DNA of 64,000 bases from Bacteroidia bacterium (GTDB lineage: Bacteria; Bacteroidota; Bacteroidia; B-17B0; Aurantibacillaceae): contig JAEUTO010000013.1 of assembly GCA_016787785.1 (NCBI GenBank), positions 1 through 64,000 of the forward strand. Reading direction: 5' to 3'. Below, piece by piece: positions 1 through 64,000 of the stretch; position 1 is the stretch's first letter, and the number at the start of each line of letters is the position of its first letter. A model generated the notes under the pieces. That model saw only the letters and a program-made list of their open reading frames with translations. It was not told the DNA's origin and ran no database searches. A program made the translations under genes and the position numbers.

Positions 1-1
1 T

Positions 2-1186
2 ACTTACACGTTATCAATTACCGATAACATTAATAAATGTAAGGCTACGCAAACATTAACTATCTATCAAAATACAGCTAAGCCTACTGCGTTAATTACG
101 GGTAGTAATCAAATTAGCTGTAACACGCCTACTATTAACTTTACTAATGCAAGCACAAGTAATGTTCCTGCGATCTTCTTTCCTACCCAAGCTGTGATTG
201 GATATAGTTGGACGGGGCCTTCACCCCAACCAACTTTCTCTAATACGTCTACTTATATAGCGTTTACACCTGCTGGTGTTGCAAATGCTTATACTTTAGT
301 TGCGAAAGATTTAAACAACGGTTGTACGTCGGTTGCTACAAAAACACTTGGTGATAACCGTATCTACCCTAATGTAAATAATCCTAATGCGCCGGCACCA
401 TTTATATTAGATTGTGGTCCGCTTGGATCAACAACAGCTACGATCATGCCAATCATTACTGGAACTACTACAGGATTTACATACTCATGGGCGGCGGTTC
501 CTACTACATCATTTAGCTCTTATACTTCATCTGTAACCACAGTTAACAAACCAGGTGAGTATAACATTTATGTGACCAATCCAGCAAACGGTTGCACAAC
601 GCAAGGACATGTAGACGTAATAAACGGTGCATTGAACGGCGACTTTTTACCTAGCACTTTTAATGGTTTTGCTCCATTAACTGTTTCGTTCCAGAATTTA
701 TCAGCTTCTTCATCGCCTGTAACACCATCAGCAAGTATTACCGCAGTGTGGAGTTTTGGTAATGGTGGCAGTCAGATAACCAACTCGGTAGCAATCTCTC
801 CTGTAACAACGTATTCTAACGCCGGTACATATACTGTAACAATGTATGTTGTAAAAGGAACTTGTAAGGATACGGTTACAAAAATAATTACCGTTGAACT
901 TCCTTCTAAACTAGAAGTACCTAACGTTTTTACACCAAATGGTGATGGAAGCAATGATATCTTCTTCTTGAAAGTAGCTAATGTAGCCGAGATCAACGCA
1001 ATGATATTTGACCGTTGGGGAAATAAAGTTTTTGAATCTAACAGCAATACAGGAAACATTGCCTGGGATGGCAAGAACGCAGCAGGGAAAGAATTACCGG
1101 TTGGAACTTATTTCTACATTATTAAAGGAACGGGTAAAGATGAAAAACTATATGATCAAAAAGGTAATATAAGTTTATACAAATAA
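2..1186 (+). CDS. T9SS type B (gliding motility-associated C-terminal) secreted protein, 5' partial
   Basis: The reading frame is open through the left edge, so this is the C-terminal part of a larger secreted protein; a GTG at 194 is internal. The visible part has cysteine-containing Ig-like/PKD-type segments, including a clear PKD repeat with a VWSFGNGG core at about 730-890. The last 85 residues are the gliding-associated sorting domain: a PNVFTPNGDGSND motif, then a FDRWGNKVFES strand and a WDGKNAAGKELPVGTYFY segment. In this family the C-terminal domain directs export through the type IX secretion system and surface attachment. It is probably an adhesin or surface protein of unknown ligand. 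A strong hairpin terminator follows the stop codon. Confidence 0.9.
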   Translation, partial: TYTLSITDNINKCKATQTLTIYQNTAKPTALITGSNQISCNTPTINFTNASTSNVPAIFFPTQAVIGYSWTGPSPQPTFSNTSTYIAFTPAGVANAYTLVAKDLNNGCTSVATKTLGDNRIYPNVNNPNAPAPFILDCGPLGSTTATIMPIITGTTTGFTYSWAAVPTTSFSSYTSSVTTVNKPGEYNIYVTNPANGCTTQGHVDVINGALNGDFLPSTFNGFAPLTVSFQNLSASSSPVTPSASITAVWSFGNGGSQITNSVAISPVTTYSNAGTYTVTMYVVKGTCKDTVTKIITVELPSKLEVPNVFTPNGDGSNDIFFLKVANVAEINAMIFDRWGNKVFESNSNTGNIAWDGKNAAGKELPVGTYFYIIKGTGKDEKLYDQKGNISLYK

Positions 1187-1203
1187 AAATTGATCTAATA
1201 TCG

Positions 1204-1239
1204 AAAAAGGCAGCGACTAACCGGTCGCTGCCTTTTTTT
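1204..1239. terminator. Bidirectional intrinsic terminator
   Basis: A perfect 9-bp stem (GGCAGCGAC at 1209-1217 and its complement at 1224-1232) with a 6-nt loop is flanked by five A on the left and seven T on the right. It lies between convergent genes and overlaps the stop codon of the minus-strand nuclease, so it can end transcription from both sides. Confidence 0.9.
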
Positions 1240-2611
1240 ATTGATTAAAATCTATTACCCTTCTTCTACTTTTTCTTAACCAGGTTTGTACCAGGCCGTC
1301 TGCATCAGGATAATAAAGACTTCGTTTTATTAATCCACCAACTTCTTCAGGCGAACTAAAAGTATCTGAACTATCGAAATAGCCGTACCCAACATAATGC
1401 CCTTTTTCTATCAGCACAATAGCATTTTCATCTGCCCTTCTCCCCTTTTCTATGATCACAAAATTTGGATGATGAAAACTATATTGTGTTATTATCTCAG
1501 CAGCGCGTTTATTGTATTCTTCGATGGCTTCTTCTCCCGCGCAAATACCATTACATTTTTTTATCTGGTGATTAAAGCAAAAACTTCCTTCGCTGGTTAA
1601 AGAACAATACTGCAAACACAACACTTTTTCTTCGATCCAACTCTCCAATCTTTCGCGGGTAGAAGAGTAATTTGTAAAAGCAACCAACGAATTTTCAGAT
1701 TCTTCGTAAGGCACAATTTTAAAATTGATAATACCATCCTTGTTTTTAAACCAATCAATACTGTGGGTAAACACATCAGCTTTACTTTTGCGGTTGTAAA
1801 GTGGTTTGTGTTTTTTAATCTCTTCGGCTTCCAACAATAATGCAATTAATTCACTACCTGTTTCTACAAAATCAACATTGTAAAGATCGTTGAGCATTTT
1901 TTTTCCTTTGCGTTCCTGGGTACCAAAATGACTTTGAGCCCGGTTATACATATTTACGCTTTTACCAATGTAAATAATACCACCTTCTTTATTTAAAAAA
2001 TAATATACACCGCAACTCTCGGGCAATTTATCTAAAATGTATTTTTTTATGTTGTCAACCCGGCGTGTCATTATTTCAACAACGCCTTTGTTCTTATATA
2101 GTGGATTGTTATTCTTTAATTGTATCAAAAGATCAAACAACTGTGCGGTTGCAACGGCATCGCCTTCTGCTCTGTGCCTGCCAAAGATCTCTATTCCCAA
2201 CGAAGCACATAAATGACCAAGGCTATATGAAATTCTTCCGGGAATTAATTTTCTACTCAAACGAACGGTACATAAGGTTTCACGCTTGTATTTATATCCT
2301 AAAGAAGCAAATTCATCTTTTATAAAATTATAATCAAAGCCAACATTATGCGCTACGAACACACAATTTTCCGTCATTTCGATTATTTTTTTTGCCACTT
2401 CGTGAAACTTAGGCGCGTCTTTCACCATATCATTAGTGATATTGGTAAGACTTGTAAAATAGGGTGAAATATTACATTCCGGATTAAGCAGTGTTGTAAA
2501 TTTATCTACCACAGTTAAACCATCATGCACCAGAATACAAATTTCTGTTATGCGGCCTCTTTCATAATTAAATTTGCCGCCGCAGGTTTCTATATCAATA
2601 ATGGCAAACAC
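1238..2611 (-). CDS. DnaQ-like 3'-5' exonuclease fused to a GIY-YIG (UvrC/Cho-type) nuclease domain
   Basis: The N-terminal half is a DEDDh exonuclease: D6 and E8 in an IDIET motif, D93 in HNVGFDYNF, and H146 and D151 in HRAEGDA. Residues about 195-275 form a GIY-YIG domain, with GVYYF at 201, YIG at 214-216, R224 and E261 as expected catalytic positions. About 180 C-terminal residues follow, containing several cysteines (CSLTSEGSFCFNHQIKKC). Fusions of an epsilon-type exonuclease with a Cho/UvrC N-terminal nuclease are known in several bacterial phyla and are linked to DNA repair. No UvrC helix-hairpin-helix domain is present. The start codon is GTG, preceded by a GTTAC-AAA-GTAAC palindrome. 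The enzyme probably acts on damaged or branched DNA; its substrate is inferred. Confidence 0.88.
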   Translation of the reverse strand: MFAIIDIETCGGKFNYERGRITEICILVHDGLTVVDKFTTLLNPECNISPYFTSLTNITNDMVKDAPKFHEVAKKIIEMTENCVFVAHNVGFDYNFIKDEFASLGYKYKRETLCTVRLSRKLIPGRISYSLGHLCASLGIEIFGRHRAEGDAVATAQLFDLLIQLKNNNPLYKNKGVVEIMTRRVDNIKKYILDKLPESCGVYYFLNKEGGIIYIGKSVNMYNRAQSHFGTQERKGKKMLNDLYNVDFVETGSELIALLLEAEEIKKHKPLYNRKSKADVFTHSIDWFKNKDGIINFKIVPYEESENSLVAFTNYSSTRERLESWIEEKVLCLQYCSLTSEGSFCFNHQIKKCNGICAGEEAIEEYNKRAAEIITQYSFHHPNFVIIEKGRRADENAIVLIEKGHYVGYGYFDSSDTFSSPEEVGGLIKRSLYYPDADGLVQTWLRKSRRRVIDFNQ

Positions 2612-2614
2612 GCT

Positions 2615-2627
2615 GTTACAAAGTAAC
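2615..2627. repeat. 13-bp palindrome at the start of the exonuclease/GIY-YIG gene
   Basis: GTTAC-AAA-GTAAC lies 3 nt upstream of the GTG start (minus strand). It could be a small operator or hairpin affecting initiation; short palindromes also occur by chance. Confidence 0.35.
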
Positions 2628-2668
2628 GGCTTTATTTAACGACAATAAAATAATGCTATAAATTGTAG

Positions 2669-3424
2669 CTATTTATCAAGCCAGGCTTTAAACTCGCTCA
2701 CACGTTCCCGGCTTACAACCGAGTCTTCATCATTTAATGTGGATGAATTTATTTTTAGGCGGCTGTTAAAATAAGATCCAACTTTTTGAATACTGCTTAT
2801 ATTCACAATAACCTTACGGTTGATCCTAAAAAAAACTTCCGGCGATACCAATGTTTCAAGGTTATCCAGAGTATAATCGATCACAAAACGTTTTCCGTTC
2901 TCGGTAGCAATTAAAACCACACCGTCTTCAGAAATAAAATGCAAGATCTCTTCTGTTTTTATAGACGAAATAGAATCCCCAATTTTAACCATAAATCTGT
3001 TTTTAAATTGCTTATTTATGCTTTGGTAGGCGCTGGCAATATTCTCTAAAATAACAGCCTGATTTAAAGTGTTTAGTTTTTTGTATTTGTCTACTGCAGT
3101 TCGCAGGTCTTCTATGCCAATAGGCTTCAAAAGATAATCAACCGAATTTATCTTAAAGGCCTTTATTGCATATTCGTTATAAGCAGTGGTAAATATCACC
3201 GGTGTTTCTATAGAGATCTTCGAAAAAATATCGAAGCTTAAGCCATCCGCCAAATGAATATCAACAAATAGCAAATCGGCCTTTAGTCCTTTGCTAAACT
3301 CCTCTACACTTTTTTTAACTGAATCAAATTTGGCAATAATATCGATAGAACTATCCACTTTTTTTAAAAGTGTAGCCAAGTGCTCAGCCGATAATTTTTC
3401 ATCTTCTATTATTATTGCTTTCAT
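2669..3424 (-). CDS. LytTR-family response regulator
   Basis: A 251-residue protein with an N-terminal receiver domain: acidic pair E7/D8, phospho-acceptor D55 in LFVDIHLADG, T79/T80 in FTTAY and K100 in LLKPI. A C-terminal LytTR DNA-binding domain follows (about 140-250) with the typical RINRKVIVN and FNSRLKI strands. The start codon overlaps the stop of the upstream histidine kinase by 4 nt (ATGA), so the pair is translationally coupled and forms a LytS/AlgZ-type two-component system. Its targets are unknown. The downstream NADPH oxidoreductase and TonB receptor lie on the same strand, but there is no proof of regulation. Confidence 0.93.
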   Translation of the reverse strand: MKAIIIEDEKLSAEHLATLLKKVDSSIDIIAKFDSVKKSVEEFSKGLKADLLFVDIHLADGLSFDIFSKISIETPVIFTTAYNEYAIKAFKINSVDYLLKPIGIEDLRTAVDKYKKLNTLNQAVILENIASAYQSINKQFKNRFMVKIGDSISSIKTEEILHFISEDGVVLIATENGKRFVIDYTLDNLETLVSPEVFFRINRKVIVNISSIQKVGSYFNSRLKINSSTLNDEDSVVSRERVSEFKAWLDK

Positions 3425-4440
3425 TTAGATATTAATAATGGAATTTTTACGGTAAATAATTTATCGGTAGAAATAACTTCCACATTTTTTTCGGTAAAAA
3501 ATTTGTAACGATCTTTTATATTCTGCAATCCTGTTTTGGAACTGGGTTCTGTGGTAGTTCTTAATTGCAGGTTGTTAGTGATCTCAAGCATGTCGCCAGA
3601 GGTCTTAATATGCACATTTAATGGCGACTCATTTGAGATCTCGTTGTGTTTGATAACATTCTCAATTAGCATTTGCAGAGATAGCGGCGGCAACATTAAA
3701 TGTGTTTTTTCTTTGGGAACATCGATATTAAAAATAATATTTTTATCGAAGCGTATCTTTATCAAATAGGTATATGACTGAATAAAGGTCAATTCAGTCT
3801 CCAGGGCAACCAGTTCATTATCTCTATTATCAAGTAAATAACGATACACTTTTGAAAGTTGATTAATAAAATCTACGGCCTTATCTTGGTCTATATAAAC
3901 CAAAGACGATAACACGCTTAAATTATTAAATAAAAAATGAGGATTCAATTGATTCTTTAAATTTTGTAATTGCGCCTGAAGGTTTTCGGCTTTATATTTT
4001 TCGATTTCTATTAAAGAACGTTTCCAGTTACCGAAAAACTGCGCTCCGATTTCAATTGTTAAAATAATGATTGAAACAAGTACTCCGAGAATGATGGCAG
4101 TTAACATAAACGCATCTTTTGTTGCAGGAGGCATTGGACAAACATATTTATTAAACGCTAGCATTGATAAATAAATTACAAAGGCGCTAAAAATTATACC
4201 AGAAGGTAAATGAACAAGAATACGCTTACCAGGACTTTTTTCCCAAGGAAATTTTTGATTTAACCATGTATCTATCCTTAAATTACCTTCCCAAACAAGA
4301 ATGGTAATGGCGATAGAAATAAAGAAATCAAAAAATTGGTTATGCACTTGTTGTACACCAACCATGATCGTGTCAAGCAGTTTGGAAATAATTATTCCAA
4401 CTACTATCATATAAACAAAACGTATTTTGTTTTTTCTCAT
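3421..4440 (-). CDS. LytS/YehU-type sensor histidine kinase
   Basis: A 339-residue membrane kinase. The N-terminal 140 residues contain four hydrophobic segments (about 7-27, 37-55, 75-97, 112-135) with no recognisable extracellular domain. A short coiled coil then leads into the His_kinase motif NQLNPHFLFNNLS with H168 as phospho-acceptor. The C-terminal ATPase has the N box as IENVIKHNE and the G box as GLQNIKDRY. This class (PF06580) phosphorylates LytTR regulators; the partner overlaps it by 4 nt. The ligand is unknown. The absence of a sensory loop suggests sensing within the membrane or through an accessory protein. Confidence 0.93.
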   Translation of the reverse strand: MRKNKIRFVYMIVVGIIISKLLDTIMVGVQQVHNQFFDFFISIAITILVWEGNLRIDTWLNQKFPWEKSPGKRILVHLPSGIIFSAFVIYLSMLAFNKYVCPMPPATKDAFMLTAIILGVLVSIIILTIEIGAQFFGNWKRSLIEIEKYKAENLQAQLQNLKNQLNPHFLFNNLSVLSSLVYIDQDKAVDFINQLSKVYRYLLDNRDNELVALETELTFIQSYTYLIKIRFDKNIIFNIDVPKEKTHLMLPPLSLQMLIENVIKHNEISNESPLNVHIKTSGDMLEITNNLQLRTTTEPSSKTGLQNIKDRYKFFTEKNVEVISTDKLFTVKIPLLISK

Positions 4441-4545
4441 TGTTTAAATGTACTGATTTTTTGGGTTTGCAACTTGATGGTTTTATGATTACGCCTTTTT
4501 ACCATGTATTTTACAAGGTGAAATAAAAATAATATTTTAATTAAT

Positions 4546-5124
4546 TTACGCACCCTTTTTACCAAGTTGTTCCACTTTTTCCATCCACTTTTGCCTAAAC
4601 TCTAATTTAGATTTACGAATAGGACCAATACCCGTAACCTTAACTGGGGTTATTCCGCAAAAGCCAAGCACTCTGTGCTTAACCGTATTAACCGATGGTG
4701 CGCTATAAAAATATTTATAGACCCAGATAGGTGTATCACTTGTGTAAATTATCCTGCCGCTTTTTCCTTTCAATAATTTATCCCACATTACCGAGTTTTC
4801 ACGATACTTAAATGCAAAGCCCGGCAGCAAAGCCGTATCAAAAAAACCTTTTAACAAAGCGGGCACCGAACCCCACCAAACAGGATGTACAATAACAATG
4901 TGTTGGGCCCAATTTATTTTTTCCTGCGCAAATTGTATGTCGGGTTCTATCAAACTTTGTCTAGAATAACCATTTTCCAGGTTTAAATTAAAATCGAGCT
5001 CGTAAAGATTTAATAAAACAACATCATTGCCTGCTTTAGTTGCCCCAATTTTGTATGCCTCGCTTAAAGAATTACAAAAACTGTTTTTTTGCGGATGCCC
5101 ATTTATAATAAGTATCTTCTTCAT
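4546..5124 (-). CDS. NAD(P)H-dependent oxidoreductase, flavodoxin-like fold (KefF/MdaB family)
   Basis: A 192-residue soluble protein starting with a beta strand and an INGHPQKNSFCNSL phosphate-binding loop. It continues with HPVWWGSVPALLKGFFD and LPGFAFKY, both typical of flavin-containing quinone/NADPH oxidoreductases (PF02525). Such enzymes bind FMN or FAD and reduce quinones by two electrons, or act as regulators of potassium efflux. The gene starts only 2 nt after the stop of the upstream TonB-dependent receptor, so the two are almost certainly co-transcribed. A role in processing a redox-active imported compound is possible but inferred. Confidence 0.85.
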   Translation of the reverse strand: MKKILIINGHPQKNSFCNSLSEAYKIGATKAGNDVVLLNLYELDFNLNLENGYSRQSLIEPDIQFAQEKINWAQHIVIVHPVWWGSVPALLKGFFDTALLPGFAFKYRENSVMWDKLLKGKSGRIIYTSDTPIWVYKYFYSAPSVNTVKHRVLGFCGITPVKVTGIGPIRKSKLEFRQKWMEKVEQLGKKGA

Positions 5125-5126
5125 TG

Positions 5127-7505
5127 TTAAAATTGAATTTTATAAACAAAGTTTGGGAAAAAGCCTATTTGATACGCTGTATTAACAGTATTAGTTACCG
5201 GATTATAGCGTTGCGCAAAAACGTTCTTGTTATTTGTTACATTTTGTATGTCGAACGATAATGTTTGCGATAATTTACTTTTTCTGCTGTTGAAGGTGAC
5301 GCCGGTTTTTACGTCTAATCTAAAAAAATCTGGGTTACGTTGTGAGTATGCGTATGCATCGCCTTGCAATACTTGCGTGTGAGCGGCCTGCGAAGCTGCA
5401 AGATCAACAGGTGTAAAATAACGTCCGCCCGCTTGTGTCATTTTTACACCAACAGAAAATACGTTGCGTTTATCTTTTCCTATTTTAAAATCTTTTCCAC
5501 CTAAAATATTATAAACGTAATTACCGTTAAAAGCTGTATTGTGTTCTACACCATCGCTGCCTTTGTATTTTGATTCATAAACGGTTCCCGTCAGTAATAC
5601 ATAATAGCCTTTGCTAAAAAACTTCTCGATCGTTAATTCGGCACCGTAATTTGTACCAGTACCGCTATTTACCAGGTTAACCTGGTCGTTAGGCAAAAAA
5701 CTGGCGCCGGTATTTAACATCGAAAAACTACTTGGAGTTTGAGTTACAGGAACATTTGCCAACATTTGGTAATACACTTCTGTTTTTATTCTCCAATCTT
5801 TTACCGGTAATATATCGTAGCCCAAAACAAAGTGCTGGCTGGTTGTAAAGCCTAAGTTCTTGTTTGTTGTTTCGTAAGTACCGTCCGATTTTCTTGTGCG
5901 GTAAAAATAAACATCGGCGGGTTGCATTTGACTGTGCATACCATAACCAACACTTACAGTATTTTTTTCGTTTAACTGGTATTTTAATCCTGCCCTCGGT
6001 TCAACGGAAGTAGAATTATTAAGATCCAATAGCTGTCCGTGCACGCCAAGATTTAAAGTCAACTTATCGGTAAAACGGTATTTTGCCTGCACATATGCCT
6101 GGTGAAGAACCATGTAATCATTAAAATCCCAATATTTATTCCAAACCGAATTTGAATCCTTTACACGAGCGTCTAATATTAAATTAATTACTTCTGAGAT
6201 CACGCCTACTTTTACAAACAATTTTGAATTTATTTTTGAGTTGAAAGAAGTATTTATCGAATAGTGGATCTGGCTTGTTTTGTTTTCAACATAACGCTCT
6301 AATGGCTTTGTGTCTGTTGCAATATTATCTTCTAAATAATTAGAACCGTTATAGGTTGCGCCAATAATGGTATTAATATACGAGCGCTCATTTACTTTAA
6401 TAAAATGTTTTACGCCAATTATACCAATATCGCTAGTAAAGTAACTGTCTTTAACAGGATTTGCAAACAAGTCTGTACTATCTATTTTAGCGTGATTAAA
6501 GTCTATTTTACTTTTTGCACCTAAACCAAACAAAGTAAACTTGCCAATTTTTGTGGTACCTCCATTTATTTTAAAAGAAAGATCCTGATAAAATGGTGTT
6601 GCTGTAGTACCAATGGGAATACCGATTGCCTGCGCAACACCCGTAAATGAATAACGATAAGCTAATAAATAAGAAGAGCCTTTTTTCTTATTTAATGGCC
6701 CTTCCGTCATGGCTTCTAGGCCGGTAAGAGCGCCTAACTGCAAAGTATGTTCGCGCTTTTCTGAATTTCCTGTTCTAAAACCAAGATCAAAAACGCCGGC
6801 GTTTGCATTACCATATTCAGATGGAAATGCCGAAGTAAAAAAATCTGAATTCTTTATTACGTTCGTATTTATGGCACTTACCGGACCACCGGTTGTACCC
6901 ACGGTAGAAAAATGATTTGGATTAGGAACATTTAACCCCTCAATACGCCACAAAACACCAACGGGTGAATTACCACGGATAACAATATCATTTCTGGAAT
7001 CATCGGGCGAACTAACACCAGCAAAATTAGCTGCAAGTCGTGATGGGTCTGAGCGACCACCTGCATAACGGTTTACCTCTTCCATTGAAAAAGAGCGTCC
7101 GCTCACACTCGTCATATCATTATTAGTTTCATTTTTCTTAGTGCCCGAAACTTCAACTTCGGTTAATGAATTTATATTCTCCTCCATACCTATATCTAAA
7201 ACAACTTCTTTACCCGAAGTAACAACCACATTTGGCATTACAATTTCTTTATATCCTAAATAAGATATTTTTAGATCGTATCGGCCCGGGCCAACTTCTG
7301 TAATTTTAAAACGCCCGTCCATATCGGTTGCAGTACCTTTAATAGGATCCGTTCCCATAATAATTATATTGGCACCGGGAATTGCGGATTGAGATTGTTT
7401 ATCGATAACTATTCCACGTATAGTTTGTGTTGGGCTCTGTGCCTGAGTTTTAAATGTAATTGTTATTAAAAACATTAATAACAACAAGGGATAATTTTTT
7501 TTCAT
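5127..7505 (-). CDS. TonB-dependent receptor with carboxypeptidase-regulatory-like domain
   Basis: A 792-residue outer-membrane protein. Residues 1-22 form a signal peptide ending in QAQ. Residues about 27-110 are the beta-sandwich CarboxypepD_reg domain (RGIVIDKQSQSAIPGANI and AAT/DMDGRF elements). A plug follows, with IVIRGNSPVGVLWRIEGL and a FSTVGTTGGPVSAINT segment, and then a long beta barrel ending in aromatic F. There is no SusD partner, so this is not a classic glycan SusCD locus. The gene shares an operon with the following oxidoreductase. A -7 promoter element and a 24-bp palindrome lie upstream. Substrate unknown. Confidence 0.92.
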   Translation of the reverse strand: MKKNYPLLLLMFLITITFKTQAQSPTQTIRGIVIDKQSQSAIPGANIIIMGTDPIKGTATDMDGRFKITEVGPGRYDLKISYLGYKEIVMPNVVVTSGKEVVLDIGMEENINSLTEVEVSGTKKNETNNDMTSVSGRSFSMEEVNRYAGGRSDPSRLAANFAGVSSPDDSRNDIVIRGNSPVGVLWRIEGLNVPNPNHFSTVGTTGGPVSAINTNVIKNSDFFTSAFPSEYGNANAGVFDLGFRTGNSEKREHTLQLGALTGLEAMTEGPLNKKKGSSYLLAYRYSFTGVAQAIGIPIGTTATPFYQDLSFKINGGTTKIGKFTLFGLGAKSKIDFNHAKIDSTDLFANPVKDSYFTSDIGIIGVKHFIKVNERSYINTIIGATYNGSNYLEDNIATDTKPLERYVENKTSQIHYSINTSFNSKINSKLFVKVGVISEVINLILDARVKDSNSVWNKYWDFNDYMVLHQAYVQAKYRFTDKLTLNLGVHGQLLDLNNSTSVEPRAGLKYQLNEKNTVSVGYGMHSQMQPADVYFYRTRKSDGTYETTNKNLGFTTSQHFVLGYDILPVKDWRIKTEVYYQMLANVPVTQTPSSFSMLNTGASFLPNDQVNLVNSGTGTNYGAELTIEKFFSKGYYVLLTGTVYESKYKGSDGVEHNTAFNGNYVYNILGGKDFKIGKDKRNVFSVGVKMTQAGGRYFTPVDLAASQAAHTQVLQGDAYAYSQRNPDFFRLDVKTGVTFNSRKSKLSQTLSFDIQNVTNNKNVFAQRYNPVTNTVNTAYQIGFFPNFVYKIQF

Positions 7506-7525
7506 TTTATTTGATTTTACGTTGA

Positions 7526-7533
7526 CAAAATTA
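7526..7533 (-). promoter_or_regulatory. Bacteroidota -7 promoter element upstream of the TonB receptor
   Basis: On the minus strand this reads TAATTTTG, a perfect match to the TAnnTTTG consensus described for Bacteroidota primary sigma factors. It lies about 20 nt upstream of the receptor ATG. No clear -33 TTG was found at the usual spacing, which limits confidence. Confidence 0.45.
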
Positions 7534-7648
7534 ATCGATCAAGTAAAGAGCATAAACCCTAAAACCAATGAACTGTTGAATTTGGTTGGTGAACTGTAAT
7601 TGGCCAATTTTCAACGTATTAGACAATGAAAAGCATAATATTATCTAA

Positions 7649-7672
7649 AATATACCCATCTATGGGTATATT
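7649..7672. promoter_or_regulatory. 24-bp operator-like palindrome between the TonB receptor and siaC-like genes
   Basis: Two perfect 11-bp arms (AATATACCCAT and its reverse complement) are separated by CT. The site sits in the 291-bp divergent intergenic region, about 145 nt from the receptor start and 125 nt from the siaC-like start. The symmetry and the ACCC/GGGT core look like a dimeric or tetrameric repressor site; CsoR-family operators have a similar appearance, but that link is only a resemblance. Confidence 0.6.
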
Positions 7673-7796
7673 CTTTTAAATTTAAAGTGCCTACACTTGA
7701 AAAAGTAATTCTAACCTAATATTTTAATATTTTTAGCGAAGATTTGGCAAACAAGAAAAAGGCAAATTCAAATTAGAAATATTTAAAAAATAAAGA

Positions 7797-8174
7797 ATGG
7801 AAAATTTAATTATTGCATCAACATTAAAATCTCCCGGGGTAACTTTTAATACCAACGGCGATCTTTTAATTGCAGGCAAATCAATTCCTGAAGATTCAAA
7901 CAATTATTATAAACCTCTTTTTGCATGGTTGGAAGAATTTAAAAAAACATCGCCACCAGCAGTAAATCTTACACTTAAGTTAGAGTATATGAATACATCA
8001 AGTGTTCGTATCATCTTAAAGTTTTTACAAAACCTGGTGGCAATGTCAAAAGAAAATGTTAAACTAAAAATTACATGGGTTTACGATTTTGATGATGATG
8101 ATATTTGCGAACAGGGAGAAATTATCCAGGAAAGCATTAAATTCCCTATCGAAATGGTAGAACACAGAGCTTAA
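7797..8174 (+). CDS. SiaC family (DUF1987) regulatory phosphoprotein
   Basis: A 125-residue cytosolic protein matching the SiaC/DUF1987 pattern along its whole length: an FNTNGDLLIAGKSIPED strand region, FAWLEEF, LEYMNTSSVR, and a C-terminal ITWVYDFDDDDICEQGE segment. In Pseudomonas SiaC the threonine of the NTSS motif (Thr68) is phosphorylated by SiaB and dephosphorylated by the PP2C phosphatase SiaA, controlling the cyclase SiaD. Here the equivalent residue is T67. The next gene, 49 nt downstream, is a SpoIIE-type PP2C phosphatase, exactly the expected partner class. No SiaB-like kinase or GGDEF protein is in this window, so the downstream target must differ or lie elsewhere. Confidence 0.88.
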   Translation: MENLIIASTLKSPGVTFNTNGDLLIAGKSIPEDSNNYYKPLFAWLEEFKKTSPPAVNLTLKLEYMNTSSVRIILKFLQNLVAMSKENVKLKITWVYDFDDDDICEQGEIIQESIKFPIEMVEHRA

Positions 8175-8223
8175 AAATTCAATTACCTGCCTTGGCCGTT
8201 AATTGAGTATTAAAATAATTTAT

Positions 8224-10383
8224 ATGAAATTAGTTTTATCACTCTTAATGGTTTGTTCTATAGCCCTGGCGCAGGTTGATCAGAAAGAGGTCGACTCATT
8301 AACTAAGATCGTCAACAGCAAGGCTTCCGATAGTATCCGAATCACAGCGCTCTCAGACCTTAACTGGATCTTCGCTGTTTCAAATCCAAAAAGATCTAAA
8401 GAATACGCGTTAAAAGAAATTCAACTTTCCGCAAACGCATCGCCTTTATTGAAGGCACAAGCATTTAATGATCTGGCTATTTCATTCTACAAATTAACCA
8501 TTCTCGATTCTGCCTTATTTTATAATAAAAAGGCCTATGAGATTAGGAGATCTACAGGGCGTAAAGATCTCATGGCTTCATCACTGAGTAAGATAGCTGT
8601 TGTGTACACCGATCAGGGAAATTATCAGCAGGCTCTAATAGCGAACCTTGAAGCCTTAAACATTTACGAGCAAAAAAAAGATGAGCGAAAATTATCACTC
8701 ATTTATAATAATGTTGGGCAACTTTACGAAAAATTAAATCGCAAAGACAAACTTGTTTATTATGTTGAAAAATCGCTGGAACTTTGCAAAAAGCTGGGAG
8801 ATGAATATGGCGAGGCGAATTGCTGCGCCAACCTGGCCGAATCCTATTTAAGGAAAGGTAAAACACAGGCGGCCTTTCAACTAATGGATAGAGTGGTTGA
8901 TGTTTATATAAAACATGGCGACTCTTTAAGTTTATCTACCGCTTACAATAATCTTGGTTATTTGAACCGACTTATTGGAAATAAAAAAGAAGCAAAGGCG
9001 TATTATTTAAAGGCTATTGTAATTTGCAAAAGAATAAATAATTTACAAAGTCTATTATTGTACACACATAATTTAAGCTCGATCTACTGCACAGAAAAAA
9101 ATTACCTCGCAGCAGAACGCGCCAGTAAAGAAGTATTGGCTTTAACTACACCTGATAACGTAGCGCAGTTATTATTAACCTATCGCTTACTCGCAACCAT
9201 TTCTCCATATTTGAACAAACCCGCTGATGCCGAAAAATACCTTGACAGGTATACAGAATTGAAAGATTCTATTTTCTCAAAAGAAAATGCTAACTCAATG
9301 GCGCGCCTACAAACATTATTTGAAACAGAAAAACAAGATCTTACCATTCAAAATCTCGAAAAAGACAAAACCTTACAGGCAACACAAATAAAAAAAAGAA
9401 ATACCACCATACTTGCTGTTACAATTGGTTTGGGCCTTTCAATATTATTGATGTTTGCCGTATTTAGAAGCTATCGTTTAAAGCAAAAGGCTAACGCCAT
9501 TATTACCGAACAAAAAGAGAAAGTTGAATCGCAACGTGACGAATTAAAACACAAGAACGAATTAATTGAAGAAAAGAGCAAAGAAATTACCGATAGTATT
9601 AATTACGCCAAACGCATACAAGATGCTATTTTACCATCTGTAACCGATATTAAAAAGCACCTGCCCGATAATTTTGTATTTTACCAGCCAAAAGATATTG
9701 TGGCCGGCGACTTTTATTGGATGCACGTTTCCGACGAGCATATTTTTATTGCCGCAGCAGATTCAACTGGGCATGGCGTGCCCGGCGCAATGGTAAGCAT
9801 TGTTTGTAGTAACGCCTTAGATAAAGCAGTAAAAGATTTTGGCTTAACCAACCCGGGCCAGATACTTGATAAAACAACCGACCTGGTGATTGAGGCATTT
9901 GTAAAGAACGGACAGGTTACAACCGGAGAAATGGGTGAAGAAATAAAAGATGGAATGGATATTTCTTTACTAAGTATTGACAAAAAAAATAAAAAGGTGT
10001 TTTGGGCCGGTGCCAATAATCAGTTATGGTATGTTAGTCCGGAATTATTGATAGCGCCTTCACACGGCGTGTTTCGAGAAATAAACGAACTAAAAGCCGA
10101 TAAACAACCTATTGGCAAGAACGAGTACCGTAAGAACTTTGCAACGCACGAAATACCTTATGAAAAGGGTACCATTTTTTATTTAATGACGGATGGTTAC
10201 GCCGATCAGTTTGGGGGACCAAAAGGCAAAAAATTCAAATACAAACAACTCCAGGATCTTTTAGTAGCCAATTGCGCGCTTGACCTCAAAACACAAAAAG
10301 AAACGCTTATCGCTACGTTTAATGAATGGAAGGTGGGTCACGAACAGGTGGATGATGTTACCATTCTTGGCATCAAGATCTAA
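8224..10383 (+). CDS. TPR-containing transmembrane SpoIIE/PP2C serine phosphatase
   Basis: The ATG at 8224 is chosen over an upstream in-frame TTG because it gives a clean signal peptide (MKLVLSLLMVCSIALAQ). The periplasmic part (about 25-385) holds TPR repeats. One membrane helix follows near 393-413, then a coiled coil (about 420-470) and a cytosolic SpoIIE domain (about 480-719). Metal-binding motifs are intact: GDFYW, AADSTGHGVPGA, DGMDISLL, TDGYADQFGG and VDDVTILGI. It should dephosphorylate a Ser/Thr-phosphorylated protein in response to an envelope signal. The adjacent SiaC-like protein is the obvious substrate. Two more phosphatases of this class occur at 23-29 kb. Confidence 0.9.
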   Translation: MKLVLSLLMVCSIALAQVDQKEVDSLTKIVNSKASDSIRITALSDLNWIFAVSNPKRSKEYALKEIQLSANASPLLKAQAFNDLAISFYKLTILDSALFYNKKAYEIRRSTGRKDLMASSLSKIAVVYTDQGNYQQALIANLEALNIYEQKKDERKLSLIYNNVGQLYEKLNRKDKLVYYVEKSLELCKKLGDEYGEANCCANLAESYLRKGKTQAAFQLMDRVVDVYIKHGDSLSLSTAYNNLGYLNRLIGNKKEAKAYYLKAIVICKRINNLQSLLLYTHNLSSIYCTEKNYLAAERASKEVLALTTPDNVAQLLLTYRLLATISPYLNKPADAEKYLDRYTELKDSIFSKENANSMARLQTLFETEKQDLTIQNLEKDKTLQATQIKKRNTTILAVTIGLGLSILLMFAVFRSYRLKQKANAIITEQKEKVESQRDELKHKNELIEEKSKEITDSINYAKRIQDAILPSVTDIKKHLPDNFVFYQPKDIVAGDFYWMHVSDEHIFIAAADSTGHGVPGAMVSIVCSNALDKAVKDFGLTNPGQILDKTTDLVIEAFVKNGQVTTGEMGEEIKDGMDISLLSIDKKNKKVFWAGANNQLWYVSPELLIAPSHGVFREINELKADKQPIGKNEYRKNFATHEIPYEKGTIFYLMTDGYADQFGGPKGKKFKYKQLQDLLVANCALDLKTQKETLIATFNEWKVGHEQVDDVTILGIKI

Positions 10384-10467
10384 AAAGTAAACATTTTTTA
10401 TGGAATAATGCGAAGGTTTGCATCTTTAAATAAAGAGAACGCAATTAACCTATTAAACCTTAGCGCC

Positions 10468-12369
10468 ATGTTAAAATTTTCATCCCTCCTACTCGTATCG
10501 GCAAGCTTGTTAAGCCTGGCTTTTACACCAAAAAAAATAAATATTCCTGCTTGCTCTATTTATGGAACGGTTTCGGATAATAGTAGCTCAGATATAATTC
10601 CTTTTGCGGGATTAAAACTTTTTAAACAGGATACTATATTGTTAAGCTCTGTTGCAAGTGATATGAACGGCCAATATTGCTTCAACAATATTCCATCAGG
10701 CGAATACAAGTTAGTAGTAAATTATGTTGGCTACACAACCAGAACTATTAAGGCAATAAAAGTAACAAGTACAGGTAACCTAAAGTTAAACATTAAACTT
10801 TCCTCTAACCAGTTAGTACTGCAAGATGTTAAGGTAGCAGAAAAAGAGATCGTTCATACAACAAGTAATTTTGCCTATAAAAATTCGGTTGGCAAAGCGG
10901 GAGGAAAAAATTATACAACCAGCTATAACCAGCCAAATAGAGTGGCCAACGATTTTAATACAGAAGAATATCACAAAATAGATGATAACGAATTTAAAGA
11001 TTCAAAAAAAGATCCTCTTTCTACTTTTAGTATTGATGTGGATAAAGCTTCTTACAGTAATGTTCGTCGTTTTATTACCCAGGGCCAACTGCCACAGCCA
11101 GATGCTGTACGTGTTGAAGAAATGATAAACTATTTTGCATACAATTATCCTCAACCAAAAGGCAACGATCCTTTTTCAATCACGACTCAATACATGGATT
11201 GCCCGTGGAACAGCCAGCATAATTTAATTCATATTGGTTTACAAGGCAAAGAGGTGAAGTTAGAGAATATACCTGCAAACAATTTGGTTTTTTTAATAGA
11301 CGTTTCAGGCTCCATGAACGATCCTAATAAATTACCGCTACTAAAATCAGGTTTACGGCTATTGGTTGAAAATATGCGCGAACAAGACAAAGTTTCTTTA
11401 GTAGTGTATGCCGGTGCCGCTGGTGTTGTATTACCACCAACAAGTGGAAAAGAAAAAGGGAAGATATTTGATGCTATGGAGCAATTAGAAGCCGGCGGAT
11501 CAACAGCCGGTGGCGAAGGAATTTTATTAGCCTACAAAACCGCGAAAGAAAATTTTTTAAGCAATGGCAACAACCGTATTATTTTAGCAACCGATGGCGA
11601 TTTTAATGTAGGCACAAGTAGTGATGGCGAACTTGTTCGCCTAATTGAAAAACAAAGAGAAAGTGGTGTCTTTTTAACCGTGCTGGGTTTTGGAAGTGGC
11701 AATTATAAAGATTCTAAAATGGAACAGTTAGCGGATAAAGGCAATGGCAACTATGCCTACATTGATAACATCTTAGAAGCAAAAAAAGTACTAGTAAAAG
11801 AAATGGGTGGCACACTTTTAACTATTGCAAAAGATGTAAAAATTCAAATCGAATTTAATCCAAACAAAGTAAAAGCTTATCGTTTGGTTGGATACGAAAA
11901 CAGGTTATTGAATAATGAAGACTTTAATAACGATAAAAAAGATGCCGGTGAATTAGGATCAGGACACAATGTTACAGCCATCTACGAAATCATCCCTGCC
12001 GGTTCGTCAGAATTAGTTGCTTCGGTTGATGAATTAAAATATCAAAAAACTTTATCAACGGTTACTGCACCAAATAACGAAGTAATGACCATTAAATTCA
12101 GGTATAAAGAACCAAAAGATACAGTTTCAAAATTAATTACCGAGGTAATGATTGATAAAAAATTATCTACCAATCAGGTATCAGATGATTGTCGCTTTGC
12201 AATGGCTGTTGCAGAATTTGGAATGCTATTACGCGATTCTAAATTTAAAGGTGAGGCAAATTACAAAAGCATTTTAGCTATGGCCCGTTCTTCAAAAGGT
12301 AAAGACGAAGAAGGCTACCGAGCCGAGTTTATAAGACTTGTAGAAATGGCTGAACTTTTAAAAAAATAA
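10468..12369 (+). CDS. VWA-domain protein, YfbK-like, with CarboxypepD_reg-like N-terminus
   Basis: An in-frame ATG at 10408 exists, but the ATG at 10468 places a signal peptide (MLKFSSLLLVSASLLSLAF) at the very N-terminus and is preferred. Residues about 30-100 form a carboxypeptidase-regulatory-like beta sandwich. A VWF_A N-terminal region follows (DPLSTFSIDVDKASYSNVRR). The von Willebrand A domain has an intact MIDAS motif DVSGSM beginning at D278 and TDGDFNVG. The C-terminal DUF3520 region (about 450-633) is typical of E. coli YfbK relatives. The function of this family is unknown; a metal-dependent adhesion or complex-assembly role at the cell surface is inferred. A terminator follows. 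Confidence 0.88.
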   Translation: MLKFSSLLLVSASLLSLAFTPKKINIPACSIYGTVSDNSSSDIIPFAGLKLFKQDTILLSSVASDMNGQYCFNNIPSGEYKLVVNYVGYTTRTIKAIKVTSTGNLKLNIKLSSNQLVLQDVKVAEKEIVHTTSNFAYKNSVGKAGGKNYTTSYNQPNRVANDFNTEEYHKIDDNEFKDSKKDPLSTFSIDVDKASYSNVRRFITQGQLPQPDAVRVEEMINYFAYNYPQPKGNDPFSITTQYMDCPWNSQHNLIHIGLQGKEVKLENIPANNLVFLIDVSGSMNDPNKLPLLKSGLRLLVENMREQDKVSLVVYAGAAGVVLPPTSGKEKGKIFDAMEQLEAGGSTAGGEGILLAYKTAKENFLSNGNNRIILATDGDFNVGTSSDGELVRLIEKQRESGVFLTVLGFGSGNYKDSKMEQLADKGNGNYAYIDNILEAKKVLVKEMGGTLLTIAKDVKIQIEFNPNKVKAYRLVGYENRLLNNEDFNNDKKDAGELGSGHNVTAIYEIIPAGSSELVASVDELKYQKTLSTVTAPNNEVMTIKFRYKEPKDTVSKLITEVMIDKKLSTNQVSDDCRFAMAVAEFGMLLRDSKFKGEANYKSILAMARSSKGKDEEGYRAEFIRLVEMAELLKK

Positions 12370-12372
12370 TCT

Positions 12373-12398
12373 AAAGGGAGAGGAAACTCTCCTTTTTT
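12373..12398 (+). terminator. Intrinsic terminator after the VWA gene
   Basis: A GGAGAG stem at 12377-12382 pairs with CTCTCC at 12387-12392 around a stable GAAA tetraloop, followed by six T. Confidence 0.85.
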
Positions 12399-12425
12399 AT
12401 TTAAATCCCCCTTTTAGGGTTAGTC

Positions 12426-12433
12426 TATTTTTG
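12426..12433 (+). promoter_or_regulatory. Bacteroidota -7 element for the DUF2911 gene
   Basis: TATTTTTG matches TAnnTTTG exactly and lies just after the VWA terminator and 45 nt before the next ATG. A palindrome (12449-12468) lies between this element and the start codon. Confidence 0.5.
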
Positions 12434-12448
12434 AACCATCTTCTTAAT

Positions 12449-12468
12449 TTTAGTGTATAAACACTAAA
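12449..12468. promoter_or_regulatory. Palindrome in the DUF2911 gene leader
   Basis: Arms TTTAGTGT and ACACTAAA (8 bp, perfect) flank ATAA. The site lies just downstream of the predicted transcription start, the position of a roadblock repressor operator or a leader hairpin. Confidence 0.45.
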
Positions 12469-12478
12469 TTCATTTCTA

Positions 12479-13576
12479 ATGAAAGCATTTCATATTTTTG
12501 CAGCATTACTTTTTACAAGTATTTTTTCTTCAGCCCAGGTATTAAAATCTCTGCCTCCGGGCGGAAATAAAAAAGCAACTACCATGGAGCAAATAGGTAT
12601 TACAGATGTTACAATTACCTATGATCGTCCTGGTGTTAAAGGCCGTGAAGGAAAAATTTATGGCACTGATGTTGTACATGAAGGTTTTGTTAACCTTGGT
12701 TTTGGAACCAGTAAAGCTGCGCCATGGCGCGCAGGTGCTAATGAAAATACAACCATCGAATTTAGTACCGATGTTAAAATAGAAGGTAAAGATCTTCCTG
12801 CCGGGAAATATGGCTTTTTTATTGCATACGATTCGAACGAGAGTACGCTAATTTTTTCAAAGAACAGTACTTCCTGGGGAAGTTATTTTTACAGTGATAA
12901 GGAAGACGCATTACGTGTAAAAATAAAACCCGTTGCACTGGATAAAAGTGTTGAGCGTTTAAAATACGAATTCATGAGTCAGAACGATAACTCAGCAGTT
13001 ATTGCATTACAGTGGGAAAAACTAAGTTTTCCTTTTAAAGTAGAAGTTGATCTAGTAAAAACTCAATTAGATAATTTACGTTTGGCATTAAGAAATAAAG
13101 ATGGTTTTAAATGGGAAGTTTCTGAGCAAGCTGCCAGTTTATGCCTGCAAAACAATACTAATTTAGAAGAAGGTTTGGAGTGGTCTGATAACGCTGTAAG
13201 TTTTGAAAAGAACTTTACAACCTTAAGAACAAATGCAGCTTTATTGGAAAAACTAGGAAAAAAAGCTAAAGCCGATTCTACCTTAAAAGCTGCAATGGCA
13301 ATGGGCTCAATGATTGAGTTACATCAATACGGCCGAATGTTAGTGAGTCAAAAAAAAGGTAAAGAGGCTTTAGAAGTGTTTCAATTAAATGCTAAAAAAA
13401 ATCCAAAACAATTTACAACCTATGCAGGTTTAACACGCGGTTACTCTGCTACAGGCGATTATAAAACTGCATTAGTGAATGCAAAAGCTGCACTGGCTTT
13501 GGCTCCGGACGATCTTAATAAAAAATCGGTACAAAGCATGATAGACAAACTGCAAAAAGGACAGGATGTGAATTAG
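12479..13576 (+). CDS. DUF2911 domain secreted protein with C-terminal TPR-like helices
   Basis: A 365-residue protein with a signal peptide ending near residue 19 (SSAQ). DUF2911 covers about 25-190, recognised by ITYDRPGVKGREGKIYG, PWRAGANENTTIEFS and LPAGKYGFF. The C-terminal half consists of helical TPR-like repeats (ALEVFQLNAKKNPK and ALVNAKAALALAPDD). Proteins of this family are common in Bacteroidota, are exported to the periplasm and have no known function. The gene is monocistronic: it has its own -7 element and leader palindrome upstream and a terminator downstream. Confidence 0.88.
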   Translation: MKAFHIFAALLFTSIFSSAQVLKSLPPGGNKKATTMEQIGITDVTITYDRPGVKGREGKIYGTDVVHEGFVNLGFGTSKAAPWRAGANENTTIEFSTDVKIEGKDLPAGKYGFFIAYDSNESTLIFSKNSTSWGSYFYSDKEDALRVKIKPVALDKSVERLKYEFMSQNDNSAVIALQWEKLSFPFKVEVDLVKTQLDNLRLALRNKDGFKWEVSEQAASLCLQNNTNLEEGLEWSDNAVSFEKNFTTLRTNAALLEKLGKKAKADSTLKAAMAMGSMIELHQYGRMLVSQKKGKEALEVFQLNAKKNPKQFTTYAGLTRGYSATGDYKTALVNAKAALALAPDDLNKKSVQSMIDKLQKGQDVN

Positions 13577-13600
13577 TAAAAAATTAATTCCTATTACTTA

Positions 13601-13634
13601 AAAATGTTTTATGTACTTTCATAAAACATTTTTT
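13601..13634 (+). terminator. Intrinsic terminator after the DUF2911 gene
   Basis: A perfect 13-bp AT-rich stem (AAAATGTTTTATG at 13601-13613, complement at 13620-13632) with a 6-nt loop runs into T residues. Confidence 0.75.
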
Positions 13635-13651
13635 ATTTATACTATTATCCT

Positions 13652-14602
13652 ATGCAAAAACGAAAATTAGGCAATACAGATATTTCTACATTTCCACTTG
13701 CTTTTGGTGGTAATGTATTTGGCTGGACCATCAACGAAAAAACTTCTTTTGAATTATTGGATAGTTTTGTAGCCGCGGGTTTTACGTTCATTGATACGGC
13801 CGACGTATATTCGCGTTGGGCCTCCGGCGTTGGTGGCGAATCGGAGACCATTATCGGCAACTGGATGAAATTGCGCAAGAACCGCAATAAAGTAACCATT
13901 GCTACAAAAGTAGGCATGGATATGGGACAGGGAAAAATAGATATCTCAAAAAAATATATCTTAAAAGCCGTTGAAGATTCTTTAAAAAGATTACAAACCG
14001 ATCACATCGATCTCTATCAATCTCATAAAGATGATGAAACGACTCCTGTAGAGGAGACTTTAGATGCCTACGCGCAATTGATAAAAGAAGGTAAAGTGCG
14101 TTGGATAGGCGCTTCCAACTTCACTCCCGCTCGTCTAAAAGATTCACTGCAAGCGAGTAAAAAATATAATTTGCCGCGTTACGAAACGTTGCAACCAATT
14201 TATAATTTATACAACCGTGAAGAATTTGAAAAAGAATTACAGGTAATTTGTGTAGAGAATAATATTGGTGTGATAAATTACTATGCGTTAGCCGCTGGTT
14301 TTTTAACCGGAAAATATCGTTCCGAAAATGATATTTCCAAAAGCGTTCGTGGCGCGGGCGCACATCGTTATATGAACGAAAGAGGTTTTAAGATCTTAAA
14401 GGCAATGGACGAAGTGGCCGCTGAGAAAAAAACGAGTTTAGCAGCGGTTTCTGTTGCATGGCTAATTGCACAGCCTGGTATAACGGCACCAATAGCAAGT
14501 GCTACAAATCACGAACAGTTACAGGTACTTTTACAAGCAACAGAACTTTCGCTGGACAGCACCACGCTCGACTTTTTAAACCTTGCCAGTGCTTGGAAAT
14601 AG
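13652..14602 (+). CDS. Aldo/keto reductase family oxidoreductase
   Basis: A 316-residue TIM-barrel enzyme. The catalytic tetrad is visible: D48 and Y53 in FIDTADVYSRW, K86 in ATKVG, and H125 in YQSHKDD. The NADPH-binding C-terminal segment (APIASATNHEQL) is present. These enzymes reduce aldehydes and ketones, or act in reverse, with NADPH. The VRWIGASN and GGESETIIGNW motifs place it in the large YajO/PdxI-like subgroup of general reductases. Its start is preceded by the terminator of the previous gene. The physiological substrate cannot be told from sequence. Confidence 0.9.
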   Translation: MQKRKLGNTDISTFPLAFGGNVFGWTINEKTSFELLDSFVAAGFTFIDTADVYSRWASGVGGESETIIGNWMKLRKNRNKVTIATKVGMDMGQGKIDISKKYILKAVEDSLKRLQTDHIDLYQSHKDDETTPVEETLDAYAQLIKEGKVRWIGASNFTPARLKDSLQASKKYNLPRYETLQPIYNLYNREEFEKELQVICVENNIGVINYYALAAGFLTGKYRSENDISKSVRGAGAHRYMNERGFKILKAMDEVAAEKKTSLAAVSVAWLIAQPGITAPIASATNHEQLQVLLQATELSLDSTTLDFLNLASAWK

Positions 14603-14668
14603 GGTGATTGGGACGAACTATTGCAATATTCCCAATATTTTCTTACTTTTATTACACATTCTTATACT

Positions 14669-16336
14669 TTGAAAAGATCTTTTAAAATAATTGCGGCATT
14701 TATTTTTATAATTGCTACTGGCCACGCGCAATGGTCGCTAAAACTAACCAGCAATGTTTATTTGCGTACCTGGAAACTCGATACAAAAGCCAACAAAGAA
14801 GAAAAAGAAATTGATGGCGCAACCGTAACACTTTTCCAAGGCGGAAAACAAATTAGCCAGGTAACTACAAGTAATGGCGGCGAATTTACCGTGATGGTGC
14901 CTAAAGATGGAGAATTTTATCTTACAGTTTCATATCCAGGTTGTAATACCAAACGTATGGCCGTTAATACTCAAAATGTTCCGGAAAATATGACCAAAGA
15001 CGGTTACAAACCCTCTTTTGAAATTACAGGCGGTTTTATAATGGTTAAACCTTACCCCGGAATTAATTATTCTGAATTAAGCCAGGATCTTATTAGGGTT
15101 GAATATCTTCCCAATAAAAAAGCGTTTGATGATACCGAGGCAGGAACAGAAAGAGGTTTAGGAATTGTTTCAAAGATCTATGCATCTGAAGATGAGTTAT
15201 TCAACCGTTTTTGCTCTACCAATAAAGCCGGCGATGTTGCGTTGGCGAAACCAGACTGTCCGCTTGCAAAAATGTTATATGAAAAAGCGATAGCAATGAT
15301 ACCCGGCGAACAATACCCGGTTGTGCAATTGGCAAAAGTTGGCCTGTGTTTAAAAGATAAAGAATTGGCTGAAAAGAAAGCCGCTGAAGAAGCTGCAGCG
15401 AAAGCAGCTGCACAAGCAAACAAAGAAAAAGAAAATAAAGAGGCCGCCGATAAAAAAGCAATTGCAGATGCTGTAGCAAAAGCCAATGCAGAAAAAGCAG
15501 CCCTTATAAAGGAAGAAGAAGCAAAACTGGCCAAAGCTAATAAGGAAAAGGCTGCAAAAGAAGAAGCGGAAAATCAAAAATTAGCAAAAGAAAAAGCTGA
15601 AAAAGAGAAAAAAGATAAAGAAGCGGCTGATAGGTTAGCGAAGCAAAAATTTTATGAAGAAAAAAGAGCAAAAGAAAAAAGTGGTGCATTGATCGTAAAA
15701 CAAAAAACACCTGAAGAAATAGAAGCGGAAGCAAAGTTGGCAAAACAAAAGGAAGGTCAGTATAAATCACAGGCCGAAGATAAAGAAGCTATGGCAAAGG
15801 ATGCTGAAAAAGCAAAAGCCAAATACGAAGAAAAACAAAAAGCAGATAGGGAGCGGGAGCAAAAGCAAAAAGAAGGTTTAGCAAAATCAAAAGCGGAAGA
15901 CGAAGCTGCAATGAAAGATGCTGAAGCCAAAAAAGCTGCTAAACAAAAAGAAAGAGAGCAAAAACAAAAAGAAGGCATGGCTAAATCAAAAGCGGAAGAT
16001 GAAGCTGCGATGAAAGCTGATTTTGAAAAAAAGGAAAAAGCCCGTGCGCAACGTGAAGCGGATGAAAAAGAAAAGAAACGTCTTGCTTACGAAACAAAAG
16101 CAAAAGATGGTGAAGGCGAAATGGATAAAGGAAATTCCGATCATAGCCTTCCGCAAGTATTAGGTGGCACGGCCGAAAAATATAAAACAAAAGTAAAAGC
16201 GGCTGACGAATTATTTAAAATGAAACGCTATGCCGAAGCAAAAACGGCCTACGAGGAAGCACTGCAATTTAAAGCTAATGACCCTTACGCAACAGGTAAA
16301 TTAGCAGATATTGAGAAATTAACCACGCCCAAATAA
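14669..16336 (+). CDS. Secreted protein with carboxypeptidase-regulatory-like domain, Lys/Glu/Ala coiled coil and C-terminal TPR
   Basis: A TTG at 14669 is preferred over one at 14621 because it starts a signal peptide (MKRSFKIIAAFIFIIATGHA). Residues about 25-115 look like a beta-sandwich regulatory domain (DGATVTLFQGGKQ and GEFTVMVP). Residues about 230-480 are a highly charged K/E/A coiled coil with a 33-residue tandem repeat (EREQKQKEG and SKAEDEAAMK occur twice, 99 bp apart, with a degenerate third copy). A TPR-like helix pair ends the protein (AKTAYEEALQFKANDPYA). It is probably a periplasmic scaffold or structural protein. No family name is recognised. Long antisense open frames here are a by-product of the biased composition. 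Confidence 0.75.
   Translation: MKRSFKIIAAFIFIIATGHAQWSLKLTSNVYLRTWKLDTKANKEEKEIDGATVTLFQGGKQISQVTTSNGGEFTVMVPKDGEFYLTVSYPGCNTKRMAVNTQNVPENMTKDGYKPSFEITGGFIMVKPYPGINYSELSQDLIRVEYLPNKKAFDDTEAGTERGLGIVSKIYASEDELFNRFCSTNKAGDVALAKPDCPLAKMLYEKAIAMIPGEQYPVVQLAKVGLCLKDKELAEKKAAEEAAAKAAAQANKEKENKEAADKKAIADAVAKANAEKAALIKEEEAKLAKANKEKAAKEEAENQKLAKEKAEKEKKDKEAADRLAKQKFYEEKRAKEKSGALIVKQKTPEEIEAEAKLAKQKEGQYKSQAEDKEAMAKDAEKAKAKYEEKQKADREREQKQKEGLAKSKAEDEAAMKDAEAKKAAKQKEREQKQKEGMAKSKAEDEAAMKADFEKKEKARAQREADEKEKKRLAYETKAKDGEGEMDKGNSDHSLPQVLGGTAEKYKTKVKAADELFKMKRYAEAKTAYEEALQFKANDPYATGKLADIEKLTTPK
15738..16040 (+). repeat. Tandem 33-residue (99-bp) coding repeat in the coiled-coil gene
   Basis: Two near-identical units start at 15851 and 15950 (GEREQKQKEG-type followed by AKSKAEDEAAMK); a diverged unit precedes them from about 15738. 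The differences are mostly synonymous, so the duplication is retained at protein level. Confidence 0.7.
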
Positions 16337-16393
16337 AATTATTTGGGGTTTCTTGTTTCAGGTTTCTTCACTAAATCATTAAATTATTTCTAA

Positions 16394-17044
16394 ATGGAAT
16401 CATCAACTACCCTACCCACTTTAAACGCTGTTGAACTGCGTGTACTTGGTTCACTGATAGAAAAAAGCAAAACAACGCCGGATTATTATCCAATGACGGT
16501 AAATGCTTTGACTGCTGCCTGCAATCAAAAAACATCGCGTAAACCCGTGGTTGATTATGATGAAGAAACTGTCATTTCTGCGTTGAACAGTTTAAAAAGC
16601 CAGAGCATTGTTAGCACCGCGGTTGGTGGAAGCATTCGTGCTGTAAAATACAAACACAATTTTACAACTGTATATCCACTTACGGATGGCGAATTAGCAC
16701 TGCTCTGTTTATTATTTTTACGAGGTCCGCAAACTCCCGGTGAGTTAAATACAAATTCAGCAAGACTCCACGAATTCAGATCTTTAGAAGGTGTGCACGA
16801 TGCTTTAAATAAATTAATGAACTCTGCCTCGCCTTATGTAAAAGAACTACCAAGAAAAGCCGGACAAAAAGAAACACGGTTTATTCATCTATTGGGCGAT
16901 ACGACAAATTTTGAAGAAGATGAAACACACGAAGAACCTGCACGTAAAAACGTAAGCGATCTCGAAGCCCGCCTTACAGCCGTTGAGCTGGAATTAGCTG
17001 AAGTAAAAGAAACCTTAGCAAAGATCACAAAAGATCTATTTTAA
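16394..17044 (+). CDS. YceH family (DUF480) winged-helix protein
   Basis: A 216-residue protein that follows the YceH pattern: LNAVELRVLGSLIEKSKTTPDYYPMTVNALTAACNQK at the start, then SNR/KPVVDYDEETV, and LRGPQTPGELNTNSARLHEF in the second winged helix. A coiled-coil tail (about 185-215) has the form LEARLTAVELELAEVKETL. The family has two winged-helix domains and no firmly established function; DNA binding is inferred from the fold. It is followed after 15 nt by the DUF2461 gene and is probably co-transcribed with it. Confidence 0.9.
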   Translation: MESSTTLPTLNAVELRVLGSLIEKSKTTPDYYPMTVNALTAACNQKTSRKPVVDYDEETVISALNSLKSQSIVSTAVGGSIRAVKYKHNFTTVYPLTDGELALLCLLFLRGPQTPGELNTNSARLHEFRSLEGVHDALNKLMNSASPYVKELPRKAGQKETRFIHLLGDTTNFEEDETHEEPARKNVSDLEARLTAVELELAEVKETLAKITKDLF

Positions 17045-17059
17045 AAAATAAAGAATTTT

Positions 17060-17749
17060 ATGAGCAAAGCAGCGATAAAACCAAGCAATTTTGAATTTTT
17101 AAAACTTATCAAAAAAAATAATGATCGTGATTGGTTCAATGCGCATAAAGACCGTTACATAAATGAACTAAAAAATATAGAATTGTTTGCCGATGCATTG
17201 TTAATTGAAATAAACAAACACGACGTGATAGAAACAGTGAGTGGCAAAAAAAGTCTTCATCGCATTTACCGCGATGTGCGCTTCTCAAAAGATAAAACGC
17301 CGTATAATTCACATTGGGGAGGCAGTTTTAAGCGCGCAACCAAGGCGCGCAGAGGCTCTTACTATTTTCATTTAGAACCAGGCAACTCTTTTGTGGCTGG
17401 GGGTTTTTGGGGACCGGAGCCTTCAGACCTAAAACGTATTCGTGATGAATTTGCCTATGATGCGAAAAGTTTCAGAGCCATTTTAAAGAATAAAAATTTT
17501 GTAAATACGTTCGGAACTTTAAAGGGTGAACAAATAAAAACAACACCAAAAGGCTTTGATGCAGATGATAAAGCCATTGATCTTTTTCGTTACAAACAAT
17601 TCTTACTCATCAAGAAGTTCACTGATAAAGAAGTGTTAAGTACTGATTTTGTAAAAACACTTAATACCACATTTAAACAAATGCGTCCCTTCTTAGATTA
17701 CATGAGCGACGTGTTAACGACTGACGTGAACGGAATATCGACCATCTGA
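17060..17749 (+). CDS. DUF2461 domain-containing protein
   Basis: A 229-residue cytosolic protein with the full DUF2461/TIGR02453 signature: FLKLIKKNNDRDWFNAHKDRY near the N-terminus, HRIYRDVRFSKDKTPYNSHWGG in the middle, and YYFHLEPGNSFVAGGFWGPEP. The family is widespread and has no assigned biochemical activity. It lies in a same-strand run YceH-DUF2461-NlpC/P60-endonuclease III with short gaps, which suggests a housekeeping transcription unit rather than a pathway. Confidence 0.9.
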   Translation: MSKAAIKPSNFEFLKLIKKNNDRDWFNAHKDRYINELKNIELFADALLIEINKHDVIETVSGKKSLHRIYRDVRFSKDKTPYNSHWGGSFKRATKARRGSYYFHLEPGNSFVAGGFWGPEPSDLKRIRDEFAYDAKSFRAILKNKNFVNTFGTLKGEQIKTTPKGFDADDKAIDLFRYKQFLLIKKFTDKEVLSTDFVKTLNTTFKQMRPFLDYMSDVLTTDVNGISTI

Positions 17750-17783
17750 TTCTATTTACATATTGTTTCGTACCTTTACAACA

Positions 17784-18290
17784 ATGCGAAACATTATTCA
17801 TATTTCTTTCTTTGCTCTTATATTTTCATTTTTTGGATTTACAGTAAAACGTTTTGAATTTAACTTCCAAAAACATAAAATAGATGCCGATAGTTTAGTG
17901 GCTTTCGCAAAAAAACACATGGGCACAAAATATTGCTATGCCAATTGTTCTCCAAATTCGGGCTTTGATTGTTCAGGTTTTGTTTATTATGTGTTTGGAC
18001 ATTTTAATTTAAAAGTTCCGCGCGCCTCGATGGATTATGAAAAAGCTGGTAAGATCATTCCTATAGATTCTTGCAGAGTTGGTGATGTAATTGTATTTAC
18101 AGGAACCAAAGTAAAGAACAGGCATCCGGGGCACGTTGGCATAATTCTATCCAATCCCGGTGAGGATATCACATTCATTCACAGTTCGTCAAGTAAAAAA
18201 AAATCCGGCGTAAAAATATCCAGCTTTAAGAACGAACCTTATTATAAATTACGCTTCATTAAAATTGTGAGAGTAGCAGAAATTATTTAA
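17784..18290 (+). CDS. NlpC/P60 family cell-wall endopeptidase
   Basis: The ATG at 17784 is preferred to an upstream TTG at 17763 because it places a signal peptide or anchor (MRNIIHISFFALIFSFFGFT) at the N-terminus. The protein has 168 residues. The catalytic motif is FDCSGFVYYVF with C63, the histidine is H117 in HPGHVGI, and H133 in FIHSSSS is the likely third residue. Family members cut D-Glu/m-DAP peptide bonds in peptidoglycan stem peptides. No extra wall-binding domain is present, so this is the minimal form. Confidence 0.9.
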   Translation: MRNIIHISFFALIFSFFGFTVKRFEFNFQKHKIDADSLVAFAKKHMGTKYCYANCSPNSGFDCSGFVYYVFGHFNLKVPRASMDYEKAGKIIPIDSCRVGDVIVFTGTKVKNRHPGHVGIILSNPGEDITFIHSSSSKKKSGVKISSFKNEPYYKLRFIKIVRVAEII

Positions 18291-18312
18291 TTTTAAGCAT
18301 AAACATAATTAT

Positions 18313-18942
18313 ATGGCAAACACAGATTGGTCAAAAGCACTAAAACCTTTATTGGACAAATACAAAGGCAAAGCTCATCCACTAGAGTACAAAAATTTAT
18401 ATCAATTAGTAGTAATGGTAATTTTATCTGCGCAAGACTCTGATAAAAATATTAATAACCTTGCTCCAGACCTTTTCAAAGCATTTCCAAATATGAAAGC
18501 CTTGGCAACTGCTTCGGAAAAAGAACTGTTTGAATTTATTAGTAAGGTGCGCAACTTTGGAAATAAAACCAAGTGGTTAATGACCTTAGCAAAAACCATT
18601 AAAGAAGATAAGAATATTCCGTTAACGATGGAAGCGCTTATCGAGCTTCCTGGTATTGGGCGGAAATCTGCTAACGTAATTTTACGCGGAGCAGGTAAAA
18701 AAGCGGAAGGTGTTATTGTCGATCTACACGTTGTGCGCGTTGCACCACGCATTGGTATTGCAACAGGAACAGACCCTAAGAAAATTGAGAAACAAATTAT
18801 GGATGTCATTCCCGAAAAAGACTGGGGCGAAATTGGCATGGCTATTTCTTTTTTAGGAAGAGAAACCTGCAGGCCAACAGGACCAAAACACCATGAGTGC
18901 CCTGTAAGTAAACACTGCGCTTATTTTAAAGAAAATCATTAA
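18313..18942 (+). CDS. nth: Endonuclease III (base-excision DNA glycosylase/AP lyase) with altered Fe-S ligand motif
   Basis: A 209-residue HhH-GPD enzyme. The helix-hairpin-helix is LPGIGRKSANVIL with the catalytic lysine K118, and the catalytic aspartate is D137 in VDLHVVRV. The usual C-terminal 4Fe-4S loop is C-x6-C-x2-C-x5-C. Here it reads C186-x6-H193-x2-C196-x5-C202: spacing is exact, but the second cysteine is a histidine (codon CAC at 18889). A second histidine, H194, is adjacent. The enzyme should remove oxidised pyrimidines. The cluster may be His-ligated, labile or absent. A strong terminator follows. Confidence 0.93.
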   Translation: MANTDWSKALKPLLDKYKGKAHPLEYKNLYQLVVMVILSAQDSDKNINNLAPDLFKAFPNMKALATASEKELFEFISKVRNFGNKTKWLMTLAKTIKEDKNIPLTMEALIELPGIGRKSANVILRGAGKKAEGVIVDLHVVRVAPRIGIATGTDPKKIEKQIMDVIPEKDWGEIGMAISFLGRETCRPTGPKHHECPVSKHCAYFKENH

Positions 18943-18956
18943 AAAAAATAAAACAC

Positions 18957-18989
18957 AAAAGGCCGGTATACACAACCGGCCTTTTTTTT
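18957..18989. terminator. Bidirectional intrinsic terminator between nth and hsp20
   Basis: GGCCGGT (18961-18967) pairs with ACCGGCC (18975-18981) around a 7-nt loop, with four A before and eight T after. It separates convergent genes. Confidence 0.9.
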
Positions 18990-19018
18990 CTGAATATCGC
19001 CCGTTTGTGTGTTTGGCT

Positions 19019-19447
19019 TTATTCAATAGTGATTTGTTTTTTTGGCTTTAGCCTCGCGTCTTCACGTTTTCCAACAGTTAAGGATAACAAACCATCCTTG
19101 TAATTTGCATTTATTTTTTCTGCATCTGCAGTTTCCGGTAAAGTAAAACTGCGTTTAAATGAGCCGTAGTGAAATTCTCTACGCGTAATATTTTCGTTCT
19201 CTTCACTTTTTTCTTCTTTACGTTCTCCGCTCACAGTTAATACCTCATTCTCAACTTCTATCTTAAAATCTTTTTTATCCATCCCCGGCACAGCAAGATC
19301 TATTTTAAAATCCTGCTCTCTTTCTTTAATATTTACCGATGGCATCCATTGTACAAGTTCATCTTTCCATAAACGATCTAACGTATCGTTAAAAAATGCA
19401 GGAAAATTATTTACTCCGCTTCCGTTCTTAAATTTTATCAGTGTCAT
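19019..19447 (-). CDS. Hsp20/alpha-crystallin family small heat-shock protein
   Basis: A 142-residue ATP-independent holdase chaperone. The alpha-crystallin domain covers about 38-132 with DFKIDLAVPGMDKKDFKIEVE, the ERKEEK loop, REFHYGSFKRSFTLPE and a DGLLSLTVGK strand. The C-terminal KKQITIE contains the I-x-I motif used to pack oligomers. It should bind unfolding proteins during heat or oxidative stress. It is monocistronic, with a terminator downstream. No CIRCE element is visible upstream. Confidence 0.95.
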   Translation of the reverse strand: MTLIKFKNGSGVNNFPAFFNDTLDRLWKDELVQWMPSVNIKEREQDFKIDLAVPGMDKKDFKIEVENEVLTVSGERKEEKSEENENITRREFHYGSFKRSFTLPETADAEKINANYKDGLLSLTVGKREDARLKPKKQITIE

Positions 19448-19572
19448 AGCTTCTATTTTTTTTAGGTTAAACTTTTTGTTTTGTTAGTTTAGGCGCCTGC
19501 ACTTGATCAACAAATTGCATTCCACTAAATAAAACGTGACAAAACATGTAGATTTTCACATTTTTTTAGAAA

Positions 19573-19636
19573 TTTCAAATGAAAAAATTTCAGTAATGGT
19601 TTAAAATAAAAGTCATAATGGCATTTTCAAATGAAA
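19573..19636. promoter_or_regulatory. Paired TTTCA-AA-TGAAA palindromes 52 bp apart
   Basis: The 12-bp near-palindrome occurs at 19573-19584 and again at 19625-19636. The 52-bp spacing is five helical turns, so both sites face the same side of the DNA. They lie upstream of the MFS gene and between it and hsp20. This is compatible with a looping regulator; chance in AT-rich DNA is not excluded. Confidence 0.4.
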
Positions 19637-19663
19637 AACAAAACCCAAAACAGATCTTTTTAT

Positions 19664-19671
19664 TAGCTTTG
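19664..19671 (+). promoter_or_regulatory. Bacteroidota -7 element for the MFS transporter
   Basis: TAGCTTTG is a perfect TAnnTTTG match 20 nt upstream of the ATG. No -33 TTG is seen at the usual distance. Confidence 0.5.
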
Positions 19672-19691
19672 AAACACATTTTGCACAGAAT

Positions 19692-20891
19692 ATGATAGGC
19701 CGCACAATTTTATTATATAAAACCTCTTTTACCGGTCTGTCAAAAGAAACCTGGCTACTTTCTGTTATTATGTTAATTAACCGGAGCGGCACCATGGTGG
19801 TTCCATTTATGACACTTTATTTAACGAGCAAAGAAATGAATCGCAGTCTTGGTGACGCCGGAACTGTGATGGGTTTGTTTGGCCTTGGTGCAATTATTGG
19901 CGCTTTTTTTGGTGGAAAATTTACAGATAAGATCGGGTTTCGCAAGGTGCAGTTAATTACACTTTTTTTTGGTGGTGTTTTGTTTATTGTTCTTGGCCAA
20001 ATACATTCTTTTCCCCTTATTTGTGTATTTACTTTCTTATTGAGTTTTGTGAACGAAGGTTTTAGGCCTGCAAATTCATCGGCCATTGCGTATTATAGCA
20101 ACCCTGATAACCGCACACGCTCCTATTCGTTAAACCGTTTATCAATAAATTTAGGTTGGGCTGTAGGCGTTTCTATTGGCGGCATTGTAGCTGCTTACAA
20201 TTATGAATTACTATTCTGGATAGATGGCATTACAAACATTGGTGGAGCAATATTTTTGTTTTGTGTTTTAAAACCAACGCCGGTTGCAGCTAAAACGGAA
20301 ATTAAAAAAGAAGAAGTGCCTGTTGCGCAATCTGCTTATAAAGACAAGACCTATCTGTGGTTCATTATTTTGGTTACCTTATTTGCTTTTTGCTTTTTCC
20401 AGTTATTTACAACTGTACCAAAATATTTCAGAGACAATTTACATTTGAGCGAAAGGTTCATTGGTTTTATAATGGCCTTTAACGGACTAATTATAGTTGC
20501 CATTGAAATGGTATTGATCTACATTTTAGAAAAGAAGAACAGAAATATGTTCTTTATACGCTTTGGTTTGATCATGTGTTCCTTCGCTTTTTTTTCGCTA
20601 CTATTACCGGGCAATGCAAAACTGATAACACTTATTATGATCTTATTTATTACGCTGGGTGAGATCACTTCAATGCCATTTATGAATTCGTTTTGGATAA
20701 AACGCTCGAATGAAAAGAATCGCGGACAATATGCCGCACTTTATACTATTGCATGGGGTACAGGACAAACGTTAGGACCATTTTTCTGCTCAAAATTAGT
20801 AGAGGCAACAAGTTTTTCCGTTATGTTCGTTACTTTAGGTGGTATATTACTTTTAACAGCTTTTGGCTTTTACAAATTGAAAAGTAGCTAG
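19692..20891 (+). CDS. Major facilitator superfamily (MFS) transporter
   Basis: A 399-residue inner-membrane protein with about 12 hydrophobic helices. The loop 2-3 motif GGKFTDKIGFRKVQL is the classic MFS motif A. The first and second halves are joined by a charged loop (KTEIKKEEVPVAQSAYKDKT, about 200-217). It is likely a proton-coupled exporter of drugs or metabolites; the substrate is not predictable. A short weak hairpin follows the stop codon. The leader contains the paired palindromes and a -7 element. Confidence 0.9.
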   Translation: MIGRTILLYKTSFTGLSKETWLLSVIMLINRSGTMVVPFMTLYLTSKEMNRSLGDAGTVMGLFGLGAIIGAFFGGKFTDKIGFRKVQLITLFFGGVLFIVLGQIHSFPLICVFTFLLSFVNEGFRPANSSAIAYYSNPDNRTRSYSLNRLSINLGWAVGVSIGGIVAAYNYELLFWIDGITNIGGAIFLFCVLKPTPVAAKTEIKKEEVPVAQSAYKDKTYLWFIILVTLFAFCFFQLFTTVPKYFRDNLHLSERFIGFIMAFNGLIIVAIEMVLIYILEKKNRNMFFIRFGLIMCSFAFFSLLLPGNAKLITLIMILFITLGEITSMPFMNSFWIKRSNEKNRGQYAALYTIAWGTGQTLGPFFCSKLVEATSFSVMFVTLGGILLLTAFGFYKLKSS

Positions 20892-20904
20892 ACCATAAAA
20901 TAAA

Positions 20905-20934
20905 AGGCCACTACCTATGAAAGTAACGGCCTTA
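20905..20934 (+). terminator. Weak hairpin after the MFS gene
   Basis: AAGGCC and GGCCTT (20905-20910 and 20929-20934), with an inner TAC/GTA pairing, form a stem. It lacks a good T tract, so termination efficiency is doubtful. Confidence 0.45.
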
Positions 20935-21279
20935 AATTAAGAATGATCATTTTCATAAACATTCCATTTCGTTCACCGTATCCCACCTGTGCTTTTGCCC
21001 TGGTGTCGGCTAATGGTAGTATATCTTTGTGCTTTTAAACTTTCCGGACCGTCATCCTTTTCCTTTGTATTTTTCAACTTCAGGGTTTAAAAGCTAATTA
21101 CATACTTAACATTGCAAACTCTGTGCCACAAAATTAACATTGTTGTAATACAGAGTGTTATGATATCTTAATGGATCATTTATGCGAAATAGTTTACCCG
21201 ATTAAGGGAATATGTACGTTTAAAATCAATTTTTTATGGAAAAAAAGATTGCACTGCATCTTAATTTAAAAGTGAGCAC
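20935..21279. other. Long intergenic region with an orphan -7 element
   Basis: About 345 bp without an open frame worth calling. It contains TATCTTTG (21022-21029, plus strand), a perfect -7 element about 250 nt before the next gene, and an ACTCTGT/ACAGAGT inverted repeat (21118-21124 and 21150-21156). A long leader or small RNA is possible; nothing more specific is seen. Confidence 0.35.
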
Positions 21280-22542
21280 ATGAAAAATATTATACTCTTA
21301 ATTTTTTGCCTTTTTATAAAAACTTCATTTTCGCAAGTTTTTATCAATGGCAATTTTGAAAATAATTCAGCAACCGGCGATCTGATCAATCTTTCAAATG
21401 CCGATTGTAATTCAAAGTTAAGAGATGTAAATTCATTTGGTACCTACGGCGATGTAGATATCATTAGATCGGCGGCCTATGGTGGAAGTGGCGCGCAGGA
21501 CGGCACCTGGTATTTAGGTTTAACCGGTGGCGGTACAGATATTGTTGCGTTAACGCTAAGTGCTCCCTTAGCACAGGGAAAAATTTACACTATTTCTTTC
21601 TACGACCGGAAGACGAGTGGTTACCCGGTTTCACCAATTCAAATTGGTTTGTCAACAAGTAATAACAACGTGGGAACAACGATTTACACTTGTAAAGAGC
21701 TTCCAGAATTAAACGTGTGGACACAACGGACTTTTACTTTTACAGCTCCAAATAATGGTCAATACATTACTGTACAAATGCAAAGTGGCGATATACAACA
21801 TTGGGTGAACGTAGATAATTTTGTCTTTAATAAAACCAAATGCGGTGGGCAACTAACTATACTTGCTTCCGCAACATCAGTTGAGCTCGGAAGCTCAGCA
21901 ACTTTCACGGTGCAAGGTGGTTCTAATTATAACTGGGCAGCAAACGGAACATTAAGTGCGTTAACTGGTAGTGTTGTTACTGCAACGCCACGTTCAAATA
22001 CTACTTATACGGTTAGTAGCGAGCAAAAAGGGTGTCCCGCTTTAACTGCAACCGTTGCTTTAAATATTATTGAACGTATTGTAGAAAAAAATACTGATAC
22101 AGTTATTGTACAAGAGATAATAAAGGAAAAAGAAGTTGTAAAGACAGATATTAAAAAACACAAAAAATTATTTGGCAAACACAGAGTGAATGGCAGGAAA
22201 TTTATTATTCAGGAATCGGTTACCGTTGCCAGCGCCTCTATTAAAATAATGGTTTGGGACAAGAACAGGTCTGACGGCGATCAAGTATCATTGTATTTGA
22301 ATGGCGAATTGGTTGTAGAAAATTTTACTGTTACAAAAAAGAAAAAAGAAATTATCTTAAACTTAGATCCTGGAAAAAACATTATTGTAATGCATGCTTT
22401 AAATCTTGGAACAATTCCACCAAACACAGCGGCATTAAGTATAAATGATGGATCTAAACGCGCAAAATTATTAACCCTGGTTTCTACTCTTAAAAAGAGC
22501 GGTGCGCTGGAAGTGTTTTATGACCCGATCGCGAAAAACTAA
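21280..22542 (+). CDS. Secreted protein, carbohydrate-binding-like N-terminal and beta-rich C-terminal domains
   Basis: A 420-residue protein with a signal peptide (IFCLFIKTSFSQ). Residues about 20-185 form a jelly-roll-like domain (FINGNFENNSATGD, DGTWYLGLTGG and WVNVDNFVFN), similar in outline to DUF642/CBM-type modules. A PKD/Ig-like segment (about 190-265) has a single C-x-x-x cysteine. A helical charged linker (IERIVEKNTDTVIVQEIIKE) leads to a final beta domain (about 310-415) with VWDKNRSDGDQVSLYLNG. No T9SS sorting tail is present. Function unknown; binding of extracellular polymers is inferred. It ends 4 nt inside the convergent FKBP gene. Confidence 0.7.
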   Translation: MKNIILLIFCLFIKTSFSQVFINGNFENNSATGDLINLSNADCNSKLRDVNSFGTYGDVDIIRSAAYGGSGAQDGTWYLGLTGGGTDIVALTLSAPLAQGKIYTISFYDRKTSGYPVSPIQIGLSTSNNNVGTTIYTCKELPELNVWTQRTFTFTAPNNGQYITVQMQSGDIQHWVNVDNFVFNKTKCGGQLTILASATSVELGSSATFTVQGGSNYNWAANGTLSALTGSVVTATPRSNTTYTVSSEQKGCPALTATVALNIIERIVEKNTDTVIVQEIIKEKEVVKTDIKKHKKLFGKHRVNGRKFIIQESVTVASASIKIMVWDKNRSDGDQVSLYLNGELVVENFTVTKKKKEIILNLDPGKNIIVMHALNLGTIPPNTAALSINDGSKRAKLLTLVSTLKKSGALEVFYDPIAKN

Positions 22543-22991
22543 TTTACATTCAGTAATTCTATATCAAATATCAAAACGGAATTAGCCGGAATACTACCTG
22601 TTGCTTGTGAACCGTAGCCGAGAGCAGAAGGAATTAACAAAACACCTTTACCTCCTTTTTTAAAATAAGGAATTCCCTCCTGCCAGCCTTTTATTACACC
22701 AGCTAAACCGAAAGTAATGCCTACCGGGGCACTTTGATCGAATACTGTTCCATCTTTTAAACTGCCTTTATAATTAACAGTAACACTGGAGTTAGCATTT
22801 GGTTGTGCGCCTGTACCTTGTGAGGTAATCACATAATACAAGCCACTACCGGTTGCAGTTGCGTTTAAGTGATTATCTGAAATATAATTGGTAATTATCT
22901 TTTCATCCAGTTCTGCCTGTGTATGCGTTTTACGCTTTTTACAGGAAACAAAACTTAAAACAATAAATAATAAAACGAGAATTTTTTTCAT
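22539..22991 (-). CDS. FKBP-type peptidyl-prolyl isomerase lipoprotein
   Basis: A 150-residue protein with a lipoprotein signal peptide (lipobox FVSC, C17). The FKBP domain covers about 60-150: VTVNYKGSLKDGTVFDQS, GVIKGWQEGIPYFKKGGKGVLLIPSALGYG and IPANSVLIFDIELLNV are the family signatures, including the pocket tryptophan. It should catalyse proline isomerisation of envelope proteins while tethered to a membrane. A -7 promoter element lies 18 nt upstream of the ATG. It is convergent with the preceding secreted-protein gene, overlapping it by 4 bp at the stops. Confidence 0.94.
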   Translation of the reverse strand: MKKILVLLFIVLSFVSCKKRKTHTQAELDEKIITNYISDNHLNATATGSGLYYVITSQGTGAQPNANSSVTVNYKGSLKDGTVFDQSAPVGITFGLAGVIKGWQEGIPYFKKGGKGVLLIPSALGYGSQATGSIPANSVLIFDIELLNVN

Positions 22992-23008
22992 GACCGTATT
23001 CTTACAAA

Positions 23009-23016
23009 CAAATATA
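23009..23016 (-). promoter_or_regulatory. Bacteroidota -7 element for the FKBP gene
   Basis: The minus strand reads TATATTTG, a perfect TAnnTTTG match, giving a predicted leader of roughly 10 nt. Confidence 0.5.
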
Positions 23017-23027
23017 GTTTATTTTAA

Positions 23028-25409
23028 TTAAATTCTAACCCCAATCACGCAAACGTCATCCACCTGCTCTAACCCACCTTTTACACTTCCCGGCCATGCC
23101 TTCCACGTTTCAAAAGCCTTCACCAATTTTTGTCTTTGTAATTCCATAGGCTCATTAACATTGGCCAAAATTGTATCGAGCAATTGTTTATACTTAAATT
23201 TTTTACCTCTTGGGCCACCAAACTGATCGGCATAACCATCGGTGAACATATAAATGCAATCGCCCTTTTGCAACTGTAAACTATCATTAACAAATATTTT
23301 TCCTTCACCCAAATAGCCACCAATACTTGCTTTTGTAGCTTTAAGTTCTGTTACAACATTATTCCTAATATGTATCAGAGGGCGATGTGCTCCTGCAAAA
23401 TTTAAGATCTTACTTTCTAAATGAATAGAGCATAAAGCTACATCCATGCCATCCTGTATGCTTTTATTCTCATCATTTTTTGTGAAGGAAGAAAAAATTG
23501 TTTTATCTAACTCAGTTAATACACGCGCCGGATCTGTAACATATTTTTCATTTACAATATGGTTCAAATGATCAACACCTATAACACTCATAAAGGCTCC
23601 CGGAACGCCATGACCGGTGCAATCCACCGCGGCTAACATTAATGTATCTTGTACTTTGGAGAACCAGTATAGATCGCCACTTACAATGTCTTTAGGTAAA
23701 TAATAAATAAAGTGTTCTGCAAAATATTTATTTAGTTGTCCCTCCGAAGGCAATATGGCATCCTGAATGCGTTTCGCATAACGAATACTGTCCATGATCT
23801 CTTTTCGCTGAAATGAGATCTCATCACGATTCACCTGTATCTCGTTATACGCCGATTGCAATTGCAAATTGGAGCGTTGTTTTAAACGGTAACGGTTAAA
23901 AATTAAAAATATGATCACAAATAAAACTAACAAGCCGCCCAATAACATGTTTTTTTGCAGACTGCTTACTTTTAATTGATTGCGTTGTAACTCCTGTTGC
24001 TGATTCAGTGTAGCAATCTCTGTCGCTTGTTTTTCGGTTTTATAAAGCGCTTCCATTTCAGCAATTTTTCCTGCGCTTTCTGTTTTAAAAATTGAATCTT
24101 TTAAATTAGAATAATCTACATAGTACTTGTTGGCCAGTTTATAATTCCCTGTTTGACTATTTAGGTCGGCTAAATTTTTTAATGCCCCTAACTCCGAACT
24201 TTTGAAATCTATTTTTCTTGAAAGCGCCAGCGCTTCTTCAAAGTTGGCAATGGCAAGTTGTGTTTTACCTGTTTCAGCATATATATCTCCTAACTGGCAT
24301 AGCCCATCGCAAACGCCTTCCTGTTCTTCAAGGTCCCTTTTAATTTTTAGCCCGGCTTCAACAGATTCTATTGCTTTTGCAATTTGTCCTTTGCGCAAAT
24401 ATATTTCCCCAACAGAGATCAAACAAAAGGCATAGTAATCCTGGTTATCCATTTCCAAAAAAACCGTCTTTGCCTGATTAAATTTTTCAAGGGCTTTATC
24501 GTATTGTTTATTTTTTAAGAGAATCGTACCAATACCATGCCTTACGTTTGCCAGGTAATCTTTATTGCCAATTGATTCAAGAATTTTTTCCGCTTCATAA
24601 AAATTAGTCAGGGCTTTATTTTCATTACGCATTGATTGATAAATAAGGCCCATATTTACAAGACAACCCGCGTAATCTTTTTGATGGCCCAGTTTTTCAA
24701 ATATTTTTTTTGCTGAAATAAACGCTGCAATACCATTCATATGATCGCTCATATTATGATAAGCACTTCCCAATGCGTTGTACTGCCTTGCCATTCCGGA
24801 TGAATCGTTTAGCTTACTATAGATCTCAAGTGCCTTTTGAAAATAATTTATTGATTCTTTAGTTTCACCCAAACTTTGATGAGCATACCCTACGTTATAA
24901 ATGTTACTGGCCTCTTCTTTTAAAATATTTCCTTCTTTTGCCTTTTTTGCAGCCTCTTCAAATAAAGGAATTGCTAACCTTATCTTGCCATTCAAAGCGT
25001 GGCAAAGAGCGTTTTTATACAACGCGGTTACCTGCCCTTGAAAATAACGGGCCGCTTTGTACATTGTCAATGCATTTTTGTAATTATCAACGGCACCATC
25101 GGGGTCGCCTTGTTTTTCTTTATAACTGCCTAAACCAAGATAATAATCACCAAGGTATTTTTTTTCACCGGAAGGTTTAGCCAAAGCATAGACTTTATTT
25201 AAATAGGTAATTGAAATCTTCGTTGTATCTCGCGCATGGATCGAAGCTAATTTTAAAAGCGTTTGAATTTGCGCGGTATCTTTTTGTGTTTTGAGTACAC
25301 TTAAAAGGCTATCTTCCTTTTTGTTTTGCGAATAGATCGTAGAGAAACTGCCATTTAAACAAAATAGCGTTAAAACATAAAAGAAAGGTTTTCTAAAGTG
25401 AGTTTGCAT
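23028..25409 (-). CDS. TPR-containing transmembrane SpoIIE/PP2C serine phosphatase
   Basis: The ATG at 25409 is preferred to an upstream TTG, which falls next to a -7 element. The protein then begins with MQTHFRKPFFYVLTLFCLNG, a signal anchor. About ten TPR repeats fill residues 40-460. A membrane helix lies near 486-506, a coiled coil follows, and a SpoIIE domain covers about 570-793. Catalytic motifs are intact: GDLYW, VDCTGHGVPGAFMS, DGMDVALC, TDGYADQFGG and VDDVCVIGV. It is a paralogue of the phosphatase at 8.2 kb and lies just downstream of a third one. The substrate is probably a Ser/Thr-phosphorylated regulator such as the SiaC-like protein. Confidence 0.9.
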   Translation of the reverse strand: MQTHFRKPFFYVLTLFCLNGSFSTIYSQNKKEDSLLSVLKTQKDTAQIQTLLKLASIHARDTTKISITYLNKVYALAKPSGEKKYLGDYYLGLGSYKEKQGDPDGAVDNYKNALTMYKAARYFQGQVTALYKNALCHALNGKIRLAIPLFEEAAKKAKEGNILKEEASNIYNVGYAHQSLGETKESINYFQKALEIYSKLNDSSGMARQYNALGSAYHNMSDHMNGIAAFISAKKIFEKLGHQKDYAGCLVNMGLIYQSMRNENKALTNFYEAEKILESIGNKDYLANVRHGIGTILLKNKQYDKALEKFNQAKTVFLEMDNQDYYAFCLISVGEIYLRKGQIAKAIESVEAGLKIKRDLEEQEGVCDGLCQLGDIYAETGKTQLAIANFEEALALSRKIDFKSSELGALKNLADLNSQTGNYKLANKYYVDYSNLKDSIFKTESAGKIAEMEALYKTEKQATEIATLNQQQELQRNQLKVSSLQKNMLLGGLLVLFVIIFLIFNRYRLKQRSNLQLQSAYNEIQVNRDEISFQRKEIMDSIRYAKRIQDAILPSEGQLNKYFAEHFIYYLPKDIVSGDLYWFSKVQDTLMLAAVDCTGHGVPGAFMSVIGVDHLNHIVNEKYVTDPARVLTELDKTIFSSFTKNDENKSIQDGMDVALCSIHLESKILNFAGAHRPLIHIRNNVVTELKATKASIGGYLGEGKIFVNDSLQLQKGDCIYMFTDGYADQFGGPRGKKFKYKQLLDTILANVNEPMELQRQKLVKAFETWKAWPGSVKGGLEQVDDVCVIGVRI

Positions 25410-25422
25410 ACGGTCTATATCA

Positions 25423-25430
25423 CAAAAATA
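25423..25430 (-). promoter_or_regulatory. Bacteroidota -7 element for the TPR-SpoIIE gene
   Basis: The minus strand reads TATTTTTG, a perfect match, 14 nt upstream of the chosen ATG. Its position rules against the upstream TTG start. It also suggests that the gene can be transcribed independently of the propeller phosphatase gene upstream. Confidence 0.5.
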
Positions 25431-25471
25431 CAATTAATCACTCAATTCGTTTCTCAATTTTTCGATTTACG

Positions 25472-28400
25472 CTAAATTCGAATGCCTATGATACACACAT
25501 CGTCAACCTGCTCAAGACTACCCTTCCATTCATTAAATGCCTTATCAAGTTTTTGTCTCTGCTCATTCATATTTTCATCTACATGAGCTATCAAAAAATC
25601 CTGCAGCGGTTTATATTTGAATTTCTTTCCCTTGTTTCCGCCAAATTGATCTGCAAAACCGTCTGTTAAAGCATAAATAACATCACCAGCTTTAAGATCG
25701 ATAGTGCGTTCGCTAAACGGTATGGTATCTTTTTCGTGTTTACCAACGGGCATCCTGTCTGATTTAAGATCCATCAATTCCGGTCCGTTTTCGCCATTCC
25801 TGATTATCCATACAGGATTGTTGGCAGAAGCATATGTTAGTTTTTTATTTTTAAAATCAAAAATGATAAGGCTGCAATCCATTCCATCTTTTCCACCTTC
25901 TAAACTACCATCCTGCGCTAGAGATTGGATAATGCGTTGACGCGCATGATTTAATATCTCCGCCGGACTGGTTAATTTACGTTCGTTGATCGCTTCATTG
26001 ATACATGAGATGTTTAACATACTCATCATGGCTCCCGGTACACCATGGCCAGTGCTATCTGCTGTTAACAAAGCAAAATTACCATTAACCAAAGGCGAAG
26101 CCCAGTAAAAATCGCCACTTACAATGTCTTTTGGCTTAAAGAATAAAAAATAATTCTTTAAATTGGTATTTAATAATTGATCGCTTGCCAATAAAGCTTT
26201 TTGAATACGTTGAGCGTAATTGATGCTATCAACTATTTCCTTTTGTTTTTCTTCTATTAATTCTTTTTGTTCTACAACCTCAGCAGTTCTTTCTGCTACG
26301 ATCTTTTCTAATTGTTTTTGCTGCGCCCTTAATTGTGCCGTACGCCAGTTAATAACAGCATAGATCAAACTAATTGCTGCTATTACATATAAAAAATATG
26401 CTGCCCAGGTTTTCCACCATGGTGGATCGATCACAAATTTATACTCCAGTACATTGCTCCATTTTTGCGACAAACCAATTGCTTTTACTTTAAAAATATA
26501 GTCGCCACAAGGTAGATTACTGTATAAGGCTTTGTTATCGGGTGAGGTAGGACTCCAGTCTTTATCAACCCCTTCTAATAAATACTGATATTGAATTTTA
26601 TCAGGCGCCGACCAGTCAATTCCGCTAAAGTGAAATGTAATGTGATTGATATTATACGGAAGCTCTAAATTTTTTGGATAGTTATAAAAATCTGCAAGGC
26701 CATCAAATTTTACTTTTGCCAAACTTTTCTTTGTTTCAGTACCAACTATCATCGGGCGACCGGATTTTAATGAATCCTGCAGCGCATAAAAGTCAACGAA
26801 AGTTTGCTCGAGTTCAATACTGTTTAGTTGAATAGACGGAATATCTGCAGAGAGTTTGAATGTATTAAGGTCAAGCATTGTCAATGCTTTGCCATTACCC
26901 CACCAGGCATGTTTTTTACTATCAAGTAAAGCGGCGTTTTGGAAAAAATTATTTGCTTTTAAACCACTTGAAGTTGTATAAACCTGAATTTGATACCGGT
27001 GCGTTTCTATTGAATCTTTCGAGTCAGTATCAAGTGTTTTCTCTGTAGTTTTTACAATATAGTTAAGTCCGTTTTCGGTTGCAACCCACAAATTATTTTT
27101 ATCATCTTCAAGTATCGATGTAACAATATTGTTACTTAGGCCATCTTTTTCGGTGATCTTTGAGAAATTAACCTGACGCCCACACAGCGAATTCTTACTC
27201 GACCAGAATAATCCCTGCCCATCTGTACCAAACCAAATGTTTCCATCTTTATCTTCAAAAATTGCTTTAATGTAATCGTTGCCAAGACCTTGTTTTCTTG
27301 TGTAGTATTTAAAGAATTCGCCATCAAACTTACAAGCTCCGCCACCATCAGTTCCAAACCAAATATTACCGCAACCATCGGCACGCATGCACAGAACAGT
27401 ATTATTAGATAAACCTTCGTTTTCAGAAAATGTGGTAAAGAACTTGCCGTCAAAACGCGAAGCGCCGTTACCGTCAGATCCAAACCAGATATTTCCATTT
27501 GCATCTTCTAACAAAGACAAAATGTAATCGCTGCATAATCCTTCTTGCTCGGTATAATTCGAAAATGTTTTTCCGTCAAATTTTATCACACCTCCACCAT
27601 CTGTACCAAACCATAAATTCCCAGCCTTATCTGTTAAAATCGCTTTTACATAATTGCTGCTTAAACCTTCTTTTTCACTTAAGTGCGTAAAACTTTTTCC
27701 ATCATAACTTATTACACCATCGCCATAGGTACCAAACCAAATGGTGCCGTCTTTCGCTTCCAGTATGGATCGTACTGTGTTGCTACCTAAGCCTTCTTTA
27801 CCGGTATAGTGCGTAAATAATTTTCCATCGTAACGGTTGGCACCACCACCATATGTGCCCATCCACAAATTGCCGGCATTATCTTCCAGCATCGACTTAA
27901 CGTAATTATTACTTAAGCCTTCTCGCTCAGCAAAATAAGTAAATGTTTTTCCATCGTAACGATTTGCACCGCCACTATAGGTGCCAAACCAAATGGCACC
28001 CGACTTGTCCTGTAAAATAGATAATACAGAGTTGTTGCTTAAGCCCTGTGCTTCTTTATAATGTTTGAATGATTTACCGTCAAATAAATTAACGCCACCT
28101 TCATCAACGCCAAACCATAAATTTCCATCTTTATCTGAGAGCATCGAAAGAACGATATTATTACTTAGCCCCTCGTTTTCAGAAAAAGTAGTAAAAGACT
28201 TTCCGTCATAACGACTTAAGCCGCTTCCGTTTGTGCCAAACCAAATATTGCCATCCTTATCTTCTAAAACACCTCTAACAGAGTTATTGCATAAACCTTC
28301 TTTCTCGGTGTAATTCGTAAATGTCTTTCCGTCATAACTACAAGCACCACCACCATTAGTTCCAAACCAAACATTTCCCTTTTTATCCTGTATAATAGAA

Positions 28401-29119
28401 AGAACAGTGTTGCTACTAAAGCCTTCTTTTTCTGAAAAGCGCGTGAATTTTTTTCCGTCGTAACGGCAAACACCACCGCCTTCGGTACCAAACCACAAAT
28501 TACCATCTTTGTCTTGTAGCATTGCCAAAACAACGTTACTACTTAAACCTTCTTTTTCGGTATAGTGAACAAAAGAACGGCCATCGTACTTGCTTACACC
28601 TGCTTTAGTACCAAACCAAATGTTACCGCTTTTATCACTTAGAATACAGTTTACATAAGGCGAACTCATGCCCTGATCAACATCCAGGTATTGCAAATTA
28701 CAGATAGTTGCATCCTTAAACCTTGGCGGCACTGCAATTACAGGTAACGGTTGCTTGCAAAAAATATCTTTACCTATTGCCGATACTTTTTTTGGAAGAC
28801 CAAAAGTATCTGTGCCTGGGGTAATAATTGTAAGTCTATCAGGAATAGGAACAACATTTGGCTCGCCCACCAAATGCACATTGGTATTTGTTGGCAAAAC
28901 AAAAGGTGCTGCCATGTTTAAGATCTTTGGTGCACCTGCTGGTGTTGGTATAACTACCGCACGCCTTACCGTTACCAAATTATTTTTGGCTGTTTTTAGA
29001 GAATCTTCTTTTTTGCTTTTTTCTATTGAAGAATTTGCGGACTGTTTGTTGTTGTTATTGCAGGCACAAAAAATAATGCCCAGGAAAAAAATATAAAAAC
29101 TATTTTTTAAATAATACAT
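25472..29119 (-). CDS. Lipoprotein sensor: two-component-regulator propeller, Y_Y_Y domain, TM helix and SpoIIE/PP2C phosphatase
   Basis: A 1215-residue protein. The signal peptide ends in a lipobox (FCAC, C19). After a 100-residue linker come about 13 Reg_prop repeats of 42 residues (DKDGNIWFGT and YDGKSF), enough for two seven-blade propellers. A Y_Y_Y beta-sandwich follows (YLLEGVDKDWSPTS). A single membrane helix lies near 903-925 and a coiled coil after it. The C-terminal SpoIIE domain has intact motifs (GDFYW, ADSTGHGVPGA, TDGFADQFGG). In Bacteroidota this sensor layout is usually joined to a histidine kinase (hybrid two-component systems); here the output is a phosphatase. The periplasmic ligand, perhaps a glycan, is inferred. 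Confidence 0.9.
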   Translation of the reverse strand: MYYLKNSFYIFFLGIIFCACNNNNKQSANSSIEKSKKEDSLKTAKNNLVTVRRAVVIPTPAGAPKILNMAAPFVLPTNTNVHLVGEPNVVPIPDRLTIITPGTDTFGLPKKVSAIGKDIFCKQPLPVIAVPPRFKDATICNLQYLDVDQGMSSPYVNCILSDKSGNIWFGTKAGVSKYDGRSFVHYTEKEGLSSNVVLAMLQDKDGNLWFGTEGGGVCRYDGKKFTRFSEKEGFSSNTVLSIIQDKKGNVWFGTNGGGACSYDGKTFTNYTEKEGLCNNSVRGVLEDKDGNIWFGTNGSGLSRYDGKSFTTFSENEGLSNNIVLSMLSDKDGNLWFGVDEGGVNLFDGKSFKHYKEAQGLSNNSVLSILQDKSGAIWFGTYSGGANRYDGKTFTYFAEREGLSNNYVKSMLEDNAGNLWMGTYGGGANRYDGKLFTHYTGKEGLGSNTVRSILEAKDGTIWFGTYGDGVISYDGKSFTHLSEKEGLSSNYVKAILTDKAGNLWFGTDGGGVIKFDGKTFSNYTEQEGLCSDYILSLLEDANGNIWFGSDGNGASRFDGKFFTTFSENEGLSNNTVLCMRADGCGNIWFGTDGGGACKFDGEFFKYYTRKQGLGNDYIKAIFEDKDGNIWFGTDGQGLFWSSKNSLCGRQVNFSKITEKDGLSNNIVTSILEDDKNNLWVATENGLNYIVKTTEKTLDTDSKDSIETHRYQIQVYTTSSGLKANNFFQNAALLDSKKHAWWGNGKALTMLDLNTFKLSADIPSIQLNSIELEQTFVDFYALQDSLKSGRPMIVGTETKKSLAKVKFDGLADFYNYPKNLELPYNINHITFHFSGIDWSAPDKIQYQYLLEGVDKDWSPTSPDNKALYSNLPCGDYIFKVKAIGLSQKWSNVLEYKFVIDPPWWKTWAAYFLYVIAAISLIYAVINWRTAQLRAQQKQLEKIVAERTAEVVEQKELIEEKQKEIVDSINYAQRIQKALLASDQLLNTNLKNYFLFFKPKDIVSGDFYWASPLVNGNFALLTADSTGHGVPGAMMSMLNISCINEAINERKLTSPAEILNHARQRIIQSLAQDGSLEGGKDGMDCSLIIFDFKNKKLTYASANNPVWIIRNGENGPELMDLKSDRMPVGKHEKDTIPFSERTIDLKAGDVIYALTDGFADQFGGNKGKKFKYKPLQDFLIAHVDENMNEQRQKLDKAFNEWKGSLEQVDDVCIIGIRI
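27065..28680 (-). repeat. Tandem 126-bp coding repeats (Reg_prop blades)
   Basis: About 13 copies of a 42-codon unit encode the D-x-x-G-N-(I/L)-W-F-G-T blade pattern. DNA copies are similar but diverged. This explains the repetitive appearance and is not a CRISPR or mobile repeat. Confidence 0.9.
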
Positions 29120-29226
29120 GTTACAAGCTAAAGATAGAAAAAAAATCTACATTATTAAAAGATACGCTTTTGCTTAGCAATTAGTTTTATTTTTTAAATA
29201 AAAAGCAAAGCAGACAGTATATAATG

Positions 29227-29234
29227 TATCTTTG
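29227..29234 (+). promoter_or_regulatory. Bacteroidota -7 element for the DEAD-box helicase
   Basis: TATCTTTG is a perfect -7 match. The in-frame TTG at 29232 lies inside it, so translation must begin at the ATG at 29259. Confidence 0.55.
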
Positions 29235-29258
29235 AAACAGTTAAAAAAAACAACAAAA

Positions 29259-30401
29259 ATGCCTTTTTCAACGCTCGGTCTATCAACTCACTTATTAAAA
29301 GCTCTGACTGAGCAAAAATACGAGCAACCCTACCCTATTCAGCAACAGGCTATTCCTGCAATTTTAAAGGGAAAAGATGTGTTGGGTATTGCACAAACAG
29401 GCTCAGGTAAAACAGCCAGTTATGTATTACCCATTTTACAACGGTTACAAAAGCAAGCCGAATCAAAGAACCGCCATATTTCAGCATTGGTATTAGTTCC
29501 TACAAGGGAGCTTGCCATACAGGTAAATGAAGTGTTTAATTTATTTGCAAAAGCTTTACCCGAAAAAATAAAAACAATGGCGGTGTACGGCGGTGTATCC
29601 ATTAATCCGCAAATGATAAAATTACAAGGTGTAGAGATTTTAGTAGCTACACCCGGAAGGTTGCTAGAACTGATCGACTCAAAAGCCGTGCATTTATCGG
29701 ACGTTAAGATCTTAGTATTAGATGAAGCAGATAAAATGCTGAACCTTGGCTTTAAGGAAGAAATGGACAAGATCTTTGCCTTACTTCCAAAGAAAAGGCA
29801 GAACTTATTATTCTCAGCTACGTTAAGCGAAGATGTAAATAACATTAACGAAATTTTATTACACGAACCGATTGTTATTAAGATCGAAGAAGAAGCAAAT
29901 ACGATCGATCTTATTTCGCAATTGGCTTATTTTGTTTCCGAAGAAAGAAAAGGCCCGCTTTTGCGTTATTTAATTAAACACAATGGTATGCAACAGGTTT
30001 TGGTTTTTACCTCATCTGTTTTTAAAGCTGATCTTGTTGCCGATAAATTACGGATCAACGATATAAAAGCTTCGGCTATACATAGCAAAAAAAGTCAGGG
30101 TGCCCGGGAAGAAGCATTGAACAAATTTAAAAGCGGAAAGTTGCGTGTTTTAGTTGCAACCGATCTTATGGCGCGGGGTATTGATATTAAATTTTTACCA
30201 CACGTAATTAATTATGAATTGCCGCGCTCACCAAAAGATTACATCCATCGCATTGGAAGAACCGGCAGGGCAGAATCTCCGGGTGAAGCCATTTCTTTAA
30301 TTGTTCCCGAAGATCAACATCATTTTAAGATCATCCAGAAAAAAATGGGCAAATGGGTTACCATGATCGATAGTAAGGACTTTGATCTGCATGGGTATTA
30401 A
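29259..30401 (+). CDS. DEAD-box ATP-dependent RNA helicase (RhlE-like)
   Basis: A 380-residue helicase core with all motifs in order: Q motif near EQPYPIQQQAI, motif I AQTGSGKT, Ia PTRELAIQV, GG, TPGR (Ib), II DEAD, III SAT, IV VLVFTSS, V ATDLMARGID and VI HRIGRTGRAE. There is no long C-terminal tail, unlike many RhlE proteins. It should unwind short RNA duplexes, for example in ribosome assembly or at low temperature. The start is placed at ATG 29259 because the upstream TTG is part of the promoter element. Confidence 0.93.
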   Translation: MPFSTLGLSTHLLKALTEQKYEQPYPIQQQAIPAILKGKDVLGIAQTGSGKTASYVLPILQRLQKQAESKNRHISALVLVPTRELAIQVNEVFNLFAKALPEKIKTMAVYGGVSINPQMIKLQGVEILVATPGRLLELIDSKAVHLSDVKILVLDEADKMLNLGFKEEMDKIFALLPKKRQNLLFSATLSEDVNNINEILLHEPIVIKIEEEANTIDLISQLAYFVSEERKGPLLRYLIKHNGMQQVLVFTSSVFKADLVADKLRINDIKASAIHSKKSQGAREEALNKFKSGKLRVLVATDLMARGIDIKFLPHVINYELPRSPKDYIHRIGRTGRAESPGEAISLIVPEDQHHFKIIQKKMGKWVTMIDSKDFDLHGY

Positions 30402-30854
30402 TACTATGAAAAACGTAAAAGGGAAAATGGAATAAGTTTCGGCTGTTCTCATTTTTTACCTCTTCCATGTTACATTTTACATTATGAAATTATTTTATCA
30501 CAACAATTTTTTTGGCTTATTTCCTGCTGTAAATTTTTATTTACACTAAGATCGTGCTACTCGAATGTTTCAATTATTTTGAAGTCTTTATTCCCCCCAA
30601 AATAAATTTCATCTTTATGATAAAATAATAAGCCCGTTGCAAACTTTCATTGCCTTACTCACTTATGAAAAATAGAAAAATAAAAATGATTGTGTGTTGA
30701 GACAAAACAACCGGTAAAGGAAAGCTCAGAAAAAAATACTTATCAAAACTATCTTTCCCTTGCCCGGTGTTTAAACGAAACAAAAGGTTAGGCCAATTAT
30801 TTCAGGTTTTAGACCTTCGTTTTTTCAAAAAGTTTAATTCCTACACTAAAAAAA
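30402..30854. other. Intergenic region without a gene
   Basis: About 450 bp with only very short open frames. It holds an imperfect inverted repeat (30711-30724 with 30753-30767, CCGG...AAAG against CTTTCC...CCGG) of unknown meaning. No promoter motif or recognisable RNA was found. Confidence 0.4.
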
Positions 30855-32831
30855 CTAATCCTTTAAAATAGTGGCTGTTTTAGTCTTAGATCCACTCATA
30901 AATTTAACACAGTAGATTCCTTTTGGCAAATGTTGAATATCTACAGCAAATAAATTAGTTGTACCGTTCCTGCTTTCCATACTCAGGTTTTTTTCCAGAA
31001 CTACCTGGCCCAAGCCATTGACGATACTTATACTCGCACCATTTTTATAATTTCCATTCGGATCTTCCACTTCTATATTTATTAATCCGCTACTTGGATT
31101 TGGATAAATTACCAATGTGTTTTGCTCAGCTTCTATTTGTTTTAATCCTGCGCATAATTCAACTACCACTACTATTGAAATCCGTGGAGAAATATGAGTA
31201 CAGTTTTGCGCTTCGGCATAAAAAGTATAAGTACCCGCGGCACTAAGAGTTGGCGTAAAAGTTAGACCGCTTGCTAATGGTGTTGTGCTGGCTGGTGAAT
31301 TGTACCAACTTATAGTGCCGGTGCTGGTTGCCATTAGTGTAGCTATTTCATTTGCACAAATAGTATGATTTGATACCGGGGTGATATCAATAACCGGTGA
31401 TGGTGGGAGACAATTATTTATCTTATGTATAAAAACATCGTAATCACCGGCTGAACTTAAAGTAAAAGTTCCCGGTCCAAAATCAAAATCAAGGGCAGCT
31501 GATTGAAAAATACCTGTAGTAAATATATTTCCATAACCATCAATTGCTATATCATTAGTTGTTTCACTTTGAGCACCTCCCATTCCTTCTGCCCAAACAA
31601 AATTTCCGGAGGTGTCTAGTTTTGAAATAAAAATATTATAGAATCCAAAAGTCGGTAAATTAACTGTTGAAGGACCCGGATCAAAATCTACAGGACTTGA
31701 ATATGCTCCTGTAGTGTATATTGCACCGTTGTCATATGCAATTGCATAACCGCTTTCGGCACCTACACCCGACATTATTTTTGCCCAGCCAAAATTTCCG
31801 GAAGTTGTTAGCTTAAGAATAAATATATCAATACCCCCACTCATAGCAGCTGCAGTGTAAGTTCCCGGACCCGGATCGAAATCAGCATTACTACTCAAAA
31901 AATCGCCTGTTACATAAATATTACCATTTCTATCACCGGTGATAGCATAAACTTCATCTGTATTTGTTCCGCCAAAACCTTTTGCCCAAACAAAATTACC
32001 CGATGCGTCAAGTTTAGAAATAAAGCCATCCATTGAGCCGCCGCCGCTTAATGTAAAGGTTGCAGGACCCGGATCAAAATCACAGATCCCAACAAAACGA
32101 CCAGCATTATAAACAGACCCGGCAGTGTCTACATAGATTGCATACACTTGTTCTATTGCAGGAGCGGATCCTGAATTTTTTGCCCAAACAAGGTTACCAA
32201 CGGCGTCCATTTTTATAACGAAAGTACCCCCATTAGCTAAAGTATAGGTGGCAGGGCTTGGATCAAAATCAACAGTATTACTAAAATAGCCCGTTGTGTA
32301 TATATTACCCGCATTGTCTATTTTTATATCTACACTTCTATCAGCACCCAATGCACCAATTGTTTTAACCCATGCAAAATTACCATTCGCATCAAGTTTT
32401 AAAATAAAAATATCTTCTCCTCCATTTGAGATTACAGTATTGGTAGCTATTGAAGGGTCAAAATCCAACGTATCCGAAAAATAACCGGTAGCATAAACAT
32501 TACCGGTTTTATCTGTCGTTATTGAATTAAAGGAAATTTTAATTGAATCGTCGAAATTTTTAGTCCATAATAAATTACCAAAAGGGTCGAGTTTATTAAT
32601 GAATGTGCCCATATAAGTTGAAGGCAAAGTGTAGGTGGCAGGACCCGGATCAAAATCAATATTACCTCTGTAAAACCCTGCTGTAAATACGTTACCGCGA
32701 TAATCTGTTGCAATTGATTGACCGTGGTCTCCAAGAGGGCCGCCAATGCGCTTTGCCCATTGAAATAAAGGGTTTTGAGATTGTGAGCTAAACAAGATTA
32801 GCGTAAATAAAACAGACAAGGTAAATTTCAT
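30855..32831 (-). CDS. T9SS type A secreted protein with SBBP-like beta-propeller repeats
   Basis: A 658-residue protein. The signal peptide ends near residue 18 (SSQSQ). Residues about 20-475 contain seven repeats of roughly 60 residues with the pattern DFDPGPATYTL, (F/L)ISKLD, G-N-F-x-W-A-K and D-x-x-G-N-x-Y-x-T-G, typical of SBBP-type propellers. A short Ig-like segment follows (VSNHTICANEIATLMATS). The T9SS type A tail begins at LVIYPNPSSG and ends in KTATILKD. It is exported through the outer membrane by T9SS. Surface adhesion or a structural role is inferred. Confidence 0.85.
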   Translation of the reverse strand: MKFTLSVLFTLILFSSQSQNPLFQWAKRIGGPLGDHGQSIATDYRGNVFTAGFYRGNIDFDPGPATYTLPSTYMGTFINKLDPFGNLLWTKNFDDSIKISFNSITTDKTGNVYATGYFSDTLDFDPSIATNTVISNGGEDIFILKLDANGNFAWVKTIGALGADRSVDIKIDNAGNIYTTGYFSNTVDFDPSPATYTLANGGTFVIKMDAVGNLVWAKNSGSAPAIEQVYAIYVDTAGSVYNAGRFVGICDFDPGPATFTLSGGGSMDGFISKLDASGNFVWAKGFGGTNTDEVYAITGDRNGNIYVTGDFLSSNADFDPGPGTYTAAAMSGGIDIFILKLTTSGNFGWAKIMSGVGAESGYAIAYDNGAIYTTGAYSSPVDFDPGPSTVNLPTFGFYNIFISKLDTSGNFVWAEGMGGAQSETTNDIAIDGYGNIFTTGIFQSAALDFDFGPGTFTLSSAGDYDVFIHKINNCLPPSPVIDITPVSNHTICANEIATLMATSTGTISWYNSPASTTPLASGLTFTPTLSAAGTYTFYAEAQNCTHISPRISIVVVVELCAGLKQIEAEQNTLVIYPNPSSGLINIEVEDPNGNYKNGASISIVNGLGQVVLEKNLSMESRNGTTNLFAVDIQHLPKGIYCVKFMSGSKTKTATILKD

Positions 32832-33060
32832 ATATAGCTCTTTTTAATGTTAACGAAATAAAAGACCAATTAGTTTGGTTAAATCTATGTTTATTTTCCG
32901 GAATCACATAAGCCACTTAAAAGAAAAGCCTTCTCACTTATAAAGCCTGACGGAGATTTATCGTATGACGATGTTACATTTATGTCATAAAAGCCCTTAT
33001 TTCTTAAATTATTTATGGAAATCCGAAATTTTAGCATCTAAATATTAAATATCCCAACAT

Positions 33061-33966
33061 ATGAAAACTTCAAACCTGATAATACGCATTCCGGAGCCTT
33101 GCCACGAGGACTGGAATAAAATGGAACCCGATACAAAAGGTAAATTCTGTAACTCTTGCAGTAAATCCGTAATAGACTTTTCAAACAAAACGGATCTTGA
33201 GATAAAGGACATTTTACTAGAACATAAAGGTCAGAAGGTTTGTGGGCATTTTAAGAAAACCCAAATAGACAGACCGCTGAATATAAGGATAGACTTTAAC
33301 AACCTGCCAAAAAATGTAAGTACTACTAAGGCTTTTGCAATTGCATTGTTCTTTGTATTTGGTACATTTTTATTTAGCTGTACAACAATCGATGGTAAAA
33401 AAGTAGAGACAATTGAAGTAGTGAATAATAAGAATGAACAATACGTTGAAGGCGAGATCGCACCAATGCAAATGAAAGAAGATACACTTAAATTGGAAAA
33501 ATTACCTCTTACGGAGTGTTCTGTTGAAACGGTTGACGGAGGAATTAGTGTTGAAGAAGTACTAGTAAATGAACCAAAAATAGAAGAAGTACATACTTTG
33601 GGTATGATGGTATATATTCCTGATACTATAGAAACAGTTGTTCCTCAAATAGATTCAACAATTGGAGCAAGAAAAATAATTGAAGAACCCATAATTTCCA
33701 ATAAACAAACAGAACTTGAAGTTTATCCTAACCCAAGCACCGGTGAATTTACAGTTAAGTATGATGTTTTAAAAAGAGCCGATGTGCGCGTTGATATTTA
33801 CAATATGGCCGGTGCTTTATTAAAAACGGCCGTGAATGTTAGCCAGCAATTTGAAGGTAAATACCAAATACCGGTAAACTTAAACAACCTGCCAACCGGC
33901 GTTTATATTGTGAATGTTACAAAAGGCGAAAAACGTTTTACGCAGAAAGTGGTAATAGAAAAATGA
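33061..33966 (+). CDS. Protein with cysteine-rich N-terminus, internal TM segment and T9SS type A sorting tail
   Basis: A 301-residue protein without an N-terminal signal peptide. Residues 10-65 hold four cysteines and two histidines in a metal-site-like arrangement (C14, C30, C33, C61, H15, H63; PCHEDWNKM, KFCNSC and VCGHF). One hydrophobic segment follows near 93-111 (AFAIALFFVFGTFLFSC). An acidic linker rich in E and V leads to a T9SS type A domain (LEVYPNPSTGEF ... PTGVYIVNV ... QKVVIEK). The N-terminal module is seen in other Bacteroidota proteins of unknown function. How a sorting tail works behind an internal anchor is unclear. Confidence 0.75.
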   Translation: MKTSNLIIRIPEPCHEDWNKMEPDTKGKFCNSCSKSVIDFSNKTDLEIKDILLEHKGQKVCGHFKKTQIDRPLNIRIDFNNLPKNVSTTKAFAIALFFVFGTFLFSCTTIDGKKVETIEVVNNKNEQYVEGEIAPMQMKEDTLKLEKLPLTECSVETVDGGISVEEVLVNEPKIEEVHTLGMMVYIPDTIETVVPQIDSTIGARKIIEEPIISNKQTELEVYPNPSTGEFTVKYDVLKRADVRVDIYNMAGALLKTAVNVSQQFEGKYQIPVNLNNLPTGVYIVNVTKGEKRFTQKVVIEK

Positions 33967-33970
33967 TATT

Positions 33971-36250
33971 TTAAAAGAAAAACGTTAAGCTACCTTTTAT
34001 AAAAAACGGAGTACCCGGTGTAAAGTGCAATTCAGATACCGAAGTATTCTCATTTTTCAATTTACTTTCAGTATCAAACTGCGCTTCGTTCCAGTTTACA
34101 TTTGCTAAATTCTCCATAGATAAGCCCAAAGCATATTTTTGCTTTGTATAATTTATTACAGCATCGTAAAGCATATAACCTTTAGCTACAACAGAATTAT
34201 CTTCATTGGCCGGCCGGTCGCCAACATAACGGTAACGCAAACCCGCGCTTAAGCCGTTTTTAAATTTAGTTGTAAATCCACCAATGCTTGTTAAGGTTGG
34301 CGCAAGTGGAATAAAATTTGCTCCTTCAGGATCATCCAGCGAACGTGGCACCGTATAATTTGCATCCATATCCAAATACAACCAATCAAACAATTGGTAA
34401 CGGAAGGAAAGATCAACTCCGTAGCGACGTGTGTAACCACTAGGTTCAACAACCGCTGCATCACCAACATAAACAAATTCCTGTTCAAGATCTAATCCCC
34501 AAACAGCAGCGTTTACCAATAAACGTTTTACCGGTTTGAAGAACATACCTACATCTGCCCCAAAACCACGTGGCAACGTATTACTCACACTATCGGTCAC
34601 TACAACACGCGCATCGTTTGAATGAAAGCCTGTTCCTGTTTTTACATAGAACTGTACGTTTTGATTAAAAGTATAATATAAATTCAGTTTAGGACTTACA
34701 ATATTATTTGTTTTGATCTTACGTTCGTAACCAGTATCAAGATCGTTCACATATTCGAATTGAAACTGATCGAAGCGCGCACCTGCATTTATTACTAATC
34801 TATCAGTAAGACTCAAAGTTTCATCTACATATAAACCTGCATTTACTTCGTTCAATTGCCCTAAAGCCAAACGGTTTAAGGTTATTTTACGTTGCGCCGT
34901 GTGAGATAATTCAATATCTTTCACCGCATCGTAACGTAGTTGAAAACCAATTTCAGATTTTACTCTTTTGCTTCCTAATTTTGAATTTTTTAAGAAAGAG
35001 CTGTTGTAGCCGTAGATATTTCTTTTTTCCTTTTGACGAATCTGATCGCCATTAATAGAATCTTCAAGAAAAAAAGTAAAGTTAGAGTACAACTCAAAAT
35101 TGTAGTTGACAAAATACAATTGATTCTTAAACACACCACCGTTATCCGTAATAGAGGTTAAAATAAAATTAGCATTCGATCTACTGGTGTTACCGCCTTC
35201 TTTATTATCAATAGCCCCAAAGCGTGTAATAATATTTTCTTTTATAGCGCGTTCAGGTATCTGGCCCGAGGCTTCCCACTTACTGTTAAATGTAGATAAT
35301 GAAACAGTGAGTATTTTATTCTCGGCAATTACGCCGTGGTATTTACCCATTAAATTAATACGGTTAAAATTTTGCGGGCTCTCGAAATAACCATTCGTGT
35401 AAACATATTCTGAACTGATATAAGCACTTTGATTTTTGGCCTTTAGATCTTTACCTAAAAGATCGAACATACCCACGGTGCGGTATGAGTCAAACATGCC
35501 CTCTTCCATTTTCAAAGAACTTTTATCTAAAGAATTTTTGGTATTAAAATTAGCATAGCCGGCAGTATTAAAATCTCCTTGTTGAGCGTAATAAGGGCCT
35601 TTGTTAAAATCAACATAATCAATAGCCTCGGGGGTAAGGAAATGCAGATCAGCATAACCTTGTCCGTGCGCATGAGATACCATATTAACCGGCATACCGT
35701 CAACCGTTAGGCGAATATCTGTACCGTGGTCGCAATCAAAACCACGCAAATAAATTTGTTCAGCTTTGCCTCCACCCGCGTGTTGCGCAGTTACAAGGCC
35801 CGGTATCATTCTTAAAATATCTTGCGATGATTTGGTCGGACGAAGATCAATATCAATTTTACTAAGTGTTTGCATAGAACTGCCAGTCTCGCCCTTTTGC
35901 GCAATCACTACCTCAGAAAGGTTTATTGCTGCAGGATTTAAAAGAATAGAGATCTGAGTTGTTTCCTGTTCTTTTACCTCAACTACAAGTACTTTTGCTA
36001 AAAAGCCAATGGCAGAGAATTTGATCTTATAACTTCCGGGATGAACATCCGGAAAATAAAAATTCCCTAAAAGGTCAGTAGATGTTACCTGATTATTGTC
36101 TACAAGGTAAACTACAGCGCCTACAATTTTTTCGTTCGATAAGGAGTCGGTTAAGTTGCCCTTAATACCGCCCTGGTGCGAATAAGCAGAAAAGCTGCTT
36201 AAAATAATTATTAAAAAAAGAAAAGCATTATGTCGTATAATTTTTATCAT
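33971..36250 (-). CDS. TonB-dependent receptor with CarboxypepD_reg domain, possible metal or metallophore uptake
   Basis: A 759-residue outer-membrane receptor. Signal peptide about 1-24, CarboxypepD_reg about 28-110, plug about 120-240 with IYLRGFDCDHGTDIRL and a His-rich SHAHGQGYADLHFL loop, then a beta barrel ending SLTFFF. It is the last gene of the run TPR-HupE/UreJ-His-rich protein-receptor. HupE/UreJ proteins are linked to nickel/cobalt in well-studied cases, so metal uptake is a reasonable inference; a glycan role is unlikely without SusD. A 12-bp inverted repeat lies in its leader. Confidence 0.88.
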   Translation of the reverse strand: MIKIIRHNAFLFLIIILSSFSAYSHQGGIKGNLTDSLSNEKIVGAVVYLVDNNQVTSTDLLGNFYFPDVHPGSYKIKFSAIGFLAKVLVVEVKEQETTQISILLNPAAINLSEVVIAQKGETGSSMQTLSKIDIDLRPTKSSQDILRMIPGLVTAQHAGGGKAEQIYLRGFDCDHGTDIRLTVDGMPVNMVSHAHGQGYADLHFLTPEAIDYVDFNKGPYYAQQGDFNTAGYANFNTKNSLDKSSLKMEEGMFDSYRTVGMFDLLGKDLKAKNQSAYISSEYVYTNGYFESPQNFNRINLMGKYHGVIAENKILTVSLSTFNSKWEASGQIPERAIKENIITRFGAIDNKEGGNTSRSNANFILTSITDNGGVFKNQLYFVNYNFELYSNFTFFLEDSINGDQIRQKEKRNIYGYNSSFLKNSKLGSKRVKSEIGFQLRYDAVKDIELSHTAQRKITLNRLALGQLNEVNAGLYVDETLSLTDRLVINAGARFDQFQFEYVNDLDTGYERKIKTNNIVSPKLNLYYTFNQNVQFYVKTGTGFHSNDARVVVTDSVSNTLPRGFGADVGMFFKPVKRLLVNAAVWGLDLEQEFVYVGDAAVVEPSGYTRRYGVDLSFRYQLFDWLYLDMDANYTVPRSLDDPEGANFIPLAPTLTSIGGFTTKFKNGLSAGLRYRYVGDRPANEDNSVVAKGYMLYDAVINYTKQKYALGLSMENLANVNWNEAQFDTESKLKNENTSVSELHFTPGTPFFIKGSLTFFF

Positions 36251-36299
36251 ACAATTATTTTTTGCGCATTAAAAATGCATTATCAATTACGAAAGAAAT

Positions 36300-36427
36300 A
36301 ACTGCTGTAAGTAAAGACCTCGCAAAAAGTTCCTGTTAAAACGTATCGAAAAAATATAAAAATATTTTTACCCAAAAAGGTTCGACTAATTTTGCTTTTT
36401 GAATTGGAAAAATGCCTTACAGCAGTT
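36300..36427. repeat. 12-bp inverted repeat spanning 128 bp upstream of the TonB receptor
   Basis: AACTGCTGTAAG at 36300-36311 is the exact reverse complement of 36416-36427. The enclosed DNA is very AT-rich and itself contains an A/T palindrome. In the leader of the receptor mRNA it could form a long-range stem. It has no target-site duplication, so a mobile element is not favoured. Confidence 0.5.
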
Positions 36428-36449
36428 TTAATAAAAAAACTGTTTGGGA

Positions 36450-36818
36450 TTACGCTTTTGGCGGAGGGGAATTGATAGATGTGAATCCTGCAAGAACATT
36501 CTGCGTTTGATGGATTGAAACAGGAATTAGGATACTATTTGTTTGGAAATTAAAAATTAACTCATGAACGTTTTGAACTGTATTCTCATTCATTTTTTCT
36601 GAAGAAGGAGCTTTCTCTTGCGCGCTTTTATTTTGTTTTTCAGAAATATCACTTAACTCCTGGTGAATGTGGTAACGACCATTCTCATAGTGTACGGTTG
36701 CCAAATGCTGTGCCTTCCATAACGTGTGCGCCAAAACGTCTTCTACAATTACGGCAAGGGGTTTAACTTGCGCAAAAACATAAAACGACAATAAAATATA
36801 TATGCAGGCTCTTTTCAC
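36450..36818 (-). CDS. Small His-rich secreted protein of a metal-uptake-like cluster
   Basis: A 122-residue protein. A signal peptide or anchor (ACIYILLSFYVFAQ) is followed by a histidine-containing stretch (LAHTLWKAQHLATVHYENGRYHIHQEL) with seven histidines in total, a Lys/Glu/Ser-rich linker and a C-terminus ending SPPPKA. I recognise no named family, but similar short proteins with this His pattern and Pro-rich end occur beside TonB receptors in Bacteroidota. Its position between HupE/UreJ and a TonB receptor suggests periplasmic metal capture. This role is inference. Confidence 0.6.
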   Translation of the reverse strand: MKRACIYILLSFYVFAQVKPLAVIVEDVLAHTLWKAQHLATVHYENGRYHIHQELSDISEKQNKSAQEKAPSSEKMNENTVQNVHELIFNFQTNSILIPVSIHQTQNVLAGFTSINSPPPKA

Positions 36819-36858
36819 TCTAATAATTTACGTAATAAATTAGCCCTTGGATTTAAAA

Positions 36859-37536
36859 TTATGGAAAAAATGCCCTTTCAATGGTCCAGTAAAGTGCAAC
36901 AATGGCTATTAAAATAGATAGGGGATACACAATGCGAGTCCTGTACCAGGGTTTTTGGTTGAACCACTTGCCAAATAAGAACCAGGCCATTAAAATAATG
37001 GCAATTTGCCCTAACTCTACCCCTACATTAAAGCTAATTAAAGCGTTAAAAAACTCTCGTTTAGGCAAACCAAGGTCTTTTAAAACACCTGCAAAACCCA
37101 ACCCGTGAATTAAGCCAAAAGCAAATACTATTAAAATACGGGTAGGCTTTAATTTATCGGTAATAACATTTTCTAAAGCCACAAACATAATAGATAAAGC
37201 GATTATTGGTTCTATAATATGCGGTGGGGCCGAAACCATATCATACATGGCAAAACCTAAAGTAATAGAGTGCGCTATTGTAAAAGCGGTTGCCTGCCAG
37301 ATTATGGTCTTTAATTTAGGGCTTAATAAAAAAAGAGAAAGTATAAATAAAATATGATCAAAACCTAAAGGAATAATATGCGTAAAACCCAATTGTAAAT
37401 ACACAAAAAAAACATCAGTGCGCGACATTTTTTCAAGCATGGGGTCGTTTGGATGAGCGCCGGAAATAAAAGGAAGAAAAACAGCCACCAATAAAAGTGC
37501 AAGGCCTAAATTTTTATGAACGTGTTTTTTAAACAT
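36859..37536 (-). CDS. HupE/UreJ family membrane protein
   Basis: A 225-residue protein with a signal-like first helix and six further hydrophobic segments. Family signatures: FTHIIPLGFDHILFILSLFLL, WQATAFTIAHSITLGFA, SIMFVALENV and FGLIHGLGFAGVL, with several conserved histidines and acidic residues inside the membrane. HupE and UreJ are proposed nickel/cobalt permeases associated with hydrogenase and urease; this branch (HupE_UreJ_2) is also found away from those enzymes. No hydrogenase or urease gene is present here. It starts just after the stop of the TPR gene, so they are co-transcribed. Confidence 0.88.
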   Translation of the reverse strand: MFKKHVHKNLGLALLLVAVFLPFISGAHPNDPMLEKMSRTDVFFVYLQLGFTHIIPLGFDHILFILSLFLLSPKLKTIIWQATAFTIAHSITLGFAMYDMVSAPPHIIEPIIALSIMFVALENVITDKLKPTRILIVFAFGLIHGLGFAGVLKDLGLPKREFFNALISFNVGVELGQIAIILMAWFLFGKWFNQKPWYRTRIVYPLSILIAIVALYWTIERAFFP

Positions 37537-37539
37537 ATA

Positions 37540-38865
37540 CTACAAAAGATAAGGACTTACTTCTTTTTTTAATTCAGTATCCATAAATGGATTTGACTCT
37601 AGTGCTTTTTTGATCAAGGCTTTTCCTTTTTCAGCTTCGCCAGATTTAATTTTTATTAAACCCGCATGACATAACAGTATAGGGTTTTTTGAATTTGTTT
37701 TTAAAGCGGTGTTAATGTGTTTATTTGCTTGTGTAAATTCACCTTTTTTATACTCCACCCAGGCTAAAGTTTCTGCCACATCAATATTTTCGGGACGACG
37801 TTCAAATTCTACCAAAGCGTGTTTTAAGGCGTTAGTTACATCGTTCATTTTTAAATAAGCATAAGCAAGTTCTTTATCGGCGTAGTGTCCATGTCCAGTT
37901 TCGCCTTCTACATTTGCATTCGGGCCAAGCATTGCAATAACTGCTTTTGCATTCTCGTTTGCTTTTGCATTCTCTCCATTTAATCTATAAAGATCTGTTA
38001 ACTCATCCGAAAAAGAATATTCTACGATCATGCTTTTTGCTTTTTCATAGTAACCAATGGCTTCTTTATAATTACCTTTGGCTTTTGCAATACGGCCTAA
38101 ACCTGCCACCGCGAATGCATAGTCGGGCCTTTCCTGCAAAGCAATTTTGTATTGCACCTCAGCACTATCAAGACTACCTGTATTTTCATATAAATGCGCT
38201 AATATGCAGCGCGTCCATTCGGTTTGTTCTAAACCCGGATAACCTGCAGATACAGCTAATTTCATCACGCTAATGGCGCCGGGCATGTCTCCATAAATCT
38301 CGCGCAAATAGGACACGCGTGAATAAGAGCGAATGTCTGGTCGTATAGATATCATTTTATCCGCCATTTTCACAGCGTTATCGTAATTTCCTAATTCTAA
38401 ATTTGCATCGCATAAAATTCCATAAATAAATGCGGAGTTTGGATTTAAAGGAAGTGCTTTTTGTGCTACTTCTAATCCTTCGGAAAAATGATGCTGCGAT
38501 AAAAGCACTGTGGCTTTGCAACACATTGCATCAAAATTATCAGGTTGTGCTTTTAATATTTTATCAAGTAATTCTATAGCGGCTTTATCGTAGTAACCAT
38601 GATCGCCGGTTTCCCTACCCTCTTGTATATACGCCTGAGATAAAGAAAGCATCGATTTGTAATCATTAGGATCTATCTCAATTGCAGCTAACAAGCCTTC
38701 CATTGCTTTTTTTGAATTCAACCATTCACCCGATAAAGCAATTGTTCCTTTCCTGTCTTTAAACGGAGGGATCTTATCTTCGGGTGCTTTTTTTGCGAAT
38801 AAGAAAATACATACTAAAAGCACACCTGTAAAAACAACTAAAATTATATAAAGATTTTTACGCAT
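37540..38865 (-). CDS. Tetratricopeptide-repeat protein with N-terminal membrane anchor
   Basis: A 441-residue protein. One hydrophobic helix at about 5-24 anchors it (IILVVFTGVLLVCIFLF). At least nine TPR units follow, for example AIEIDPNDYKSMLSLSQAYI, ALPLNPNSAFIYGILCDANLELG and ALQERPDYAFAVAGLGRIAKAKG. The family is generic for protein-protein assembly at the periplasmic face. It is the first gene of the run leading to HupE/UreJ, the His-rich protein and the TonB receptor, and follows the DUF4331 terminator. It may be a scaffold for that system. Confidence 0.85.
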   Translation of the reverse strand: MRKNLYIILVVFTGVLLVCIFLFAKKAPEDKIPPFKDRKGTIALSGEWLNSKKAMEGLLAAIEIDPNDYKSMLSLSQAYIQEGRETGDHGYYDKAAIELLDKILKAQPDNFDAMCCKATVLLSQHHFSEGLEVAQKALPLNPNSAFIYGILCDANLELGNYDNAVKMADKMISIRPDIRSYSRVSYLREIYGDMPGAISVMKLAVSAGYPGLEQTEWTRCILAHLYENTGSLDSAEVQYKIALQERPDYAFAVAGLGRIAKAKGNYKEAIGYYEKAKSMIVEYSFSDELTDLYRLNGENAKANENAKAVIAMLGPNANVEGETGHGHYADKELAYAYLKMNDVTNALKHALVEFERRPENIDVAETLAWVEYKKGEFTQANKHINTALKTNSKNPILLCHAGLIKIKSGEAEKGKALIKKALESNPFMDTELKKEVSPYLL

Positions 38866-38880
38866 AAATTTTGATGAAGC

Positions 38881-38921
38881 AAAATAAAAAAAAGAATCGG
38901 ATAATTGCTATCCGATTCTTT
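38881..38921 (-). terminator. Strong terminator after the DUF4331 pair
   Basis: A 13-bp perfect stem (AAAGAATCGGATA at 38891-38903, complement at 38909-38921) with a 5-nt loop is followed on the minus strand by about eight T. It separates the DUF4331 pair from the TPR/HupE genes. Confidence 0.9.
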
Positions 38922-38944
38922 TTAAAATAATATAAATTGTTTAA

Positions 38945-41035
38945 TTATTTAACAACCGATATTTTAATAGATTGAATTGTTCTGTAACCTGATGATAAAG
39001 TAGCGATATAGATACCACTTGGTAAATTATCGCCGTTATATGTTACTTCATACGTACCGGGTTGTTTTGTTTCATTAATAGAAGTACCTACCTTTTTACC
39101 TGCAAGATCATAAATTGAAATTGACACAGGTGACGTTTCAGTTACGTGATATTTAAATGTTGTTTGTCCTCTAAATGGATTAGGGTAGTTTTGCATTAAC
39201 GCTAATTTAGGAGCGCTAACACCAACACCAAATTCCTGGAAACCTACAGTATTATTTATAGCAGTTGGCCCACCACATTTTCCATAACCATTCCAAGGCG
39301 TTTGCACGTATGGGAAATTGACTTTGAAAGTTGTGTCGTTATTTTGAATACCAGTGCTATAAGTTAATGTACCTAATAATTTTGGAGTAACAACGTTTGT
39401 AAAAGGTGTTGTGCAATCATCGTACCATAAACCAACTGCAGCTAATACCACACCACCTACAGCTTGTAATTCAATACGTGTTACATCATCTTCTAACCTT
39501 CTTCCGTTAGGGAAACCATCCATGTTAGGAATCCATTGCATTGCAATAGTACTGTATGTTGGATTTGTAAGTCCCAATACTGCAGCTTGCACTAAACCTA
39601 ATGAACTAAAATCAGGATGATTACGAGGCGTAACAGGCACAGCCATGTTTAAACGTAACATGTCGCCAAACGTTGGGATGAAGTTATTGATGAAAGGCTT
39701 ACCGGCTGCTAGTGGATTACCTGCTGGTTTTCCTGTAGCCAATTGGTAAGGAGGTAAATTAGGAACACCAGTATGAAATATTGGAAGTAAATCTACTGAA
39801 CGTGGTTTGTTAGCACGTAACAAATATCCGCCAAATGCAGAAGAGTGCAATGCTGTACCAACTAATGCAGAGTTTGGAATACCTGATAAACCCTGATGAC
39901 CATTACGGAAATCGTAAGTTCCTAAAGAAGCGCTTTGCGTGCGTAATGCCGATAAAGCAGGAACTGCTCCACCAAATTGTGAATCATCCATGTATAAAGC
40001 TAACTCTGGGTTACAGAAATAATTCTCTTGCCATGCAACTTCGTTGTACGGTGTGCGAGAATTCCAAAGATCTTTTGCACCAATTGGAATAACAGCTTCG
40101 TTAGTTAACGGCATACCAACACGCGATACCTGAACATAAGTTCCAGAATACCCTTCGGTACCGTTCGCATTTAACGTTCTAACTTGTTGTCTGCTGGCCG
40201 AAGCCCAAACACCAATAATAAAACGGCTGTCTAAGATATTTGTTGCAGAGCTAACAGATAAACCCGATTGTTGTAAAGTAGAAATAGGAATTTGCAAAGC
40301 AATGCTGTGTACATTTTTACAAGCAACCCCATCTTCAGGCTTGTTTATGCCTGTGCCACCGGCACGGGTTTGACCAAGATCAAAGATACCGCCAAGATCA
40401 ACGAAGAAAGGATCATCAGCAGGACCGCAATATATTTTTTCTCCGCCCACTCCTGTTGCAGTGGCAATTGCTGCTGCTATTAACGTGTTGTAGTTTGCCG
40501 TATTTAAACCTGCAGCACCACTAATTGAGCGAGGCCCAATATTTGGAGGAGGAACAATACCTGAAGAAACGATAGTTGTGAACGGACCACCATTTACACT
40601 TTTCTCGGCAACATAAGTTGTTTTAAGATTTTGCATCCCTAAACGAATATTGAAGAAAGTAGTAGTATCCTGATTTGTTTTTGAAAATGTAAAACGATAA
40701 GTAATATCATCACCGGCAGTTGGTGTTAACGTACTTCCATTTTCGATATGAATTTCATAACGAACATTTTCACCAAACGATGCATAATTAGGTCCGCCTT
40801 GGGGTAATTGCAAAGGAACGTAATTAGCGATGATGGTAATTTTAGTTGTATCATCCGGACTACGAAATGCGTAAAGGTCCGTGTTATCTGCCAGAGGATC
40901 GTTTGCGATCAACGGCGCTTCCCTGTGACTTGAAGCCTGTAGGGTAGATTTCTGTGAATCCCAGGTGTACATTGTAATTGCCGTAGCAACAACACACGAT
41001 GCACCAAGAATTTTTGTTATTAATTTCTTATTCAT
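38945..41035 (-). CDS. DUF4331 family secreted protein with T9SS type A sorting domain
   Basis: A 696-residue protein. It has a signal anchor (about 8-22), then SSHREAPLIANDPLADNTDLYAFRSPDD, the hallmark start of DUF4331. The family module covers about 35-605 and includes WNSRTPYNEVAWQENYFCNPE and RRLEDDVTRIELQAVGG. A T9SS type A tail follows (LMQNYPNPFRGQTTF ... GIYIATLSSGY). It is a close paralogue of the gene immediately upstream, which lacks the tail. DUF4331 function is unknown. The gap to the upstream gene is 29 bp. Confidence 0.9.
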   Translation of the reverse strand: MNKKLITKILGASCVVATAITMYTWDSQKSTLQASSHREAPLIANDPLADNTDLYAFRSPDDTTKITIIANYVPLQLPQGGPNYASFGENVRYEIHIENGSTLTPTAGDDITYRFTFSKTNQDTTTFFNIRLGMQNLKTTYVAEKSVNGGPFTTIVSSGIVPPPNIGPRSISGAAGLNTANYNTLIAAAIATATGVGGEKIYCGPADDPFFVDLGGIFDLGQTRAGGTGINKPEDGVACKNVHSIALQIPISTLQQSGLSVSSATNILDSRFIIGVWASASRQQVRTLNANGTEGYSGTYVQVSRVGMPLTNEAVIPIGAKDLWNSRTPYNEVAWQENYFCNPELALYMDDSQFGGAVPALSALRTQSASLGTYDFRNGHQGLSGIPNSALVGTALHSSAFGGYLLRANKPRSVDLLPIFHTGVPNLPPYQLATGKPAGNPLAAGKPFINNFIPTFGDMLRLNMAVPVTPRNHPDFSSLGLVQAAVLGLTNPTYSTIAMQWIPNMDGFPNGRRLEDDVTRIELQAVGGVVLAAVGLWYDDCTTPFTNVVTPKLLGTLTYSTGIQNNDTTFKVNFPYVQTPWNGYGKCGGPTAINNTVGFQEFGVGVSAPKLALMQNYPNPFRGQTTFKYHVTETSPVSISIYDLAGKKVGTSINETKQPGTYEVTYNGDNLPSGIYIATLSSGYRTIQSIKISVVK

Positions 41036-41064
41036 GATTTTTAATTTTAATGTTGTTAATACGT

Positions 41065-42843
41065 TTATTGTCCACTATGATTTGCGTAACCACTCCAAGG
41101 ACTTTGCACATAAGGGAAGTTAGCTTTGAAAAGTGTATCGTTATTTTTTACACCGGCTTCGTAACCAAGTACACCGCCTAATTGAGCAGTAACTGGGTTT
41201 GGTCCGCCTGCAGTATAATCATCATACCACAAACCAATAGCAGCTAATACTACACCGCCTACAGCTTGTAATTCAATACGTGTTACATCATCTTCTAATC
41301 GTCTTCCGTTAGGGAAACCATCCATGTTAGGGATCCATTGTAAAGCAGAGCTTCCATTATACGTTGGATTGGTTAAGCCTAAAACTGCAGCGGCAACCAG
41401 ACCTTCTGAACTGAAATCAGGGTGATTACGCGGCGTAACCGGTACAGCCATGTTTAAACGTAACATATCGCCAAACGTTGGTAAGAAATTATTTATAAAA
41501 GGTTTTCCGGCAGCTAATGGATTGCCACCAGCTTTACCTGTAGCCAATTGGTAAGGTGGTAAATTTGGAACACCTGTATGGAAAATAGGAAGTAAATCTA
41601 CTGAACGAGGTTTGTTTGCACGCAATAAATAGTTACCAAATAATGCATTATCTAACGCAGTACCTGCAACTGCCGGTGTACCTTTTAAAGGGAATAAACC
41701 CGGTTTTCCATTACGGAAATCATACGCTTGCAAAGATAAACTTTGAACACGCAACGCAGTTAACGCCGGAACAGCGCCACCAAATTGTGAGTTGTCCATA
41801 TACAATGCTAGCTCAGGATTACAGAAATAATTTTCTTGCCAGGCAATTTCGTTGTAGGGTGTGCGAGAATTCCAAACGTCTTTTGAACCAATTGGAATAA
41901 CGGCTTCATTCGTTAATGGCATACCTATACGTGATACTTGTACATATGTACCGGCATCGTTAGGTCCACTTCCGGTTGAACTAAGTGTACGTGTAGACGG
42001 ACGACTTGCAGATGCCCAAACACCAATAATAAAACGACTATCTAAAATATTTGTAGCAGAGCTAACTGATAAGCCAGTTTGTTGTAAAGTAGAAATAGGA
42101 ATTTGCATTACAATACTGTGCACATTTTTATGTCCAACACCATCTCTTGGTGTATTAGTACCTGTTCCACCTGCGCGTGTTTGACCAAGATCAAAAATTC
42201 CACCAAGATCAACAAAGAAAGGATCATCAGCAGGACCGCAGAATATTTTTTCTCCACCCGAACCTGATGCGTTTGCAATTGCATTGGTTACTAACGTAGA
42301 ATAGTTTGGTGTTAATGTTAAACCTGCAGCACCACCAATTGAGCGGGGTCCGATATTAGCAGGAGGAACGACTCCATTTGAAACTATTGTAGTGAATGGA
42401 CCACCGTTTACACTTTTCTCTGCTAAATAAGTAGTTTTTAAATTCTCCTTATTTAAACGGATATTAAAAAATGTACTTGTATCCTCATTTACTTTCGAAA
42501 AAGTAAAACGGTAAGTGATATCATCACCAGCAGTTGGTGTTAATGTACTTCCGTTTTCGATATGGATCTCGTAACGGATGTTAGTTCCAAAAGAAGCATA
42601 GTTTGGCCCACCCTGCGGTAATTGCAAGGGAACATAATTAGCTACAATGGTGATCTTGTTTGTATCATCCGGACTGCGAAATGCATATAGATCCGTATTG
42701 TCAGCCAGCGGATCGTTCGCGATCAGCGGCGCCTCCCTGTGGCTGGATGCCTGGAGCGATTTTTGTGAATCCCAGGCATAAAATGTAATTGCCGCAGCAA
42801 CCACACAGCTTATACCGAGTATCGTTTTTGTAGATTTTTTCAT
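41065..42843 (-). CDS. DUF4331 family protein, tail-less tandem paralogue
   Basis: A 592-residue protein very similar to its downstream neighbour from the N-terminus to YVQSPWSGY, but ending there without a T9SS sorting domain. The 29-bp gap before the next gene is too short to hide a tail, so this is not a simple frameshift. The signal anchor (ILGISCVVAAAITFYAWD) and the SSHREAPLIANDPLADN motif are present. It should stay in the periplasm or use another route, while the paralogue is exported. Differences between the copies are largely synonymous, so both are under selection. Confidence 0.9.
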   Translation of the reverse strand: MKKSTKTILGISCVVAAAITFYAWDSQKSLQASSHREAPLIANDPLADNTDLYAFRSPDDTNKITIVANYVPLQLPQGGPNYASFGTNIRYEIHIENGSTLTPTAGDDITYRFTFSKVNEDTSTFFNIRLNKENLKTTYLAEKSVNGGPFTTIVSNGVVPPANIGPRSIGGAAGLTLTPNYSTLVTNAIANASGSGGEKIFCGPADDPFFVDLGGIFDLGQTRAGGTGTNTPRDGVGHKNVHSIVMQIPISTLQQTGLSVSSATNILDSRFIIGVWASASRPSTRTLSSTGSGPNDAGTYVQVSRIGMPLTNEAVIPIGSKDVWNSRTPYNEIAWQENYFCNPELALYMDNSQFGGAVPALTALRVQSLSLQAYDFRNGKPGLFPLKGTPAVAGTALDNALFGNYLLRANKPRSVDLLPIFHTGVPNLPPYQLATGKAGGNPLAAGKPFINNFLPTFGDMLRLNMAVPVTPRNHPDFSSEGLVAAAVLGLTNPTYNGSSALQWIPNMDGFPNGRRLEDDVTRIELQAVGGVVLAAIGLWYDDYTAGGPNPVTAQLGGVLGYEAGVKNNDTLFKANFPYVQSPWSGYANHSGQ

Positions 42844-42936
42844 ATTTTAACAGGATTAGTTGTATAAGATATACGCTATCAATAACTGTTTAGATTTTTT
42901 AGATTGAAATTTATGGCGCTGGAAACCAGTAGCTTA

Positions 42937-43929
42937 TTAATTGATCTTTAAAAAACTTCTGCCAGAAGTTTGAGAAGAATACAGAATCAGGTCGGCCCGG
43001 CCAATAATATGGCTTTCGGGAATAAAGCCCCAGTTTCGGGAATCGGTTGAATTATATCGGTTATCGCCAATCACAAAATAATAATTGTTTTTAAATGTAT
43101 AATAAAGCGTTGCTTTATCACTGATAAATGCCGTATCGTTTTTAAATGAGAATTTTTCTTCTTCAAAACGTTCTATAAGTCGCTTATAAATGGTAATGTT
43201 GTTTTTATCAAGCAGAATACTATCGCCTTCTCGAGGAATATATAAAGGACCAAAAAAATCGTAGTTCCAGGGTAAAGTACTATAATTTGGAAATACTGCG
43301 GGATGGTAATACTCTTTTGAATAAGGTTGGAGCGTGATAGAAGAAATGTATTTTAATTTATAAAGCGAATCGGCCTGTGCGGCACTCATAAAAAAATTAT
43401 AGGTCAATTGATCTGCAGAAGTGCCCGGTAAAATATGTAAACGTTTTAATAACAGCGCATCTATCACGCGTTCACTTTTTATAGAATAATTTTTATAAAT
43501 ATAAGGCGGTTCATCCATAACAGAATTAACATACACTTTGCTACCTGTTATTTGTAAAGTATCGCCAGGCACGGCCACACAGCGCTTAATATACTCCTGG
43601 CGCATATCTACCGGCACCTCATCGGTAAGATCAAAATTAAAAGCTACAACGTCATTTCTTTTAATAGCGCTAAAACCAAAAAAACGCAAGTAAGGTAGTT
43701 GTACCCAGTCTACATATTTTTTGTCTCCACCCAGCCGGAAGGAAAGAGGTGTTATGGGTAAACGCGCCCCATAGGCTAATTTATTTATAACAACATGATC
43801 GCCCTCAAACAAAGTACCATGCATAGATGCTGACGGAATTAGAAAAGTTTGAAAAAGAAAAGTGCGTACAAATAACCAGATGATGAATGCCCAAAATAAG
43901 ATCTTGACTATTTTACGAAGGAGGATCAA
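42937..43929 (-). CDS. lepB: Signal peptidase I
   Basis: A 330-residue membrane serine protease with one N-terminal helix (about 8-30). The catalytic serine is S35 in [10 protein letters not shown] and the catalytic lysine is K115 in [13 protein letters not shown]. The late [17 protein letters not shown] box is intact. A large insertion (about 125-250) between the lysine box and the GDNR box is typical of Bacteroidota enzymes. The start is TTG: an in-frame stop lies just upstream and the next Met (M36) is catalytic-site adjacent. A perfect -7 element is only a few nt from it, implying a very short leader. Confidence 0.92.
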
Positions 43930-43935
43930 AATTTA

Positions 43936-43943
43936 CAAAATTA
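43936..43943 (-). promoter_or_regulatory. Bacteroidota -7 element immediately upstream of lepB
   Basis: The minus strand reads TAATTTTG, a perfect TAnnTTTG match, ending 6 nt before the TTG start. Transcription would begin at or within a few bases of the start codon. Confidence 0.45.
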
Positions 43944-44014
43944 GACTGTGTTCTATTTCTCAAAACTAATGTAATTTTTTGTAAACCGATTTTTTATTTA
44001 CACATGCATTGTTT

Positions 44015-44626
44015 CTAAGCTGCAATCCGCTGTAATATTACCTTGCAAGGAATTTTAGAAGTAACTTTAACGGTGTGTCCCATATGTAAAGGCACGGCAA
44101 AATAATCGCCGGCAACCATATGGTAAATTTTGTTGTCTGTAATTATATCACAGGCTCCCTCAAGGATAAGGAATTTTTCATATTCATGATCGTGCACTTC
44201 GTAAGGTGTTGCATCTTTTATCCAAACAATTGCAGTCATCGCATTTTTTTGGTGCCCAATTATTTTTATCTCAATATCTTCTGCGTCTTCAGGCGTAGCC
44301 ATATCTTGTCGGTTTAACCATTGAGCAAAGTCGGATATTTTAGAATTATCATTTAAAATTGGCGGTACGGTTGGTTTTTCGCCAGCCTTAATACGCTCGG
44401 TATAATCTATAGTAGCCATTATCATTGGCTTAACAGTTGGGTCAATAGCGGGGCTGGCAGTTTGAGAATATATCATTAAAGCTTTTGAAATATCTTCTAT
44501 TTCTTTAGCGATCTCAAAGTGAGACGCTGCCAGCTTTTCAACTTCGCCATTTTCTTCAGCGGAAGTTAAGCCTAAAACATACATTTCAAGGATACCGGAA
44601 TTTATATATTCATTTATATTCTTCAT
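44015..44626 (-). CDS. Cupin-type anti-sigma factor (ChrR-like fold)
   Basis: A 203-residue protein. The N-terminal half (about 1-90) is helical with LEMYVLGLTSAEENGEVEKLA, like anti-sigma domains that bind ECF factors. The C-terminal half is a cupin: H145, H147, E151 and H184 are the likely metal ligands (VHDHEYEKFLILEGACD and MGHTVKV). The N-terminal zinc-binding HxxxCxxC motif of ChrR is missing. The gene overlaps the upstream ECF sigma factor by 4 nt, so the two are coupled. It probably holds the sigma factor inactive until the cupin senses an oxidant or small ligand. Confidence 0.83.
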   Translation of the reverse strand: MKNINEYINSGILEMYVLGLTSAEENGEVEKLAASHFEIAKEIEDISKALMIYSQTASPAIDPTVKPMIMATIDYTERIKAGEKPTVPPILNDNSKISDFAQWLNRQDMATPEDAEDIEIKIIGHQKNAMTAIVWIKDATPYEVHDHEYEKFLILEGACDIITDNKIYHMVAGDYFAVPLHMGHTVKVTSKIPCKVILQRIAA

Positions 44627-45096
44627 TTAACTTTGTAGGCTCTTACCTGGTCTATTTCTTTTTTTAATTTTAATTTTAATTCAGCTTCTGTTATCTGCAA
44701 TATTTCTGCCGCTTGTTTTAATGAATATCCTTTAAAATAGATCAGGGTTAATACCTCACTATTTTTAGATACGTTATTAGCCGACGTTTGGATTTCTGAA
44801 TTTTTATTGTCCTTTTGGTCTTGTAACGCTTCATCAGCCACATTTCTGGCAATTATTAACATCCAGGCTATAAAACGCTGTTTTGAGGGGTCGAAGGCTG
44901 ATATGCCCTGCCATATTTTGATGAACGTTTTTTGAAGAAGGTCTTCCGAATACTTAATATTTGCGCAGTTTTTGATGATAATAGCAAAAATTACTGGCGA
45001 ATAGGTGTCGTATAAAATGCTAAAAGCAGCTTTATCACCCTTCCGAATTGAGCGTAATAATTCTTCCTGAGAAAGATGTTTAGAGACTGCCGGCAT
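44623..45096 (-). CDS. ECF-subfamily RNA polymerase sigma-70 factor
   Basis: A 157-residue sigma factor with region 2 at about 20-90 (AAFSILYDTYSPVIFAII, YSEDLLQKTFIKIW and RFIAWMLIIARN) and region 4 at about 100-155 (EVLTLIYFKGYSLKQAAEILQ). Residues are shorter than average between the two. Its stop codon overlaps the anti-sigma start. The upstream intergenic DNA may hold its own promoter but no dependable repeat was identified. Target genes are unknown. Confidence 0.9.
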   Translation of the reverse strand: MPAVSKHLSQEELLRSIRKGDKAAFSILYDTYSPVIFAIIIKNCANIKYSEDLLQKTFIKIWQGISAFDPSKQRFIAWMLIIARNVADEALQDQKDNKNSEIQTSANNVSKNSEVLTLIYFKGYSLKQAAEILQITEAELKLKLKKEIDQVRAYKVK

Positions 45097-45515
45097 GGTA
45101 TAAAGCTAATAATTTTAGTAATGAGAGCCAAACTTTCTACAATAAAGATTCGCTTTGCTTTTGAAGAATAGATTATTAGCGGAAGAAACTTTTTTGGTTA
45201 GCATATTTTACCCATCAAACGGCATTTTCACCTTCGCGTTTAATAAAGTTCTTGCAACGTGTTTCAATTGTTTGTAAACACAAAAACGTTTACGCAAATT
45301 TAGAGTTTGTGTTTTCTTTAATGATCGACTTTAAAAGATCTTTTTCTCAGTCCGTTAATCTCTGCAGTTGGTTGACTGATAAATAGCGAGATTACGCCTG
45401 CGGTTTTCATCAGTAAAAATATCATGATCTTGCATCACACCTGCTAACCTAAAATTAGTATTATAATCTTTATCGAAGTATTGCAAAACGAATTTTTGGT
45501 ATTAATTTAACCGAG
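45097..45515. other. Intergenic region containing a possible gene relic
   Basis: About 420 bp between the sigma factor and a small secreted protein. Apart from the possible relic at 45355-45501, no open frame with a start codon of useful length and no clear promoter was seen. Confidence 0.35.
45355..45501 (-). pseudogene. Possible relic of a PAS-domain signalling gene
   Basis: An open stretch of 48 codons with no suitable start codon, ending in TAA. It contains FRLAGVMQDHDIFTDE and later NRRRNLAIYQSTN, resembling the end of a PAS/PAC module and the following linker of a histidine kinase. The surrounding DNA has stops in all frames. It is weak evidence; a chance frame is possible. Confidence 0.25.
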
Positions 45516-45968
45516 TCATTTGTTTTCTACCATTGAGGAAGCGTTTTCAAACATTGCTGTTAGCGACTTTCCGGGGATAGTAAAGGTTATTTTGCACAAA
45601 TTTGATCCGACAATAGTTTTACAAGTAAAACCACCGTCGTCGGATCTTAGTAAAGAAACATTTAAACTTGTACTATCCGGCAAATAGAATTTAACTTCTC
45701 CTGTAACATTTTTACTGTTGGTATTTTTTAATTTTTTATCCAACAAATAAGCATAAACGAACTTATCGGGATCTTTCATCTCAATAAAATAATTGCCGCT
45801 CTTTTTCATTGTACCTCCGTGAGGGCCTGTCGAACTCAATTTGTTCCATGAAACTAAAGCAATGGTAATACAATATAAAAAAGCTAAAAAACATATTTTT
45901 GCTTTTACCGATCTTAAGACTAACGGTATGTGTTTCCGATTATTTGGCATGCTATTATTTTTTTTCAT
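45516..45968 (-). CDS. Small exported protein of unknown function
   Basis: A 150-residue protein with a basic N-terminus and one hydrophobic helix (about 25-42, ICFLAFLYCITIALVSW) that is a signal peptide or anchor. The mature part has PHGGTMKKSGNYFIEMKDPDKFVYAYLLDKK and then a beta-rich region with two cysteines (C116 and C125 region). The HGG-x-N-x-x-x-YFIEM pattern resembles short periplasmic proteins found beside heavy-metal efflux genes, but no efflux gene is near. The function is not assigned. Confidence 0.6.
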   Translation of the reverse strand: MKKNNSMPNNRKHIPLVLRSVKAKICFLAFLYCITIALVSWNKLSSTGPHGGTMKKSGNYFIEMKDPDKFVYAYLLDKKLKNTNSKNVTGEVKFYLPDSTSLNVSLLRSDDGGFTCKTIVGSNLCKITFTIPGKSLTAMFENASSMVENK

Positions 45969-46320
45969 TTTCTGCTAGTCTAAAACACCCGCGTGGGTTT
46001 TAATCGACACAACTGTTTTTCCATCGCAAAAGTTGCCGGGCTAAAATCATTTGGTTTTATTTCGCCGGATCTTTTTTAAAATCTCCACTTATCAGAAAGT
46101 TCAATACCAGTGTTACCTATAACATCATGCCACTATCTTTTTAAATGATTATGAGGCGCTAATTACGCTCTTTGTGGTTATAGCTGCCAAATTGCGAGTT
46201 CTTTTTCCATAAAAAAATAATGAACATTTTTCTACCAAATCTTACATTCTTAAGATTTGCCTATTAACGACGTGGATAATAAAACGTGAAGGCTATTACT
46301 TTGATGAAAATTATTACACA
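45969..46320. other. Divergent intergenic region
   Basis: About 350 bp between two divergent genes. It includes a small ACCC-GCG-TGGGT hairpin near 45982-46001. No confident promoter element or RNA was identified. Confidence 0.3.
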
Positions 46321-48819
46321 ATGAAAAAACTAAATAACATTTTAAAAACGGCAAACAAAAATAAAGTTAATGCTATAACTAGATTTGCTGCAATAATCCT
46401 GGTTATTATTAGTTCTAAAGCAGGATCACAAACATCATTTGCAATACCTAATAATGGCCTGGTTGCCTACTGGCCATTTAATGGCAACACCGCTAATCAG
46501 ATCACTGCAGTCAATAATGCAAGCGTATCTGGAGCAACATTAACAAAAGATCGTGCCGGGCAGGCGTCAAGCGCATATCGTTTTTCCGGTTCTAATGATA
46601 GTATCTATATACCTGCGGGTTTTTATAGCAATGTAGACAGTAATTTTACTATATCATTTTGGTTTAGGTCGCGTAACCAAAACCGTATGCAACCTTTAAA
46701 TATAAATGACGGAGGTTTTTATACCTCCAATTTAAATTTTTCTTTTAATGATGGGTCGGCGGTGTATAACTATTGGAATAGCGATGGTGACAATAACATT
46801 GTTTTTGGCCAAACAAATGAATTTACTAACAACATCTGGCATAACATGATCCTAACAAAAAAAGATTCTGTATTAAAAATATATGTTGATGGATTAGAAA
46901 AAGGAAGTGCAAATTACAATGCAACTGTAAATATTAATAAGGCCATAACTCTCAGTGGCAAGTTCTATCATTGGGCTGGCGACCTAGATGATATTGCGAT
47001 CTATAATCGATCGCTATCACAGGTCGAAATTGACGTGATCTCAACAAGTGCCAGTTCTAATATCATTATATCAACTCCTACGGCAAATGATGCTTATCCC
47101 ATTAATACCGACGTAACGATAAAATGGTTCAAGCATTTAAACACTGATACTATGAAAATCGAATATTCAATAAATAATGGTACAACATGGCAGTTAATAA
47201 ATGATAGTGTGGCAGCTGATGTGGGCTATTATAACTGGACCGTTCCAAGTTCGTTGCCAAATAATAATTGTCTAATAAAAGTTACTGATATAAATAATGT
47301 AACTCAATCCGACATAAGCGATGCCTTTGTTATAAGCAAACACGAGTGGCTATTAGTTAACCCAAATAATAGCTTTGTAAAACGCGACGGGGCAGGAGCT
47401 TGTGTATTCAAAGACACTATGTATTTGCTTGGCGGATGGAATCCACTTGACAGCGTTAATTTCCCTAACTTAACAAGTAACGAGATCTGGAAATCAACCG
47501 ATGGCAATAACTGGACCTTGGCCGGAAATGCCCCTTGGGAATCCAGACATACTTTTGGAACGCTGGTATTTAATAATAAAATATGGGTGCTAGGTGGAGA
47601 CCAGCAGCAAAACCATTTCCAACCGGATATCTGGAACAGTTCTGACGGCATAAATTGGAATTTGATTGACAGTGCAGCGCCATGGGGTGACAGGGTTACT
47701 CACATGTCATGCGTATTTAATAATAAAATGTGGGTAATGGGTGGGCAAAAAGTAGTTGGACCAAATATTAATAATACAATTGACACCGTATACAATGATG
47801 TTTGGAATAGCACTGATGGAATAAACTGGACTAAAGTAACGGACTCTGCCGGTTGGGCTCCAAGAGCGCAAATAGAGGGTTATTGTGTTTTCAATAATAA
47901 GATGTGGATCTTTGGCGGAGGAACCTATAATGGCACCAGAAAATATTTTAACGATGTATGGAATTCAAGCGACGGAATAAACTGGACACTCGTTAACAAT
48001 GAAGCACCATGGGAAAAAAGACAATACCACGAAGTAATTGTATATGATAATTTGATGTGGATTATTGGAGGATGGGACGGATTTAGTAATCGAAGTGATG
48101 TATGGTATAGCCAAGATGGTATAACTTGGCACGAATTAAAAAACACACCTTGGTATGAAAGACATGCCAGCTCAGTGTACAACTATAACAACTCACTTTG
48201 GATGGTTGCAGGTAATATGTGGAATGATTCGTGGAGACTTAATAATTTGGTTTGCGAATCTGTTACAAGCCAGCCTTCCAATCAATTAGCATTGTCCTCA
48301 AGTAATGCCACATTTTCTACAATCTTCCCGGGTAACTATAACAGCTATCAATGGCAAACAAAAATTAATAATGTGTGGCAAAATATTGGAAATACCTCTC
48401 AATATAGCGGTGTTACTACGTCGACACTTGTAGTTTCAAATGTTAACCTTGCTAATAATGGCAGCGAGTTTCGTTGTTTAATAAATTCGGGCGTTTGCAG
48501 CGATACTACAAGTACGGCTTTATTAAACGTGCAAATGTTAACAAATACACAACAACAAGTAATTGAAGACAATGTTTTGCTCTACCCTAACCCTACAAAC
48601 GGTACTTTAAATGTTCAAATACAAGACATTGGTTCGCAAAAAGAATTTGTCTCCGCTGAAATACTAAATATTCTTGGCCAGTTAATAGAAATAGTTGAGC
48701 TGACCTTTACCAATAAAACAGCTGTAATAGATCTTAATAAAATGAATAACGGCATTTATATCGTAAATCTTAAAACTGAGACAGGAAGTGTAAGTAAAAA
48801 GATCGTCGTTTCAAAATAA
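46321..48819 (+). CDS. T9SS type A secreted protein: LamG, Ig-like, kelch-like propeller and sorting tail
   Basis: An 832-residue secreted protein. The signal peptide is unusually late (about 20-38). A LamG/concanavalin-type domain covers about 48-235 (GLVAYWPFNGN and AGDLDDIAIYNRSLS). An Ig-like domain follows near 245-340, then a kelch-like propeller (about 345-640) with repeated MWI(M)GG and DVWNS(S/T)DGINWT units. A second Ig-like domain (about 645-740) has a cysteine pair. The T9SS type A tail (LLYPNPTNGTLNV ... GIYIVNLKT) is C-terminal. It is a likely surface adhesin or substrate-binding protein; no catalytic motif is visible. Confidence 0.85.
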   Translation: MKKLNNILKTANKNKVNAITRFAAIILVIISSKAGSQTSFAIPNNGLVAYWPFNGNTANQITAVNNASVSGATLTKDRAGQASSAYRFSGSNDSIYIPAGFYSNVDSNFTISFWFRSRNQNRMQPLNINDGGFYTSNLNFSFNDGSAVYNYWNSDGDNNIVFGQTNEFTNNIWHNMILTKKDSVLKIYVDGLEKGSANYNATVNINKAITLSGKFYHWAGDLDDIAIYNRSLSQVEIDVISTSASSNIIISTPTANDAYPINTDVTIKWFKHLNTDTMKIEYSINNGTTWQLINDSVAADVGYYNWTVPSSLPNNNCLIKVTDINNVTQSDISDAFVISKHEWLLVNPNNSFVKRDGAGACVFKDTMYLLGGWNPLDSVNFPNLTSNEIWKSTDGNNWTLAGNAPWESRHTFGTLVFNNKIWVLGGDQQQNHFQPDIWNSSDGINWNLIDSAAPWGDRVTHMSCVFNNKMWVMGGQKVVGPNINNTIDTVYNDVWNSTDGINWTKVTDSAGWAPRAQIEGYCVFNNKMWIFGGGTYNGTRKYFNDVWNSSDGINWTLVNNEAPWEKRQYHEVIVYDNLMWIIGGWDGFSNRSDVWYSQDGITWHELKNTPWYERHASSVYNYNNSLWMVAGNMWNDSWRLNNLVCESVTSQPSNQLALSSSNATFSTIFPGNYNSYQWQTKINNVWQNIGNTSQYSGVTTSTLVVSNVNLANNGSEFRCLINSGVCSDTTSTALLNVQMLTNTQQQVIEDNVLLYPNPTNGTLNVQIQDIGSQKEFVSAEILNILGQLIEIVELTFTNKTAVIDLNKMNNGIYIVNLKTETGSVSKKIVVSK

Positions 48820-48871
48820 ACCACTTATAGAGCCAGTATAAAAAGCATCTTGTATTTTAATTCATACTTAA

Positions 48872-48886
48872 TGGCATGAAATTTTC
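48872..48886 (+). promoter_or_regulatory. Sigma-54-like promoter element upstream of the DUF2541-like gene
   Basis: TGGCATGAAATTTTC matches the consensus TGGCAYRN4TTGC in 14 of 15 defined positions (G14 is T). It ends 40 nt before the ATG. The TTTCATGAAA palindrome (48883-48892) overlaps its 3' part. Confidence 0.45.
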
Positions 48887-48925
48887 ATGAAAGAAAGTAT
48901 TATTCACAATTAAAAAACAAAAAAA

Positions 48926-49360
48926 ATGAAAAAGATAATAGTTATTGCACTTCTGGCCATTGTAGGATTGAATTATTCAGCCATGGCACAAAATCCAAAA
49001 GTAGTTGTAAGCGATAAAAAAGGCTGGCACAAAATTGGCGAAACCACCGTTGATTTTGCAAAAGATCGCGACGAGGTTTCGGTAATAGGGGCAGATAAAT
49101 TTGCTGCTTTAATTTTTAAAGTTACTGACGCCCCAATTGATCTCATAGACATTGAAGTGTTTTACGAAAGTGGGGATAATCAAAAAGTGAGTGTTAACTT
49201 CCCCATCAAAGCGCCAGGACAAAGTAAAGAAATTGATCTGAATGGTGGTGAGCGTAGTATAAAGAAAATTGTTTTCGTTTACAAAACGCTTCCTAACCGA
49301 AAAGATGTAAAAGCGCATGTAGAAATATGGGGTCTTAAAACAAATACTGATAAAAAGTAA
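48926..49360 (+). CDS. Small secreted DUF2541-like beta-sandwich protein
   Basis: A 144-residue protein with a clear signal peptide (IALLAIVGLNYSAMAQ). The mature part has GWHKIGETTVDFAKDRDEVSVIG, IDIEVFYESGDNQKVSV and RSIKKIVFVYKT, a pattern resembling DUF2541 proteins of the envelope. No enzymatic residue is apparent. It is monocistronic, with a TGGCA-type element upstream and a strong terminator downstream. Its role is unknown, but the shared promoter element places it with the stress genes to its right. Confidence 0.7.
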   Translation: MKKIIVIALLAIVGLNYSAMAQNPKVVVSDKKGWHKIGETTVDFAKDRDEVSVIGADKFAALIFKVTDAPIDLIDIEVFYESGDNQKVSVNFPIKAPGQSKEIDLNGGERSIKKIVFVYKTLPNRKDVKAHVEIWGLKTNTDKK

Positions 49361-49384
49361 ATTGTTTAAAAATTAAATTCAAGC

Positions 49385-49414
49385 AAAAAGCCGTTGTGAT
49401 CAACGGCTTTTTTT
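49385..49414 (+). terminator. Intrinsic terminator after the DUF2541-like gene
   Basis: AAAAAGCCGTTG (49385-49396) pairs with CAACGGCTTTTT (49401-49412) around a TGAT loop and runs into T. Confidence 0.9.
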
Positions 49415-49439
49415 ATTTACACGAATTATAAAAAATTAC

Positions 49440-49471
49440 TGTGAGTAAAAAAATACGCATGCCTACTCACA
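49440..49471. promoter_or_regulatory. TGTGAGTA inverted repeat upstream of a T9SS gene
   Basis: TGTGAGTA at 49440-49447 and TACTCACA at 49464-49471 are perfect inverted arms with a 16-bp spacer. They lie about 40 bp upstream of the TGGCACG element at 49509, a position expected for an activator binding site. Confidence 0.4.
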
Positions 49472-49508
49472 ATTGTTCACAATACACCCATTAAAAGCAG
49501 TAAACGGC

Positions 49509-49523
49509 TGGCACGACATTTTA
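49509..49523 (+). promoter_or_regulatory. Sigma-54-like promoter element upstream of the 49567 T9SS gene
   Basis: TGGCACGACATTTTA has a perfect TGGCACG -24 half. The -12 half has TT but not GC. It ends 43 nt before the ATG. Confidence 0.35.
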
Positions 49524-49566
49524 ACTATTGTATACATATATTATAAACTCAAAAAAAATAAAAAAC

Positions 49567-51867
49567 ATGAAAACAAAACTATCTACTATTAAAATTGCGG
49601 TTGTAGCCATGGGAATATTCCTGTCAACAACTGCTAGCGCTGCATTTACGGCAGTAACATCCGGCAACTGGAGCAATCCATTAACATGGGGAGGAATTGC
49701 ACCGCCTGCAACGGTTTTGAACCAGGATATAACCATTCCGGTTGGTATTACTGTAACACTCGATGCTGATGTTACATTTAGCGGCCTGATAAATAATTTT
49801 AGTGTTGCGGGTGTGCTTACAAGCACAACGAATAACGCTATTACTATTACACAGGGTGCGTTAACAGGTAGCGGAACCATCTCTATCAATCGCGTTAATT
49901 TTAATACACTTGGCACAACTTCTTTTTCCGGTAATTTAAATGTAAAGCGTTTAACCAACAGTACAACAGTTTTGGCATTTACAGCAATAGCCAACGTAGC
50001 TGATACTTTAGAGTTAGAAAGTGGTAACATACTTTTAAATACTAACGGTAACCTTACAATGCTATCAAATTCAACGGTTAAAGTTAACAGTGGCTCAATT
50101 ACAATTGGCGGTGGTGTCTTTAATTCAAGTAATGCTTATAATGTAATGTACATTGGTACAACTAAAACAACAGGCATTGAAATGAATTCAGTTACCATAC
50201 ACCACCTTTATCTTTCAATGGCAAGTAATACCCAATCTGTGTTATTAAATAACAATACCATAATAAACGGCAACACTAATATCAATTCGGGTAAATTATC
50301 ATTAAACGGAAAACAATATACAATGAAAGGCGACCTTGCTTTTGGAGCCGGAAGTAGTTTTGCCAGCAATGCAGCTTCAACTATGATGGTAGAAGGTACA
50401 GGAACTTTAACAGGTGCTATATATTTTGATGCTGGTTCATCAATTAATGATCTTGTTATTAACAGAACAACGGGTGGCACGGCAAAACTTGCTAGCTCTA
50501 TTAATATTGTAGGTCACTTAAAATTAATTGATGGCTCATTTAGTATTTTAGCTGGTGGTTTGTTAACAATGAACGCAGCAAGTACAGTTCATGTTGAAAA
50601 AGGAAACCTATCAACTAACACTGGTACTTTTAACGGTACAGCAGCTTATGATGTTGAATACACCGGAGGATCAAATAATATGACAGGAGCTGAATTAACA
50701 GGTTCGGGTTTAAATAACTTAACAGTGGCTTACGCTTCAAGCGCAAATAAAATTGGTTTAACAAATAGCGTAACTGTTACAGGAAATATGAATATGACTA
50801 AGGGAGCTTTACAATTAAATGGAAAAAAACTAATTCTTAATGGAACTATATCTCAAAACTCTAACTCAGAATTTATGGGAGATCCAGGTGCAGAATTACA
50901 TTTAAATTTAACTTCCGTAAGTAATGACACTCTTTTCTTTGATAGTTTTACGTCAAATAACCAAACATTAAATAAATTAAAGATCAATCTTACACCAACT
51001 ACTACAATCGTACTTGGAAGTAAATTATATATTAATACTGAATTAGCCTTTATTAAAGGAAAATTAGAGTTAACCAACAATGATCTTGTAATTCAGCCAA
51101 CAGGTTCGATAACCGGCTATGATGATTCGTATTACATTGTTACCTCGCAAAACAATTCAGGTGCTTTAGTTATGAATGTAACTGCCGGATCCTCGTACGT
51201 AACTTTTCCAATAGGAACTTCGAGTAACTATTCTCCTGCTCACATTCAACAAAATTCAAGTGCTACAAGCGGTAATTTTAATGTAAGAGCAATGAATACT
51301 GTTTTAAGCGGTGGCACTTATGGACCCGTAAATTCAAATACATTAAAAGTGGTAAACAGAACCTGGTTCGTGAGTTCAAGTGCAACTTCGTTTAATGCCA
51401 ATTTAAAATTTGGCTGGGTTGCAGCAGCAGAAGTTAATGGCTTTAATCGTAACAATGCTTATGTAAGTCATTATACCTCTAATGCATGGGATATGGTATC
51501 AGCAGGCAGTGCAACAGCTTCTACAAACAATACTTATGAATTATCAAGAATGGGAATGACTTCTTTGAGTCCATTCGCAGTGGTTGAAATGGGACAACCT
51601 TTAAAACTTAAGGAACAATCTTTGTCAGACAACTTTGATGTATACCCTAATCCTTCAAAAGATGTTGTAAATGTAAAACTAGCCAATTCATCTGACGACT
51701 ATCAATATGAATTGACAGATATTACCGGAAGAACAATTTCAACTTATACCAACAACAACAGTTTAAATAAATTTGACGTGTCGAATTTAGGAACGGGTTG
51801 TTACTTTATTAAAATAACTAACAAAAATGATAATAAAACAGTAACAAAACGTTTTATTAAAAACTAA
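49567..51867 (+). CDS. T9SS type A secreted repetitive beta-structure protein (adhesin-like)
   Basis: The ATG at 49567 gives a signal peptide (IKIAVVAMGIFLSTTASA); an upstream in-frame TTG is rejected. The mature protein (about 766 residues in all) starts with FTAVTSGNWSNPLTWGG, a motif common at the head of Bacteroidota beta-helix or G8-like adhesins. It continues as Ser/Thr/Asn-rich strands repeating about every 20 residues (for example NLTVAYASSANKIGLTNSVTVTG). The C-terminal T9SS type A tail is FDVYPNPSKDVVNV ... GCYFIKITNKND. Surface attachment is likely. A terminator follows. Confidence 0.85.
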   Translation: MKTKLSTIKIAVVAMGIFLSTTASAAFTAVTSGNWSNPLTWGGIAPPATVLNQDITIPVGITVTLDADVTFSGLINNFSVAGVLTSTTNNAITITQGALTGSGTISINRVNFNTLGTTSFSGNLNVKRLTNSTTVLAFTAIANVADTLELESGNILLNTNGNLTMLSNSTVKVNSGSITIGGGVFNSSNAYNVMYIGTTKTTGIEMNSVTIHHLYLSMASNTQSVLLNNNTIINGNTNINSGKLSLNGKQYTMKGDLAFGAGSSFASNAASTMMVEGTGTLTGAIYFDAGSSINDLVINRTTGGTAKLASSINIVGHLKLIDGSFSILAGGLLTMNAASTVHVEKGNLSTNTGTFNGTAAYDVEYTGGSNNMTGAELTGSGLNNLTVAYASSANKIGLTNSVTVTGNMNMTKGALQLNGKKLILNGTISQNSNSEFMGDPGAELHLNLTSVSNDTLFFDSFTSNNQTLNKLKINLTPTTTIVLGSKLYINTELAFIKGKLELTNNDLVIQPTGSITGYDDSYYIVTSQNNSGALVMNVTAGSSYVTFPIGTSSNYSPAHIQQNSSATSGNFNVRAMNTVLSGGTYGPVNSNTLKVVNRTWFVSSSATSFNANLKFGWVAAAEVNGFNRNNAYVSHYTSNAWDMVSAGSATASTNNTYELSRMGMTSLSPFAVVEMGQPLKLKEQSLSDNFDVYPNPSKDVVNVKLANSSDDYQYELTDITGRTISTYTNNNSLNKFDVSNLGTGCYFIKITNKNDNKTVTKRFIKN

Positions 51868-51879
51868 ACCTATTAACTT

Positions 51880-51909
51880 AAAAACCTCCCTTATGTAGGG
51901 AGGTTTTTC
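51880..51909 (+). terminator. Intrinsic terminator after the T9SS adhesin-like gene
   Basis: AAAACCTCCC (51881-51890) pairs with GGGAGGTTTT (51898-51907) around a 7-nt loop, followed by T. Confidence 0.9.
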
Positions 51910-51920
51910 TATTTAAAAAA

Positions 51921-52406
51921 ATGAAGGAAGAAGAGCGAACACATATAAATCAATCTGTTTTTGAAAGGATCGCGTTAAAAGTAACACATGCAACCGGAAG
52001 TACTCCCGCTTTTTTAACTGCCGTTGCAGTTGTTTTTATTTGGCTTATAACCGGGCCAATTTTTAATTACTCCAACACCTGGCAACTGGTAATTAATACC
52101 GGTACAACCATTGTTACCTTCTTAATGGTTTTTTTAATACAAAAATCACAAAACAAGGATGCGATTGCCATACAATTAAAGTTAAATGAACTGGTAGCTG
52201 CGCATAAATTAGCAAGTAATAGGCTTGTAAGTGTAGAAGAAATGACGGAAGAAGAACTAAAAACGCTTCAAAAATATTATAGCAAACTTGCCTCGTTAAG
52301 CAGCAAAGAAGAAAATCTTCAGGTATCACACTCAATTGAAGAAGCAGAAGAACTGCATAATAACAAAAAAGAATCTGAATTAAAGATAAAAAACGAAAAG
52401 GAGTAA
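51921..52406 (+). CDS. Low-affinity iron permease family small membrane protein
   Basis: A 161-residue protein with two hydrophobic helices (about 29-48 and 58-75) and the family motif FERIALKVTHATGSTPAF near the N-terminus, then IQKSQNKDAIAIQLKLNEL after the second helix. Bacterial members of PF04120 are much shorter than the yeast iron transporter Fet4, and transport activity is unproven. A charged coiled coil (about 75-160) forms the cytoplasmic end. It starts just after the terminator of the previous gene. Confidence 0.85.
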   Translation: MKEEERTHINQSVFERIALKVTHATGSTPAFLTAVAVVFIWLITGPIFNYSNTWQLVINTGTTIVTFLMVFLIQKSQNKDAIAIQLKLNELVAAHKLASNRLVSVEEMTEEELKTLQKYYSKLASLSSKEENLQVSHSIEEAEELHNNKKESELKIKNEKE

Positions 52407-52411
52407 AGCAG

Positions 52412-52443
52412 AAAACGTTCTTACAAAAATGTAAGAACGTTTT
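52412..52443. terminator. Bidirectional hairpin terminator
   Basis: A 14-bp perfect stem (AAAACGTTCTTACA at 52412-52425 and its complement at 52430-52443) with an AAAA loop separates the convergent iron-permease-family and DUF1328 genes. T tracts are short (4). Confidence 0.8.
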
Positions 52444-52465
52444 AAGCAAACTTTATAAACCATAC

Positions 52466-52636
52466 CTACTTCTTTTTAACCAGTAAAATACCGCCAATTA
52501 AGGCAAGCGCAAATAATACCAGAAAAATAAAAAATAAGATCTTTGCAATACTAGCAGCACCTGCTGCAATACCTGTAAAGCCAAATAGGGCCGCTATTAA
52601 AGCAATCACTAAAAAAATAACAGACCAGCGTAACAT
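52466..52636 (-). CDS. DUF1328 family small membrane protein
   Basis: A 56-residue protein read directly from the minus strand; the reading starts [20 protein letters not shown] and ends LLVKKK. It has two hydrophobic helices joined by [12 protein letters not shown], exactly the DUF1328 (YtjA-like) pattern. Such proteins are induced by stationary phase or osmotic stress in Proteobacteria; function unknown. A TGGCATG element lies 35 nt before the ATG. It is divergent from the PAS kinase gene. Confidence 0.88.
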
Positions 52637-52671
52637 AATATATTTTTTAAAAGTTAATAATGCCAGTACAT

Positions 52672-52686
52672 AGGAACTTCATGCCA
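52672..52686 (-). promoter_or_regulatory. Sigma-54-like promoter element upstream of DUF1328
   Basis: The minus strand reads TGGCATGAAGTTCCT. The -24 half TGGCATG is perfect; the -12 half is poor. It ends 35 nt before the ATG. A second TGGCA (minus, from 52665) is nearer. Confidence 0.35.
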
Positions 52687-52693
52687 TTCGCAT

Positions 52694-52722
52694 TTTGCCT
52701 AAATACTGGGCTATTTGGCAAA
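52694..52722. promoter_or_regulatory. Stem-loop between DUF1328 and the PAS kinase gene
   Basis: TTTGCC-T-AAATA pairs with TATTT-GGCAAA around CTGGGC, an 11-bp stem with a one-base bulge. It sits in a divergent control region and partly overlaps the plus-strand TGGCA element at 52716. Confidence 0.4.
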
Positions 52723-52730
52723 TAATTGGT
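52716..52730 (+). promoter_or_regulatory. Weak TGGCA element upstream of the PAS kinase
   Basis: TGGCAAATAATTGGT shows GG-N10-GT, close to the sigma-54 GG-N10-GC rule. It is 96 nt from the ATG and overlaps a stem-loop. Lowest confidence of the set. Confidence 0.25.
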
Positions 52731-52826
52731 CCATTCGTAGAAATAATTCTACATCATCATTGCACCGAAGTTAAATTAAATAGTTAAATTAGTACTTGAT
52801 CCTTTATAGTTATAAATTTTAGCGTT

Positions 52827-54902
52827 ATGCCAGGTGCAGAGAACTTAATAAACATCAAAAAACTACAATTTAAATTATTACCCCTATTTGCCGATCATTT
52901 ATTAAAAAATAAGTTAAGGGAATTTACTGAGAAACAATTAGACTTGATGTTTGAGGTAGATTTTCCCATCCTTAAATATTACGACCTAAAAAGCTATTCA
53001 AGAGATCAAATGATAGATCTCTCTATACCAGCGTATAGCGATTTTTTAAATGCTGCAGTAAATAATAAGCTCCACGAGTTTATTGGTGATGCAGTAAAAA
53101 AATGGATCGCTAATCAGTTACCAAATATTACCCGCGACCAATTAGTACTAAATGATATTACGCTTGCAACTTATGTTCGCAAAAAAACTTTTCTCTTATT
53201 TATTCCCGGATACACAGCCGATGTTAATACAGCTATCGAATTAATAAAGGAAATTGATGATTACACACTGGAAGCAATGGCCGTTTCTTTTGAAACCTAT
53301 TTAAATATCAATAACGAAAAATTAATTGAAGTAAATAATTCTCTCAAAAAACACGAGGCAGAACTTTTAGAGGCTCAGGAAATTGCCAGTTTTGGTAGCT
53401 TTGAGTGGAGCCTGGATGGTGGAAAATCAAGTTATACTCCCCAGGTATTTAAAATATTTGAGATGGAAGTAACGAGTGCGCTTCCGGATTTTTTACCCTT
53501 TGTTCACCCCGGCGATCGTCAAAAACTACAGGATGCTATTAACAAAGCGATTAAAGGGGAAGATGATTATGAGTGCGAGTACCGCTATATAAAGAATGGG
53601 AAAGAAAAAATACTTTGGTCGAAAGGTATTGTTACATTTAAAGATAACAAACCTTTAGTAATGAAAGGTACCGTGATGGATATTACAGAACGCCATTATA
53701 TCCTAAGGCGTTTAGAGCGAAATGAAGAGTTGTATAAACAAGCGCAAAAACTAACGCATATTGGAAACTGGACCTGGGAAATAGCAACAAATAAAGTTAA
53801 TTTCTCAGATGAACTTTATCGTATTTACAATTTAATGCCCAATGAGGAAATGACCTATGAACGTTTTAACTCTTTTATTCATCCCAACGATAAAGCAAAT
53901 GTTAGAGAACAAATTGAATTTTCTATTAAAACTCATAAACCGCATACGCTTGATTACAGGATCGTTCGTGAGGATGGCACTGAAAGGATAATAAGAAGAA
54001 ACGCCGAAGTGTTGTTAGATGAAAAAAATCAGCCATACAAAATTTCGGGAACAGGGCAAGATATTACAAAAGAAGTTTTATTGAATAATGAAATAAAAGA
54101 AAGAGAAGAAAAACTTGCAGAACTTAATCTCTCCCTCGAGCAAAAAAACATGGCTCTTGAAAGAAGTAATAAAGAATTAACTTCATTCAGTTATGTGGCC
54201 AGTCACGACTTACAGGAACCTTTACGCAAAATTAAAACCTTTAGTAATCTTATTTTAGAAAAAGAGGCCAATCTTTCTGAAGAAGGCCAGGAATGCTTTA
54301 AAAGAATTATGACCAGTGCCGAGCGCATGCAAAAACTAATAGAAGACCTTCTTTCCTTCTCTCGCACCCAGGTTTATGAAAACACCTTAAAGCAGCCCAT
54401 GGATCTTAATATTATAATGAGCGAAATTAAAGCAAATTATCAAGAGGCAATTAACGAGGGTAATTTAAAAATCACCTTTTCTAAATTGCCAGTAGTGTAT
54501 GTTGTTCCGTTTCAGATCCATCAGTTATTCGAAAATATCATAAGCAATTCTATCAAATATAGTAAAATTGGCAGGCCAATAGAAATTGAAATAAATTCTA
54601 AAACAGTTAATGGAGAAAATATAGATATTATACCTTCAAATAATCAAAACAAAAAAGAAGACTATATAAATATTACTTTTTCCGACAATGGTATTGGCTT
54701 TGATCAGAAATATTCTGAAAAGATATTTGAGATTTTTCAACGATTACACGGAAAAAATGAATACAGCGGTACCGGCATAGGATTATCTATTTGCAAGAAG
54801 ATCGTAGAGAATCACTCGGGCTTTATTACTGCCACCGGTAAACCTGATCAGGGAGCTAAATTTGACATTTATCTTCCCTCTTCCACTTTATCCGTTAACT
54901 AA
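52827..54902 (+). CDS. PAS-domain sensor histidine kinase
   Basis: A 691-residue cytosolic kinase without membrane helices. The first 170 residues form a helical domain reminiscent of globin/RsbR-like input modules (LPLFADHLL and AVKKWIANQLPNI). Two PAS domains of the PAS_3 type follow (about 190-290 and 305-415). A coiled coil leads to HisKA with H460 in YVASHDLQEPLRKIKTF and a HATPase (NIISNSIKYS, DNGIGFDQKY and GTGIGLSICKK). Its 3' end overlaps the convergent NtrC-type regulator by 15 bp, so the two are a likely pair. The input ligand is unknown. Confidence 0.92.
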   Translation: MPGAENLINIKKLQFKLLPLFADHLLKNKLREFTEKQLDLMFEVDFPILKYYDLKSYSRDQMIDLSIPAYSDFLNAAVNNKLHEFIGDAVKKWIANQLPNITRDQLVLNDITLATYVRKKTFLLFIPGYTADVNTAIELIKEIDDYTLEAMAVSFETYLNINNEKLIEVNNSLKKHEAELLEAQEIASFGSFEWSLDGGKSSYTPQVFKIFEMEVTSALPDFLPFVHPGDRQKLQDAINKAIKGEDDYECEYRYIKNGKEKILWSKGIVTFKDNKPLVMKGTVMDITERHYILRRLERNEELYKQAQKLTHIGNWTWEIATNKVNFSDELYRIYNLMPNEEMTYERFNSFIHPNDKANVREQIEFSIKTHKPHTLDYRIVREDGTERIIRRNAEVLLDEKNQPYKISGTGQDITKEVLLNNEIKEREEKLAELNLSLEQKNMALERSNKELTSFSYVASHDLQEPLRKIKTFSNLILEKEANLSEEGQECFKRIMTSAERMQKLIEDLLSFSRTQVYENTLKQPMDLNIIMSEIKANYQEAINEGNLKITFSKLPVVYVVPFQIHQLFENIISNSIKYSKIGRPIEIEINSKTVNGENIDIIPSNNQNKKEDYINITFSDNGIGFDQKYSEKIFEIFQRLHGKNEYSGTGIGLSICKKIVENHSGFITATGKPDQGAKFDIYLPSSTLSVN

Positions 54903-56318
54903 CAGGTTAAAGGTTTTCATTTTATTATATAATGTCTTTCTGTCAATATTTAGTATTAACGCAGCTTTTGATTTATTGAAGTTAACTTTACGCAACACTT
55001 CAAGTATCTTTTCATATTCTGCATGTAAGGCAGCAGATTTAAGGTCTGGCATATCTTTAGAACTTATAGTATGTTCTTTGCTTTCATCGATCAAATTAAA
55101 TTTCGACTGGAAGATGATCTCCTGCGGCAAAGTTTCAAGTGTTATAATATCTTTACTTGTTAACAAGGCTGCTCGTTTAATGATATTATTCATTTCCCTT
55201 AAATTACCTGGCCAGTTATAATCTAAAAATATTTTTTCAACCTCGGGTACAAAACCTTCAATATGTTTTCCAAGTTCAGCGTTTGCGTTCTTTAAAAAGA
55301 AATCTGCAAAAAGCATAATATCTTCATTTCTTTCGCGTAGCGGTGGTAAATCGATAGAGAATTCATTAAAACGGTGATATAGATCTTCTCTAAATTTTCC
55401 TTTAGCGGTAACCTCGCTTAATTTTTCGTTTGCCGCAACAATTATCCTAACATCGATATTGGTTTCTTTTTGAGAACCGATCCTTCTTATCTTTCTTTCC
55501 TGAATAACCCTTAATAGTGATACCTGGATATCGTAAGTTAAATTTCCGATCTCATCTAAAAAAATAGTTCCGCCATTTGCGAGCTCGAACTGACCCACTT
55601 TTGTTTGCATTGCGCCTGTAAACGATCCTTTTTCGTGGCCAAATAATTCGCTACCCGCTAACTCTTTTGTAAGAGAGCCACAGTCAACTGCAATAAAAGG
55701 TTTGTCTTTACGTGTGCTTTGCGTATGAATGCTGTAAGCCACAGACTCCTTACCAGTGCCACTTTCGCCATAGATAATTACTGAATAATTTGTTGGGGCA
55801 ACTAATTTAATCTGAGTATGCAGTTTTTCCGCTTCTTTACTTTTACCAACCACTAAATTTTTTGGGTCAGCCACAACATGTCGTTTATTTGGAATCGCCT
55901 CTACTTTATTATCCCCCATCCCAGTATCCGAATAGCTACTTAACTGTGCCATCGTAGATTTTTGAGCCAAAGCTTTATCTACCAGCATTAATACTTCTTC
56001 GGGCAAAAGAGGTTTTGTTATATAATCAAAAGCGCCATTTTTTATCACATCAACGGCAACTTTTACATCAGAGTAACCGGTAATAATAATAACCTGCGTT
56101 TTTTGATTTAATTCTTTAATACTTAATAAAAGTTCTTTACCATCTGTATCAGGCAATCTGAAATCGCAGAAAACGATATCTGCATCATTTTCCTTTAAAT
56201 AGGTTAAAGCCTTTTTACCGCTAGTTACATAACTTGTATCATGTCCCTTTCTTTTAAGGAATCTGTCAAGTAATTGACAAATATCAGTATCGTCGTCAAT
56301 AATAAGAATTTTAGCCAT
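54888..56318 (-). CDS. NtrC-family sigma-54-dependent response regulator
   Basis: A 476-residue activator. The receiver domain has D52 in VFCDFRLPDTDG and K102 in YITKPLLPEE. The AAA+ domain has Walker A YGESGTGKE (184-191), the sigma-54 contact loop as GSFTGA (231-236, usual form GAFTGA) and Walker B TIFLDEIG (251-258). The C-terminal Fis-type helix-turn-helix ends the protein (FNKSKAALILNIDRKTLYNKMK). It should bind enhancers and activate sigma-54 promoters when phosphorylated. A single-domain regulator lies 9 nt upstream. Nearby TGGCA elements are candidate targets. Confidence 0.94.
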   Translation of the reverse strand: MAKILIIDDDTDICQLLDRFLKRKGHDTSYVTSGKKALTYLKENDADIVFCDFRLPDTDGKELLLSIKELNQKTQVIIITGYSDVKVAVDVIKNGAFDYITKPLLPEEVLMLVDKALAQKSTMAQLSSYSDTGMGDNKVEAIPNKRHVVADPKNLVVGKSKEAEKLHTQIKLVAPTNYSVIIYGESGTGKESVAYSIHTQSTRKDKPFIAVDCGSLTKELAGSELFGHEKGSFTGAMQTKVGQFELANGGTIFLDEIGNLTYDIQVSLLRVIQERKIRRIGSQKETNIDVRIIVAANEKLSEVTAKGKFREDLYHRFNEFSIDLPPLRERNEDIMLFADFFLKNANAELGKHIEGFVPEVEKIFLDYNWPGNLREMNNIIKRAALLTSKDIITLETLPQEIIFQSKFNLIDESKEHTISSKDMPDLKSAALHAEYEKILEVLRKVNFNKSKAALILNIDRKTLYNKMKTFNLLVNG

Positions 56319-56327
56319 GATATTTTT

Positions 56328-56708
56328 TTAGTTAATGGTTGCTATTTTAGTTTGTATTTTTTCTATTGTATCAATTAATTCGCTTATTACAAATGGTTTT
56401 TTTAAGAACCCGTTTGCTCCCAGATCTTTATATCCATCCACCAGTTTATCATGATCGGCGCTGATGAAAATAACAATATTTTTATCGTCTTTAAATTTTC
56501 TTGCGTAATATATGCCACTTCCATCAGGAAGATTTACATCTAAAATAACAATGTCTGGGTGCGATTCATTAAAGATCTCTAAGCCTTGTTTTAAATTGCC
56601 AGCCTCTAGCACAGAATAATTATGAGAAGTTAAGGCTCTTTTTAAAAGGAACCTTATATCAGCTTCATCATCAATGATCAGAATTTTTTTATTCATCATA
56701 ATAAACAT
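56328..56708 (-). CDS. Single-domain response regulator
   Basis: A 126-residue receiver-only protein: acidic pair D13/D14, phospho-acceptor D57 in IVILDVNLPDGSG, S83 in FISADH and K104 in FLKKPF. It lacks an output domain, so it may act as a phosphate sink or relay for the PAS kinase or another kinase. It lies 9 nt upstream of the NtrC-type regulator and is co-transcribed with it. It has its own leader after the terminator of the lipoprotein operon. A downstream in-frame ATG (M5) is an alternative start. Confidence 0.92.
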   Translation of the reverse strand: MFIMMNKKILIIDDEADIRFLLKRALTSHNYSVLEAGNLKQGLEIFNESHPDIVILDVNLPDGSGIYYARKFKDDKNIVIFISADHDKLVDGYKDLGANGFLKKPFVISELIDTIEKIQTKIATIN

Positions 56709-56740
56709 AAAGGTACTTCAGCTAAGATACTAAAATTCGG

Positions 56741-56788
56741 CAAAAAAGATCAACATGATACTTATTTATATTTTGTACCATGTTGATC
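56741..56788 (-). terminator. Terminator after the lipoprotein operon
   Basis: Arms of 14 bp (56748-56761 and 56775-56788) match at 13 positions. On the minus strand the hairpin is followed by six T, a good intrinsic terminator. It ends the YtxH-to-lipoprotein transcript. Confidence 0.85.
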
Positions 56789-56796
56789 AGTATTAT

Positions 56797-57039
56797 CTAT
56801 TGTATATCACAATTTCTTGTGTAAGTTCCGCCAAGATCAGAACCTGTTTTTTCATTGGCATTACATCTGTCATCTGCTTTCGGACGAGTATCTTTATAAG
56901 TATACTGGCCATCATCAGAGGTATAACTTGAAGTGCTTCCTGTATAGGTTTTAGTACATTTACATACATAATCTTTTTTACAAGATGTTGTAGCGAAACC
57001 TAATCCTAAGGCTGCTACCAATATCATTAATTTTTTCAT
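56797..57039 (-). CDS. Small cysteine-containing lipoprotein
   Basis: An 80-residue protein with a lipoprotein signal peptide (lipobox TTSC, C20). The mature part begins KKDYVCKCTKTY and is Ser/Thr/Tyr-rich, with cysteines at about 26, 28, 59 and 76. I recognise no family. It is the last gene of a same-strand run with YtxH, holin-X and a helical protein, and ends at a terminator. It is probably an envelope stress protein by context only. Confidence 0.7.
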   Translation of the reverse strand: MKKLMILVAALGLGFATTSCKKDYVCKCTKTYTGSTSSYTSDDGQYTYKDTRPKADDRCNANEKTGSDLGGTYTRNCDIQ

Positions 57040-57074
57040 AGTTTCTTTTTTTTAAATTATTATTATTTTTTCTT

Positions 57075-57476
57075 TTAAGCCGGCTTATCCGCTTTTAAAT
57101 CTTTAAAGTAATTCTCTAATTTGTGTATTCCATTTGCAATTAGATCAGAATGATTATTCATTACATAATCTGTTGCTTTTCTAATTAGTAATGAAGAAAT
57201 AAAACTTTTTACAGATACTCCTTTTCCAAGCAATTTGGCTAGTAAGAAATCTTTTCCCAGGTTCAATCCAATTGATCTTAGATCGTTTACCCCTTCTTTA
57301 TCCTCTGAAAATTTATTTACAATGTTTTTTAATATCATCGACGGGTGCATAGAATATACTACTTCACGTACATTTCTTTTAATAACCAATTCTTGTTCTT
57401 CCTTAAGGTTACTAAGTTTCATTATATGGTGGTGCAATTCAGTATCGTTTGTGATGGTTATGCCGGAGCTAGTCAT
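57075..57476 (-). CDS. Helical protein of unknown function in the YtxH operon
   Basis: A 133-residue protein with no signal peptide and no strong membrane helix. It is predicted mostly alpha-helical (LHHHIMKLSNLKEEQELVIKRNVREVV and DYVMNNHSDLIANGIHKL), with a moderately hydrophobic stretch in the middle. No family is recognised. Neighbours on both sides are small envelope or stress proteins and the gap to the upstream holin gene is 12 nt. Confidence 0.65.
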   Translation of the reverse strand: MTSSGITITNDTELHHHIMKLSNLKEEQELVIKRNVREVVYSMHPSMILKNIVNKFSEDKEGVNDLRSIGLNLGKDFLLAKLLGKGVSVKSFISSLLIRKATDYVMNNHSDLIANGIHKLENYFKDLKADKPA

Positions 57477-57488
57477 TGTAATATATTT

Positions 57489-57839
57489 TTACAGATTATT
57501 ATTTTTAAACAGTTCTTTTATTATCTTATTGCGGAAGGGCTTTGCAATCAATTTTTTCCGCACACAAATCAGAAAAAACACAATAACAAAATATCCCCCT
57601 CCAACAACAAGAAAACCACAATATTGATTAGCAAAAACCGTGTTTAAATAAAACGCGAGTGCAAAACTTAACATAAATGAAGCTAATACACTAAGAAAAA
57701 TTATAGGCACAAAAGAAATTGCATTCGAGCCTATGTGAGCAGCCTTGTCGGAAGCTTTTAAGACCGCTAGTTCATAACGGGTGTTCACATAGTCTTTAAT
57801 ACTATCTACTGTTTCTTCAATTTTACTCTGCTCTTCCAT
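57489..57839 (-). CDS. Phage-holin-like (holin-X/DUF1469) membrane protein
   Basis: A 116-residue protein. An N-terminal amphipathic helix (IEETVDSIKDYVNTRYELAVLKASDKAAHIG) precedes two hydrophobic helices (about 43-65 and 73-92) and a basic tail. This is the holin-X/PF07332 layout. Such proteins are chromosomal, found beside YtxH and DUF883-type genes, and are unlikely to be phage lysis proteins here: no endolysin or other phage gene is present. It may organise the membrane during stress. Confidence 0.8.
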   Translation of the reverse strand: MEEQSKIEETVDSIKDYVNTRYELAVLKASDKAAHIGSNAISFVPIIFLSVLASFMLSFALAFYLNTVFANQYCGFLVVGGGYFVIVFFLICVRKKLIAKPFRNKIIKELFKNNNL

Positions 57840-57864
57840 AAATTTACACCTCTATGTTTTATTC

Positions 57865-58125
57865 TTAAGCTAAACCAGCTTTTGCTTTATCTGACGCAGA
57901 TTTGTATTGGCCATCCAATTTTTGGATCTTTTCATCAGCCATGTCTTTTAATCTGTCGGCACCATCTTTTACTTTTTCTTTAAGATCGTCTGCAAGATCT
58001 TTTGCACCGTTAAATAATTTTTTACGAGTTTCACTGCCTTTGTCCGGAGCTAACAACATTCCTAAAGCTGCCCCAACGGCTGCGCCTAATAATAAGGCGC
58101 CTATGAGTTTTCCTGAGTTTTCCAT
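57865..58125 (-). CDS. YtxH domain stress protein
   Basis: An 86-residue protein. The N-terminal glycine-rich hydrophobic helix ([31 protein letters not shown]) is diagnostic of YtxH/PF12732, followed by a charged helix ([20 protein letters not shown]). YtxH proteins are general-stress proteins in Bacillus. It is the first gene of the four-gene operon. A TGGCAC element lies 42 nt upstream of the ATG. Confidence 0.9.
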
Positions 58126-58167
58126 AATACTAGTTTTTTAAGTTTATATTTTTATTATTCTCATAGC

Positions 58168-58182
58168 ACTAAGATTGTGCCA
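58168..58182 (-). promoter_or_regulatory. Sigma-54-like promoter element for the YtxH operon
   Basis: The minus strand reads TGGCACAATCTTAGT. TGGCAC is perfect and GG-N10-GT is close to the sigma-54 rule. It ends 42 nt before the ATG. Confidence 0.4.
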
Positions 58183-58420
58183 TTGTTAGAAATTTATATC
58201 AAGAATTTGACAATCAAAAGATTACATTAAAAAAAAAGTTCCCTCAGTTTTAAAAAGGAGTAAAAAATTCCCCATAATGGGAAATAGTATTAATTCCACC
58301 ACTATTGCCTGCTCGTGGCTGTGCTGTGTTCAAAAAACCGGGCTGTACTTTTCATTCCCCGAATTGAGAATTGCCCATACTTGAATACCCCATTATTTTA
58401 CTTTTTGATTACACTGTTTC

Positions 58421-58435
58421 TGGCATCAAATTTTA
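58421..58435 (+). promoter_or_regulatory. Sigma-54-like promoter element for the PA2169-family gene
   Basis: TGGCATCAAATTTTA is nearly the same sequence as the element at 48872 and has the same distance to its start codon (35 nt). Confidence 0.4.
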
Positions 58436-58470
58436 ATGAATTAACTAACCATTAAAACCAGGTACTTATT

Positions 58471-58947
58471 ATGGAAATCACAGCAAAAGAAAAAACCGAC
58501 AAAATAATTGCGCAACTTAATAATCTTGTAGAAATAAACAATGATCGTATTCAGGGGTATGAACGAGCAATTGCAGAAACCGATGATGAAGACCTTACTT
58601 ACCTTTTTACGAACATGGCTGCACAAAGCAGAGGTTATAAAAGTGATTTAAGCAGAGAAATTATTTCAATGGGTGGAGAAGCCACGGACGGAACAAAAAA
58701 TTCCGGAAAGATATTTCGAGCATGGATGGATATTAAAGCTGCTCTTACAGGTAAAAATAGAAAAGAAATTTTAGGTTCATGCGCGTTTGGCGAAGATGCA
58801 GCGCTAGATACTTATAAAACAGTTCTTGCCGATGAAGATAATGTACTTACAGATGACCTGGTCAAATTAATCCAGCGCCAAAAACAAGAAATACAGCTTG
58901 ATCATGAAAGAGTTAAAGCCTTAAGAGATTTGGGAAAGAACTTATAA
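58471..58947 (+). CDS. PA2169 family (DUF2383) four-helix-bundle protein
   Basis: A 158-residue ferritin-like helical bundle with the family pattern NNLVEINNDRIQGYERAIAET, a central ARGR-like FRAWMDIKAALTG segment, CAFGEDAALDTYKTVL and a final helix with IQRQKQEIQLDHERVKALRD. It lacks a complete di-iron ligand set, as usual. PA2169-type proteins are found with stress genes in many phyla, and their function is unknown. The gene is monocistronic, with a TGGCA element upstream and a terminator downstream. Confidence 0.88.
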   Translation: MEITAKEKTDKIIAQLNNLVEINNDRIQGYERAIAETDDEDLTYLFTNMAAQSRGYKSDLSREIISMGGEATDGTKNSGKIFRAWMDIKAALTGKNRKEILGSCAFGEDAALDTYKTVLADEDNVLTDDLVKLIQRQKQEIQLDHERVKALRDLGKNL

Positions 58948-58967
58948 TTACTCAACTAAATAAAAAC

Positions 58968-58997
58968 AAAACGGCCCCCTAAAAGGTGCCGTTTTTT
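58968..58997 (+). terminator. Intrinsic terminator after the PA2169-family gene
   Basis: AAAACGGC (58968-58975) pairs with GCCGTTTT (58988-58995), with further C/G pairs inside, and continues into T. Confidence 0.85.
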
Positions 58998-59124
58998 ATT
59001 TTCTCTTAAATTTTAAAATTATTTAACCATCATTATTTGTAGAAATATTTGCACTTTTTTATTTTTAATTGTTCTTTTTATTTTTTAAACCCAAACAACT
59101 AACCCCGTTTTGCAACTAAACTCT

Positions 59125-59139
59125 TGGCAAGATTTTTTC
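59125..59139 (+). promoter_or_regulatory. Sigma-54-like promoter element upstream of the JmjC-like cupin gene
   Basis: TGGCAAGATTTTTTC resembles the 48872 element (TGGCATGAAATTTTC). It ends 26 nt before the ATG. Confidence 0.35.
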
Positions 59140-59165
59140 TATAAATAAGATAATAAATTATTGTT

Positions 59166-60116
59166 ATGAAAATAGATACCAATATCAACAGTGTAGATGT
59201 AATTAATATAAAGGATTTTACTGAAAACTATTTAAAACCGCAAAAACCTCTTTTGATCAAAGGGCTTGCAAACCACTATCCTGCTGGAAAAAAATGGACC
59301 GTAGATTACCTTAAGAGCCTTTGTGGCGATGTGAATGTTGAACTATTTGATACTAACAACAAAAACGCTTCGTCATCTGCCTTTACCACACCAGATCTTA
59401 AAATGAAATTCAGTGACTATGTAGACCATATTACAAAAAATGAGCCTTCTAATTTACGTATGTTTCTGTTTAACATGTTTAAGTGCAAGCCAGAATTAAG
59501 AAAAGATTTTCCTTGCCCTTATATGTTCAAAGGCATTCTCGGCAAAATTGGTTACATGTTCTTTGGCAGTGTAAATACTAAGGTGCGCATTCATCAGGAT
59601 ATCGACATGTCGAATGTTCTATTAACGCAATTTCATGGAAGGAAGCGTGTAGTTTTAATTTCTCCTGAATATTCCGACCTCTTATACCGCCTTCCTTTTA
59701 ATACATATTCACTTATTGATCTTGATGCTCCCGATTATGATAAATATCCCGGTTTAGCCTATGTGGAAGCTAGTGAATACATTTTAGAGCCCGGCGACGC
59801 GCTTTTTATGCCAAGCGGCTATTGGCATTACATCACTTACCTTGATGGCGGTTTTGCTGTAAGCTATCGCAAGATAGCACAAAGCTTAAAAATGAAATTA
59901 CGGGGACTTTTGTCTCTGTCGGTTTACATGCCTTTTGACAAAATAATGAATTTTGTATTTGGTAAAAAATGGTTAACAAAAAAAGAACAAATTGCCGAAT
60001 TACGTGCCCACAACGCAATGATCAAAAAAATAGTGGAAAGTAGCTATATGAATATAAAAGAAAAAAGGGAAGAAAAACCTTTTTATAGTTCGCAGTTAAG
60101 ACCTCGCCATCATTAG
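59166..60116 (+). CDS. Cupin_8/JmjC-like Fe(II)/2-oxoglutarate oxygenase family protein
   Basis: A 316-residue protein. The fold shows KPLLIKGLANHYPAGKKWTVDYL near the N-terminus, typical of the Cupin_8 family (PF13621). The iron ligands are H143 and D145 in RIHQDIDMSNV and H221 in PSGYWHYITY. The EPGDALFMPSGYWH strand is very similar to JmjC hydroxylases. The family hydroxylates proteins or small molecules using Fe(II) and 2-oxoglutarate. The C-terminal 75 residues are basic and helical. Its substrate is unknown. Confidence 0.87.
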   Translation: MKIDTNINSVDVINIKDFTENYLKPQKPLLIKGLANHYPAGKKWTVDYLKSLCGDVNVELFDTNNKNASSSAFTTPDLKMKFSDYVDHITKNEPSNLRMFLFNMFKCKPELRKDFPCPYMFKGILGKIGYMFFGSVNTKVRIHQDIDMSNVLLTQFHGRKRVVLISPEYSDLLYRLPFNTYSLIDLDAPDYDKYPGLAYVEASEYILEPGDALFMPSGYWHYITYLDGGFAVSYRKIAQSLKMKLRGLLSLSVYMPFDKIMNFVFGKKWLTKKEQIAELRAHNAMIKKIVESSYMNIKEKREEKPFYSSQLRPRHH

Positions 60117-60150
60117 TATTTGGTCATCGCTTTTAAAGCTTCGCATCTAC

Positions 60151-60189
60151 TTCTAAATAAATTATCGCGTTTTATTAATTTATTTAGAA
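60151..60189. terminator. AT-rich hairpin after the cupin gene
   Basis: Perfect 13-bp arms (TTCTAAATAAATT at 60151-60163 and its complement at 60177-60189) with a 13-nt loop. It may act as a weak terminator or mRNA stabiliser; there is no T tract on the plus strand. Confidence 0.5.
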
Positions 60190-60246
60190 AAGAATCACAA
60201 AATAAATTAATAATGGGGAAAAAATGCCCCAGCCAAAAAATACAAA

Positions 60247-60261
60247 TGGCATGATTACTGC
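60247..60261 (+). promoter_or_regulatory. Near-canonical sigma-54 promoter for the CHASE3 kinase operon
   Basis: TGGCATGATTACTGC shows TGGCAYR, GG-N10-GC spacing and GC at -12; only one defined position differs (C for T before TGC). It is 75 nt from the ATG. A TGGGG-N8-CCCCA inverted repeat (60214-60231) lies just upstream. Confidence 0.55.
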
Positions 60262-60336
60262 AATCCCACATGGGTAAAGTTTTTCGCGTCAATATGTTGT
60301 TGTTTTACCAAAACTGTATAATTTTATAATTAGTTT

Positions 60337-61788
60337 ATGCCCACCATTGACTTAAAAATATCAAATAAAAATTACTTTTATTTAATTGCGGGTTTTTCTA
60401 TCATCATCATTCTCTCCTCTATTTTATTAGCACTTTATACTATTACAGATAATTACAGGTCGTTGTCGTATTTGGATAAAGCCTATGGTATTAATGCCAG
60501 AATAGACAAGATCTATTCCATACTGAAAGACGCGGAAAATCAGCAGCGTGCTTTCTTAATTACTGCAAAGCCGAGCTTTTTAAATACAAATAACTATGTG
60601 GCACGGGATGTAAACTTTGAGTATTCAGGCTTATACAGTGTGCTTAAAGGCGAGAAAGAACAAGACGAAAATCTTATTGCACTGAGAATTGAGATCGAGA
60701 TGAAATTGAAGGTGCTTGACCAGGGGAAAAAATATTTTGAATCCGGAAATCTTAAAAATGATTCCCTCAGGAAGATCATCACACGCGGCGATTTTATAAT
60801 GAACAAAGCAAAAGAGACCGTGGACAAAATGAAAAAGATAGAATACAAGCGTCTATCGCTGTTACGCGAAAGCACTTTTACAAAATCAGAACTATCTATT
60901 TTTATTATCGCTTTAACATCGGGTATTTCAATTTTATTGTTAGTAAGCATTCTACTTGCCTTGAGGCGCGAACATGCATCTAAGACCCGGGTAGAAGAAA
61001 AACTTATTGCCTCCGAAAAACAATTGCAACTACAAGTGCACATGCTTAACTTATCCAATAAAGAATTGGAACAGTTTGCTTACGTTGCGTCGCACGATCT
61101 GGAAGAGCCTTTAAGAAAGATAAGTTCTTTTAGCGAGAAGATCCATCTAAAATTAAGTGATTATCCTGACGAGGAAGTTATAGATTGTTTGAAACGATTG
61201 AACAACTCTGTAGCCCGGATGCGTGTTCTTATTAGCGACCTTTTAAACTATTCAAGGGTTACAAGACTATTGGATATAAACGAAACTGTAAATCTGGATC
61301 ATGTTTTTAAATTAATTACCGAAGATCTTGGTGTTGCGTTGGCATCAAAGAAAGTGGAAATGAATATTATGCCTTTACATGAGATTAAGGGTAATAATAC
61401 ACAGCTAAGACAGCTATTTCAAAATCTTATAAGCAACGCCTTAAAATTCAGTGATAAACCTATTCCCAAAATTGACGTAACGGGAAAATATTATACCGAT
61501 AAAGAATTAAAAGAGACTGATTGGATAAAAGACTTTAGCACTAAACAAAAAAAATATTATTGTATTTTTGTTAAAGACAATGGCATTGGATTTGAATTAC
61601 AATATTTAAGGCAAATATTTGTTATCTTTCAGAGATTACATGGAAGATCTGAATACGAGGGAACCGGAATAGGACTAGCAATATGCAAACGCATAGTAGA
61701 GAATCACGAAGGTTTTATAACAGCAGAGAGCGAAGTTGGTAAAGGAACAACATTTATTGTAGGATTGCCGGTAAATAAATTTATATGA
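60337..61788 (+). CDS. CHASE3-type sensor histidine kinase
   Basis: A 483-residue membrane kinase. Two helices (about 12-33 and 184-206) flank a periplasmic helical CHASE3 domain (LKDAENQQRAFLITAKPSFL). A short coiled coil leads to HisKA with H253 in YVASHDLEEPLRKISSF and a HATPase with NLISNALKFS, DNGIGFELQY and GTGIGLAICKR. It overlaps the next gene by 4 nt (ATGA), so the operon kinase, Rcp1-like regulator and hybrid PAS kinase is translationally coupled. The DHD region closely resembles the kinase at 52.8 kb. Confidence 0.92.
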   Translation: MPTIDLKISNKNYFYLIAGFSIIIILSSILLALYTITDNYRSLSYLDKAYGINARIDKIYSILKDAENQQRAFLITAKPSFLNTNNYVARDVNFEYSGLYSVLKGEKEQDENLIALRIEIEMKLKVLDQGKKYFESGNLKNDSLRKIITRGDFIMNKAKETVDKMKKIEYKRLSLLRESTFTKSELSIFIIALTSGISILLLVSILLALRREHASKTRVEEKLIASEKQLQLQVHMLNLSNKELEQFAYVASHDLEEPLRKISSFSEKIHLKLSDYPDEEVIDCLKRLNNSVARMRVLISDLLNYSRVTRLLDINETVNLDHVFKLITEDLGVALASKKVEMNIMPLHEIKGNNTQLRQLFQNLISNALKFSDKPIPKIDVTGKYYTDKELKETDWIKDFSTKQKKYYCIFVKDNGIGFELQYLRQIFVIFQRLHGRSEYEGTGIGLAICKRIVENHEGFITAESEVGKGTTFIVGLPVNKFI

Positions 61789-62243
61789 ATATTGAAAAAA
61801 AGGAACCGGATTTTTGCATCTTGATCGCAGATGATGATATGGATGATCAGTATATGATCAAACAGGCCTTTGCAAGTATTAATCTAACAGAAAATGTTCA
61901 AACTGTTAACGACGGCGTAGAATTATTAGACTACCTTCACAAAAGAGGTAAATATAAAGACATTGAAACACTTTGTCCCAAAATAATTTTACTCGATCTT
62001 AATATGCCAAAAAAAGATGGGCGAGAATGCCTTAGAGAAATTAAAGTAAATACTAAGTTCAATCGTATACCTGTTGTTATTTATAGCACGAGTAGCAACC
62101 CTGATGATATTTCTTATGCGTATGAAAATGGTGCAAGCAGCTATATTACTAAACCATACTCGTATCAAGAACTAGTAAAGATTATGGAGATCTTTAAACA
62201 ATATTGGTTTAGTATTGTTAAAACAACGCATACCCGATTATGA
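61785..62243 (+). CDS. Rcp1-like single-domain response regulator
   Basis: A 152-residue receiver-only protein with acidic residues D16-D18 (IADDDMDDQYM), phospho-acceptor D71 in IILLDLNMPKKDGRE, and S/T at IYSTSSNPDD and K at YITKPYSYQEL. The long alpha-4 to beta-5 segment is typical of Rcp1-class regulators that pair with bacteriophytochrome- or CHASE-type kinases. It overlaps its neighbours by 4 nt on both sides and probably relays phosphate between the two kinases. Confidence 0.93.
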   Translation: MNIEKKEPDFCILIADDDMDDQYMIKQAFASINLTENVQTVNDGVELLDYLHKRGKYKDIETLCPKIILLDLNMPKKDGRECLREIKVNTKFNRIPVVIYSTSSNPDDISYAYENGASSYITKPYSYQELVKIMEIFKQYWFSIVKTTHTRL

Positions 62244-63670
62244 GCAGCACTAAACCAATAAGATTGCTAGTTGTTGAAGACGATGAAGATGATTATTTTC
62301 TATTAGAAAGTAGTTTAAAGCGAACGTCATTTGAAAAAAAGATAGTTTGGGCCGATACGTACAGCAAAGCAAAAGATTTTTTACGAACTCAGGCAATTGA
62401 TATTGTAATTGTAGACTATCGCCTGGGTGTGCACACTGGTATTGAATTGGTTTCTTATATAAATGAAAAGCACCCCTTTACGCCAACCATTTTAATGACA
62501 GGCTTGCAGGCTCTGGCAATTGATGAGCAGGCCTTAAAATCAGGTGTATATGATTACCTGGTAAAAGGTCAATACACCTCTGAGGATATTGACAGAAGTA
62601 TAAGATACGCTATAGAAAAATCAAATGTTTTAAGGTCATTAAAAGAAAGTGAGAACAAATTCAAGAATTTATTTGAGAATGCAGTTGAATATGTTTTTAT
62701 TGTTGACCTTGATCTTAATGTAATAGATGCGAATAAAGCCGCGTTGAAATTTTTCGAATACGAAGCTAAAGAACAGATCATTGGTGAGAACATCGCTGAG
62801 TATTTTTTTCCGAAGATCTTTGAAACGCAAAGACCCTCCAATCCATCCTTAGAAATAGAACTTACTTTACCGGTTCAAAATAAAAAGTGCTTTTGTATCT
62901 TAAACCTTTCTGTGGTGGATGCAGATAAAAAGATATATCAGTTGGTGCTGCATGACATTACCGAAAGAACTCAGAAGGAACAAAAAGAAAAATTACTCGA
63001 GAAACAGACCTTAACCGGAAAAGTTGCCCGTGTGATCGCTCACGAAATAAAAAACCCACTAACAAACATACATCTATCAATAGCCGAATTAAGGCAAATA
63101 TTAAGCGAGAAAGATTCTAAAGAGGATCCGGGAGAATTTATCGACATTATTGAACGAAACGGTAAACGCATAAATATCCTTATTGAGGATCTTTTAAATG
63201 CTACACGATTTGATACTATCAATATAGGTGATATGTATATACACGATCTTTTAAATGACACTTTTACACAAATTAGCGATAGAGCAAAACTAAAAGAGAT
63301 AACAATTGAAAAAGATATTCAGGAAAACATTCTTATTAAAGGTGATAAAGAAAAATTAATGATCGCCCTATTAAATATTTTGGTTAATTCAATTGAAGCT
63401 ATAAGTGGTAATAATGGAATGCTAAAAGTTCGCACTTCGGTTGTTGGCGAAAAAGTTAGTTTAACAATAACAGATAACGGCAAAGGAATACCTTCAGAGA
63501 ATCTCAATAAATTATTTGAACCCTTTTTTACCTCTAAACATGGTGGTACCGGCTTAGGTTTAACCGCCACACACACGATCATTTCAAAACATGATGGTAA
63601 TATTAAAGTGTTAAGCGAGGTTGATAAAGGCACCTCGTTTATAATAACTCTTCCAATAGTGAAAGATTAA
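62240..63670 (+). CDS. Hybrid protein: receiver, PAS domain and histidine kinase
   Basis: A 476-residue cytosolic protein. The receiver comes first (D59 in IVIVDYRLGVHTG and K-containing YDYLVKGQY), then a PAS domain (about 135-255, ENAVEYVFIVDLDLNVIDAN) and a HisKA with H268 in VIAHEIKNPLTNI. The HATPase has NILVNSIEAI, DNGKGIPSEN and GTGLGLTATH. An N-terminal receiver in front of a kinase suggests that phosphorylation by another kinase (the CHASE3 protein) tunes its activity. It is the last gene of the operon; its stop codon overlaps the stop of a minus-strand gene. Confidence 0.92.
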   Translation: MSSTKPIRLLVVEDDEDDYFLLESSLKRTSFEKKIVWADTYSKAKDFLRTQAIDIVIVDYRLGVHTGIELVSYINEKHPFTPTILMTGLQALAIDEQALKSGVYDYLVKGQYTSEDIDRSIRYAIEKSNVLRSLKESENKFKNLFENAVEYVFIVDLDLNVIDANKAALKFFEYEAKEQIIGENIAEYFFPKIFETQRPSNPSLEIELTLPVQNKKCFCILNLSVVDADKKIYQLVLHDITERTQKEQKEKLLEKQTLTGKVARVIAHEIKNPLTNIHLSIAELRQILSEKDSKEDPGEFIDIIERNGKRINILIEDLLNATRFDTINIGDMYIHDLLNDTFTQISDRAKLKEITIEKDIQENILIKGDKEKLMIALLNILVNSIEAISGNNGMLKVRTSVVGEKVSLTITDNGKGIPSENLNKLFEPFFTSKHGGTGLGLTATHTIISKHDGNIKVLSEVDKGTSFIITLPIVKD

Positions 63671-63843
63671 TTAAGACTTTCTTCCTGAGTAATTAAGCTC
63701 CATGAGCGCGACGGCTTTATTACACCACTTCCTACAAAAAAAAGAAGGACTACGGTGAATATCATTACTATCGCTAATACAAACTTTATAAATACGCTAA
63801 AAAACTTATTTACATACCTGATATTTAAAGTTAAAGTTGACAT
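63667..63843 (-). CDS. Small membrane protein, 58 residues
   Basis: Read directly from the minus strand: it begins MSTLTLNIRYVNKF and has one hydrophobic helix (FIKFVLAIVMIFTVVLLFFVG, about 18-38), ending KPSRSWSLITQEESLN. It starts 3 nt after the stop of the gene cut by the window edge, so the two form an operon. No family is recognised; it may be a small membrane accessory protein. The short length makes the call uncertain, but spacing and helix support it. Confidence 0.5.
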   Translation of the reverse strand: MSTLTLNIRYVNKFFSVFIKFVLAIVMIFTVVLLFFVGSGVIKPSRSWSLITQEESLN

Positions 63844-63846
63844 TTT

Positions 63847-64000
63847 TTAAGTTGTTGATTTATTAATCGCTTCTGTTTTTTTATCTACAGTTGTAACATG
63901 TTCGTTTATTTGTGTGTTCAGTTTTTTCTCTACTACATTCTTCTCTACCCAAACAGCATATTTATTGGGTTCTATTTTTCTTTTTTTAAATCTAACATAC
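63847..64000 (-). CDS. Partial gene at the right edge, C-terminal 50 residues
   Basis: Open through the right edge. The visible C-terminus is basic and polar (FKKRKIEPNKYAVWVEK and NEHVTTVDKKTEAINK). It is too short for a family. It precedes the small membrane protein by 3 nt, so it is probably the first or an internal gene of that operon. Confidence 0.55.
   Translation of the reverse strand, partial: YVRFKKRKIEPNKYAVWVEKNVVEKKLNTQINEHVTTVDKKTEAINKSTT

Follow-up and report, generated by a model that had tools for sequence, protein, structure and literature searches.

A predicted SiaA–SiaC phosphatase/substrate pair with its kinase in trans in a Bacteroidota genome without GGDEF matches

Two adjacent genes in a 64,000-nt stretch of a Bacteroidia genome (contig JAEUTO010000013.1, positions 1 to 64,000; the window) probably encode a SiaA–SiaC phosphatase/substrate pair, with the kinase supplied in trans, within a SiaABC partner-switching network free of c-di-GMP. 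We give this reading a probability of about 0.7. In the SiaABCD system of Pseudomonas aeruginosa, SiaA is a PP2C phosphatase, SiaB a kinase, SiaC a phosphoprotein and SiaD a diguanylate cyclase. In the portions of the two papers drawn on here, SiaB phosphorylates and SiaA dephosphorylates T68 of SiaC (PMC7647112), and phosphorylation of T68 blocks the binding of SiaC to SiaD (PMC8457831). The features of the pair are the following.

7797..8174, + strand: SiaC-family phosphoprotein, 125 aa (Pfam PF09345, PDB and fold matches)
7995..7997, + strand: codon of T67 of SiaC, aligned with the phospho-acceptor T68 of P. aeruginosa SiaC
8224..10383, + strand: predicted SiaA-type phosphatase, 719 aa (Pfam TPR and SpoIIE, PDB 6k4e)
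8224..8280, + strand: signal peptide-like N terminus, residues 1–19 of the phosphatase (hydropathy)
9400..9474, + strand: predicted transmembrane helix, residues 393–417 of the phosphatase (hydropathy; basic flank RLKQK on the PP2C side)
9733..10380, + strand: SpoIIE/PP2C domain, residues 511–725 in 726-aa numbering (Pfam, PDB alignment, motifs)

To judge by the predicted topology, the TPR domain of the phosphatase would lie outside the inner membrane and sense a signal. The cytosolic PP2C domain would remove the phosphate from T67 of SiaC, as the similarity to SiaA and the fusion proteins described below suggest, and a SiaB-type kinase encoded elsewhere (at C4, C1, C13 or C14) would put it back. 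By analogy with SiaC–SiaD, unphosphorylated SiaC may then use the surface where helix 67–84 begins to bind a partner. Numerous further SiaA-type phosphatases encoded in this genome probably converge on this small set of eight SiaC proteins too.

The SiaC protein and its phosphatase

The first-pass annotation had named a SiaC/DUF1987 protein with an NTSS site at T67, and family, structure and residue comparisons agree on it. The protein matched Pfam SiaC with an E-value of 9e-30 and 103.2 bits (gathering cut-off 24.5) and aligned over nearly its full length with P. aeruginosa SiaC in PDB 6kko/6k4f (E 2e-10). It scored 80.7 bits against the NCBIfam SiaC equivalog NF038265, short of the cut-off of 150, and a GGDEF-linked SiaC of another family (L263, see below) is likewise below that cut-off at 118.8. 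The AF2 model (mean pLDDT 86.6) retrieved eight PDB chains at E ≤ 0.001, all of them P. aeruginosa SiaC, with TM-scores of 0.81–0.86 (0.85 for 6kko_D). Residue 67 is a threonine, as suits a T/S acceptor, in the context YMNTSSVRI, and forms the first residue of helix 67–84 (α2) in the model; among 109 aligned SiaC rows this site is T in 89, S in 20 and never another residue.

The neighbouring protein is predicted to be a SiaA-type membrane TPR–SpoIIE phosphatase, an assignment supported by several comparisons. Its mechanical open reading frame runs from a TTG at 8203 to 10383 (726-aa numbering) and a start at this TTG is possible; the ATG at 8224 is the start common to the orthologs, so that the gap after the SiaC stop is 49 nt. 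Only one transmembrane helix was found, with the TPRs N-terminal of it and the SpoIIE domain after it. The best PDB match, 6k4e, spans the coiled coil and the PP2C domain (E 2.6e-37), and no other phosphatase appeared in that search at E ≤ 1e-3. Its depositors named 6k4e a 'putative serine phosphatase'; we take it to be the phosphatase domain of SiaA (SiaA-PP2C). The NCBIfam SiaA equivalog NF038263 aligned with residues 422–718 only (E 9e-54), at 183 bits against a cut-off of 700. The PP2C metal-site residues of SiaA are, in the section of PMC7647112 used here, D457, D474, G477, D600, G601 and D653. The metal-site motifs of SiaA, matched by eye on the 6k4e alignment, are kept in the window phosphatase, which carries GDFYW (beginning just before 9733, at residue 495 of 719), DSTGHG, TDGYADQ and QVDDVT. 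The earlier description of a transmembrane PP2C phosphatase 49 nt after SiaC thus holds in terms of start codon, helix, SpoIIE domain and 6k4e match.

The two genes are adjacent in seven of eight orthologous loci, the window included, with a gap of 49–52 nt wherever the pair occurs and SiaC orthologs 84–99% identical to the window protein. The genes beyond the pair vary: four of the seven loci that have it lack a VWA gene, and VWA, DUF2911 and AKR are all gone from one genome (G034), which retains the pair. Both genes are under strong purifying selection, with dN/dS of 0.035–0.10 for SiaC (against seven orthologs) and 0.041–0.066 for the phosphatase (four of six ortholog pairs, dS being saturated in two). 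If the pair were what is left of a decaying SiaABCD operon after loss of the kinase and cyclase genes, the absence of SiaB and SiaD beside it would be expected, but the complete motifs of both proteins and these dN/dS values already largely refute this reading, and we hold it to be extremely improbable. The pairing of SiaC with a membrane TPR–SpoIIE phosphatase in a Bacteroidota form, which the first-pass annotation had proposed, is supported by the 6k4e match and by the seven loci.

It is also conceivable that the two are neighbours only, the phosphatase serving another SiaC or another substrate, with different phosphatases of the genome controlling the window SiaC. Adjacency is no proof of specificity because the genome holds 64 SpoIIE domains for eight SiaC genes; in addition, one ortholog (in G025) has no phosphatase beside it, and the window phosphatase belongs to a well supported 14-row clade whose other 13 members are not next to SiaC. 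Yet the pair, with its narrow range of gaps, persists while VWA, DUF2911 and AKR come and go, and SpoIIE near SiaC exceeds uniform chance: a SpoIIE midpoint lies no more than 3 kb from five of the eight SiaC genes (random mean 0.59), a number reached in 4 of 20,000 uniform random placements, which ignore gene clustering. We therefore regard mere neighbourhood as unlikely. Whether SiaC-adjacent phosphatases form one dedicated clade was considered separately and rejected, since the label 'next to SiaC' changes eight times on the phosphatase tree, at least six of these changes being forced by well supported branches (bootstrap not settled).

Two further gene groups of the window may be recorded. 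A His_kinase-family gene (PF06580) at 2669-4440 on the minus strand overlaps its neighbour, presumably a response regulator, by 4 nt, and both are present in four of the seven other ortholog loci. Tandem SpoIIE phosphatase genes of 801 and 1215 aa lie on the minus strand at 23028-25433 and 25472-29119, with no SiaC adjoining.

SiaB kinases and SiaC lineages beyond the pair

One search of the genome each for SiaC, DUF6272 (SiaB), SpoIIE and GGDEF gave eight SiaC, 64 SpoIIE domains and five DUF6272 domains at four loci (C4, C1, C13 and C14). DUF6272 was absent from the window's contig, so that SiaB does not share an operon with the pair as it does in SiaABCD. E67, N71 and GLG are kept in the four aligned SiaB copies. 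The NCBIfam SiaB family NF038262 (cut-off 85) was reached at three of the four loci (C4 170.7, C1 219.7, C14 107.7), C13 falling short at 71.2 bits, and the C4 protein matched 6kko_A, a chain of the SiaB–SiaC complex by its PDB title, with an E-value of 2.9e-17. The first-pass annotation had advised looking for DUF6272 elsewhere in the genome, and that search was positive at these four loci. Its 'unknown kinase' was accordingly dropped; the kinase need not be so described in a genome with four SiaB loci, three of them above the family cut-off. Its phrase 'without SiaB or SiaD' is true locally for SiaB and genome-wide for GGDEF but passes over the SiaB loci on other contigs, and the stand-alone two-gene form that it implied gives way to a pair that belongs to a far more extensive SiaABC network.

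The SiaA-type motif set in its GHG form was found, with loose patterns, in 63 of the 64 SpoIIE proteins. The genome's single GKG-type SpoIIE domain, searched as the domain alone (189 aa), retrieved Rv1364c and a response regulator in place of 6k4e. For a phosphatase of L052, which is not next to SiaC, 6k4e was again the best match (E 1.7e-30). That locus (L052, G000:C6:275000-294900) packs seven SpoIIE domains, six of which share a strand, into ~13 kb. STAS, searched at E ≤ 0.01, gave two matches in the genome, one of them in a 548-aa frame.

For a wider view, 101 distinct SiaC genes were sampled from 84 loci of the window's family, 60 of which were chosen chiefly for their resemblance to the window SiaC; no SiaC came from L228 or from the SiaB locus L051, and near-copies are included, so that the shares are not family-wide rates. 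SiaB lies in the same gene run as 41 of these genes, only SpoIIE with 21 and neither with 39; the C6 and C2 paralogs of the window's genome likewise have neither SpoIIE nor SiaB beside them. The window SiaC falls in a 31-row group (moderate support, 92/80) without any SiaB-linked row, so another kinase could serve it; the next well supported set around it holds 46 rows, eight of them SiaB-linked. SiaB-less SiaC genes seem to form a lineage and not to be broken operons, and their products look like live kinase substrates because T or S stands at site 67 in all 109 rows.

Next to this lineage stands a core SiaC copy. SiaB lies just upstream of it in every one of the 75 loci whose flank is long enough, and it is accompanied by a lipoprotein gene in 53 of 70 loci and by SpoIIE in 45 of 58; in the window's genome the core phosphatase carries a Reg_prop/Y_Y_Y sensor. 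For the lipoprotein-like gene of this SpoIIE–lipoprotein–SiaB–SiaC operon (L044:9311-10186), homologs were found in 57 of the 80 named loci. It matched no Pfam or NCBIfam family, and its beta-rich AF2 model (pLDDT 87.5) found no PDB structure at E ≤ 0.001. Two genes that follow core SiaC were dropped as its output since they do so in part of the loci only: a DeoC/LacD-family aldolase in 38 of 73 (181 nt away in the window's genome) and a gene that we take to be accD-like in 35 of 64.

Phosphatase and kinase also occur in one chain. L229 encodes TPR–SpoIIE–DUF6272 as a single 1064-aa protein flanked by SiaC genes, its SiaB part above the Pfam cut-off and below that of the NCBIfam SiaB family (69.9 vs 85); L231 holds part of a second such fusion, and in two loci of other families (L272, L274) REC–SpoIIE–DUF6272 stands directly upstream of SiaC. 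These fusions support the view that TPR–SpoIIE phosphatases act on the substrate of SiaB.

Absence of GGDEF matches and candidate outputs

No Pfam GGDEF match was found in the window's genome; the same search was positive in 8 of 14 control genomes. Within the 87 genomes of the family, SiaC occurs in 85, SiaB in 85 and SpoIIE in 87, and GGDEF in one, where the match is doubtful (E 1.3e-7, stop codon inside). This sole match, at G071:C32:734-1084 with an internal TAA, could stem from contamination or be a remnant. All 62 good genomes have both SiaC and SiaB and one has GGDEF, a distribution suggestive of a different role for the switch in this family. These genomes carry 1–13 SiaC (median 4), 1–9 SiaB (median 4) and 4–95 SpoIIE candidates (median 32), the SpoIIE numbers outside the window's genome being first-look candidates, scored up to a ceiling of about 32; with kinship ignored, the rank correlation is 0.86 for SiaC with SiaB and 0.53 for SiaC with SpoIIE. 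As far as the Pfam GGDEF model shows, the output of the window pair is probably not c-di-GMP and, since no GGDEF domain was found, the partner of its SiaC is probably not a diguanylate cyclase. The earlier statement that the output need not be c-di-GMP fits these counts.

Across the phylum SiaC has a scattered distribution (19 of 296 genomes, that of the window counted), and 14 of the 18 other SiaC genomes have some GGDEF, several only one weak match. Loci were fetched for 17 of these 18, G333 being left out, and one locus (L276) gave no SiaC. The order SpoIIE–SiaB–SiaC–GGDEF, which corresponds to SiaABCD and serves as a positive control, was seen in 3 of the 17 (L263–L265, family f29), and two more loci of f29 (L266, L267) have SiaB–SiaC without GGDEF beside it. 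In three loci of another family, f9 (L269, L270, L279), the place of siaD is taken by an ABC-2 transporter of ~1020 aa with a TerB-like N terminus, and no GGDEF match was found in the three SiaC genomes of f9. These transporters are 49–50% identical to one near the C1 SiaC of the window's genome; TerB rose above the Pfam cut-off in L269 only, of four transporters scanned. The slot of SiaD thus appears exchangeable, holding GGDEF or a TerB–ABC-2 transporter according to the locus. Loss of the SiaD-contact residue R103 had been considered as a sign of a new partner and was rejected because the GGDEF-linked SiaC proteins of L263–L265 also lack it.

SiaC might then control the TerB-like ABC-2 transporter, directly or via shared paralogs, and the window SiaC feed the same output. 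The gene order speaks for such a link elsewhere: 9 of the 84 sampled family loci have the transporter gene behind siaC within one gene run, five times with a 4-nt overlap, it occupies the siaD place in the f9 loci just described, and the window's genome has one near its C1 SiaC–SiaB locus. No transporter gene lies near the window pair, however, most sampled SiaC genes have none downstream, and at C1 the transporter lies 4.8 kb past SiaB and is encoded on the opposite strand; for the window SiaC this output is quite improbable. A role as regulator of T9SS or of the envelope was considered from the C6 paralog, which lies tail to tail with a run containing porX. That gene order is kept in seven of seven loci of its clade, with porX in view in six, but SiaC and the porX run are on opposite strands, hence not an operon, and the observation concerns a paralog at 37% identity to the window gene; we consider this role very improbable.

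Several arrangements are noted as observations in their own right. SiaC paralogs without SiaB or SpoIIE lie tail to tail with a porX-containing run at L045:9874-10254, L196–L200 and L252; porX there is a receiver plus PglZ gene, and the run also holds a gene that is presumably TsaE-like. In six loci (L222, L227, L234, L240, L250, L253) SiaC is fused behind a domain of ~230–250 aa, and in five of them (all except L250) the fusion stands just before an ABC-2 transporter. A protein of ~1260 aa with three AAA domains, two genes after SiaC (L272:5687-9469), is another candidate output, and a similar-looking 1269-aa gene lies two genes after SiaC in a further family (L275:993-4802).

Gene neighbourhoods thus supply output candidates for SiaC that can be tested. 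A tentative proposal, to which we give a little less than even odds, sees SiaABC as a phospho-switch that can be transferred and whose output slot can be exchanged: a GGDEF cyclase fills it in some Bacteroidota and a TerB–ABC-2 transporter in others, and in the window's family, which shows no sign of c-di-GMP synthesis, the switch forms a many-to-few network of TPR–SpoIIE proteins on 1–13 SiaC. If the many-to-few network is real, tens of envelope TPR–SpoIIE sensors would act on one to 13 SiaC proteins, and SiaC is proposed as the substrate class of the many TPR–SpoIIE phosphatases of these genomes.

Comparison with known systems

In the parts of the literature consulted, the one role given to SiaC is activation of a single diguanylate cyclase, and the titles and opening lines of abstracts of open-licence articles held no SiaC work outside c-di-GMP control. 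Modulation of adjacent proteins may be common among DUF1987 proteins, according to a suggestion in PMC8457831. For Campylobacterota, PP2C/STAS-type pathways targeting a c-di-GMP enzyme or a chemoreceptor have been proposed, as have PP2C–kinase fusions, in the available part of PMC9239204; varied outputs and such fusions are therefore not new in general.

With SiaABCD of P. aeruginosa the system described here shares the SiaC fold, the NTSS acceptor site, SiaB-family kinases in the genome and, with SiaA, the coiled coil and the PP2C domain with its metal-site motifs. It differs in that the sensor part of the window phosphatase has TPRs, the kinase lies outside the operon, and the genome combines the lack of a GGDEF match with eight SiaC and 64 SpoIIE domains. 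The f29 operons belong to the same phylum, use the same three protein families and have a phosphatase with Reg_prop/Y_Y_Y as in the core operon of the window's genome, but keep a GGDEF gene in the place of siaD, which the window's family does not. The resemblance to the cyanobacterial slr1659 and slr1658 families of NCBIfam is weak, at 22.4 bits for the window SiaC (cut-off 100) and up to 35.8 for the SiaB copies (cut-off 200).

Gram-positive bacteria use RsbU/SpoIIE–SpoIIAA–SpoIIAB partner switching, in which a PP2C phosphatase and a GHKL-type kinase act on a STAS-like phosphoprotein. The logic of phosphatase, kinase and phosphoprotein is shared, whereas the substrate of the window pair is of the SiaC family, in a genome with the two STAS matches given above. 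The SiaABC partner switch here is thus a variant of a known switch, found in a strikingly expanded setting.
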